A stretch of DNA of 41,688 bases, from the NCBI GenBank assembly GCA_007116495.1, contig SKIJ01000122.1:1-41688 (forward strand), read 5' to 3'. Position 1 is the first letter of the stretch. Each line of letters opens with the position of its first letter. The stretch comes from Cryomorphaceae bacterium. GTDB lineage: Bacteria > Bacteroidota > Bacteroidia > Flavobacteriales > Schleiferiaceae. Below, in pieces: positions 1 through 41,688 of this stretch. A program made the position numbers and the translations under genes. The notes below the pieces were generated by a model that worked only from the letters and a program-made list of their open reading frames with translations, made no database searches and was not told the origin of the DNA.

Positions 1-1173
1 AAAGCCATTGCCAATTTGGGACGCAATAGCAGAGGGCATTACTACGAAAAGCGCAACTATGCCGTGTGGGAAAGTACGGAGCCCGGTTCAACGTTTAAAT
101 TGGCATCGTTACTGGCTTTGCTAGAAGATGGAAAGGCCGACACTAACACAATGGTTGATACTAAAAACGGAATATGGCGTGTGTATGGTCAAACCGTACG
201 CGATGCAAATGTCGCTTACGGTCGCGCCGGATACGGAAAAATACCCCTTAGCGAGGTGTTTGCGCGTTCGTCTAACGTTGGGTTTGCGAAACTGGTCAAC
301 GATTTATACGGAGATGATCCCGAACAATTTGTGAATCGACTGTACAAATTTGGTCTTCACAAACCGTTGTCTATGGAAATTAAAGGCGAGGGCAAGCCCT
401 ATATTCCTCATCCCGACGACGCAAAGTGGTCGGGCATTACGCTGCCGTGGATGGCATTTGGTTACGAAACCAGTTTAACACCTCTTCAAATTTTAACACT
501 CTACAACGCAGTTGCCAATGATGGGGTTGTTGTGAAGCCCTTTTTGGTGAAAGAAATACGTGAACACGGCAGGCGCGTACAATCCATTGAGCCTACCATA
601 CTGAATCCCTCATTGTGTTCGGATGAAACGCTTGCAAAGGCAAAAGTGCTGTTGGAGAAGGTTGTGTCGGAAGGAACGGCACGTAACATTCACAACGAAA
701 ATTACCGGATTGCGGGCAAAACCGGTACCTGCCGTTTGGAGTATTGGAAGCAAGATGAGGCGCCTAAATACCAAGCATCCTTTGCCGGTTATTTTCCTGC
801 GGATGCTCCAAAATATTCAGTGGTGGTGGTGGTGAATAGTCCCAATCCCGACATTGGGTATTACGGTAGTAAAGTCGCCGCTCCCGTGGTAAAGCAAATT
901 GCGGATAAACTCTACACGGAAATTCCGGAGTTGATCCAGTCGCCCGAACAGCCGCTTATGCCAGATCATAGCGATTGGGAAAATATTCGTGCAGCTTTAG
1001 ACGGAGGTCAACTGCCAAAATTGGTCGGGCTGCCGGGCTTTCAGGCCATAGCGTTGCTGGAAAATGCCGGTTATCAAATCAGTATTCGCGGTAATGGAAA
1101 TGTTGCCGCACAATACCCTCCAGCCGGAAGCAGAGTCAATAAATCAGCCACCATTCAACTCAATTTGCAATGA
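1..1173 (+). CDS. ftsI: Septal peptidoglycan transpeptidase FtsI (PBP3), C-terminal part, with PASTA domain
   Basis: This is the C-terminal 390 residues of a class B penicillin-binding protein; the frame is open at base 1, so the true start lies upstream. It cross-links septal peptidoglycan on the outer face of the inner membrane, as partner of FtsW. All three transpeptidase motifs are visible: STFK with the acyl-ester serine codon at 88-90, SSN at 268-276, and KTGT with its lysine codon at 718-720. The last 60 or so residues, beginning LPKLVGLPG, read as one PASTA domain, which is usual for Bacteroidota FtsI. The N-terminal membrane helix and pedestal domain are outside the window. The stop codon overlaps the murE start as ATGA. 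An in-frame TTG at 16 is not a credible start because the frame and homology continue to base 1. The family call is secure; only the length is unknown. Confidence 0.95.
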   Translation, partial: KAIANLGRNSRGHYYEKRNYAVWESTEPGSTFKLASLLALLEDGKADTNTMVDTKNGIWRVYGQTVRDANVAYGRAGYGKIPLSEVFARSSNVGFAKLVNDLYGDDPEQFVNRLYKFGLHKPLSMEIKGEGKPYIPHPDDAKWSGITLPWMAFGYETSLTPLQILTLYNAVANDGVVVKPFLVKEIREHGRRVQSIEPTILNPSLCSDETLAKAKVLLEKVVSEGTARNIHNENYRIAGKTGTCRLEYWKQDEAPKYQASFAGYFPADAPKYSVVVVVNSPNPDIGYYGSKVAAPVVKQIADKLYTEIPELIQSPEQPLMPDHSDWENIRAALDGGQLPKLVGLPGFQAIALLENAGYQISIRGNGNVAAQYPPAGSRVNKSATIQLNLQ

Positions 1174-2630
1174 AATCGTTAGCCGACATACTATATCGCA
1201 CTGGAATTACGGAAGTGGCCGGTAATACAATGATTGACATACACGGTATTACGGCCGATTCAAGATTGGTTGGAGACGGGTTTTGTTTTGTTGCCGTTTC
1301 CGGTACGCAGGTCGATGGCCATCAATTCATCGATAAGGCCGTAGACCACGGTGCCGTGGCTGTAGTATGCGAAAAGATGCCTGAGAAACTGCAGCAGGAC
1401 GTTACCTATGTGGTTGTGTCTAATTCAACTAAGGCGCTGGGCATCGCCGCCGGTCATTTTTACGGAAACCCTTCCGAAAAACTAAAACTCATTGCCGTTA
1501 CTGGCACTAACGGAAAAACCACGGTCACTTCGCTGTTGTATCAACTCTTTGAAGACATGGGCTACCCATCTGGTTTGATTTCAACCATTGACGTACGGAT
1601 TAACGGAGAGGTAGTGCCCGCTACGCATACCACCCCTGACCCCGTAAGTCTGCAACGGCACTTGGCGCGTATGGAGAGATCCGGAGTGGAATTTTGTTTT
1701 ATGGAAGCCAGCAGCCATGGCATCGTTCAGGAGCGCATGGCGGGCATTGTTCCCACCGGTGCTGTTTTTACCAATCTGAGTCACGACCATCTCGATTACC
1801 ACAAAACGGTTAAAAATTACATTGCGGCTAAAAAGAAACTATTTGATGACCTGCCATCATCAGCATTTGCGCTTTACAATGCGGATGACCGCAACGGGAA
1901 AATAATGGTGCAAAACACCAAGGCAAAGACGTGGAGTTTTTCGCTCCAACGTCCCGCAGATTACCATGTGAATGTTTTGGAAAACGACATCAATGGGTTG
2001 ATGCTGCGTACCGAGGATACGGAGTTTTTTAGCCCCCTCAACGGCCGGTTTAATGCCAGTAACCTCGCTGCAGTCATTGCGGTTACCCAATTATTAGACA
2101 TTCCACTGCACACGGCTCTTCTCCACGTAAGTAAGCTAAAACCCGCTCGCGGTCGGTTTGAGAAGTTAATGCTTCCCAACGGCTCAACGGCCATTATCGA
2201 CTACGCCCATACCCCCGACGCTTTGGATAAAATACTCAGCAGCATAGCCGAACTCAAAACACCCGACCAACAGCTTACCGTGGTTGTGGGCTGTGGGGGC
2301 AATCGCGACCGCGACAAGCGCCCGGTGATGGGAAACATTGCCGGCAGCATTGCAGAGCGCATCATTTTTACGTCCGATAACCCTCGAAGTGAAGACCCCA
2401 ACGCCATCATCGATGAAATGGAAAACGGGGTGGAAATTGTTCACCGCAAAAAGTGTTTGCGCATTACCGATCGCAAACAGGCCATACTTGCAGCGCTTCA
2501 GCAAAGCAGTGAGGGCGACATCGTACTCATTGCCGGTAAAGGCCACGAAACCTACCAAGAAATTAATGGTGTTCGCCACCCATTCGACGATCGTGAGATT
2601 GTAAACACCTTCATCAAACAATACAACTAA
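1170..2630 (+). CDS. murE: UDP-MurNAc-L-Ala-D-Glu:meso-diaminopimelate ligase MurE
   Basis: A cytoplasmic ATP-dependent Mur ligase that adds the third stem-peptide residue to UDP-MurNAc-dipeptide. At 486 residues it has the normal family length. The ATP-binding P-loop TGTNGKTT is at residues 111-118. The DNPR motif at about 403-406, followed by SEDP, is the signature of ligases that select meso-diaminopimelate rather than lysine, so the wall is predicted to be DAP-type as in other Gram-negative bacteria. The ATG overlaps the ftsI stop as ATGA, indicating translational coupling, and mraY follows after four bases. Nothing in the sequence looks damaged. Confidence 0.97.
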
Positions 2631-2634
2631 GCCC

Positions 2635-3867
2635 ATGCTGTATTATCTATTTGAATTCCTTGACACAGAATACCAGCTCTCCGGAGCAGGTGTATTTAAG
2701 TACATTACGTTTAGGACCTCGATGGCGGTAATCACCTCCTTGCTCATCTCACTGGTGTTTGGTAAGCGCATCATAAATTTTATTCGCGCCAAGCAGGTCG
2801 GTGAAGAGGTGCGCAATCTTGGTCTTCAGGGTGAAACGCAAAAATCGGGAACACCGACTATGGGTGGGCTCATCATCTTGGGATCCATCATCATTCCTAC
2901 GTTGCTGTTTGCCCAGCTCGATAATATTTACATCATTCTCTTGCTCATTACGACGGTTTGGACGGGGTTGATCGGGTTTTTAGACGATTACATCAAGGTG
3001 TTTAAAAAGGACAAAGAAGGGCTAAAGGGAAAATTTAAAGTGATTGGTCAGGTAGGACTTGGCGCAATAGTGGGAAGCATGCTTTACTTTCACCCAGATG
3101 TCACCATACGCCAAAAAGCAGAGGTGAGCGATCGAATGGAAGTGGCGCAAAACACGCAGCGCTTACCAGCATTTTCCGATGAGGAAAAATCAACCAAAAC
3201 CACCATTCCGTTTGTCAAAAACAACGAGCTCGATTACAGTGCGCCGTTGCGTTGGATCAATCCGTCATGGGGGCATTTGGGATGGCTGATATTCATTCCT
3301 TTGGTCATTTTTGTGGTGACAGCGGTGTCGAATGGCGCCAATCTCACTGATGGACTGGATGGGTTGGCAACGGGGGTGTCGGCCATTAGTGCCATCACGT
3401 TGGGGATATTTGCTTACGTTTCAGGATCGGTCATTTTTGCTGATTATCTCAACATCATGTACATACCGCGATCGGGAGAAATTACGGTGTTTGTAGGTGC
3501 TATGGTTGGAGCTTGTGTGGGCTTTTTGTGGTACAACGCGTATCCGGCACAAGTTTTTATGGGCGATACTGGCAGTTTGGCGCTTGGTGGAATCATTGCG
3601 GTATTGGCATTGGCTACGCGAAAAGAGCTTCTCATCCCCATTTTGTGTGGTGTCTTTTTGGTTGAAAATTTATCGGTCATTTTACAAGTCTCTTATTTTA
3701 AATACACCAAGAAAAAGTACGGTGAAGGTCGGCGGGTTTTTCTCATGGCACCGCTACACCATCACTATCAGAAAAAAGGCTATCACGAAGCCAAGATTGT
3801 TACCCGCATGTGGATTGTTGCCATCATGCTGGCCATACTAACCTTTGTAACGCTTAAACTACGTTGA
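2635..3867 (+). CDS. mraY: Phospho-N-acetylmuramoyl-pentapeptide transferase MraY
   Basis: An integral membrane enzyme that transfers phospho-MurNAc-pentapeptide to undecaprenyl phosphate, making lipid I. The catalytic landmarks are present: the DD pair at residues 117-118 in [16 protein letters not shown] at 236-244, and HHHY at 375-378. At 410 residues it is longer than the E. coli enzyme (360). The extra length is mainly a hydrophilic stretch at roughly 155-205 between membrane segments, which is a usual feature of Bacteroidota MraY. It starts four bases after murE, and its TGA stop overlaps the TTG start of murD. Confidence 0.97.
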
Positions 3868-5207
3868 TTCCAAACTGGAAACATATCGCCATCTTGGGTG
3901 CCGGTGAAAGCGGCGTGGGAGCTGCATTACTCGCGCAAAAACATCAAATGCAGGTATATCTCTCGGATGCCGGTGTGGTAAACGACCGGTATGCCCGTGA
4001 GTTGAACGATGCCGTCATTGAGTTTCAAAGTGGTGGGCACGACGAAGCACGCATTTTAAGTGCCGACGTGGTGGTAAAAAGCCCGGGAATACCCAATCAC
4101 CTTCCACTGATAAAGAAGATTGAAGCGTCAGGGGTTTCCTTGGTGTCCGAAATTGAATTTGCATCCCGCTTCACCGATGCACACGTCGTAGCCATTACCG
4201 GTAGCAACGGGAAAACCACCACTACGGCTCTCACCGGACACCTTCTTAAACAAGGCGGCATCAACGTACAAGTGGGTGGTAATATCGGAAAGAGTTTTGC
4301 CAGACTATTGGCTCAAGAGCCGCTTGCCGAGGTTTATGTATTGGAAATAAGCAGCTTTCAATGCGATCACCTCATTGCGTTTAAACCGCGCATTGCCATC
4401 ATTACCAATTTTAGTCCCGATCACTTAGACCGCTACAACAATCGCATGGAAGCGTACGTCGCGGCAAAATTTTCACTGTTGAAAAATATGGATGAAAACG
4501 ACATTTTCATCTACAATACCGAAGACGAATGGACGCAACGCATGCGTCAGTCACTCAAAATAAACTGCCGCTCATACGGGTTTGGCGTGTACCCCGCAGA
4601 ACAATCTCACGCCTGGATAGACGAACACCAAAACCTCATCATAAACAACGAGACCATAATGAAAACTCAAGACCTTGCCCTCAAGGGCCAACACAACGCA
4701 CGCAACAGCATGGCTTCTTCAATGGCTGCCCAACTGCTGCAGGTGCGCAAGGAAAGCATTCGCGAATCACTCACCAATTTCGACGCCATCGAACACCGGT
4801 TGGAGTCGTTGGGATCCATTCGTGGCGTTACGTTCATCAACGACTCCAAGGCCACTAACGTCAATGCTACTTGGTACGCACTGGAAAGTGTCAGCAAACC
4901 GGTAATATGGATTGCCGGTGGTGTGGATAAAGGGAACGATTATACCGAATTGATGGATTTGGTGGAGCACAAGGTGAAAGCCATCGTTTGCTTGGGTGAA
5001 AACAATCAAAAACTCTTGGATGAGTTTACCGGTCACGTCAAGGTGATAACCGAAACGCGTTCCATGGAAAAGGCAGTGAAAATGGCCTTTTCATTGGCCG
5101 ACAAAAACGACACCGTGCTATTGTCTCCGTGCTGTGCCAGTTTCGACTTGTTTGATAATTACGAAGACCGCGGAGAACAGTTTAAATACTGGGTACGCCA
5201 ATTATAA
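3864..5207 (+). CDS. murD: UDP-MurNAc-L-Ala:D-glutamate ligase MurD (TTG start)
   Basis: A cytoplasmic Mur ligase that adds D-glutamate to UDP-MurNAc-L-alanine. Its 447 residues match the family. The N-terminal nucleotide-fold sequence [11 protein letters not shown] is at about residues 8-18, and the ATP loop GSNGKTTTT begins at residue 113. The start was placed at TTG 3864 because it overlaps the mraY stop as TTGA, the same four-base coupling used elsewhere in this operon, and because the usual MurD N-terminus begins within ten residues of it. No ATG lies near enough to replace it without losing the first beta strand. It ends nine bases before ftsW. Confidence 0.95.
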
Positions 5208-5216
5208 CACATTGAC

Positions 5217-6416
5217 ATGTCCAACAGTAAAATCAACATAGAAGGCGACAAAGGCATTTGGGGTATATTGCTGATCATCATGCTGGGGTCATTCCTTAGC
5301 GTGTACAGTGCCAGTGCTAACTTGGCATTTGTATACGGCAAGGTGTCTGTTGGGCAAATACTCAGTAAGCACGCCATGTTTTTGCTGGTTGGTTTGGGCT
5401 TGATTTACGTCATTCACCGGGTGCCTCACAAGTATTTTGGTCCCATATCGGTAATGGGGGTTGTGATATCCATCATCTTGCTCATTTTCACGTTGCGTTC
5501 CGGACAGCAAATCGACGGAGCCAATGCAAGTCGATGGCTGCGCGTTCCCTTTTTGGGCATCAGTTTGCAAACCTCGGCTTTTGCCGGTTTTGTGCTTTTG
5601 CTATACATCGCACGTACGCTTAGTAAGCGTCACGCCCATGAGTGGACACTCAAAAACAGTTGGGTCATTTATGTGCCCATGGGGTTGGTACTGCTGTTGA
5701 TTTTTCCGGCCAATTTTTCCACGGCGGCCTTGTTGTTTTTTTCCTGTGCGCTCGTCTTGTTCGTCGGTAAATATCCGCTTAAGTTCATTGGTGTGATGTC
5801 TGGCGGAGGTGTTGTTCTAGCGGGTTTATTTGTTCTCACCGTCACGATGATGCCAAACATGAGCCACCGAGTGGACACTTGGAAATCGAGGATCAGCAGT
5901 TTTTCCTCTGCAGAAGGTACCGACAATTATCAAGTCAATAAGGCCAAAATGGCCATCAGCAACGGAGGTGTTCTTGGCCAAGGCCCCGGTAAAAGCGTAC
6001 AAAAAAACTTCCTCCCCCAATCAACCTCTGATTTTATATACGCCATCATTGTGGAAGAATACGGGTTGGTTGGTGGATTTACCGTAATCGTTCTTTACCT
6101 CATGTTGTGGATACGCATTGTGCGGATTGCCCAACGGGCAACATCCTATTTCGGGAGTTTGGCTGCCTTTGCAGCCGGTTTTGCACTGGTGTTTCAGGCC
6201 TTCGTTAACATGTCTGTTGCGGTAAATATTTTCCCGGTTACCGGACAAACCCTCCCGTTGCTCTCCGCCGGAGGATCGAGTATCTGGGTGAGCTGTATGG
6301 CTTTGGGGGTCATTCTCAGTATATCGCGAGATACGAAACAAGCCAATTCCGAATCAAATCCCGACGCAAGCGCGTCGGCAAGCGACGACCAACCCTTAAC
6401 ACCCGTTGCCTCATGA
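5217..6416 (+). CDS. ftsW: Septal peptidoglycan polymerase FtsW (SEDS family)
   Basis: A polytopic membrane SEDS glycosyltransferase that polymerises lipid II at the septum together with FtsI. The protein has 399 residues with about ten hydrophobic segments. Family landmarks include the conserved region around DNYQVNKAKMAISNGGVLGQGPG, shortened here as QVNKAKMAIS and GGVLGQGPGKS, and the C-terminal segment PVTGQTLPLLSAGGSS. The polar tail after the last membrane segment (SNPDASASASDD) is low-complexity and probably cytoplasmic. The stop overlaps the murG start as ATGA. RodA is the nearest alternative, but the position between murD and murG favours FtsW. Confidence 0.95.
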   Translation: MSNSKINIEGDKGIWGILLIIMLGSFLSVYSASANLAFVYGKVSVGQILSKHAMFLLVGLGLIYVIHRVPHKYFGPISVMGVVISIILLIFTLRSGQQIDGANASRWLRVPFLGISLQTSAFAGFVLLLYIARTLSKRHAHEWTLKNSWVIYVPMGLVLLLIFPANFSTAALLFFSCALVLFVGKYPLKFIGVMSGGGVVLAGLFVLTVTMMPNMSHRVDTWKSRISSFSSAEGTDNYQVNKAKMAISNGGVLGQGPGKSVQKNFLPQSTSDFIYAIIVEEYGLVGGFTVIVLYLMLWIRIVRIAQRATSYFGSLAAFAAGFALVFQAFVNMSVAVNIFPVTGQTLPLLSAGGSSIWVSCMALGVILSISRDTKQANSESNPDASASASDDQPLTPVAS

Positions 6417-7504
6417 CTCAGCAGAATGTCATCGTAAGCGGCGGAGGAACGGGCGGACATATTTTTCCCGCCATCGCCATCGCCGACGCACTAAAAGCCA
6501 AACGGCCGGGTGTGTCCATTTCCTTTGTCGGGGCTTCCGATCGCATGGAAATGCAACGTGTACCCGCTGCGGGGTATCCCATTACGGGTCTTTGGATCAG
6601 TGGAATTCAACGGCGATTGACCGTTAAAAATTTGCTCTTTCCCTTTAAGCTCATCAGCAGCTTGTGGAAGGCGCACCGCATTGTGCGAAAAAAGAAACCG
6701 GCGGTGGTTATTGGTACGGGCGGTTTTGCCAGTGGTCCGTTGCTCTACGCGGCCTCTCGCTTGGGTATCCCCACCGTAATACAGGAGCAAAACTCATTTC
6801 CGGGCATCACTAATAAATTGTTGGCAAAGAGAGCATCCGTGATTTGTGTTGCTTTTGAAGGTCTGGAACGCTGGTTTCCTAAAGACAAAATTGTGTTGAC
6901 CGGCAATCCCATACGTTCCGGCTTGTTGGCTGATAACATATCTAAGGCCAGTGCTTGCAAACACTTTGGACTCCGGCCGGATAAGCCCGTGTTGTTTGTT
7001 ACTGGTGGAAGTTTGGGCGCTGCTTCCATCAATCGCGCCACCCGTGATTGGTTATCGGAAAACAAAACGAATGTACAGTTGATTTGGCAAACGGGGGGGC
7101 AACACGCTGATGAATTTGTGGCACCTCATCAAGGTAAAGACGGCGTATGGGTAAATGCCTTTATTGACGATATGGATTTGGCCTACGCCGCAGCGGATGT
7201 TGTGGTGGCGCGAGCAGGTGCAAGTACATTGTCTGAGCTATGTGCGCTTGGCAAAGCCACGATTCTAATTCCCTCTCCCTGGGTGGCTGAAGACCATCAA
7301 CGTAAAAATGCCGCGAGCTTGGTGGAACGTGGCGCTGCCGTAGTGGTAGACGAAACGGAATTGGAAACATTTACCTCCGAAGTTAACACCCTTTTCACCG
7401 ACGACGAAAAGCGCGTTGCTTTGGCGCGCAACGCAAAGTCATTGGGTAAGCCCAATGCCACCCAAACCATAGTTGAACACATCTTACCCTTTTTAGACCG
7501 ATGA
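6413..7504 (+). CDS. murG: Lipid II synthase MurG (UDP-GlcNAc transferase)
   Basis: A peripheral inner-membrane glycosyltransferase that adds GlcNAc to lipid I to form lipid II. Its 363 residues match the family. The N-terminal glycine-rich motif GGGTGGH is at residues 10-16, the second glycine-rich loop appears as VTGGSLGA, and the C-terminal UDP-GlcNAc site shows ARAGASTLSEL. Four-base ATGA overlaps with both ftsW and murC mark tight translational coupling. Confidence 0.97.
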   Translation: MTQQNVIVSGGGTGGHIFPAIAIADALKAKRPGVSISFVGASDRMEMQRVPAAGYPITGLWISGIQRRLTVKNLLFPFKLISSLWKAHRIVRKKKPAVVIGTGGFASGPLLYAASRLGIPTVIQEQNSFPGITNKLLAKRASVICVAFEGLERWFPKDKIVLTGNPIRSGLLADNISKASACKHFGLRPDKPVLFVTGGSLGAASINRATRDWLSENKTNVQLIWQTGGQHADEFVAPHQGKDGVWVNAFIDDMDLAYAAADVVVARAGASTLSELCALGKATILIPSPWVAEDHQRKNAASLVERGAAVVVDETELETFTSEVNTLFTDDEKRVALARNAKSLGKPNATQTIVEHILPFLDR

Positions 7505-8862
7505 ACTCGTTTCCCAAGCACATATTTTTTCTCGGCATCGGAGGCATTGGTATGAGTGCCCTGGCGCGTTTTTTTATCGACAAAGGACATCGGGTTTACG
7601 GCTACGATCGTACGGAAACCGATTTGTGTCGACAGCTCATCGATGAAGGGGCAACGATTATTTATAGTGAAACCGATTTGCCGGCATTGTGGCAATCCTC
7701 ATTTTTTGGTGATGCAATGGTGGTGCGTACTCCGGCAGTTCGGGAAGATAACCCCATTTTATTGACGCTGCGAGATCAGGGCTATCCCGTTTTAAAACGC
7801 TCGGAGGTTTTAGGGCGTATCACGGCAAACATGCATTGTTTGGCAGTAGCCGGTACGCACGGTAAAACCACCACGTCCGCCATTTTGGCTCACTTGTTCC
7901 ACCACAGCAAACGAAAGGTATTTGCCTTTTTGGGAGGCGTGGCAACAAATTACAATACCAATTACCTCAAAGGAGAAGAGCATCTGGTAGTGGTAGAGGC
8001 TGACGAATACGATCGCTCATTCCTCAACTTGGTGCCCAATAATGCCATCATTACCAATACCGACAGCGATCACTTGGACATATACGACAGTCCTGAAAAG
8101 ATGCTCAAAGTCTTTGAAGAATTTGCGGCAATGGCGCGCGTAAATGGTCGTCTCTTAGTGCGCCACGGCATCCCCATTCCCAGTGATTATACCTACAGTG
8201 TAGACTGCGAAGAAGCCACATTTTTTGCCAATAACATTCATGTTGTTGATGGGGTATATCGCTTTGATATTGTACACGAACGGATAATCATACAGGGTAT
8301 AGAACTCGCTCTACCCGGACGTCACAACGTGGAGAATGCCTTGGGAGCGGCCGCGCTGGCCTTTATGAATGGAGTGTCTCCCGGAGATATACGAGCAGGG
8401 CTGAACAGCTTTCGCGGTGTACACCGCCGATTTGCGTGGCATTTGCGCACCAATAACCATGCACTTATTGACGATTACGCGCATCACCCCACTGAACTTA
8501 AGGCGCTTATTTCTACCGTACGAGCGCTGTACCCCCATCACCGCATAGCGGTATTGTTTCAACCGCACTTGTACAGTAGAACCCGTGACTTTGCCGACGA
8601 CTTTGCCGAGGCATTAGACGCCGTGGACTGTCCCGCTCTGTTGCCCGTTTACCCTGCACGAGAGACCCCGGATTGTGGCATTGACAGTGATGCACTACTG
8701 CAACGCATGCGCAACCAAAATGCCGAAAGCATCAAGCCGGAAGACGTACATGAATGGCTCAAGAATGCATCCCCCGACGTTGTTGTTACCGCCGGAGCCG
8801 GCAACATCGATCAACATTTAACCGTGGCGCTGACGTACTTGCAAAATAAAATGACATCATGA
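7501..8862 (+). CDS. murC: UDP-N-acetylmuramate:L-alanine ligase MurC
   Basis: A cytoplasmic Mur ligase that adds the first stem-peptide residue, L-alanine, to UDP-MurNAc. The protein has 453 residues. The N-terminal fold begins FLGIGGIGMSALA, the ATP-binding loop GTHGKTTT starts at residue 118, and the central-domain signature EADEYDRSFL is present. In this gene order the first ligase of the pathway is encoded after MurE, MurD and MurG, as is usual in this phylum. It overlaps murG and ftsQ by ATGA at both ends. Mpl, the recycling ligase, is a relative, but context and length favour MurC. Confidence 0.96.
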   Translation: MNSFPKHIFFLGIGGIGMSALARFFIDKGHRVYGYDRTETDLCRQLIDEGATIIYSETDLPALWQSSFFGDAMVVRTPAVREDNPILLTLRDQGYPVLKRSEVLGRITANMHCLAVAGTHGKTTTSAILAHLFHHSKRKVFAFLGGVATNYNTNYLKGEEHLVVVEADEYDRSFLNLVPNNAIITNTDSDHLDIYDSPEKMLKVFEEFAAMARVNGRLLVRHGIPIPSDYTYSVDCEEATFFANNIHVVDGVYRFDIVHERIIIQGIELALPGRHNVENALGAAALAFMNGVSPGDIRAGLNSFRGVHRRFAWHLRTNNHALIDDYAHHPTELKALISTVRALYPHHRIAVLFQPHLYSRTRDFADDFAEALDAVDCPALLPVYPARETPDCGIDSDALLQRMRNQNAESIKPEDVHEWLKNASPDVVVTAGAGNIDQHLTVALTYLQNKMTS

Positions 8863-9590
8863 GCAAAAAACGTCTTCTTTTGGAAATAATGGTGGGTGTG
8901 CTTTTGTTTGTCGCCCTGGTTGCCAATGGAGTATATGCATTGTCTCAATATCGCACACAAGAGATAAGCGACATGTCCATATACATTGAAAACAGCCAAC
9001 ACGCTCATCTATTACACGTCGAAGATATCCGCGAGGTGATGCATTCTTTGAACGGATGTTGTGAGGGCAGTAAACGCGAAGAAATCAACATTTCGATGTT
9101 GGAAGAAAACATTGATGATCACCCATTGGTGTCTAAAAGTGAGGTATTTTCATCCCTTAATGGAGGGCTTTACATTCACACCGGTGTAAAGCGCCCGGTG
9201 GCGAGAGTTCACGACGGGAAATCGTCGTTTTACCTAGACGAAAACGGTGAGATTATGCCGCTCAGTAAGCGTTACAGTCTGCCGGTTTTACTCGTTACCG
9301 GAAGTGTAGATGCTTGGCAAAGAACAACATTGATGAATCTGATACACCACTTGAGCAACGATGATTTTTTCGCCCAACGGATTGCGGGATTGGACATCAA
9401 TGACCGAGGTGAAGCAAAACTATACCCCGCCTCGATGCAGTTTACCATTGTTTTGGGACCGGAGGTAGATGTTTTGGCGCGCATCCACAAACTAGAGGTG
9501 TTTTGGGAAAATGCATTAGATGAAGCCTTAGCCAAACGATTAAAACAAATAGACCTGCGCTTTAATCGACAGGTGGTTTGCCAATTTTAA
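8859..9590 (+). CDS. ftsQ: Cell division protein FtsQ/DivIB
   Basis: A bitopic inner-membrane division protein that links cytoplasmic and periplasmic parts of the divisome. Within 243 residues, a short basic N-terminus (SKKR) precedes one membrane helix at about residues 6-27, then a periplasmic region with a POTRA-like segment at about 48-115 and a beta-rich C-terminal domain. The primary sequence is weakly conserved, so the call rests on topology and on position between murC and ftsA. The ATG overlaps the murC stop as ATGA. Confidence 0.88.
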   Translation: MSKKRLLLEIMVGVLLFVALVANGVYALSQYRTQEISDMSIYIENSQHAHLLHVEDIREVMHSLNGCCEGSKREEINISMLEENIDDHPLVSKSEVFSSLNGGLYIHTGVKRPVARVHDGKSSFYLDENGEIMPLSKRYSLPVLLVTGSVDAWQRTTLMNLIHHLSNDDFFAQRIAGLDINDRGEAKLYPASMQFTIVLGPEVDVLARIHKLEVFWENALDEALAKRLKQIDLRFNRQVVCQF

Positions 9591-9601
9591 ATACAGACGA
9601 T

Positions 9602-10984
9602 ATGGATTACACAACAACCACAAAACAACATGTAGAGCCCGGTGATTATGCCGTGGGATTGGATTTGGGGACAACCAAAATTGTAGCCATCATCGGTCGT
9701 TACAATGATCGCGGTAAGCTGGAAGTGCTCGGTCACGGCAAGGCACGCTCGTTGGGTATTCACCGTGGAGTCGTCAACAATATATTGCAAACCGTAAACT
9801 CCATCGTTCAAGCAGTGGAGCAAGCCGAAGCCACCAGTGGTGTGAAGGTTGCCAATGTAGTTGCCGGTATTGCCGGTCAGCATATTCGCAGTCTTCAGCA
9901 CAGCGATTACATCACCAGAGACGATGCCGATAAGGAAATCAACGAGGACGATATTTCCATGCTCACCAGCAATGTTCAAAAGTTGAATATGCTGCCGGGC
10001 GAAAAAATCATTCACGTCCTTCCGCAGGAATATCGCATAGACGGTCAATCGGAAATCAAAGAACCCATTGGGATGTGTGGCGCTCGCTTGGAAGCAAACT
10101 TTCATATTGTAGTTGGCCAGGTTGCATCGATTCGCAACATCAGTCGTTGCATTGAAAATGCAGGGCTTAAAGACAGCACCATCACATTAGAGCCGTTGGC
10201 GTCTGCCGAAGCAGTGCTTAGTCACGAAGAAAAAGAAGCAGGTGTTGTACTGGTGGACATAGGAGGCGGCACCACCGACGTGGCAATTTTTAAAGATAAC
10301 ATCATCCGTCACACTGCGGTTATTCCGTTTGGTGGAAACGTCATCACCAACGACATCAAAGAAGGTTGTGCCATCATTGAAAAACAGGCGGAGCAACTCA
10401 AGGTGCGTTTCGGTAGCGCTTGGCCCGGAGAGAATAAAGAAAACGAAATTGTTTCCATACCCGGTATTCGCGGTCGAGAAGGTAAAGAGATCAGCTTAAA
10501 ACGCCTGTCTCAAATCATCCATTCTCGCGTGGTGGAAATCATCGAGCAGGTGTACATGGAAATTAAGAACTACGGTCATACCGAGCCAACAAAAAAACTC
10601 ATTGCGGGAATCGTACTCACCGGTGGGGGCGCACAATTGAAGCACATTCGACAGTTGGTAGAGTACGTAACCGGCATGGATACCCGAATCGGGTTCTCCG
10701 ACGAAAATTTGGCGAGCGGCACACCCGAGGAGTTGAGCTCGCCAATGTTTGCCACCGGCATTGGTTTGCTGATGGAAGGGCTGCGATTGAATATCCCACA
10801 AGTTCCCCCTGCGCCCGAAAGCGAGGTGACCGAAGAGCTGGAGCAAACGGATGAGGTGCAAAGCGAGGCATCCGAAGAAGAAACGCCCAAACAAGAGGAA
10901 AAGAACGCCCAAAAGATCAGAGCATCTTACATGGACAAGGTGCTCAGCAGCATTCGAAAATTCATGAACGACGACGTAAACTAA
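9602..10984 (+). CDS. ftsA: Cell division protein FtsA
   Basis: An actin-fold ATPase that anchors FtsZ to the inner membrane and recruits later divisome proteins. With the start at ATG 9602 it has 460 residues. Visible motifs are phosphate-1 GLDLGTTK at about residues 19-26, phosphate-2 VDIGGGTTDVA, and the adenosine motif LTGGGAQL. The C-terminus, after a charged linker rich in glutamate, ends in an amphipathic stretch (MDKVLSSIRKFM) that fits the membrane-targeting helix. An in-frame TTG at 9578 inside ftsQ would add eight residues, but the ATG is preferred. ftsZ starts six bases after the stop. Confidence 0.96.
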   Translation: MDYTTTTKQHVEPGDYAVGLDLGTTKIVAIIGRYNDRGKLEVLGHGKARSLGIHRGVVNNILQTVNSIVQAVEQAEATSGVKVANVVAGIAGQHIRSLQHSDYITRDDADKEINEDDISMLTSNVQKLNMLPGEKIIHVLPQEYRIDGQSEIKEPIGMCGARLEANFHIVVGQVASIRNISRCIENAGLKDSTITLEPLASAEAVLSHEEKEAGVVLVDIGGGTTDVAIFKDNIIRHTAVIPFGGNVITNDIKEGCAIIEKQAEQLKVRFGSAWPGENKENEIVSIPGIRGREGKEISLKRLSQIIHSRVVEIIEQVYMEIKNYGHTEPTKKLIAGIVLTGGGAQLKHIRQLVEYVTGMDTRIGFSDENLASGTPEELSSPMFATGIGLLMEGLRLNIPQVPPAPESEVTEELEQTDEVQSEASEEETPKQEEKNAQKIRASYMDKVLSSIRKFMNDDVN

Positions 10985-10990
10985 ACCACT

Positions 10991-12964
10991 ATGAACGATT
11001 TTAACGACCACAACGACGCATTGGAATTTGATCTACCAAAGAATCCACCTTCCGTTATCAAAGTGATTGGTGTGGGTGGAGGTGGTGGAAACGCCGTAAA
11101 CCACATGTCTACCTTGGGCATTAGAGGCGTAGATTTTTTTGTGTGCAACACAGACAACCAAGCACTGCTCAGCAGTTCTGTTCCCAATCGCATTCAACTC
11201 GGTCGGAGTTTGACCGAGGGATTAGGCGCCGGAGCCAACCCTGAAGTTGGCCGTCAAGCGGCTGAAGAATCTGCAAACGAGATCAACGAGATTTTAGAGA
11301 CCAATACCAAAATGGTTTTTATCACTGCCGGTATGGGTGGTGGTACGGGTACCGGAGCAGCACCGGTAATTGCGCGTTTGGCAAAAGAAGCGGGAATCCT
11401 TACGGTGGGAATTCTTACCACGCCCTTTCAATTTGAAGGTCGTTCACGACTCAAACAAGCCGAAGAAGGCATCGAAGAGATGCGCAAGCAGGTTGATTCG
11501 CTTATTGTGATTAACAACAACAAATTGAGAGAGGTTTACGGTAACCTTGGCTTTAAGGCCGGTTTTACGAAAGCCGATGAAGTGGTAGCCATCGCCGTTC
11601 GCGGTATCGCAGAGGTCATTACCCATCAATACAACATCAACATTGACCTGCGCGATGCTAAAACCGTTCTCAATAATAGTGGTACTGCCATTATGGGAAG
11701 TGCCCGCGCTACCGGAGAGAACCGTGCAAAAGAGGCCATTGTGAAAGCCCTTGATTCGCCGTTGTTGAACGATAACCATATACGCGGAGCTAAAAATGTG
11801 CTGCTGCTCATCGTATCCGGACAAGAAGAAATTACCATCGACGAGATCGGCGAAATCAACGACCACATTCAACAGCAGGCCGGCGGTGGTGCCGATATCA
11901 TCATGGGGGTTGGAGAAGAAGACGGCTTGGGCAATGAAATATCTGTAACGGTTATTGCGACCGGCTTTAGCACCGACAAGCAAGAAGCCGTGAGCGTGCA
12001 CAAGACAAAACGCATCGTTCATACCTTAGAGGAAGAACAAGAGGTGTCGCAGCATATTTTTGAAAAGCCACTGAAAAACGATGCAGAAGAGAATGTAAAG
12101 CCAGCACCGCAACCCGATTTGTTTTCTTCAGCAGAAGAGCCGGCAAAACCATTACCGAATGACACAATCGATGCATCTAATGAGCCGGTCGCAACGACGC
12201 CCAAAGACGATTCGGTAGACAAGGAAGATGATAACGATGTGGTTATGCGCTTTCACTTAGAAGATGACGACGAGGCTGTGCCGTTTTCTATTGATGTGGT
12301 GGATGATGTTCCTGATTATAACGTACAAGACGATGAAAATGAGGACAGTAAAAATGAAACATCAACGCTGCACCAACATAACGAGGTTGATTTAGGTGAG
12401 CCAGTACAGTCGGATGAGGATTTGGTAAACAAACATCGTGTTAACGATGCCGATAAGCACGTAGACAATCAACCAAAGGATGTTGATATAGAGCAAGCAT
12501 CGGAAGAACCTGTTCGTTACGATTTGTCGGACTACATGGAGCTTGAAGACCGATTAAAGCGTGCGACGCATTCGGATAAACAAGAGCCGGCGCCTCAGTC
12601 GAATGCCAGTGCCGATGAAGAGGACGAAACACTGCAGTTTGAGGTGCGCAAGGTGGCCCCCAAAACAGAGGAAACGCCAAAGCCGGTAGCGGAAAACCCA
12701 TTTGATGTGCCCATTTCCCGAACCATGGATGCTCGTCTAAACGTCCGCAAGGAGCAATTGCAGGCGTTTAACCACCGCTTTAAAAATGCCAATCAGTACG
12801 TTGATGAATTGTCTAACGTGCCGGCTTACAAGCGCCAAGGATTGGAATTGCAAGACGAAAAGCCCAGTAAAACCGAGTCCATCGGTCGTTTGAGTGTATC
12901 CGATGACGAGAATGGGCCGAGTTTGCGTGGGAATAATGCGTTTTTGCACGACAATGTAGATTAG
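10991..12964 (+). CDS. ftsZ: Cell division GTPase FtsZ with long acidic C-terminal extension
   Basis: A tubulin-like GTPase that polymerises into the Z-ring. The core, about residues 1-335, shows the tubulin signature GMGGGTGTG at 114-122 and the T7 loop NIDLRD, which supplies the catalytic NxDxxD. About 320 further residues follow, rich in D, E, N and S. Within them are a recognisable segment [14 protein letters not shown], a basic helical stretch with VPAYKRQ, and the terminal peptide NAFLHDNVD, which probably acts as the FtsA-binding tail. Total length is 657 residues, against about 380 in E. coli. Long extensions are known in Bacteroidota, but this one is at the long end. It is the last gene of the cluster, and a hairpin lies 20 bases downstream. 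Confidence 0.97.
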
Positions 12965-12983
12965 AACATACATATTTGGGCGA

Positions 12984-13007
12984 GGGGTCAACCTGCGTGT
13001 TGACCCC
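12984..13007. terminator. Hairpin between convergent ftsZ and rluF
   Basis: A perfect nine-base stem GGGGTCAAC/GTTGACCCC encloses the six-base loop CTGCGT, about 20 bases after the ftsZ stop and 45 bases after the rluF stop on the other strand. No strong T-run follows on either side. It may therefore act as a bidirectional transcript end of the weak type common in this phylum. The role is inferred from position and structure. Confidence 0.55.
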
Positions 13008-13052
13008 AACATCGTTTGATCACAACGTAGGTTGATCCCAAACAATTAACGA

Positions 13053-13778
13053 TTAATCTACGGTTTTTGCTGATTGATCTGTCAACCCCTGAAGCGTTTT
13101 CAACTCATCTTTGCTTAGGTTTCGCCATTTTCCCACGGGTAAATCCAACGTGATATTCATGATGCGAACACGCTGAAGTTTTGTGACTTTATAACTGAGG
13201 TATTCGCACATGCGGCGGATTTGGCGATTTAACCCTTGCGTGAGGACAATGCGGAAGCGCTTGGGGCCGAGTTGCTCCACGACGCACTTTCGCGTTACGG
13301 TGCCCAGTATGGGAATGCCGTTGCTCATGCGCTTTACAAATCGGGCGTTGATGGGTTTATTTACCTCAACGATGTATTCCTTTTCGTGATTGTTTCGCGC
13401 ACGCAAAATTTTGTTTACGATGTCGCCGTCGCTGGTGAGTAAAATGAGCCCCTCACTTGGCTTGTCCAGTCGGCCAATGGGAAAGATGCGCTTGGGGTGA
13501 TTGATGAAGTCGACGATGTTGTTCTTCTCGCGCTTTTGATCGGTGGTACACACAATGCCCACGGGTTTGTTCAGGGCGATGTACACGTGCTCTTCCTTGG
13601 GCTCGCTCACGGGTTTGCCATCCACTTTGACGACATCATCGGGTAAGATTTTGGTGCCTACCGGTGGGACTTCGCCGTTGATGGTGACGCGCCCGGCCTC
13701 TATGAGCTTATCGGCTGCGCGACGCGAGCAATAGCCAATTTCGCTTAAGTATTTGTTGATGCGTTTCCCTTCTGACAT
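13053..13778 (-). CDS. rluF: 23S rRNA pseudouridine synthase, RluF type
   Basis: An RNA-modifying enzyme of the RsuA/RluB/E/F family, predicted to isomerise a uridine in 23S rRNA (U2604 for E. coli RluF). In 241 residues there is an N-terminal S4 RNA-binding domain at about 5-60, with [17 protein letters not shown], then the catalytic motif GRLDKPSEG with the catalytic aspartate at residue 105. The late motifs [10 protein letters not shown] and [12 protein letters not shown] closely resemble E. coli RluF, supporting that subtype over RluB or RsuA. E. coli RluF is longer at the C-terminus. The gene is convergent with ftsZ and has a promoter-like -7 element almost touching its start codon. Confidence 0.85.
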
Positions 13779-13782
13779 GCGG

Positions 13783-13790
13783 CAAAATTA
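13783..13790 (-). promoter_or_regulatory. -7 promoter element upstream of rluF, nearly leaderless
   Basis: On the - strand this reads TAATTTTG, an exact match to the Bacteroidota -7 consensus TAnnTTTG, and it ends four bases before the ATG at 13778. No good TTG element sits 19-20 bases further upstream. If used, the transcript would start at or almost at the start codon. Confidence 0.45.
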
Positions 13791-13811
13791 AGGCGAAAGC
13801 GCGTTCTGTGC

Positions 13812-15281
13812 CTAAACGGTTTTGTTTCCTTTGACAATTCCTTTGGCCATGCCTTGGAAAACAAACAGGTGCAGTACCGATACGGCATACCAATACAGCC
13901 TTCCCCCTACGCCCAACGGACGAAAGGTAGCTGTTTGATGAAGGGTGCAGTTGGTTTCGTTCTCTACTATTTTAAATTCTAACCAAGCTTCACCGGGAAG
14001 TTTCATTTCCGCGTAGAGTAACAATCGTCCACTGGCTTTGTCAGCATCCAATACCCGCCAAAAGTCTAAAGCATCTCCGGCGTTGATTTGTGAAGGATGG
14101 GTTCTTCCGCGTCTGAGACCTACTCCGCCAACCAGTTTGTCTAAGTAGCCGCGTATTTTCCACAAGATGTTTCCGTAGTAGTAGCCGTTGTCCCCACCGA
14201 GTGCCCAGATGTTGTCGATGACGTCTGCCTTTTTGCCCTTTGGAAAATGCACCTTTTTCTTGTCTTGAAAGCATCCGCGTTCCGGCACCTCGGCGCGATT
14301 GATGAAATCGCTTTCGATGTCGCTGGAAGCAGAGGCGTCTTTCCAACTCGACAACACGCTTTGCTGATTGATGCGCGAGAAGGCGCGTTGCACGGAGGTT
14401 TTGTAAGATGCCGGTTCTATACCCAATAATTCACCCAATCGATGGTCGTTGGTGGTAACGTCCACTTTCATACTGTTGACCAGGTTTACGGCCAAGTGAT
14501 ACGAGGTGGAGGTTACGAAATACAGCCAGTAGGACGACAGTCGGGGCGTCATAACCGGCATCGTTTGAATGTAGCGTTTGAGTCCGCGCACTTCGGCAAA
14601 TTGCAGCAGCATTTCCCGATAGGTAAGCGGTGTTTTGGTGCCAATGTCGAAGGTTTGATTGAAGCAGTCTTCCCGATTGATAACACCCATGAGAAACCGG
14701 AGTACATCCCGTATACCAATGGGTTGTGAACGGGTGTTGAGCCATTTTGGCGCAATCATCACGGGGAGTTTTTCTACCAAGTCGCGCATGATTTCAAAAC
14801 TGGCGCTGCCCGAGCCAATGATGATTCCCGCTCTCAACGTGGTGGTTGGAATCTCTGACTGGGCGAGAATGGCACCTACTTGTTTTCGGCTTTCAAGGTG
14901 TTTTGATAGTTGACTGGCATTGACGATGCCGCCCAAGTAGATGATTTGCTTGGCACGGGTGTGTTCCATCAACTGTAAAAAGGTCTTGGCGGAGGTTTCT
15001 TCTTGGGTAGAGAAGTCGCCCTCACTGCTGCTCATAGAGTGAATGAGGTAAAAGGCCACGTCAATCTGACCGACAAACTCGGGGAGACTCTCCGGTAAAG
15101 GTTTTAAGAAGTCTATTTCCAGGATATCGGGCGTGCCATCGTTTTCGTCGTAGGTAAACCGCCGAGCATCCCGTACACAGCACACCACATGGTGACCTTC
15201 TTTGAGTAACAGAGGCAGAAGACGTTTGCCAATGTAACCCGTTGCACCAGTAAGTAAAATTGTGTGTTTGGACATATTCAT
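13812..15281 (-). CDS. NAD(P)-binding SDR-family protein with C-terminal DUF2867-like domain
   Basis: The 489 residues begin with an extended-SDR Rossmann domain. The dinucleotide motif TGATGYIG is at residues 11-18, and an atypical active-site region follows around FYLIHSMSS. The last 150 or so residues (from about WALGGDNGYYYGNILWK, then RRGRTHPSQINAGDALDFWRV) match the layout of DUF2867, a START-like domain often fused behind such SDRs. Substrate and pathway are unknown. A second ATG six bases later (15275) is an equally good start. It follows recA on the same strand but is separated from it by a strong terminator, so it probably has its own promoter. The family call is firm; a specific function cannot be given. 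Confidence 0.8.
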   Translation of the reverse strand: MNMSKHTILLTGATGYIGKRLLPLLLKEGHHVVCCVRDARRFTYDENDGTPDILEIDFLKPLPESLPEFVGQIDVAFYLIHSMSSSEGDFSTQEETSAKTFLQLMEHTRAKQIIYLGGIVNASQLSKHLESRKQVGAILAQSEIPTTTLRAGIIIGSGSASFEIMRDLVEKLPVMIAPKWLNTRSQPIGIRDVLRFLMGVINREDCFNQTFDIGTKTPLTYREMLLQFAEVRGLKRYIQTMPVMTPRLSSYWLYFVTSTSYHLAVNLVNSMKVDVTTNDHRLGELLGIEPASYKTSVQRAFSRINQQSVLSSWKDASASSDIESDFINRAEVPERGCFQDKKKVHFPKGKKADVIDNIWALGGDNGYYYGNILWKIRGYLDKLVGGVGLRRGRTHPSQINAGDALDFWRVLDADKASGRLLLYAEMKLPGEAWLEFKIVENETNCTLHQTATFRPLGVGGRLYWYAVSVLHLFVFQGMAKGIVKGNKTV

Positions 15282-15313
15282 TTAACGGCAGGCCCAGTGA
15301 TTAAGTTTTATGC

Positions 15314-15346
15314 AAAAAAAAAGACGAACATCATCGTTCGTCTTTT
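15314..15346 (-). terminator. Rho-independent terminator of recA
   Basis: Read on the - strand, an 11-base stem AAAAGACGAAC/GTTCGTCTTTT with loop GATGAT is followed by five more T residues. It sits 22 bases after the recA stop. This is a classical intrinsic terminator and one of the clearest in the window. Confidence 0.9.
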
Positions 15347-15368
15347 ACGTGAAGCATTTTGACTAATA

Positions 15369-16364
15369 TTAATTTTCGTTATTGGCTCGAATCTGGGTTT
15401 CGATTTCTTCGGCCAACTCCGGGTTGTCGGCCAACATATTGCGAACAGCATCTCTACCTTGTCCAAGCTTGGTGTCGTTGTAGCTGTACCAACTACCACT
15501 TTTCTTAACGATGCTGTTTTCAACACCGAGGTCGATGATTTCTCCAAGACGAGAAATACCCTCGCCGTACATGATGTCAAATTCTGCTGAACGAAATGGC
15601 GGAGCAACTTTGTTTTTCACAACTTTAACGCGAACGTGGTTACCCATCACCTTATCACCATCTTTAATTTGCGTTGAACGGCGGATGTCGACCCGAACAG
15701 ATGCGTAGAATTTCAAAGCGTTACCACCGGTAGTTGTTTCCGGGTTGCCAAACATAACGCCAATTTTTTCACGAAGTTGGTTAATGAAAATGCAGCAGCA
15801 ATTGGTTTTACTGATGGACGATGTGAGTTTTCGCAGCGCTTGAGACATCAATCGGGCGTGGAGTCCCATCTTGCTGTCGCCCATTTCACCCTCAATTTCA
15901 CTTTTAGGCGTAAGTGCCGCAACGGAGTCAATGACAATGATATCTACCGCGCCGGAGCGAATGAGGTTATCGGCAATTTCTAGTGCTTGTTCACCATTGT
16001 CGGGTTGGGAAATGATGAGGTCTTCTGTAACGATGCCTAATTTTTCGGCATAAAAACGGTCGAATGCGTGCTCCGCGTCTATAAAGGCGGCAATGCCGCC
16101 TTTTTTCTGAACTTCTGCAATGGCGTGCAGGGTAAGGGTCGTTTTACCCGAAGATTCCGGACCGTAAATCTCCACAACCCTTCCACGTGGGTATCCACCT
16201 ATGCCCAATGCGGCGTCTAATGCGATGGAACCGGAAGAGATGGCTTCTATATTTGATACGGGCTCGTCGCCCATGCGCATTACAGCGCCTTTTCCGTATG
16301 CCTTGTCTAGCTTATCCATGGTAAGCTTAAGGGCTTTTAATTTGGCGTCTTTTTCGTTGCTCAT
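15369..16364 (-). CDS. recA: Recombinase RecA
   Basis: A DNA-dependent ATPase that forms filaments on single-stranded DNA, pairs homologous strands and activates SOS-type cleavage where present. With the start at ATG 16364 it has 331 residues. Visible features are Walker [10 protein letters not shown] at 68-76, the segment [13 protein letters not shown], Walker [13 protein letters not shown], and the conserved loop region [22 protein letters not shown], given here as [10 protein letters not shown] and NPETTTGG. An upstream in-frame TTG at 16391 overlaps the promoter -7 element, so it is unlikely to be translated. The C-terminal acidic tail is short. A promoter and a terminator bracket the gene, which looks monocistronic. 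Confidence 0.98.
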
Positions 16365-16388
16365 GATGTAGTTGTTTAATGTTTGTGA

Positions 16389-16419
16389 CAAATGTATGAA
16401 TGAATGACTTAAAAAGAAA
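16389..16419 (-). promoter_or_regulatory. recA promoter (Bacteroidota sigma type)
   Basis: On the - strand the -7 element TACATTTG (16389-16396) matches TAnnTTTG exactly. TTTC (16416-16419) lies 19 bases upstream, one base off the TTTG -33 element. Transcription would start about 20 bases before the ATG at 16364. No convincing palindromic SOS-box-like operator is visible around it. Confidence 0.65.
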
Positions 16420-16435
16420 GTAAAATCTTACATAA

Positions 16436-19051
16436 TTATTGAATGAGATACACGACGAGTTTATTTTCGGGGGTAGCAGTGGTCATGTAAACGGATCCTC
16501 CGCTGGGGAATAGGTTTCCAAGGATCATTTTTTCTGTTCCGTAAACGGGAAAGCCGGACATGAGTTTCCCGTGTTCGTCGTAGATGTAAATTTGATTTTC
16601 AATTCCGGCCACTGCAAAAAATTGTGGTTTGTCTTTCCCAAATATTTGAGGATAACCACTCACGTGTTGTTCGAGTTCAATGGAGAGTGGATTGTTTGCA
16701 TCTTTCCACTCCAATTGTTTTTCCCCGAATATGAGCATTTGGTCATTCCACATTGTCATTTGCGATTGCTCCGGTAGTCGTCCTAATCTTGTGATGTCTT
16801 TTTTACCACTGCTCAGAACTGTAATCAGTTCATTGTCGAGCGTAATGTTGGCGAGTTGGATGGTGCGTTCGGCAGTGTTGACCTGAACACTGTACGGTCC
16901 AGTGTGATTTTCGGGCAGTTCCAATACACTCGGCACGCGTACGCGACCTCTTCGATCAGTGAGGTATGCGCGTCCGTTATCGGTGATAAACACCAGATAA
17001 TCTTTGTTCCCAGCTACGTGGTGTGACGGGGTGCGAGTGACCTTGTCGTTTACGTTGTTCAGTTCCCATCCTTTTACATCGCTGGCTTTTTTATCCCAGT
17101 TGTAAATGTTGTTTCCGCAGGCAAAGATGAACCGGTAATTACGCGCCTTGTCGTAATCAAAAACGGCCATTGGCGAGGTAATGGTGCTCGGAGCTTTTGC
17201 GGGAAACGGGTCAACGGGGTTTCCGTTTCGGTCGAGTACATAAATGTATTCTGGAGTATTAAACGCCATTTGAAGTTTGCCGTTTCGGTAGAGATCCACC
17301 TGGCTTACGTTGCCCATTATGCGTCCCTTGAGTGATGTTTTCCACAATAGCTTGCCGGTTGATCCGAAGAGATACAGCACATCGTTTTGATCTTGAACGG
17401 CGATTTCGTTTTGCTGATTGTAGTGGTTTTTCAGCAAGAGGGGACCTGCGACTATTGGGGCGGGTATGTCTGCCGACCACACGGGTTTAACCACTTGCTC
17501 TACCTCTGATCGGTAAGCCATGTAGAGTCCGGTAAAGGCCATTTTTCCTTGCGGTTGAAATTGAAGGCTTACGTATGGTGTATGCTCGCGAATGGTTTCA
17601 TTTCGCTTAATCGTAGACGCCCACGATTTGGGAATGTAATCGTTAATCAATCCCTCGGCTTGATTGGGGAGGAGGGTAATCTGTATGGCAGCGCGATCGG
17701 GGATTTTGCCGCTGAATTGCCGGTACGGAAGCGATTTACTCAAGGTGCGCTCGTCCAGCACATCGGTCATAAATTCGGTAAGTATGTCTGTGGTGGGGGC
17801 GAAAAAAACGTGGTCGTTGTACACCCACATAACGCGTGCTTCGAAGGCGTTAAATGCTCGCCCTACCAATGCTCGCAGCCAATTGTGGTGTTTTGTAGAA
17901 TAAATGGTTTCGCCTCTAAATTGTATGCCGGAGATGTCTAAGTCTAACACAGGAGAAAAGGCATCCATAAAACCTTCTGCATCCCGTATGCTGAAAAATG
18001 CAACGCGTTTGTGTCGTGGATGATTGCTGGTATTTAGGTAAATCAAACCGTACTCATGATCGACCCATCGTGAAAATGCATTTGTGAAATCCACACCGAT
18101 GCGGTCGAGGTGCTCATTAAAACGCCTTGCCGTTCCTTTGCTTTCGCGAAGTGCATCGCGCATGCGTAGGTGTTTAAGAAAGTTGTTGGTGCTGAAGTTG
18201 ATCCACAATGCTGCCGAAGAAGGAACAATGTTGGAGGATTGTATTTTGGGTGCGCGTTGATCGTTGAATCCGTCGAGGTAGGAGGGAAGGGAATCGCCCA
18301 TGTCGCTTAATCCAGATAGCAGTATCCCGTTGTTTGTAAGGTTGACGTCGAGTGCTGTCCACTGCGATACATTGGGCATGTAATCGGATTTTGCATCTTT
18401 GAGCAATGCGTTTACTAATCCTGTAAACTCACTGTATTGTACATAAACGTTGAAGTGGTCTTTGCGGTTGCTGGTGCTGCGCATTTTTGTAAACTGCTCG
18501 TCTGTGTTGAGTGCGTAGTCTGATTTTAGGCGACGAAGCCCATCTTCAATGAGAACACGGTGGGGGCTACAAAGCAATACATTTGACAAATATGAAATGT
18601 GTAACTTGGTTTCTCCTTGGGTGGCACTGAAAATCGTTTCACCGGCGTACTCGTTTGCTGCACTTCCCAGCGATTTTGCGATGTGCTTCCACGTTTTATC
18701 ATCGATGTTGGTGGCAGCCAGTATGCCAAATGACGATTTGCCAATCAATTCAACCGAAAAAAATAAACGCTTGTGAGAAAGAACATCCATTAACGAGTCG
18801 CCGATGGTTTCCAAAGGGGATAACTCTTCCGTAAACGCTGTCCAAGTTTTGTCGTCAGCAAAGGTTTGCATCCACGTGTTTTGCATCCAAGCATTTTTGG
18901 CTGCTTTAATGTTGCCCGTTTCTACGATCATGGCAGACTGCATGCTCAACGCTTTGATGGGCGTTGTTTCTTCGCCGATTTCCGGTGCGCATGCCGCAAG
19001 GTAGAACAAACTTAGTGTAATAGCGAATAGAAGAGTTATGGATCGTTGCAT
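16436..19051 (-). CDS. Large lipoprotein, DUF3352-like, with C-terminal propeller-like repeats
   Basis: The 871-residue protein starts at ATG 19051 with a signal peptide ending in the lipobox LAAC, the lipidated cysteine being residue 21. It should therefore be anchored in a membrane facing the periplasm or outside. The first half, about 30-500, is mixed alpha/beta, tests repeatedly for a stored-property layout (SFGILAATNIDDKTW, FNVYVQYSEFTGL) and most resembles DUF3352 proteins. The second half, about 520-870, contains repeated strands ending in W or Y turns (LYLFGSTGKLLWKTSL, YIYVLDRNGNPVDPFP, IYIYDEHGKLMSGFP), as in WD40/PQQ-like beta-propellers. No enzyme motif was found. An in-frame TTG 27 bases upstream gives a worse signal peptide. 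The function is unknown. It lies upstream of recA but is not obviously co-transcribed with it. Confidence 0.7.
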   Translation of the reverse strand: MQRSITLLFAITLSLFYLAACAPEIGEETTPIKALSMQSAMIVETGNIKAAKNAWMQNTWMQTFADDKTWTAFTEELSPLETIGDSLMDVLSHKRLFFSVELIGKSSFGILAATNIDDKTWKHIAKSLGSAANEYAGETIFSATQGETKLHISYLSNVLLCSPHRVLIEDGLRRLKSDYALNTDEQFTKMRSTSNRKDHFNVYVQYSEFTGLVNALLKDAKSDYMPNVSQWTALDVNLTNNGILLSGLSDMGDSLPSYLDGFNDQRAPKIQSSNIVPSSAALWINFSTNNFLKHLRMRDALRESKGTARRFNEHLDRIGVDFTNAFSRWVDHEYGLIYLNTSNHPRHKRVAFFSIRDAEGFMDAFSPVLDLDISGIQFRGETIYSTKHHNWLRALVGRAFNAFEARVMWVYNDHVFFAPTTDILTEFMTDVLDERTLSKSLPYRQFSGKIPDRAAIQITLLPNQAEGLINDYIPKSWASTIKRNETIREHTPYVSLQFQPQGKMAFTGLYMAYRSEVEQVVKPVWSADIPAPIVAGPLLLKNHYNQQNEIAVQDQNDVLYLFGSTGKLLWKTSLKGRIMGNVSQVDLYRNGKLQMAFNTPEYIYVLDRNGNPVDPFPAKAPSTITSPMAVFDYDKARNYRFIFACGNNIYNWDKKASDVKGWELNNVNDKVTRTPSHHVAGNKDYLVFITDNGRAYLTDRRGRVRVPSVLELPENHTGPYSVQVNTAERTIQLANITLDNELITVLSSGKKDITRLGRLPEQSQMTMWNDQMLIFGEKQLEWKDANNPLSIELEQHVSGYPQIFGKDKPQFFAVAGIENQIYIYDEHGKLMSGFPVYGTEKMILGNLFPSGGSVYMTTATPENKLVVYLIQ

Positions 19052-19082
19052 GGATGGTTTTACAGCTATGAATATCAAACGA

Positions 19083-19090
19083 CAAAAGTA
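19083..19090 (-). promoter_or_regulatory. Possible -7 element for the large lipoprotein gene
   Basis: On the - strand it reads TACTTTTG, matching TAnnTTTG, 31 bases upstream of the ATG at 19051. No TTG is found at the expected -33 distance, so support is partial. Confidence 0.35.
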
Positions 19091-19209
19091 AAGGAGAACC
19101 GCTTCAGTTTTGAATCTAACACAAATGTTTTACTCACAATACATGTGAACACTAATGTGAAAAAACAAAAATCGTGAGTGATTCATTGAACCATATTGTT
19201 TATTTCATG

Positions 19210-19240
19210 TTTGAAAATATAAGTCGATGTTGTAATTTTG
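19210..19240 (+). promoter_or_regulatory. Promoter upstream of the two-helix membrane protein gene
   Basis: TTTG (19210-19213), a spacer of exactly 19 bases and TAATTTTG (19233-19240) match both elements of the Bacteroidota housekeeping promoter. The ATG follows at 19284, giving a leader of about 35-40 bases. This is the best full match in the window. Confidence 0.7.
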
Positions 19241-19283
19241 ATGTCGACTCCACAAACGTACATGGCAATAAATTTACGATATT

Positions 19284-20003
19284 ATGGGATTGAATTTAGA
19301 GAAAGCTCTTTTGCATGAACGGCAAAAAGAGACGAATGAGGAACAAATTCTTCGCGCTTATTTGGATGTATTGGAGCAAGACAATGCCAAAGACGCTCAA
19401 ATCATTAACAACATTTCGGAACCGACAGGTCATCCACCTACTCCGGTAAACATCGATCACATCGAAGCCGAGAATATTTACACGGAACGACAAATACGTA
19501 ACATTTGCGTGCGTTATCGTTTGCGTTTTTTAGATGCCGCCTTATTTAAAGGCGACATTCCATTTGAAGCCATTTCTAAAATTAAACACGTGCAAGATCG
19601 CGACGGTATAGAGCTGAAAAACTTTAAAATTGTTGCTCCTGCGGGTTTGTTTCGCCTAAAATACAAGGACAAAGATCCCATCTTGTTTCTTGATCTTGGC
19701 AATGGCTACTATTACAAAATACACAAGTGGGGAAAGGATCTTCATCCGCTCAGGGGGTTGATAATGTACCCTTTTAGGTCATTCACCACATTGTTTAAAA
19801 CCATTACGGTAATTTCTTTTGCCGCTGCCGCTCTTATGCCATCTTCGGTAATGATGGGTCCTTACGATTCCAGTTCATTCCCCATCCGAGTAGTGTTTTT
19901 CTTTTACATGTTCATTGCATTGGCTGGTCTCACATCACTTTATGGGTTTTCGCGAATGAAAAACTTCAGTGAAAAATTGTGGAACAGCCAATACGATGAT
20001 TAA
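19284..20003 (+). CDS. Conserved hypothetical protein with two C-terminal membrane helices
   Basis: A 239-residue protein. About 160 soluble residues come first, including a charged helical N-terminus (HERQKETNEEQILRAYLDVL) and a beta-rich stretch with FKIVAPAGLFRL and FLDLGNGYYYKIHKWG. Two hydrophobic segments follow at about 173-190 and 203-222, joined by a short loop, so the soluble part and the C-terminus are probably both cytoplasmic. The YYKIHKWG region recalls uncharacterised proteins I associate with Flavobacteriia, but I know of no assigned function. It has its own promoter and is followed 34 bases later by the pRiA4b ORF-3-like gene. Confidence 0.65.
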   Translation: MGLNLEKALLHERQKETNEEQILRAYLDVLEQDNAKDAQIINNISEPTGHPPTPVNIDHIEAENIYTERQIRNICVRYRLRFLDAALFKGDIPFEAISKIKHVQDRDGIELKNFKIVAPAGLFRLKYKDKDPILFLDLGNGYYYKIHKWGKDLHPLRGLIMYPFRSFTTLFKTITVISFAAAALMPSSVMMGPYDSSSFPIRVVFFFYMFIALAGLTSLYGFSRMKNFSEKLWNSQYDD

Positions 20004-20017
20004 ACGTATATTCGCGG

Positions 20018-20029
20018 GTTATTAATAAC
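20018..20029. promoter_or_regulatory. 12-base perfect palindrome upstream of the pRiA4b ORF-3-like gene
   Basis: GTTATTAATAAC is a perfect palindrome four bases after a -7-like TATATTCG (20007-20014) and eight bases before the ATG at 20038. The position would overlap transcription initiation, as an operator does. A chance AT-rich palindrome cannot be excluded. Confidence 0.3.
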
Positions 20030-20037
20030 ACCGCATT

Positions 20038-20514
20038 ATGGCACTGTTTTCTCTAATGGTTACCCTCGACGATGAACGCAACAATGTGTTGAGGCAGGTC
20101 ATCGTTGATGGAGAATCTTCTCTGTTTGATTTACACCAGCAGCTGGTTGATTATTTTTCTCTTCCCAAGGGTGAAATGGCATCCTTTTACTATGTAGAAG
20201 GTGAGTGGGAGGTAGGCAGAGAAATACCGATAGAAGCATTTGATCCCAAAGCACAACCCGAAACCATGCTCACGACCACGGTTGAGGATGTTTTCTCTCA
20301 AGAGAGTCGCATGGTGTTCGTTTACGACTTCTTAGCGCTTTGGTCATTTTTCGTTGAGCGCGTAAAGTTGGCAGATGACATTTCGGAACCCGGGTTAGTC
20401 GCATCCGTTGGCCAACTACCGGACAGTCCACCGGAAAAATCCTTTGAAGGCGACCTTAATGGGATGGCCGATGACGACTTTTTAGACGATGATTTCGACG
20501 AAGAGTGGCAATAG
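20038..20514 (+). CDS. pRiA4b ORF-3-like (IS1096 passenger TnpR-type) family protein
   Basis: The 158 residues have the shape of this small-protein family: an N-terminal strand (LFSLMVTLDDE), a helix starting SLFDLHQQLVDYF, the signature EMASFYYVEGEWEVGREIPI, a later strand MVFVYDFLALWSFFVERV, and an acidic tail (DDDFLDDDFDEEW). The name comes from plasmid and IS-borne members, but chromosomal copies like this one are common in Bacteroidota and the molecular function is not established. No transposase or inverted repeats lie nearby, so this is not evidence for a mobile element. It is convergent with the following - strand gene, 18 bases away. Confidence 0.75.
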   Translation: MALFSLMVTLDDERNNVLRQVIVDGESSLFDLHQQLVDYFSLPKGEMASFYYVEGEWEVGREIPIEAFDPKAQPETMLTTTVEDVFSQESRMVFVYDFLALWSFFVERVKLADDISEPGLVASVGQLPDSPPEKSFEGDLNGMADDDFLDDDFDEEWQ

Positions 20515-20532
20515 CAGCCAATCGGAGTGGAA

Positions 20533-21105
20533 TCAGATTTCTTTTTTGGATACAGCGCTTATTGCAACCTGCATTTGATTGGTTACGATTTCTAAGCTGA
20601 GGGCTATAACTTCCAAAGCATCCAACGAAAATAAATTGAGAAAACCTCCGCGTAGCTTTACCGCACGTAAATCTTCCGATTCGCGACCGGATTTTAAAAT
20701 GGTTCGCCAAGCGTCAAATAAGTCGAGCAAATCGGAAAACACCTTTTGCTCTTTTATGCGGACAGGTTCGGGGTTGTCTCTACGTGAAACCGGAATGAAT
20801 TCGGTGGGAAGTTTATCTTCATCTAACCGCCGTGCTTCTTTTTTTATGGCATAACGGGCAAAAAAACCAATACTGTGCGATGCCGTATCGCTGGGAACGC
20901 TTCCTTTTTTTGATGATTTTTTTAGCATATCGAGATATTGGTAACAGCGAAGGTTGGCATATTCCAATTCCTCAACCGCACTCCATCCGCGATTCAGTGT
21001 TTGGTGCATTTGATCCGATTCAGCAAAATAGAAATGCGATTGCAATTCGTTGGCCGCTGCATCAATGCGCTGGTTCAATTCGTTTATTCGTTCGTTGTAT
21101 GTCAT
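20533..21105 (-). CDS. Unrecognised mostly helical protein
   Basis: A 190-residue soluble protein without signal peptide or membrane segments. The predicted content is largely helical: an N-terminal heptad-like stretch (INELNQRIDAAANELQ), the segment RGWSAVEELEYANLRCYQYL, a lysine/serine-rich break, and C-terminal hydrophobic helices (NLFSLDALEVIALSLEIVTNQM). The WSAVEELEYANL segment and overall four-helix pattern faintly recall the DinB/YfiT fold, but the usual three metal-binding histidines are not evident, so I do not assign it. It stands alone on this strand, and its upstream region carries repeated GAAAAC elements. Confidence 0.5.
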   Translation of the reverse strand: MTYNERINELNQRIDAAANELQSHFYFAESDQMHQTLNRGWSAVEELEYANLRCYQYLDMLKKSSKKGSVPSDTASHSIGFFARYAIKKEARRLDEDKLPTEFIPVSRRDNPEPVRIKEQKVFSDLLDLFDAWRTILKSGRESEDLRAVKLRGGFLNLFSLDALEVIALSLEIVTNQMQVAISAVSKKEI

Positions 21106-21183
21106 GCCATTAACGGTCTTTCTTGTTTGTATTGCTATTCAATCAATTAGCTATGCGTCAATTCTATGAAGTAAAACACCACT

Positions 21184-21213
21184 GAAAACACGTTTTCTGT
21201 TGTAGAAAACACG
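21184..21213. repeat. Cluster of GAAAAC half-sites in a divergent intergenic region
   Basis: GAAAACACG occurs at 21184-21192 and again at 21205-21213, 21 bases apart, which is two helical turns. GTTTTC at 21192-21197 forms an inverted repeat with the first copy (GAAAAC-AC-GTTTTC). The cluster lies between the - strand gene ending upstream at 21105 and the + strand hydrolase at 21369. It could be a regulator-binding region; this is inferred from spacing and symmetry only. Confidence 0.35.
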
Positions 21214-21291
21214 CAATTTCTATTGTCTCCTAAGTTAACTAATGGACGATAAAAATGTTGCACGCTGGCAAAAATACCATTCGTTACCACA

Positions 21292-21323
21292 TTTGCGCAC
21301 TGTTGCGCTTCTTTGTAATTTCG
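21292..21323 (+). promoter_or_regulatory. Probable promoter of the metallo-beta-lactamase-fold gene
   Basis: TTTG (21292-21295), a 20-base spacer and TAATTTCG (21316-21323; one mismatch to TAnnTTTG) lie 46 bases before ATG 21369. If real, it excludes the earlier in-frame ATG at 21255 as the start. Confidence 0.4.
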
Positions 21324-21368
21324 TACGGAATTTCGTTTTATATTAATCTCACTACGCAAATAACCAAT

Positions 21369-22229
21369 ATGACAATATATCCACTTCACGCCGGCCACTT
21401 CAAGTTAGATGGAGGCGCCATGTTTGGCGTTGTTCCTAAAAAACTTTGGCAAAAGGCCAACCAGCCGGATCATCAAAACATGTGCTCTTGGGCCGCTCGT
21501 TGTATGCTCATTGAAGACGGCGACCGCCTCATTCTCATCGATACGGGGATGGGTGACAAACAAGACGATAAGTTTTTTGGTCATTATCACCTTCACGGCC
21601 CTCATTCTCTAGACAAATCTTTGGCCGATTTAAATTTTCATCGCAACGACATTACCGATGTGTTTCTCACGCATCTTCACTTCGATCACTGCGGAGGAGC
21701 CATACAGTGGAATAAAGACCGTACGGGTTACGAGCCAGCCTTTCCCAATGCGACATACTGGAGCAATCAACGGCATTGGCAGTGGGCGGTACACCCCAAT
21801 CCGCGCGAGCGCGCCAGTTTTTTGAAAGACAACATTCTCCCCATAGAAGAGTCCGGACAACTTAAATTCATCGATCTACACAACGATGGATTGCACGATT
21901 CACCACTGCCGTTTCAAGTGTACGGGGTAAGTGGTCATACCGAAGCTCAAATGCTTCCGGTCATTTCGTACCGCGGAAAAAAGATTGTTTTTATGGCAGA
22001 TTTGCTGCCGTCTGCCGGACATATTCCCCTCCCATGGGTGATGGCCTACGATACACGTCCATTGCTTACCATGAAGGAAAAAGAACAGTTTTTACGCCTT
22101 GCCGTGGAGGAGGATTTTGTGCTGTTTTTTGAACACGACCCTGTGAACGATCTCGGAACCGTAAAGATGACCGAAAAAGGAATACGATTAGATCAAACAT
22201 ACCATTTCAATGAAGTATTTGGCCGTTAG
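21369..22229 (+). CDS. Metallo-beta-lactamase-fold hydrolase
   Basis: At 286 residues, this cytoplasmic hydrolase has a di-zinc site. The metal motif HLHFDH is at 102-107 (THLHFDHCGG), with the further ligands SGHTEAQ (His), FMADLLP (Asp) and FFEHDP (His) in order. The N-terminal region GGAMFGVVPKKLW and the insertion with FPNATYWSNQRHW resemble the lactonase-like group that includes quorum-quenching enzymes, but substrate cannot be inferred. An ATG at 21255 would add 38 residues rich in hydrophobics without homology-like character; the promoter position favours 21369. Its end overlaps the next gene by 20 bases. Confidence 0.82.
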   Translation: MTIYPLHAGHFKLDGGAMFGVVPKKLWQKANQPDHQNMCSWAARCMLIEDGDRLILIDTGMGDKQDDKFFGHYHLHGPHSLDKSLADLNFHRNDITDVFLTHLHFDHCGGAIQWNKDRTGYEPAFPNATYWSNQRHWQWAVHPNPRERASFLKDNILPIEESGQLKFIDLHNDGLHDSPLPFQVYGVSGHTEAQMLPVISYRGKKIVFMADLLPSAGHIPLPWVMAYDTRPLLTMKEKEQFLRLAVEEDFVLFFEHDPVNDLGTVKMTEKGIRLDQTYHFNEVFGR

Positions 22230-24036
22230 TTTAACCCTCTGCCTCGTCGGAGTGATGCAGGCTCAGCCCCGTCGTAATTACTGGCAGCAATCGGCTGACT
22301 ACACCATACACGTTGATTTTGATCACAACACCCACCGTTACTCAGGTGTGCAGTCCATAGCCTATACCAACAATTCTCCCGATACGCTTCACAAGGTGTT
22401 TTTTCATTTGCAGTACAACGCCTTTCAGCCGGGAAGCAACATGGACGAGCGTTCACGTGATATATCCGACCCCGATCGCCGCGTGGGAAATCGCATTGCC
22501 GGGTTGTCTGATTCCGAAATTGGATTTATGGAGGTGGTTGAATTCAAGCACGATAACGATGTTGCAGACATCGAACATCTGGGTACCATCCTAAATGTTC
22601 AGCTATCCAAGCCCATTCCTCCAAACGGCAAGGCGCAATTTGATATGTCGTTTCGCGCCCAGTCACCCAAGCAGATCCGTCGAAGTGGACGCAATAACAT
22701 TGAAGGCATCCATTACTCCATGGCGCAGTGGTACCCTAAATTGGCCAATTACGACCGTTACGGGTGGAATACAACGCCCTATGTGGGAAGGGAGTTTTAC
22801 GGAATTTGGGGCAACTTCGACGTACACATCAGCATCGATAGAAAGTATACCCTTGCCGGCACCGGGGTGTTGCAAAATGCCGATGACATTGGCCATGGTT
22901 ACAGTGCGACCAAGCGCAAACGAGGAAGGGGTAAGCAAACCTGGCACTTTCGTGCTGAGCGCGTTCACGATTTTATGTGGGCTGCGGATCCCGAATACAT
23001 TCACACGACGCATCAAGTACCCAACGGTCCGTTGCTGCGGTTTTTCTATCGCGAAAAAGACAATGAGCACACCGATAATTGGGAGGCCATGCCGGAATAC
23101 ATGCAGCGTTTTTTTGAATTGGCAGACTCCCTTGTAGGTCCGTACCCGTACTCAGAGTTTAGTTTTATTCAAGGAGGGGATGGCGGCATGGAATATCCCA
23201 TGGCTACGCTTATGCTCGGAAGAGGTAAGCTCAAGGGAATGGTTGGCTTGGCCGTTCATGAAGCCATGCACAATTGGTTTTACGGAATGATTGCCACCAA
23301 CGAAACCCGTTATCCTTGGATTGACGAAGGGTTTACAACCTTTGTGGAGAATCTCATCATGCAGGCGCTCTTTCCCGATGACGATACCCGAGGGTTACCG
23401 CATTACAGCAATTACCTCACCTATTTGCAGCAATGGAATGCGGGAGCAACAGAGTCACTCACCACACCGGCCGATCACTACATCACCAATCGCGGCTATG
23501 GAGTTGCGTCTTATTCGCAAGGGTGTATGTATTTGGTAAACTTACAGCATATCATGGGCGAAGATGTGTTTTGGAAAGGATTTAGAAATTTCTTTAACCG
23601 TTGGAAGTTTCACCATCCGCATCCGGAGGATTTCATTCGTGAGCTCGAAAAAGTCTCCGGATTGCAGTTGCAGTGGTTTAACGATTTGTGGATTGGCACA
23701 ACGCAAGCCATAGATATAGGCATCGACACGGTATATGAAGACGAAGGGTTTACGCATATTGTATTGCGTCGCTATCAAGAGTTGCCTTTTCCGGCTACCG
23801 TAGTGTTAATCAGCGAGGGCAGTGCTCCGGAGATTCATCACGTGCCACTTGATTTGATGTACGGTCGGAAGTTGGAACGTGGAAAGCAGCATCCTTTTTG
23901 GAAGTGGGCAGCGCGTACCTATACCTTGAAAATTGATCGCCCCATAGCAGACATTGATGCGGTTTATCTCGACCCGTTTTTTGAAACCTCTGATGTGAAT
24001 CGTAGCAACAATAGGTGGACTAAGGACAACGAGTAA
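22210..24036 (+). CDS. Exported M1-family zinc metallopeptidase
   Basis: A 608-residue aminopeptidase-N-like protein. A signal peptide (MKYLAVSLTLCLVGVMQAQ) indicates export. The catalytic zinc site HEAMH is at 350-354 and the third ligand Glu at 373, exactly 18 residues later (HExxH-18-E). The exopeptidase-type motif reads GGMEYP rather than the usual GxMEN, as expected of the Bacteroidota subgroup. The N-terminal saddle domain is beta-rich. No T9SS tail is present, so it is probably periplasmic or surface-located by another route. It overlaps the hydrolase upstream by 20 bases, suggesting co-transcription, and is nine bases from the transporter downstream. Confidence 0.88.
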   Translation: MKYLAVSLTLCLVGVMQAQPRRNYWQQSADYTIHVDFDHNTHRYSGVQSIAYTNNSPDTLHKVFFHLQYNAFQPGSNMDERSRDISDPDRRVGNRIAGLSDSEIGFMEVVEFKHDNDVADIEHLGTILNVQLSKPIPPNGKAQFDMSFRAQSPKQIRRSGRNNIEGIHYSMAQWYPKLANYDRYGWNTTPYVGREFYGIWGNFDVHISIDRKYTLAGTGVLQNADDIGHGYSATKRKRGRGKQTWHFRAERVHDFMWAADPEYIHTTHQVPNGPLLRFFYREKDNEHTDNWEAMPEYMQRFFELADSLVGPYPYSEFSFIQGGDGGMEYPMATLMLGRGKLKGMVGLAVHEAMHNWFYGMIATNETRYPWIDEGFTTFVENLIMQALFPDDDTRGLPHYSNYLTYLQQWNAGATESLTTPADHYITNRGYGVASYSQGCMYLVNLQHIMGEDVFWKGFRNFFNRWKFHHPHPEDFIRELEKVSGLQLQWFNDLWIGTTQAIDIGIDTVYEDEGFTHIVLRRYQELPFPATVVLISEGSAPEIHHVPLDLMYGRKLERGKQHPFWKWAARTYTLKIDRPIADIDAVYLDPFFETSDVNRSNNRWTKDNE

Positions 24037-24045
24037 GTACAGCGT

Positions 24046-24915
24046 ATGTTGCTGCCCTTATCACTTGCAGTTATCATGTTGGGAATTGGTCTGCGGCTCG
24101 ATTTCTCACAGTTTACGGAAGTATTTCGTCAACCAAAAGCAATACTGTTTGGCCTATTTGCACAGATTATTCTGTTGCCCGGAATCGCCTTTTTAATAGC
24201 GTGGCTTTATCCCCTTAGCGACAACCAAAAAGTTGGCATACTGCTTTTGGCAGCGTGTCCAGGTGGTACGGCCTCCAATTTGGTGACAATGATGGTTGGA
24301 GGTCGAACGGCGTTATCGGTTTCGCTTACCGCCTTCAATAGCTTCATCATCTTGTTTAGCATTCCTTTGGTGCTCTATTTGGGGTCGGGGTCGTTCTTGA
24401 GCGACCCTTTGGATGTTCGTGTGCGTCCTCGCGATGTGTTGCCTGAGATTGGCTTAGTTGTTCTGCTGCCCGTTACTGCCGGTATGCTCATTCGCCATTT
24501 TCAACGTTCGCGTATCAAAGCCATAGAGGGGTATTTGCGCTATATTTTACCGGGAATTTTGCTTTTGGTATTTGCTTGGGTATGGTTGCAAGAAAATGGA
24601 GAAGACAGCGATTTGCAGTCCTCCTTTTTGCCCGTAATTATACCGTTGTTGATGTTGAATATCGGCGGAATGATTGTCGGGTACACAACGAGTAGATGGA
24701 TTGGCATAACGTCCGACGGAAGCAGTACAATTGCCATAGAAATGGGGCTTCAGAATACAGCATTGGCCATATTTTTAGCCAATGCCGTACTCGATAAGCC
24801 GGCGCTTGGTTTAATGGCTGTGTTTTACGCATTTTTTTCTTTTTTTACGACCTGGCTTGTTGGCTGGGTGATGATGCGTCGAACCAAAAAAACCACTACC
24901 TTTGCCGAAGATTAA
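24046..24915 (+). CDS. Bile acid:sodium symporter (BASS) family transporter
   Basis: The 289 residues form about nine to ten membrane segments. The family's core motifs are visible: GLRLDFSQF after the first segment, and ACPGGTASNLVTMMVGGRTALSVSLTA, shortened here as CPGGTASNLVT plus ALSVSLTA, which holds the sodium-site unwound helix. A second related half shows EMGLQNTALAIFLAN. Members import bile acids, pyruvate, pantothenate or other organic anions with sodium, so the substrate is unknown here. It begins nine bases after the M1 peptidase stop and probably shares its transcript. Confidence 0.85.
   Translation: MLLPLSLAVIMLGIGLRLDFSQFTEVFRQPKAILFGLFAQIILLPGIAFLIAWLYPLSDNQKVGILLLAACPGGTASNLVTMMVGGRTALSVSLTAFNSFIILFSIPLVLYLGSGSFLSDPLDVRVRPRDVLPEIGLVVLLPVTAGMLIRHFQRSRIKAIEGYLRYILPGILLLVFAWVWLQENGEDSDLQSSFLPVIIPLLMLNIGGMIVGYTTSRWIGITSDGSSTIAIEMGLQNTALAIFLANAVLDKPALGLMAVFYAFFSFFTTWLVGWVMMRRTKKTTTFAED
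24897..24904 (+). promoter_or_regulatory. Possible -7 element for the amidophosphoribosyltransferase gene
   Basis: TACCTTTG matches TAnnTTTG exactly, 76 bases before ATG 24981, inside the end of the transporter gene. No TTG stands at the -33 distance. Confidence 0.3.
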
Positions 24916-24980
24916 CGATTTTATAATCCCAGTGAAAAACACCATTGGGCAACCAATAATACGCAGAGTAATCACATAGA

Positions 24981-26870
24981 ATGAGCGACCCCATAAAACA
25001 CGAGTGCGGCATTGCCATGCTGCGCCTCCGCAAACCACTAGAACACTATCGCGAAAAACACGGCAGCTATTTCTACGGCATCAATAAGATGTATCTACTG
25101 ATGGAAAAGCAGCACAATCGAGGGCAAGACGGAGCCGGCTTTGCATCCATTAAACTCGATATGGAACCGGGACAGCGCTACATCTCTCGTTATCGATCGG
25201 TTGACCCCAAGCCCATTCAGGAATTATTTTCACACATCACACAACGCATTGAAGGCATTCTCAAGGAGTATCCCAATCATCCCGATGAGGTGGGCTGGTT
25301 AAAGGAAAACTTGCCCTACCTCGGTGAAGTTTATCTCGGCCACCTTCGTTACGGTACATTTGGGGGAAACAGCATTGAAAACTGCCATCCTTTTTTGCGT
25401 CAAAATAATTGGGTAAGCCGCAATCTCATTTTGGCGGGTAACTTCAATATGACCAATGTAAATCAGCTGTTTGAAGAGCTTGTATCATTAGGACAACACC
25501 CCAAAGAGCTGGCCGACACGGTAACCATCATGGAGAAAATCGGTCATTTCCTCGATGAGGCCAATGAAAAGCTGTACCGTAAATTCCGAAAGGAAGGCTT
25601 CAGCAAACAAGAGATATCACCGTTGATTGCCGAGCATTTACCCATAAAGAAAATTCTAAAGAAGTCTGCAAAGAAGTGGGATGGTGGCTATGCCATTGGT
25701 GGTATGTTTGGAACGGGCGATAGCTTCGTGCTGCGCGACCCCTCCGGAATTCGTCCGGTGTATTACTACATCGATGATGAGGTGGCGGTGGTGTGTAGTG
25801 AGCGTCCAGTGATACAAACGGCTTTTGATGTGTCTTTCGACGACATTAAAGAAATCACCCCCGGTCATGCGTTGGTCATGCGTAAAAACGGTGAGATAGA
25901 GGAAATCAAAATTATGGAGCCGCTTGAACGTAAAAGCTGTTCGTTTGAGCGCATTTATTTTTCGCGCGGAAACGATCGTGACATTTATCAAGAACGCATA
26001 GACCTTGGCCGGCACATTGTTCCACAGGTGCTCAACGCCATAGACCACGATTTAAAGCGCACTGTATTTTCGTTTATTCCCAATACCGCCGAAATCAGTT
26101 ATCTCGGTATGATGAAGGGCATAGAAGACCACCTCGATATCCACAAGGCACGCATGATTGCAGCGTTAAAAAACCCATCGGAAGACGAGGTGTTGGAAGT
26201 CCTTTCCCAACGTGTGCGCTGGGATAAAGTGGCTTGGAAAGACGCTAAACTTCGCACGTTCATTACGGAAGATGCTGGTCGCGACAGCTTGGTAAGCCAC
26301 GTGTACGATATCACCCAGAGCATTCTGAACTCCGGCGATCAGTTGGTGGTTGTTGACGATTCCATTGTTCGAGGCACAACGCTGCGACAGAGTATTCTCC
26401 GTATCCTCGATCGTTTAAAGCCCACCAAAATAGTGGTTGCATCCTCAGCGCCGCAAATACGCTACCCCGATTGCTACGGCATTGATATGGCAAAAATGGG
26501 CGATTTCATTGCCTTTCAAGCGGCAATACACTTACTTAAAGAAACCGATCAAAGCCACATCATTACAGAGGTTTACAACAAATGTAAAGCCTCAGCCAAC
26601 GAAGAATCACCCGATAATCATGTGAAGGCAATTTACGCTCCGTTTTCAGCAGAAGAGATTTCGCATGCCATAGCAACGTTATTGCGTCCGGCTGATCTTA
26701 ATGCCGACGTGGAAATTGTATACAACTCTATCGAAAACCTTCATAAATCGTGTCCGGATAATATGGGCGATTGGTACTTTACCGGTGACTACCCTACCCC
26801 CGGAGGAATGCGTGTGGTAAACCGTGCATTTGTCAATTACATAGAAGGGAATACCGGCAGAGCGTATTAA
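24981..26870 (+). CDS. purF: Amidophosphoribosyltransferase-like glutamine amidotransferase (long Bacteroidota form)
   Basis: Predicted to make 5-phosphoribosylamine from PRPP and glutamine, the first step of purine synthesis. At 629 residues it is much longer than E. coli PurF (about 505). The N-terminal class II glutaminase shows HECGIAML with the presumed nucleophile Cys9, so an eight-residue leader must be removed, then GHLRYGTFGG and a GNFN motif. The C-terminal phosphoribosyltransferase domain has the PRPP loop VVVDDSIVRGTT at about 455-466. The insertions between these are typical of the form found in Bacteroidota, which sometimes coexists with a shorter PurF. A specialised paralogue is possible. 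The gene stands alone between a + strand transporter and a convergent cupin gene. Confidence 0.78.
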   Translation: MSDPIKHECGIAMLRLRKPLEHYREKHGSYFYGINKMYLLMEKQHNRGQDGAGFASIKLDMEPGQRYISRYRSVDPKPIQELFSHITQRIEGILKEYPNHPDEVGWLKENLPYLGEVYLGHLRYGTFGGNSIENCHPFLRQNNWVSRNLILAGNFNMTNVNQLFEELVSLGQHPKELADTVTIMEKIGHFLDEANEKLYRKFRKEGFSKQEISPLIAEHLPIKKILKKSAKKWDGGYAIGGMFGTGDSFVLRDPSGIRPVYYYIDDEVAVVCSERPVIQTAFDVSFDDIKEITPGHALVMRKNGEIEEIKIMEPLERKSCSFERIYFSRGNDRDIYQERIDLGRHIVPQVLNAIDHDLKRTVFSFIPNTAEISYLGMMKGIEDHLDIHKARMIAALKNPSEDEVLEVLSQRVRWDKVAWKDAKLRTFITEDAGRDSLVSHVYDITQSILNSGDQLVVVDDSIVRGTTLRQSILRILDRLKPTKIVVASSAPQIRYPDCYGIDMAKMGDFIAFQAAIHLLKETDQSHIITEVYNKCKASANEESPDNHVKAIYAPFSAEEISHAIATLLRPADLNADVEIVYNSIENLHKSCPDNMGDWYFTGDYPTPGGMRVVNRAFVNYIEGNTGRAY

Positions 26871-26937
26871 ACCATTGCCTGCAGAAGCAATATACAGCAA
26901 TCATCAGATTACCGAGTAAGACGTAAAGAACGGGTTT

Positions 26938-27828
26938 TTAGAGTGCGTTATCAATTTCCCGTTCTTTAATGATCTCATTTGTTCGCTCAATGGCTTTTTT
27001 CAATTTAAAATCGCTCCAACTGTTTTTGTAAAATTTGTTGAAAAATTCATCTAATTTGCGAACCACAAGAACGTTGTAAGCGCCTTGAATCTGTCCAATA
27101 CGACTGGGAGAAAGCGTCCTTAAACTCAACGAGAAGCTGCCATTCAAATACTGAATGTAGTGCCAAATACCGCTGGGCATGAACAGTGTTTCGCCGTGGT
27201 GTAAATCACACTGGTAGCCGGACGCTAATTTTAGTGCCGGGAATTGATTGTAATCGATATTGCTCATATCAACGGCACTGTGCGTCGTAAACGGGAACTT
27301 GTACAAGTATTTTGTTTGGTCTTGGTCAAATAAGATAAACCGCTTGGTACCTTGAAATTGTGTGATGAACACATTTGACAAGTCGATGTCGTAGTGCAAT
27401 CGCACATCGGAACCGGCACACCCAAAAAACAGGTACGGATGATCCTTGAGATAACCATCCATAATGGGAGTGAAGGAAAAGTCTTTTAGTAAGTCGGGTT
27501 CCAGCTTAAACAAGTTAAAAATAAAAATGCGCAAATCAGACGGTTTACTGCTCGCTAAAAGCTCGAGGTATTCCGCAAACGGGACTTCCTTTACCGGAGG
27601 CATTTCGATAAGAGTAGGGGAGTTGTCAAGCCATTTTCCGTAGAGTTTTACCTTGTGGTGGCCAGCTTTTTCAGTAAAGTACTCCGGTGTCCATTTAGAT
27701 GTTGCTTCCCATGAAGAAGCATAATTCTTCAGGATAACCGGTACCCGTGGTTTAACGTAGTTTTGATAGAAGTCTTCCTTTGAGATGTCTTCTACAACGT
27801 CGACGGGTTTAAGATGCAGGGTTTTCAA
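26938..27828 (-). CDS. JmjC/cupin-8-like domain protein (TTG start)
   Basis: A 296-residue cupin of the type found in Fe(II)/2-oxoglutarate hydroxylases. The HxD...H metal triad is visible: His145 and Asp147 in LHYDID, and His223 in SGIWHYIQYL. Upstream the domain shows KPRVPVILKNYASSW, typical of cupin-8 N-termini. The only possible start is TTG 27828: an in-frame stop lies 12 bases further upstream and the next ATG would delete 75 residues including conserved sequence. It follows the aldehyde dehydrogenase by 40 bases on the same strand and is probably the last gene of that operon. The substrate, protein or small molecule, is unknown. Confidence 0.78.
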   Translation of the reverse strand: MKTLHLKPVDVVEDISKEDFYQNYVKPRVPVILKNYASSWEATSKWTPEYFTEKAGHHKVKLYGKWLDNSPTLIEMPPVKEVPFAEYLELLASSKPSDLRIFIFNLFKLEPDLLKDFSFTPIMDGYLKDHPYLFFGCAGSDVRLHYDIDLSNVFITQFQGTKRFILFDQDQTKYLYKFPFTTHSAVDMSNIDYNQFPALKLASGYQCDLHHGETLFMPSGIWHYIQYLNGSFSLSLRTLSPSRIGQIQGAYNVLVVRKLDEFFNKFYKNSWSDFKLKKAIERTNEIIKEREIDNAL

Positions 27829-27868
27829 TGTTGTTAGCGTTTAGGCATTCAAAAGTACAATCTTTTTC

Positions 27869-29323
27869 TTATTCAATACGTGGTAAGTGAATGCACACAT
27901 TTTTAGGTTCACTGAAGAACTCAAGTGCGTAGAAGCCCCCTTCTCGTCCCATGCCGCTGGCTTTCGTTCCGCCAAATGGCGTTCGCAAATCGCGCACCAA
28001 CCAGCAATTTACCCACACGATGCCCACATCGAGTTTTTCGGCAACGCGATGAGCGCGATTTAGATTATGTGTCCATATGGACGACGATAGACCATAAGGT
28101 GTGCTGTTGGCAATAGCCACAGCCTCATCGTCATCATCAAATGGCATGAGCGTAACAACGGGGCCGAAGATTTCCTCTTGATTGGTTCTACAGTGTGGAG
28201 AAAGCCCTTCAATTACGGTGGGTTCCAAATAGTAACCGTTGTTGAACGGCGCATCTGGTACAACGCGTTTTCCACCACATAATACGGTTCCGCCTTCTTC
28301 CTTGGCCAGTTCAATATACGCTTCAATTTTATTGCGGTGCGCTTCCGATACAACAGCGCCCACTTGGGATGTTTCTAAATGAGGAGGTGCTACGCGCAGG
28401 GCTTTCACGCGTTCCACAAAGGCATCACGAAATTTGGTGTAAATGCTTCGATGTATGAGAAGCCTTGATCCACAAAGGCAAATTTGACCTTGGTTGGCAA
28501 AAGACGAACGCACGGATGTTTTCAGGGCCTCATCAAAGTCGGCGTCGCCAAAAACGATATTGGCATTTTTACCTCCTAACTCTAAGCTGGTTTTTTTAAA
28601 CTGCTGTGCGGCAATGCCCGCAATGATTTTTCCGGTTGAAGTGCCACCGGTAAACGATATGGCCTTTGTGGTTGGATGCGATACAATGGCCTGTCCGGCT
28701 GATTGCCCGTATCCATGAACAATATTGAGAACGCCCGGCGGCATACCTGCTTCCATGCAGATGGAGCTGAGCAGAAAGGCCGTCATGGGGGTGACTTCCG
28801 AGGGTTTTGCAACCACGCAGTTGCCGGCAGCCAACGCGGGAGCAATTTTCCAGCTGAAGAGATAAAGGGGTAAATTCCAAGGAGAAATGCATCCCACAAC
28901 ACCTAACGGTTTTCGCAGGGTGTAGTTGAATCCGTTTTGCCCCATATCGTGCATGGCATTCTCGTCGTGGAGAATGGCGGTAGCGAAGAACGCAAAGTTG
29001 TCACGTGCGCGGGGTATATCAACCGATTTTGCGAGTTTAATGGGTTTTCCGTTGTCCTTGCTTTCGGCATGTGCCAATTCATCTAACTTGGCGTTAATGC
29101 CTTCCGACACGCGCATCAATATGGCAGAACGCTCTGCAGTTGACATGCCAGACCAAATGGGGAATGCGCGTTCGGCAGCAGCAACGGCATGTTCTACGTC
29201 TTTTTCATTGCTGTCAGGAATACGTGCGTAAGCTTTACCGGTGGCGGGTTCAATGTTGTCGAAGTACTCTCCGTTGACCGGAGCGCGCAGTGTTCCATCA
29301 ATGTAGTTTTGGATATCGATCAT
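27869..29323 (-). CDS. Aldehyde dehydrogenase, 2-amino/2-hydroxymuconic semialdehyde dehydrogenase-like
   Basis: An NAD(P)-dependent oxidase of an aldehyde to the acid. In 484 residues the general features are complete: the oxyanion Asn150 (SPWNLP), the nucleotide loop FTGGTSTG, the general base Glu248 (LELGGK) and the nucleophile Cys282 (NQGQICLCG). The C-terminal signature WVNCWLVRDLRTPFGG followed by SGMGREGG resembles enzymes acting on 2-aminomuconate or 2-hydroxymuconate semialdehyde, as in kynurenine/3-hydroxyanthranilate or meta-cleavage catabolism. That substrate assignment is an inference from memory of those families. It is flanked by an SDR 24 bases upstream and a cupin downstream; the ring-cleaving dioxygenase is not in this window. 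Confidence 0.85.
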   Translation of the reverse strand: MIDIQNYIDGTLRAPVNGEYFDNIEPATGKAYARIPDSNEKDVEHAVAAAERAFPIWSGMSTAERSAILMRVSEGINAKLDELAHAESKDNGKPIKLAKSVDIPRARDNFAFFATAILHDENAMHDMGQNGFNYTLRKPLGVVGCISPWNLPLYLFSWKIAPALAAGNCVVAKPSEVTPMTAFLLSSICMEAGMPPGVLNIVHGYGQSAGQAIVSHPTTKAISFTGGTSTGKIIAGIAAQQFKKTSLELGGKNANIVFGDADFDEALKTSVRSSFANQGQICLCGSRLLIHRSIYTKFRDAFVERVKALRVAPPHLETSQVGAVVSEAHRNKIEAYIELAKEEGGTVLCGGKRVVPDAPFNNGYYLEPTVIEGLSPHCRTNQEEIFGPVVTLMPFDDDDEAVAIANSTPYGLSSSIWTHNLNRAHRVAEKLDVGIVWVNCWLVRDLRTPFGGTKASGMGREGGFYALEFFSEPKNVCIHLPRIE

Positions 29324-29347
29324 GGCTTAGTGTCTCGTTGATATTGA

Positions 29348-30133
29348 TTACAAGTTACCGGTTCGCCCTCCGTCTACCGGAATGTTGATTCCGCTAATGT
29401 ATGCGGCGGCATCACTTGCGAGAAATGCGGCGGCGGCGGCCACTTCTTCCGGTTGAGCAAACCGATTGAGCGGGATGTCGGACTTCATGGCTTCGGCAGC
29501 ATCTTCCTTGCTCACTCCCATTTTTTCGGCTTTTTTTGCAATGATACTGGTGAGACGCTCAGTAGCGGTTGCCCCGGGGAGCACATTGTTTACCGTAATA
29601 TTGAATGTTCCCAGTTCATTGGCCAATGTTTTTGCCCAATTGCCCACGGCGCCACGTACGGTGTTGGATACGCCCAATCCTGCTAGGGGGATCTTCACAG
29701 AGGTGGAAATGATGTTGATGATGCGTCCACCGCCGTTTTTTTTCATATCGGGGATGCAGCACTGAGTGATTTCGTGGTTGTTGATAAGGTGGGCAGAGAA
29801 GGCGTCGATGTAGGCCTGGGTGTCGGCGGTATGTGCCGGACCGGGCGGTGGCCCTCCGGTATTGTTTACCAAAACATCAATGAGAATGTCCGGGTGGCTG
29901 TTTTTCCAAGATTCAAGTGCTTTCTTGGCCTCTCCTGGTACGCTGAAGTCTGCGCAAATTGTATGATGGCCATCACCGGCAAGTGATTGTTTGGTAGCGT
30001 TTAACTTTTCTTCATTTCTGGCCATCAGCACAATGGAGGCACCTGAAGATGCAAGCGTGTGCGCTATGGCTTTACCGATGCCCGATGTGCTCCCGCACAC
30101 CAAGGCAGTTTTGTTTGTAAGATTCCAATTCAT
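29348..30133 (-). CDS. SDR-family oxidoreductase lacking the canonical YxxxK pair
   Basis: The 261 residues show the classical SDR fold: the cofactor motif GSTSGIG at 14-20, NNTGG at 90-94 instead of NNAG, the catalytic-type serine in NIISTSVKI, and the C-terminal VDGGRTGNL. At the active site the usual YxxxK is replaced by SNTVR at 156-160 (LGVSNTVRGAV). This substitution occurs in a known SDR subgroup and argues for an altered or lost redox chemistry. A possible -7 element TATTTTCG lies just before the ATG on the - strand (30139-30146). It begins a likely operon with the aldehyde dehydrogenase, which suggests a place in aromatic-intermediate catabolism, but no direct evidence shows its substrate. 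Confidence 0.8.
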   Translation of the reverse strand: MNWNLTNKTALVCGSTSGIGKAIAHTLASSGASIVLMARNEEKLNATKQSLAGDGHHTICADFSVPGEAKKALESWKNSHPDILIDVLVNNTGGPPPGPAHTADTQAYIDAFSAHLINNHEITQCCIPDMKKNGGGRIINIISTSVKIPLAGLGVSNTVRGAVGNWAKTLANELGTFNITVNNVLPGATATERLTSIIAKKAEKMGVSKEDAAEAMKSDIPLNRFAQPEEVAAAAAFLASDAAAYISGINIPVDGGRTGNL

Positions 30134-30192
30134 AAGCGCGAAAATACGGCAAAACCTTCGGGTATAAAATTGCCGACGCGCAACCGATTTGG

Positions 30193-32304
30193 TTATTTCT
30201 TGATGATTTTTTTGACTTCGCGTCCGGCACCGTTGTCGTTGCGCAGCATGTAAACACCAGCTGGAAGGTTGGCGAAGTTTGAAACCTCAATTTGCTTGCG
30301 TTCACCGGCAGACAGCTCAATGTTTTCTTGCCACACTACTTGACCGGTTACCGAAATCAACTCAACCTTTGCCATATCTTCTAATGGTGATTGAATGTTG
30401 ATGGTAAGCGACTCGCTGGCCGGGTTAGGGAACGCCTCAAAACGACGCTCTCCAGACTCAAAAGTGTTATCGCTCAATACAACATCTAAGTTGACGTTGT
30501 CGATATACAAGTTGTTGCCTCCGGCATTTTCAACCTCAAACATGATAAGAATCTCTGAATCTGCACCTGCAAATTGCGCAAGTGATACCTGCGTGCTGCT
30601 CCATTCGCTCTGTGATTGAGGGATAAAATTACTGGTTGTAGCAGGAGCGGTAGCCAGCATACTGCCTTGAATGGTGCGGCGATTTGCCCACGTTTTACCA
30701 CAATCAATACTGATGTTTATTCGCAAGGCCGTATTGGCGTCGTTGTGTTTTGGAGCGTGTGCGTAATTAAATTGTAGAATGGCCGATTGTGCACGTGTCA
30801 TGTCAATGTTTGGTGAAACCAAGCGGAAGATGCCGTGCTCATTTGTTTCGTGAAGGCCAAACAGTGCAGAACGCGTGCCGTCAAAAGAGGCGTCATTGGT
30901 AACTTCAACCGGAACATCGGTGCTGCCAATGCGGTGAAGTGACCAGTTTAAGTTGGGAATTTCAATGCCTTCAAAATCTTCGCGCAGCCAAGATTGAAAG
31001 GGAGAGGGCTCATCATATTTAACCCAGACACTATTGCGGATGCTGATGGAATCTTGTCCGGCATCGTTTTTAACTACCAGTGATACACGGTGCACACCTT
31101 CTTGGTTGAACACAACCTGCGGATAGCGTTCGTTGGAAGTGGCCGGTGTTCCGTTTTCAAAGTACCAGGTGTACTCGTCGGGATTGGCGCCAATTGAAGC
31201 GTCGACAAACTTCACAGTATCACCGGAGCATATAATATTAGTTTGTGCAAAGAAGTCTGCGATGGGTTCGCACACATCTCCACCGACAACACCCGTTTCT
31301 TTCAGATTATTTGTGCGGGTAACATCACCGCGCAATTGGGGGTTATTTAGTACTGCTTTTGACCGTGCCTTTTGTCCATTAGTAAAGGTGTTTTGGCAAA
31401 CGTCATTTGAATAATCCATGTAGTTTTCAATCATATCCGGGAGCGCACCACCGCAGGAGTTGGTGGAGAGATTGCAGCCAAAATTAGCTTGTGCTGCCGG
31501 GGGCGTATCGTTGACAAAATCACCACCATTGCAACCATTGCTAAAGGGGTGGTGGAGATTTAAGTAATGTCCAACTTCATGGGTGAGGGTTCTGCCAAGA
31601 GACACAGATGTTCCCACACTTCCGGTGCGGTCGTGACGTTGAAGCACACCGTCGTTGAATCCCGATTGATTTGGCTGTGGGAAGAACGCGTATCCCAAAA
31701 GAAGCCCCTGTGGAATATTAGAACTTATGGCTCCAACCGTCCATATGTTGAGGTACTTTCGGTTGTTCCACATGCTCAATCGCTTGATGTTGTTTGTGGA
31801 GTTTTCCGCTTCTCTGGTTTGAACGCGGTTAATTCCGTCGGTACAATTTCCGTTTGGGTCAACGCGCGCCAAGTGAAATTCAACTTCAAAGTCAGCAGAG
31901 CGGCTTAAAAAAATATTGCGTAGGTTTACCGTATCGGCATTTTTGCGTCGATAGTCTTCATTGAGAACACGAAGCGCGTCCATAATTTGGTATTTGGAAA
32001 TGTTGTCCTCCTCGGTATCGTACATGACATGAAACACAACGGGAATACGGTGAATATTGGTGCTTTCACCATTTTCATTTCTCACCTCTGTAGGAGGGTT
32101 GTTTGCTATGTACTCGTCAATCCAAGCTTCCACCTCTTCGCGCTGTTGCTGATATTCCCGATCGTTGCCAAACAGTTGTTCAATGATTTCGTCTGTTCCG
32201 CAGACCTCATTTTCGCCGTGATTGTGTTGATGTTGGGCTTGAGATGATAAACTGAACGTTAAAAATGCAATTAAAAACGAAGAAGAAAGAAAAATGCGTA
32301 ACAT
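30193..32304 (-). CDS. Secreted M43-family metalloprotease with PKD-like domain and T9SS sorting tail
   Basis: A 703-residue exported protease. The signal peptide covers about residues 1-23 (ends SSQAQ). The metzincin-type zinc motif HEVGHYLNLHH is at 242-252 and the Met-turn IENYMDYSND at about 292-301, typical of cytophagalysin-like M43 enzymes. Disulfide-forming cysteines lie between them. A PKD-like domain follows at about 350-435 (YTWYFENGTPATS), then a beta-sandwich segment at about 440-610. The final 80 residues, from FEAFPNPASESL to KKIIKK, are a type A T9SS sorting domain, so it should be secreted or surface-attached by the type IX system. It is transcribed alone, divergent from rplM. 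Confidence 0.9.
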   Translation of the reverse strand: MLRIFLSSSFLIAFLTFSLSSQAQHQHNHGENEVCGTDEIIEQLFGNDREYQQQREEVEAWIDEYIANNPPTEVRNENGESTNIHRIPVVFHVMYDTEEDNISKYQIMDALRVLNEDYRRKNADTVNLRNIFLSRSADFEVEFHLARVDPNGNCTDGINRVQTREAENSTNNIKRLSMWNNRKYLNIWTVGAISSNIPQGLLLGYAFFPQPNQSGFNDGVLQRHDRTGSVGTSVSLGRTLTHEVGHYLNLHHPFSNGCNGGDFVNDTPPAAQANFGCNLSTNSCGGALPDMIENYMDYSNDVCQNTFTNGQKARSKAVLNNPQLRGDVTRTNNLKETGVVGGDVCEPIADFFAQTNIICSGDTVKFVDASIGANPDEYTWYFENGTPATSNERYPQVVFNQEGVHRVSLVVKNDAGQDSISIRNSVWVKYDEPSPFQSWLREDFEGIEIPNLNWSLHRIGSTDVPVEVTNDASFDGTRSALFGLHETNEHGIFRLVSPNIDMTRAQSAILQFNYAHAPKHNDANTALRINISIDCGKTWANRRTIQGSMLATAPATTSNFIPQSQSEWSSTQVSLAQFAGADSEILIMFEVENAGGNNLYIDNVNLDVVLSDNTFESGERRFEAFPNPASESLTINIQSPLEDMAKVELISVTGQVVWQENIELSAGERKQIEVSNFANLPAGVYMLRNDNGAGREVKKIIKK

Positions 32305-32394
32305 ATAATAATATGTGTTTTAGTTTTGTGTGTGCTTTTTGTGTTACCGCCAAAAATTGGAATTGTGTAGCGTACAAAAGAGTCGTTTAAACCA

Positions 32395-32402
32395 CAAAGA
32401 TA
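32395..32402 (-). promoter_or_regulatory. Possible -7 element of the M43 protease gene
   Basis: On the - strand it reads TATCTTTG, an exact TAnnTTTG match, 90 bases before the ATG at 32304. No -33 element is evident at the expected spacing. Confidence 0.3.
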
Positions 32403-32438
32403 CGCGTTAAAAACGGCAGAAAAAAAATCTTTCAACAA

Positions 32439-32471
32439 TTTGTTGGGGAAAGAAAAAACATTGTATCTTCG
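32439..32471 (+). promoter_or_regulatory. Promoter of the rplM-rpsI operon
   Basis: TTTG (32439-32442) and an overlapping TTG (32443-32445) lie 21 and 18 bases upstream of TATCTTCG (32464-32471), which is one base from the -7 consensus. Transcription would begin around 32478, leaving a leader of about 60 bases before the GTG start of rplM. Confidence 0.6.
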
Positions 32472-32536
32472 CAGCCCTTTTGCAGATCATATATTTTTTT
32501 GACTGTAAAGCGATTAGAAACATAAAATTCATTGGC

Positions 32537-32980
32537 GTGAACACTTTAAGTTACAAGACCCCTTCGGCTAACAAAGCAACTGTAGATAAGCAGTGGGTCA
32601 TCATCGATGCTGCCGGTCTTCCAGTAGGACGACTTATGACTCGGGTTGCAAGTATTGCCCGCGGCAAGCACAAAACCAATTTCACTCCACACGTAGATTG
32701 TGGAGATAATGTCATCATCATCAATGCGGAGAAGGTTACCTTTTCGGGCATGAAGATGGAGCAAAAAGAGTACATAACGTTCTCCGGTTACCCCGGTGGT
32801 CAAAAGCGCAGCACACCTCGTGAGGTGTTTGCCAAGCAGCCTCGCAAGGTATTGGAAAATGCCCTTCGCGGTATGTTGCCCAAAAACAGATTGGGTCGTG
32901 CACTCTTTAAAAATGTGCATATTTATGAAGGTGCTGAGCATCCGCATGAGGCACAGAAACCACAAACCATAACATTATAA
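32537..32980 (+). CDS. rplM: 50S ribosomal protein L13 (GTG start)
   Basis: A large-subunit ribosomal protein of 147 residues. It begins VNTLSYKTPSANK, the typical Bacteroidota L13 N-terminus, and contains DAAGLPVGRLMTRVA, the conserved SGYPGG turn, and the family motif AVRGMLPKNRLGR here as ALRGMLPKNRLGR. The GTG at 32537 was chosen because homology begins exactly there; the in-frame TTG at 32480 would add 19 AT-rich residues and lie at the transcription start. rpsI follows ten bases downstream, the universal L13-S9 pairing. Confidence 0.96.
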   Translation: MNTLSYKTPSANKATVDKQWVIIDAAGLPVGRLMTRVASIARGKHKTNFTPHVDCGDNVIIINAEKVTFSGMKMEQKEYITFSGYPGGQKRSTPREVFAKQPRKVLENALRGMLPKNRLGRALFKNVHIYEGAEHPHEAQKPQTITL

Positions 32981-32990
32981 TCCAAAGCAT

Positions 32991-33377
32991 ATGTCAGTAA
33001 CACATGCCATAGGTCGCCGCAAAACATCCATTGCTCGCGTTTACATGAAAGAAGGAAGCGGTTCTATTTCCATTAATAACCGCGACTACAAAGATTATTT
33101 TCCTACCGGTACCCTACGCTACAAAGTAGAACAGCCGTTGAATTTGGTTGAAAGTCTTGGTAGCTACGACATCAAAGTCAACGTAGAAGGTGGTGGAATC
33201 AACGGCCAAGCTGAAGCCATTCGCTTGGGGTTGTCTCGTGCGCTTTGCGAAATCAATGCCGACAACCGCAAAGTATTCAAGCCCGAAGGATTGCTTACTC
33301 GCGACCCACGTATGGTAGAGCGCAAGAAGTTTGGCCAGAAGAAAGCCCGTAAAAAATTCCAGTTCTCCAAGCGTTAA
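32991..33377 (+). CDS. rpsI: 30S ribosomal protein S9
   Basis: A small-subunit protein of 128 residues whose C-terminal tail reaches the P-site tRNA. It shows the N-terminal AIGRRKTSIARVY, the central GGGINGQAEAIRLG, and the basic end ARKKFQFSKR with the invariant terminal KR. The start codon has no Shine-Dalgarno sequence, only an A-rich leader. It is co-transcribed with rplM; rpsB begins 90 bases downstream. Confidence 0.97.
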   Translation: MSVTHAIGRRKTSIARVYMKEGSGSISINNRDYKDYFPTGTLRYKVEQPLNLVESLGSYDIKVNVEGGGINGQAEAIRLGLSRALCEINADNRKVFKPEGLLTRDPRMVERKKFGQKKARKKFQFSKR

Positions 33378-33467
33378 TATCATTCTGTTTAGCATCGAAA
33401 CTTTGCAGATCTTTTCCAAAAAGCTACTGCATCGTTGCTCAAATAACGAACGTAAACAAACACAAAC

Positions 33468-34229
33468 ATGTCTCAAAAAATCGAAATCAAACCATTGTTG
33501 GACGCAGGTGTTCACTTTGGTCACCTTACGCGCAAGTGGAACCCCAACATGGCACCATATATTTTTATGGAACGTGGAGGAGTCCACATCATCGACCTCT
33601 ACAAAACAGTAGCAAAACTCGACCAAGCCGGAACAGCTATGGGTAAGCTTGCCGCACAGGGAAAGAAAATTCTCTTCGTAGCGACTAAAAAGCAAGCAAA
33701 GGATGTGATCGCTGAACACGCCACAGCACTCAACATGCCCTACATTACCGAACGCTGGCCGGGAGGAATGCTTACCAATTTTGTCACCATCCGCAAGGCC
33801 ATTAAAAAGATGACCAACATCGACAAGATGAAAGCTGATGGTTCTTTCCAAACGCTTTCTAAGCGTGAGCGCCTTCAAGTTGATCGCCAACGTGCAAAGT
33901 TGGAAAAGCAACTCGGCTCCATCTCAGATATGAGTCGTTTGCCCGCCGCTCTTTTTGTGGTTGATATCAGCCGTGAGCACATTGCTGTACGAGAGGCTCA
34001 AAAACTAAACATCCCCGTCTTTGCCATCGTGGATACTAACTCCAACCCCAACGAGGTTGATTTCCCAATCCCCGGTAACGACGACGCGTCTAAGTCTATC
34101 TCCATCATCATGAATCACGTGAGTGGTTACGTGCGTGACGGACTTGCAGCGCGCAAGGCAGATAAAGACAAAGGGGGAACCGATAAAGCAGCTAAGAAAG
34201 CTGAAAAAATGGCCGATACAGAGTCTTAA
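33468..34229 (+). CDS. rpsB: 30S ribosomal protein S2
   Basis: The 253 residues form the S2 protein of the small subunit. Recognisable segments are LLDAGVHFGHLTRKWNP, ITERWPGGMLTNF, and PVFAIVDTNSNP near the C-terminus. The tail after about residue 230 is lysine-rich (KDKGGTDKAAKKAEK). The ATG follows an A-rich stretch without a Shine-Dalgarno sequence. It pairs with tsf as in most bacteria, but a terminator hairpin lies between them. Confidence 0.97.
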   Translation: MSQKIEIKPLLDAGVHFGHLTRKWNPNMAPYIFMERGGVHIIDLYKTVAKLDQAGTAMGKLAAQGKKILFVATKKQAKDVIAEHATALNMPYITERWPGGMLTNFVTIRKAIKKMTNIDKMKADGSFQTLSKRERLQVDRQRAKLEKQLGSISDMSRLPAALFVVDISREHIAVREAQKLNIPVFAIVDTNSNPNEVDFPIPGNDDASKSISIIMNHVSGYVRDGLAARKADKDKGGTDKAAKKAEKMADTES

Positions 34230-34253
34230 GGTTAATACAATCATCATTAATTT

Positions 34254-34286
34254 AGAGTGTGCGTATTGTGCACACTCTTCTTTTTT
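34254..34286 (+). terminator. Internal terminator or attenuator between rpsB and tsf
   Basis: A perfect nine-base stem AGAGTGTGC/GCACACTCT (34254-34262 and 34270-34278) with a seven-base loop is followed by TCTTTTTT. It begins 24 bases after the rpsB stop and ends 23 bases before the tsf start. The structure is a standard intrinsic terminator; since tsf has no obvious promoter, partial read-through is likely. Confidence 0.75.
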
Positions 34287-34309
34287 CATAACGACTAAAT
34301 TAAATTATC

Positions 34310-35131
34310 ATGGCAATTACTGCATCTGATGTTAATAAATTGCGTAAGCAAACCGGTGCCGGTATGATGGACTGTAAAAAAGCCCTCACCGAAGCCAATG
34401 GAGATTTTGATGAAGCCATCAGCATTCTCCGCAAAAAAGGACAAAAAGTAGCCGCAAAACGTGCCGATCGCGAAACGTCTGAAGGATGTGCGTTGGCAGC
34501 ATCAAACGATAACAACACGTTTGCTGCCGTTGTCGCTGTGAGTTGTGAAACTGATTTCGTTGCCAAAAATGACGATTTTGTTGCGTTGACACAGCACATC
34601 CTCGATGTAGCAATGACACATCAACCAGCCGATGCAGATGCGCTCAAAGCGCTTCCGTTTGCCGACGGCATTACCATTGGCGAAAAACTCATCGAACAAA
34701 ACGGTGTGATCGGTGAAAAAATCGAATTAGCCGGTTACGAAACAGTTGAAGCACCTTACGTTTCGTTTTACGTTCACATGAACAACAAAATCGCCACGAT
34801 TGTAGGGCTAAATGAGGAGGCTGAAGAAGCAGCCAAAGACGTAGCAATGCAGGCAGCAGCTATGGCACCAGTAGCATTGAATCGCGACGCCGTTCCTCAG
34901 GAGGTTATCGACAAGGAACTTGAAATTGGAAAAGACCTCGCGCGTCAAGAAGGCAAACCGGAAGCTATGCTCGATAAAATTGCTCAAGGTCGCTTGAACA
35001 AGTTCTTTAAAGAAAACACATTGGTGGATCAGGATTTCATCAAAGACGGAAAGCTCTCCGTATCAAAATACCTCGATTCTGTGAAGAAGGGTCTTCACAT
35101 TACCGATTACAAACGTGTAGCGCTTGGTTAA
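34310..35131 (+). CDS. tsf: Elongation factor Ts
   Basis: The guanine nucleotide exchange factor for EF-Tu, 273 residues. The N-terminal UBA-like domain reads VNKLRKQTGAGMMDCKKAL, shortened here as KQTGAGMMDCKKAL, and the core motifs SCETDFVAKND and FYVHMNNKIATIV are present. It ends with LDSVKKGLHITDYKRVALG. A strong terminator follows 19 bases downstream, closing the ribosomal gene block. Confidence 0.97.
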   Translation: MAITASDVNKLRKQTGAGMMDCKKALTEANGDFDEAISILRKKGQKVAAKRADRETSEGCALAASNDNNTFAAVVAVSCETDFVAKNDDFVALTQHILDVAMTHQPADADALKALPFADGITIGEKLIEQNGVIGEKIELAGYETVEAPYVSFYVHMNNKIATIVGLNEEAEEAAKDVAMQAAAMAPVALNRDAVPQEVIDKELEIGKDLARQEGKPEAMLDKIAQGRLNKFFKENTLVDQDFIKDGKLSVSKYLDSVKKGLHITDYKRVALG

Positions 35132-35150
35132 CCCAACGCTTTTGGTATAA

Positions 35151-35179
35151 AAAAACCGGCTGTAGAGCCGGTTTTTTTT
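35151..35179 (+). terminator. Rho-independent terminator of tsf
   Basis: An 11-base stem AAAAACCGGCT/AGCCGGTTTTT with loop GTAG is continued by three more T residues. It lies 19 bases after the tsf stop and is a textbook intrinsic terminator. Confidence 0.92.
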
Positions 35180-35207
35180 GCTCTTTAAATGCTACAATAT
35201 CGGATTG

Positions 35208-35215
35208 TACATTTG
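35208..35215 (+). promoter_or_regulatory. Possible -7 element for porZ
   Basis: TACATTTG exactly matches TAnnTTTG and lies after the tsf terminator, 113 bases before ATG 35329. No TTG occurs at 19-21 bases upstream, so the match is partial. Confidence 0.35.
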
Positions 35216-35328
35216 CGTTTCATTTAGCGTAAGCTGTCAACTCAAAGGTGCCTTTACTTCTGTAGAGACAGTCATCATTAACTCATTAACCTCACGTGAT
35301 AACGGCACGTAGGTTTTATCGAAAACGT

Positions 35329-37638
35329 ATGAAGCGTATTGTACTTGTTGCTTGTGCTCTCCTGCCGCTTGTGGTATCTGCGCAAACGGTGTTTAATTGG
35401 ACAGAGCACATTTCGTTTAACAGTCTCAACGATGTCGTACAGGTAGGCGATTTGGCCTATGGCGCCACCGACTTGGCATTGTTTTCTTATAACAAACGCG
35501 ACGGTGATATTGAACGCATCACCAAGCAATCAGGCTTAAGCGATGTCAATATTGTATCGCTGGATGTACATCGCCCAACAGGCCGCATCGTTATCGGATA
35601 CGAAAACGGCAACATCGATCTTTACCGCAATGGGCGCATCACAAACATCAGTGACATTTCCCGTTCTACCTTGTTTTTGGGCAACCGTTTTTTGAACCAT
35701 TTACGCGTGTATGGCGACAACCTCTACGTGTCGATGGGATTTGGCATCGTGGTGATTGATTTGAACGAAAACCTGGTTAGAGAAACCTACGTCATTGGTG
35801 AAGGTGGTGCGCAAATTAACGTGTTTCAAGTTGCGATTGACTCCGCAGCTGGCAGCATCTATGCCGGAACGGAAAACGGTCTCTACCGAGCCTCTTTGTC
35901 TTCACCACTAGCTTTTTTTCAAAGCTGGGAACGCATCAGCCGTTTTGCCCAATTCGATGTTCATTTGGTCACGGTATTCAACGACAAGCCGTTTGTTTGC
36001 AAGCGCGAAACGTTTGGGATCTCGGAAGACAGCGTCTTTTACCTCAACAATGGCGTGTGGACCTATTTCGATGATCTGATTCCTCAAAATTACTCCGACT
36101 TAAAAACCAGTGAAGGCCTCCTGGTTGCGGTAAATGACTTTAGTGTACGCGCATACAACGAAAACCTCGGACGCATTTACAACATCACACCGGGCAATGT
36201 CAATCGCGATAATTTTAGCCCGGTTAAGGCAGTGCGCGACACCGAGCGCAACCGAATTTGGATGGCTACGGACGGTCTGGGGCTCTCAGAACTCAACCCC
36301 GGGGATTTCTTCTTTTCCTATTTACCCAATGGTCCTCAACGCAACCAAGCGTATAGCCTTTTCCACAATGGCGATAAGTTATACGTGTCTACGGCTTCGT
36401 TGTCTGGTACCTTCACCGAACAGTTCAACCGTTCCGGAATCTTTACATTTGAGGATTTCACCTGGGGAGGGATTCCGTCCGGAGAGCTGGGTAATGTATC
36501 GGATATCGTGTTTGTGATATCCAAACCAGACGACCCAAATCACCTTTACGCTGCTACCTGGGGAAATGGTTTAATCGAAATCAAAGATGGTGTAGAGATA
36601 GCCCGATACGACAACGACAACCTCACGGAGCACGCGCTCACTCCCGTCAATAATACCTCATCGCGGATTCGTGTGGGGAAAATGGATTTCGACAGTGAAG
36701 GCAATTTGTGGATGGTGACGTCGCAAAATGATAATCCGCTCTCGGTTCTTCGCGCGGACGGATCGTGGGAAAACTTCAGTTTGGGTTCGTTTGCAAGCAG
36801 CACAACCATCGTACAACACATGATGGTGACCAGCAGAGATCAGATTTGGGTGCAAACACGCGGTTCAGGCGTGGTGGTTTGTCGCCAAAATGAATCCGGC
36901 CAACTGGAAATAGAACGGTTAAACCAAAATGAAGGGCAAGGGGCTTTGCCGTCGAATATGGTCAACGCATTTGATGAGGACCGCAATGGCGCCATTTGGC
37001 TGGGAACATCGGCCGGTGTGGGCGTTATTTTTAATCCGCAGAATATTTTTGATGGAGACGGAAGTTTTGACGCCACCCGCATCACCTTCGAAGAAGATGG
37101 TGTAGTCCAGGCATTGTTATCGCAAGAAAATGTAACCACTGTATTCGTCGACGGTGCCAATAAAAAATGGTTTGGTACGAGCTTTCGCGGTGCTTTTTAT
37201 ACCTCTACCGATGGCCGTGAGGAGATCTATGCGTTCAATCAATCTACCAGTCCGTTGCCGAGTAACACAATTTTTGACATACAAGTAGACCCTGAATCGG
37301 GGGAAGTGTTTTTCGCAACGCCCGGAGGAATAACTTCATTTCGCGGTGCTGCAACCGAGGGAGGAGATGAATTTGAAACACCGTTTGTATACCCCAATCC
37401 TGTTCGTCCAGATTATGAAGGCCCCATTTTTATCCGTGGATTGGTTCGCGATGCACAAGTGAAAATCACTGACGTCAGTGGAAACCTAGTATACGAAACA
37501 CGAGCTGAGGGTGGGCAGGCCATATGGGATGGGAATCGCTTTGACGGCACGCCTGCTGCATCGGGTGTCTATTTGGCAATGATGAACAGTTCCGAAGGTC
37601 TTCAAACAGATGTCGTAAAAATTCTCATCGTTCGATAA
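35329..37638 (+). CDS. porZ: PorZ-like type IX secretion system protein, beta-propellers with T9SS tail
   Basis: A 769-residue exported protein. A signal peptide (KRIVLVACALLPLVVSAQ) precedes two propeller-type regions built from repeats such as GRIVIGYENGNIDLY, SIYAGTENGLYRASL, RIWMATDGLGLSEL and AIWLGTSAGVGVIF. The last 85 residues, from FVYPNPVRPDY to VVKILIVR, form a T9SS sorting domain. In characterised members PorZ is a surface component of the T9SS attachment complex that hands over A-type LPS to cargo. The assignment rests on architecture, on the N-terminal pattern and on the adjacent recO, which accompanies porZ in many Bacteroidota. ATG 35329 is preferred over GTG 35296 because it starts the signal peptide correctly. 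A generic two-component-regulator-propeller protein is the alternative. Confidence 0.8.
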   Translation: MKRIVLVACALLPLVVSAQTVFNWTEHISFNSLNDVVQVGDLAYGATDLALFSYNKRDGDIERITKQSGLSDVNIVSLDVHRPTGRIVIGYENGNIDLYRNGRITNISDISRSTLFLGNRFLNHLRVYGDNLYVSMGFGIVVIDLNENLVRETYVIGEGGAQINVFQVAIDSAAGSIYAGTENGLYRASLSSPLAFFQSWERISRFAQFDVHLVTVFNDKPFVCKRETFGISEDSVFYLNNGVWTYFDDLIPQNYSDLKTSEGLLVAVNDFSVRAYNENLGRIYNITPGNVNRDNFSPVKAVRDTERNRIWMATDGLGLSELNPGDFFFSYLPNGPQRNQAYSLFHNGDKLYVSTASLSGTFTEQFNRSGIFTFEDFTWGGIPSGELGNVSDIVFVISKPDDPNHLYAATWGNGLIEIKDGVEIARYDNDNLTEHALTPVNNTSSRIRVGKMDFDSEGNLWMVTSQNDNPLSVLRADGSWENFSLGSFASSTTIVQHMMVTSRDQIWVQTRGSGVVVCRQNESGQLEIERLNQNEGQGALPSNMVNAFDEDRNGAIWLGTSAGVGVIFNPQNIFDGDGSFDATRITFEEDGVVQALLSQENVTTVFVDGANKKWFGTSFRGAFYTSTDGREEIYAFNQSTSPLPSNTIFDIQVDPESGEVFFATPGGITSFRGAATEGGDEFETPFVYPNPVRPDYEGPIFIRGLVRDAQVKITDVSGNLVYETRAEGGQAIWDGNRFDGTPAASGVYLAMMNSSEGLQTDVVKILIVR

Positions 37639-37642
37639 CCCC

Positions 37643-38359
37643 ATGCTCAACAAAGCAACATTTGTTGTGCTCCGCAAATATCCCTTTGGAGACAACGGGC
37701 TGGTTGTACACGTGTTTTCCGATACATTCGGACGGGTGCCGCTTCTTCTAAAAAATGCTCGTTCGCGAAAAGCGCCACTGCCGTACGGCACGATACGTCC
37801 ACTCTACATGTTTGAGGGGGTATTAACCCGTTCTGGTGATTTTTGCCACGTTCGAGAGGCGCGACCACTCAAGCTGCTCGATAACATCATGAGTGATCCC
37901 CGCAAAACGGCCATTGCTTTTTTTATCGCCGATGTATGGTCGGGATGCCTGCGCGAACAAGACGAGCAAAAAGGCGTCTTTGCGTTCATTAAATCTACGG
38001 TTGAAACCCTAGAGGAGATGGCTCACGGCTGGTCGTTCTTTCATCATTGGGTGATGCTGCAAACCGCGCAACACTTAGGGTTTTCTCCCGGTGTAGGTTC
38101 GTTTAAAACGGAATTTTATCTCGATCTGTTACACGGCGAGTACACCCTTAGTCCTCCGGCGCACCCCTATACTGCGGGACCTGAAGACGCACAGTGCATC
38201 TCTTGGCTCAGTCAATTTTCTTCGCTTCCACCTACCGCGCCGCCCAACTGGAGCATCGGCAGAAAGCGCGAGGTGCTGCGGTTGCTCATAGACTTTTTTC
38301 GACTGCACGTGGATGGATTTAAAACACCGGGTAGTTTAGAGGTTTTAAATCAGTTATAG
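37643..38359 (+). CDS. recO: DNA repair protein RecO
   Basis: A recombination mediator that with RecR loads RecA at gaps and anneals strands. The 238 residues begin with the OB-fold region KATFVVLRKYPFGDNGLVVHVFSD, shortened here as VVLRKYPFGDNGLV, and FGRVPLLLKNARSRKA, followed by the helical domain. No CxxC zinc knuckle is visible, as in several Bacteroidota and Proteobacteria members. It starts four bases after porZ, so the two are probably co-transcribed, and ends 72 bases from the convergent fusion gene. Confidence 0.92.
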   Translation: MLNKATFVVLRKYPFGDNGLVVHVFSDTFGRVPLLLKNARSRKAPLPYGTIRPLYMFEGVLTRSGDFCHVREARPLKLLDNIMSDPRKTAIAFFIADVWSGCLREQDEQKGVFAFIKSTVETLEEMAHGWSFFHHWVMLQTAQHLGFSPGVGSFKTEFYLDLLHGEYTLSPPAHPYTAGPEDAQCISWLSQFSSLPPTAPPNWSIGRKREVLRLLIDFFRLHVDGFKTPGSLEVLNQL

Positions 38360-38431
38360 CGATTGCTGCTAAGCTGATAAACGCATTTAATGCCTTGGTG
38401 TTAGGTGCGCAAATGTTGCCCAAATCAGTGG

Positions 38432-40894
38432 TTAGTTATTTGTAAATCGTCGCCATTCCGGATTGATGATGTTTTTCCAATTGTTGTTGTAGGGTATGTT
38501 GAGAAATGCACAAATGGCGCGTACTTGTTGTTCGGGCTCATCTACAAGCTTGTTAAAGTTTATAACGGTATAGGGCGTCCAGTGGGGATGAGCGTTCAAA
38601 AAGTCAATGGCCTCACGGTTGGTAGCTTCCAGTGATTCTTGGAGGTTGAAAGGCACGGATTGGGCGTTGATCATGTGGAGTTGACTGTGCACAATCTGAT
38701 CGATGTTCCGCTGCATAACGATTACGTTGTAGGTAGCGCCTCGTGAGATGTTGGGGAGTTGTGGACTGGTAATTTTGATTGCTTTCCCTTGAAGGTCATC
38801 GAGAAAGCGATTGTCGATGTGCAGCCGTTTTACCCCATCGTATTCGTAGTAGCCACCTTTGTTGAAGGCGTCGGGGGTTCGTCTTTTATCGGTGTGTACG
38901 GGCACGCCCAAGGATTCGAGTATTTGCATCATCAGTGATGTGCCGCTTCGGGGCAATCCGCTGACCACAATCACCGGTGTTTCGCGTTTTGTAGGTGTGT
39001 GAAAGTGCTGCTGTAAAAATGCGCGCAATTCGGCGTTATTTGGTTGCTGTTGGATGCTGAGCTGCAGCGCGAGGTATGCTTGTTGGGGTTGCTTTAAGCG
39101 CAGCAGCAGTTTGCCGATAAAGGCGTGAACGTTGGGGGCGAAATGCTGCTTTTCCGTGATCTCTAACGCATGTTCAAGGGCATCCTCTAGTTGATCATTT
39201 GCCGCCAGCGCACGTGCCAAACCAAAGGCGGCATCTGTGGCGTCGAGGTCTTTAGCCGTAGCCGATTCAAAGCATTGGATGGCTTTGGCCGTTTGTTTAG
39301 CCGATAACCATAAATTACCGATTAATGTAAGCCAGCCTGCCGGATAGTTCATGTCCTTTGGCAATTGTTTAAGCGCCGATATAAGCGCCATATTGTTCCC
39401 TTTTACAGTTGCCAGCATGGCGTTTACTATGGGCTGCCATTCACCGGGAAAGTGCTCAATTTGCCCTTCCGCTGTTTGTACGTCACCGGCTTGAAACGCT
39501 GCTTGGGTATAGAGCATGCGCGTTGATAAAGGCGTGTTTTTGTCTATGAGGGCTTCAAGCACACGTAGCGCGTTGCCGGGCTGAAGCCCATCCATGTAGC
39601 TGCGGGCGAGATTGACGGTATTTTCATCCTGTTGTTTGCGGTTTGACGCATCCCGATCGATGTACCCGAGAGCTGCGAGGTGATCGAGGTAATTGGACGG
39701 AATGTCGGTAGAGCTGTTCGTCGTTCGGAGGTGATCGTAGGTGTCTACCGGAGCCAATGATGTTGGATTGCTTAGGTAATCGTTAAGCACTCTACCGTGC
39801 ATATCACGAGACGAAGGGATGGAGAAAAGCCCCAGTAGTGAAGGCGTAATATCGGCAATGCTTGCGCCGAAGATGGGTTTGCGTTGGATAAACCCGGGAC
39901 CGGCCGTTACCAATGCACCGAAGTAACGGTGGTCGAGTTGCGGAGCTAAAGGGTCGTCAGCCGGGAGGGCGTCGCGCATGTTTCCTTGTTTCTGGAAACC
40001 GTGATCACTCATCAGCATAACGTTGGTTTGCTCATCGCAGTAGTATAGGAGTCCGCCCAGCATCAAATCGTGTAAGCGGTAAGCAGCCTCCACAATTTTA
40101 GGTTCATCTCGGTGTTCGCGAACCCCAAGATGGCAAAAGTGATCCAGTGCATCGAAGTACACCGCGTGCAAGTCGGTATCGAAATGATGGAGAAGGTAGG
40201 TGGACGCCATTTGCACAGAAAGAGCGCGTGCCAGAATGTGCATAACGGCGCGTGTTTTGGTGTCTTTGGCGGGGTGTCCCGGATTGTTTAAAAACAGCTG
40301 CACCCATTCAAACGGAATCCACTCGGGCTGAATGCGGCACGACTGCAACGGTTTAGAAAGCGATTCCGGCCACGCAAATCCTATGGCCGGGGCGTCACCG
40401 TGGTGAAAGAGATTAGACACCATTTGTCCTTTGAGAGGTTCAGCCGGGTGCGACGGCCACCAACCCACCACTTGAGTGCGGTAGTCGTGGTGGTTCAGGA
40501 TTTCCCAAAATGCCGCCGCAGTACGTGATCGTCCGCTTACGGGTTGAATTTTTTGCGCTTCGTTGATTTCGGTGAATCCATGTATGCCGTGGGCATAAGG
40601 TCGCTTACCCGTTGCGATGGTTGTCCAAAGCATGGGGCTCAGCATGGGGTGCATACTGGCGAGTTGTCCGCGAGCTCCGCGTTGCAGCAATGATTGAAGA
40701 ACCGGCATCTTGCCTTCCGCAAGCAACGGGTCAATGTATTGCCAGTCTGCTGCATCCCAGCCGACCAAAAGAGTTTTTACGGGCCTTGTTTTGCGCGCAG
40801 AAGGAACGGAGGACTCTCTCCCGCAGTGTTGATGCCAGTGGTGTAGGTTTCGGTAGCCCGCAGCAATTGCGGAGATGGGATAGTCATCGAACAT
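38432..40894 (-). CDS. Three-part fusion: alkaline-phosphatase-superfamily phosphodiesterase, TPR region, sulfotransferase
   Basis: An 820-residue protein without a signal peptide. Residues 40-400 are a type I phosphodiesterase/nucleotide pyrophosphatase-like domain of the alkaline phosphatase superfamily: LVGWDAADW with Asp47, the active-site-region SPMLWTTIATGK at 86-97, metal ligands in DALDHFCH (Asp248, Asp251, His252) and MSDHGF (Asp297, His298). Residues 430-630 are helical TPR-like repeats (AIQCFESATAKDLDATDAAFGLARAL, shortened as AAFGLARALAANDQLEDAL). Residues 640-820 are a sulfotransferase-type domain with the PAPS 5'-phosphosulfate loop GLPRSGTS at 646-653 and a 3'-phosphate-like VIVMQRNIDQIVHS. 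The start at ATG 40894 is preferred; a TTG 45 bases upstream adds unconserved sequence. The substrates of either enzyme domain are unknown. It follows comF on the same strand by 95 bases. Confidence 0.8.
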   Translation of the reverse strand: MFDDYPISAIAAGYRNLHHWHQHCGRESSVPSARKTRPVKTLLVGWDAADWQYIDPLLAEGKMPVLQSLLQRGARGQLASMHPMLSPMLWTTIATGKRPYAHGIHGFTEINEAQKIQPVSGRSRTAAAFWEILNHHDYRTQVVGWWPSHPAEPLKGQMVSNLFHHGDAPAIGFAWPESLSKPLQSCRIQPEWIPFEWVQLFLNNPGHPAKDTKTRAVMHILARALSVQMASTYLLHHFDTDLHAVYFDALDHFCHLGVREHRDEPKIVEAAYRLHDLMLGGLLYYCDEQTNVMLMSDHGFQKQGNMRDALPADDPLAPQLDHRYFGALVTAGPGFIQRKPIFGASIADITPSLLGLFSIPSSRDMHGRVLNDYLSNPTSLAPVDTYDHLRTTNSSTDIPSNYLDHLAALGYIDRDASNRKQQDENTVNLARSYMDGLQPGNALRVLEALIDKNTPLSTRMLYTQAAFQAGDVQTAEGQIEHFPGEWQPIVNAMLATVKGNNMALISALKQLPKDMNYPAGWLTLIGNLWLSAKQTAKAIQCFESATAKDLDATDAAFGLARALAANDQLEDALEHALEITEKQHFAPNVHAFIGKLLLRLKQPQQAYLALQLSIQQQPNNAELRAFLQQHFHTPTKRETPVIVVSGLPRSGTSLMMQILESLGVPVHTDKRRTPDAFNKGGYYEYDGVKRLHIDNRFLDDLQGKAIKITSPQLPNISRGATYNVIVMQRNIDQIVHSQLHMINAQSVPFNLQESLEATNREAIDFLNAHPHWTPYTVINFNKLVDEPEQQVRAICAFLNIPYNNNWKNIINPEWRRFTNN

Positions 40895-40989
40895 ACGGCA
40901 AAGGTAACGCAAGGTCGATTGTTGATGCTTTTGCTGCAAAGGTAATTAGGAGGTATTCTCAAAAATTGCTGTAGTATTTCAGGAATAAC

Positions 40990-41685
40990 CTACTCGCTGG
41001 CCAAAGCGGCCGACATGACGCTGATGCGTAAGTCCGGTCGATGTTCTAGGAGTACATGAGCGCAAGCTTCTAACGTTGCGCCAGTGGTAATCACATCATC
41101 GATCAGCATGATGTGTGCACAGGGGGGAAGGTTTAATAGGTGATTGGCCTGAAAACTACGTGCGGCATTTTCCCATCTCGCCCAGCGATGAAGTTTCGTT
41201 TGCGACGGTGCGTTGACCGAGCGTTCGAGGACCTGATACGGAATAGGTGCTTCGCAAACCGTATGCATTCCACGGGCTATTTCTTCCGCTTGATTGTAGC
41301 CGCGAACAGCGCGTTTTTTAGGGTGAATGGGCACCGGAATCAAATAATCCGGTTGTTCGTGCAAGGGGCGAGATACCAATTGATATCCCATATACAAGCC
41401 CAAGTAGCGGCCAACACCCGGTTGTTGTTTGTACTTGAGTTGATGCATCAACCGTTGCACGGCGCTCTGTTTTTTGAAATAACAAAATGCATCGGCGTAT
41501 AAAAGAGGAATGCGCCCGAAGAAGATGTCGGTTATGGGATTGTTCTGCATGGATCGAAAACGCGTACGCGGCAACTCATCTTCACAGAACAAGCACAGGT
41601 AGCGTTCACTGGGTGTAAGCGTGCGTTCGCAGTTGACGCACACATCGGGGTAGATGAAATGAAGTAGAGCATCAATGGGGTTCAT
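40990..41685 (-). CDS. comF: ComF-family phosphoribosyltransferase-like protein
   Basis: A 231-residue cytoplasmic protein. An N-terminal zinc ribbon has Cys16, Cys19, Cys31 and Cys34 (CVNC and CLFC). The motif PVPIHPKKRAVRGYNQAEEIA and the PRPP-binding loop IMLIDDVITTGATLEAC near residue 195 define ComF/GntX. Family members act in DNA uptake (ComFC) or are of unknown role in non-competent species, so uptake is not proven here. The ATG is complete, three bases before the window end. It is transcribed toward the fusion gene and may be its upstream partner. Confidence 0.9.
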   Translation of the reverse strand: MNPIDALLHFIYPDVCVNCERTLTPSERYLCLFCEDELPRTRFRSMQNNPITDIFFGRIPLLYADAFCYFKKQSAVQRLMHQLKYKQQPGVGRYLGLYMGYQLVSRPLHEQPDYLIPVPIHPKKRAVRGYNQAEEIARGMHTVCEAPIPYQVLERSVNAPSQTKLHRWARWENAARSFQANHLLNLPPCAHIMLIDDVITTGATLEACAHVLLEHRPDLRISVMSAALASE

Positions 41686-41688
41686 AGT

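Follow-up and report, generated by a model that had tools for sequence, protein, structure and literature searches.

To our knowledge, protein sulfation has been recognized in very few bacterial cases, with RaxX as the standard one. The RaxST/RaxX model of Xanthomonas comprises a leader-bearing precursor, a dedicated sulfotransferase and an exported product (PMC4216712); the RaxX precursor is about 60 residues long (PMC6637879). Here we describe a gene which joins a putative PAPS-dependent sulfotransferase domain to TPR repeats and to a hydrolase domain of the alkaline phosphatase (AlkP) superfamily, together with a surface protein encoded beside it in many genomes. The gene lies in contig SKIJ01000122.1 of a Cryomorphaceae bacterium (assembly GCA_007116495.1), and the window denotes the whole stretch of 41,688 nt that was analysed. 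No description of the fusion or of the enzyme-leader pair was found in the literature searched, which was mostly without subscription journals, and the three-domain fusion with its leader-bearing partner suggests an apparently undescribed system.

The fusion protein and its two catalytic sites

The fusion gene is an uninterrupted minus-strand frame with the stop codon ending at 38432 (Table 1); the plus strand carries 25 stops over the same interval, so the strand matters for this gene. It is flanked by a RecO-type gene on one side and a ComF-type gene on the other, and the order of ComF and fusion genes recurs in the congener G002. The gene is single-copy in its own genome (2.33 Mb assembly, 94% complete). 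A PorZ gene of the type IX secretion system (T9SS) is located two genes from the fusion, so the window genome encodes T9SS parts.

Pfam search gave the domain order PF01663, TPR, PF13469, with E=3.4e-26 for PF01663 (residues 41-324, 93 bits against a cut-off of 23), 3.5e-8 and 3.8e-7 for TPR_16 and TPR_19 (within residues 409-620) and 6.4e-12 for PF13469 (46.6 bits against a cut-off of 27); PF00685 matched weakly. The AlphaFold2 model has a mean pLDDT of 88.9 and is confident across the hydrolase, TPR and sulfotransferase domains, with residues 1-31 below 50. The sequence-only reading had proposed these three domains in one 820-residue chain with no signal peptide and a PAPS-type P-loop, and the analysis bears it out on each point: the frame is open throughout, a signal peptide is absent, the C-terminal region matches a sulfotransferase profile and the loop is present and conserved. 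An assembly or frameshift artefact was considered as the source of the fusion and dropped, since the fused chain is conserved in many genomes. Several fusion copies carry a short GYxxLxxW-like helix ahead of the AlkP domain, and this helix may serve as a membrane or leader contact.

Table 1. Position of the fusion gene, its domains and sites, and its neighbors in the window
Feature	Position	Strand	Basis
AlkP-TPR-sulfotransferase fusion gene	38432..40894	-	820 aa, ATG at 40894; Pfam, AlphaFold2
N-terminal helix, residues 8-23 (AAGYRNLHHW)	40826..40873	-	modelled with low confidence; other copies have a similar stretch
AlkP-superfamily hydrolase domain, residues ~38-378	39761..40783	-	PF01663, conserved residues, fold comparison, PDB profile search
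Ser86 codon, putative AlkP nucleophile	40637..40639	-	110/110 Ser; aligned with Thr of 3szy and Ala of 3t02
TPR helices, residues ~401-631	39002..39694	-	Pfam, AlphaFold2
PAPS sulfotransferase domain (putative), residues ~640-816	38447..38977	-	PF13469; top PDB sequences SULT1A, TPST1/2
5'-phosphosulfate loop GLPRSGTS, residues 646-653	38936..38959	-	sequence, alignment conservation
3'-phosphate loop, R729 to S737	38684..38710	-	R729 107/110, S737 106/110
RecO-type gene	37643..38359	+	
ComF-type gene	40990..41685	-	
PorZ gene of the T9SS	35296..37638		NF052228, 594 bits

In an alignment of 110 fusion copies, the AlkP residues S86, D251, H255, D297, H298 and H322 are invariant, and all 109 copies that align at position 47 have Asp there (D47). 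The hydrolase residues first proposed therefore stand in part: Asp47, Asp251, Asp297 and His298 are conserved, while Asp248 (Asp in 84 of 110) and His252 (103 of 110) vary and, as judged from the alignment, are not metal ligands, H255 and H322 being invariant instead. S86 aligns with the Thr of the phosphonoacetate hydrolase 3szy and the Ala of the variant 3t02, which is the nucleophile position, and the two-metal pattern D/S(T)/D/H/D/H/H of the NPP-like AlkP superfamily (PF01663) is complete. The best PDB sequences for the AlkP profile are phosphonoacetate hydrolases. Structural comparison of the model (VIA) found the folds of ENPP1/3 and PafA with Z scores of 26-27 over 280-325 residues, so that the AlkP fold matches both NPP and PafA.

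The PAPS site at the other end of the protein, formed by the GLPRSGTS loop with R729 and S737, is retained in about 106 of the 110 copies, and D669, R672, N678 and E684 of the same domain are nearly invariant. With a PF13469 match above the cut-off, the 5'-PSB loop and the 3'-PB Arg and Ser, the protein is a predicted PAPS-dependent sulfotransferase. Among PDB sequences TPST1 ranked first in a single-sequence phmmer search (E=0.0013); because the profile search ranked the cytosolic SULT1A first, the domain is not specifically of the TPST type. Fold searches with the whole model returned no sulfotransferase row; AlkP matches filled the list, which makes them uninformative on the fold of this domain.

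Distribution of the fusion and of its surface-protein partner

The fusion had been taken as unfamiliar, a view that the survey overturns. An alignment-based scan of GTDB contigs yielded at least 549 confirmed relatives, of which the best 80 include 79 fused chains with a sulfotransferase model above 15 bits and one split locus (L072); a single-sequence scan of genome contigs had found no relatives. By record titles, which can be wrong for MAGs, the carriers are Bacteroidota, Verrucomicrobiota, delta-, gamma- and betaproteobacterial, desulfobacterial and acidobacterial. One locus titled Candidatus Rokubacteria (L076) has a fusion and a T9SS-tailed partner of flavobacterial appearance, and its contig may be misbinned. 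A fusion match was present in 59 of 198 relative genomes. In the family of the window genome 28 additional homologues, complete or nearly so, align with the window protein at 29-63% identity, which puts the PAPS site far beyond chance. Phage sequences gave no match to the fusion, and plasmid sequences matched the AlkP part only, mostly in haloarchaea.

Clustering of all flank genes at 80 fusion loci placed one family at 54 of them, the next commonest occurring at 11. By profile search this partner is found in the flanks of 61 of the 80 loci, with a median gap of 82 bp to the closest copy, and in 57 loci it is within 500 bp of the fusion, on either side and either strand. The partner is an exported surface protein of about 280 aa whose mature domain is unannotated: essentially only the tails are recognized by Pfam and NCBIfam, being T9SS type A in 31, PEP-CTERM in 5 and IPTL-CTERM in 1 of 42 members. 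The partner model has a beta-sandwich mature domain followed by the sorting domain; beyond the sorting tail there was no clear PDB match, which does not in itself imply a new fold. Among the 42 aligned members no acceptor residue is universal, the best conserved Tyr positions being in the leader (40/42), in HYGW (39/42) and after the signal cleavage site (35/42).

Chance adjacency was dropped as an explanation, as there is about one full-length partner per genome in the family of the window genome. Fusion and partner are adjacent on one contig in 37 of the 43 family genomes that have both (counted from two result tables), among them the congener G003. Cultivated strains with an adjacent pair include Phaeocystidibacter luteus and Marinirhabdus gelatinilytica. 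Two to four tandem partners occur at four loci (L037, L055, L063 and L071), and arrays downstream of one fusion gene were noted at L037:6162-10018, L055:10661-13370 and L063:10663-12494. The window genome also has an intact partner, located on another contig and unlinked to the fusion (G000:C122:9862-10680; L148:5857-6729, minus strand), with the leader MKKSLSDKLKQYGAIAAG and a T9SS tail (Por_Secre_tail TIGR04183, 25.4 bits against a cut-off of 23). As judged by eye, it sits between two NAD-dependent epimerase/reductase-like genes.

Loci with a split or decayed fusion retain the sulfotransferase. At L072 the AlkP-TPR part and the sulfotransferase are two ORFs about 30 bp apart, and L074 has one fused and a second, split copy. 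At L100:7953-10577, L101:1253-3805 and L108:8617-11196 the fused sulfotransferase domain lacks the P-loop and scores 46-78 bits, compared to about 200. Each of these five loci carries an intact separate sulfotransferase of 184-195 aa, which suggests joint selection of sulfotransferase activity with the AlkP-TPR part and the partner. The coupling of hydrolase and sulfotransferase activities, an idea already raised by the sequence-only reading, gains support from this, as loci in which the fused domain has split off or decayed still combine the AlkP-TPR chain with an intact sulfotransferase.

The partner leader and the supply of PAPS

The partners share a leader motif, KLxxY[S/T/G]AxAxA, across lineages with different C-terminal tails. 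The partner domain is also present in relatives that have no fusion, which served as the control. A strict regular expression for the leader missed 14 leaders (Fisher p=0.001), and a looser pattern matched ordinary signal peptides (p=0.13). In place of these two patterns a leader-only profile was used, trained on 32 leaders, all from outside the family of the window genome. The leader tracks the enzyme: 34 partners from fusion-bearing genomes scored 4.1-34 bits, in contrast to -5 to 4.3 bits for 13 of 14 partners from fusion-less genomes (p=2e-6 by a Mann-Whitney test without phylogenetic correction). On the partner tree the fusion-less state requires four changes, and these partners are thus not one clade. 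The exception is the congener G001 (29.8 bits; C67, C26), in which a leader-bearing partner is present, the fusion was not found and other genes adjoin recO. Weak scores were noted in a few fusion-bearing genomes (G033, G041, G056). With a second profile, covering the leader and the first mature residues, the partner is the one strong match in the window genome and in G006, G011 and G016 and a weak one in G003; nothing was matched in the fusion-less G014. A motif of this kind is seldom conserved in signal peptides, which makes a dedicated reader of the leader likely.

APS kinase was found in four congeners. In G002 and G003 its gene adjoins a CysD-sized gene, and a CysH-sized (PAPS reductase) match was not found in G001-G003; on this basis G002 and G003 make PAPS, apparently for sulfation, where the distinction of CysD and CysH is our reading of frame lengths. 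The window genome, at 94% completeness, gave a weak spurious APS kinase match only, and at least 16 fusion-bearing relatives, mostly of one genus, gave no match. Several relatives are without the whole APS kinase/CysD cluster, and some of these retain a CysH-sized gene; gaps in the assemblies are a plausible, if unproven, explanation. ATP sulfurylase of the PF01747 type was absent from all 60 genomes searched, which is uninformative, as this lineage uses CysD-type genes.

A candidate leader-guided modification, its alternatives and related systems

We propose, with confidence just short of an even chance, that the fusion is a cytoplasmic, leader-guided PAPS sulfotransferase which modifies a dedicated surface protein before export. 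In this two-component arrangement the fusion would act as the enzyme and would recognize, through its TPR region or the N-terminal helix, the leader KLxxY[STG]AxAxA of one precursor, presumably the partner. The sulfotransferase domain would then transfer sulfate from PAPS to a side chain of the precursor or to a group carried by it, and the modified partner would be anchored at the surface by the sorting system of the lineage (T9SS in the window genome). The AlkP domain would support the same reaction; most likely it would hydrolyze a phosphate ester, for instance PAP formed as by-product, or else prepare the acceptor. Its role is the weakest point of the proposal. Somewhat more tentative is the general form of this reading, a widespread protein-sulfation system in which the AlkP-TPR-sulfotransferase chain reads the leader and modifies a single dedicated surface protein of each genome ahead of export, whichever anchoring system the lineage uses. 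Counting against the proposal are the fusion-bearing relatives that gave no APS kinase match, the unlinked pair in the window genome, G001, the genomes with weak leaders and the lack of a universal acceptor.

The partner could instead be a carrier, itself unsulfated, to which a sulfated or phosphorylated glycan or lipid made or trimmed by the fusion is attached or bound, such as the glycolipid that anchors T9SS or exosortase cargo. Lipid and sugar phosphate esters are substrates of AlkP-superfamily enzymes, and together with the sorting tails of the partner and a beta-sandwich without invariant tyrosine this would favor such a role. We nevertheless regard it as rather unlikely, given that it is the N-terminal leader, and not the C-terminal anchor, which tracks the enzyme, that the same enzyme accompanies the partner across lineages with different anchors, and that no recurrent glycan genes were found among the neighbors of the 80 fusion loci. 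Still less probable is that the two catalytic ends exchange phosphate and sulfate groups of a free glycan or a nucleotide, as originally suggested; the surface protein would then be a mere neighbor. Both catalytic sites are intact, and the two parts remain together when split, which speaks for the exchange; it leaves unexplained, however, the adjacency in 61 of 80 loci over several phyla and the correlation of leader and enzyme, and the recurrent neighbor is a leader-bearing exported protein and no glycan locus. A scaffold function, in which the sulfotransferase domain binds leader or nucleotide without catalysis and AlkP is the sole enzyme, would agree with the pseudo-sulfotransferase domains at L100, L101 and L108. 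Those same loci each carry the intact separate sulfotransferase, and at other loci the PAPS residues persist (about 106 of the 110 aligned copies), which makes a scaffold very improbable.

If leader-guided sulfation is correct, modification of surface proteins by sulfate would be a common bacterial trait, brought about by an enzyme-substrate pair over several phyla. The pair supplies a concrete candidate substrate and would give a role to a surface-protein family so far without annotation, and the fused, split and decayed domains offer a natural experiment on why AlkP and sulfotransferase are kept together.

Like RaxST and RaxX, the pair comprises a leader-bearing precursor, a putative dedicated PAPS sulfotransferase encoded nearby and an exported product, and a function in the manner of RaxST/RaxX fits these features; it is not placed in that class, as the partner has no invariant acceptor residue. 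RaxST is moreover a stand-alone enzyme whereas the fusion has AlkP and TPR domains, and RaxX is a small peptide with type I export, compared to a surface protein of about 280 aa with a T9SS, PEP-CTERM or IPTL-CTERM tail. The animal tyrosylprotein sulfotransferases TPST1 and TPST2 share the PRSGT loop, TPST1 being the first phmmer match, but are Golgi enzymes with neither AlkP nor TPR. The AlkP domain resembles Xac NPP, ENPP1/3, phosphonoacetate hydrolase and PafA in fold and two-metal residue pattern; it differs from these in having Ser rather than Thr as putative nucleophile, in lacking a signal peptide and in its fusion to TPR and sulfotransferase domains. The partner bears the C-terminal sorting tails of PEP-CTERM/exosortase and T9SS cargo, yet in contrast to such cargo the feature tracking the enzyme is its N-terminal leader, common to the lineages whatever the tail.
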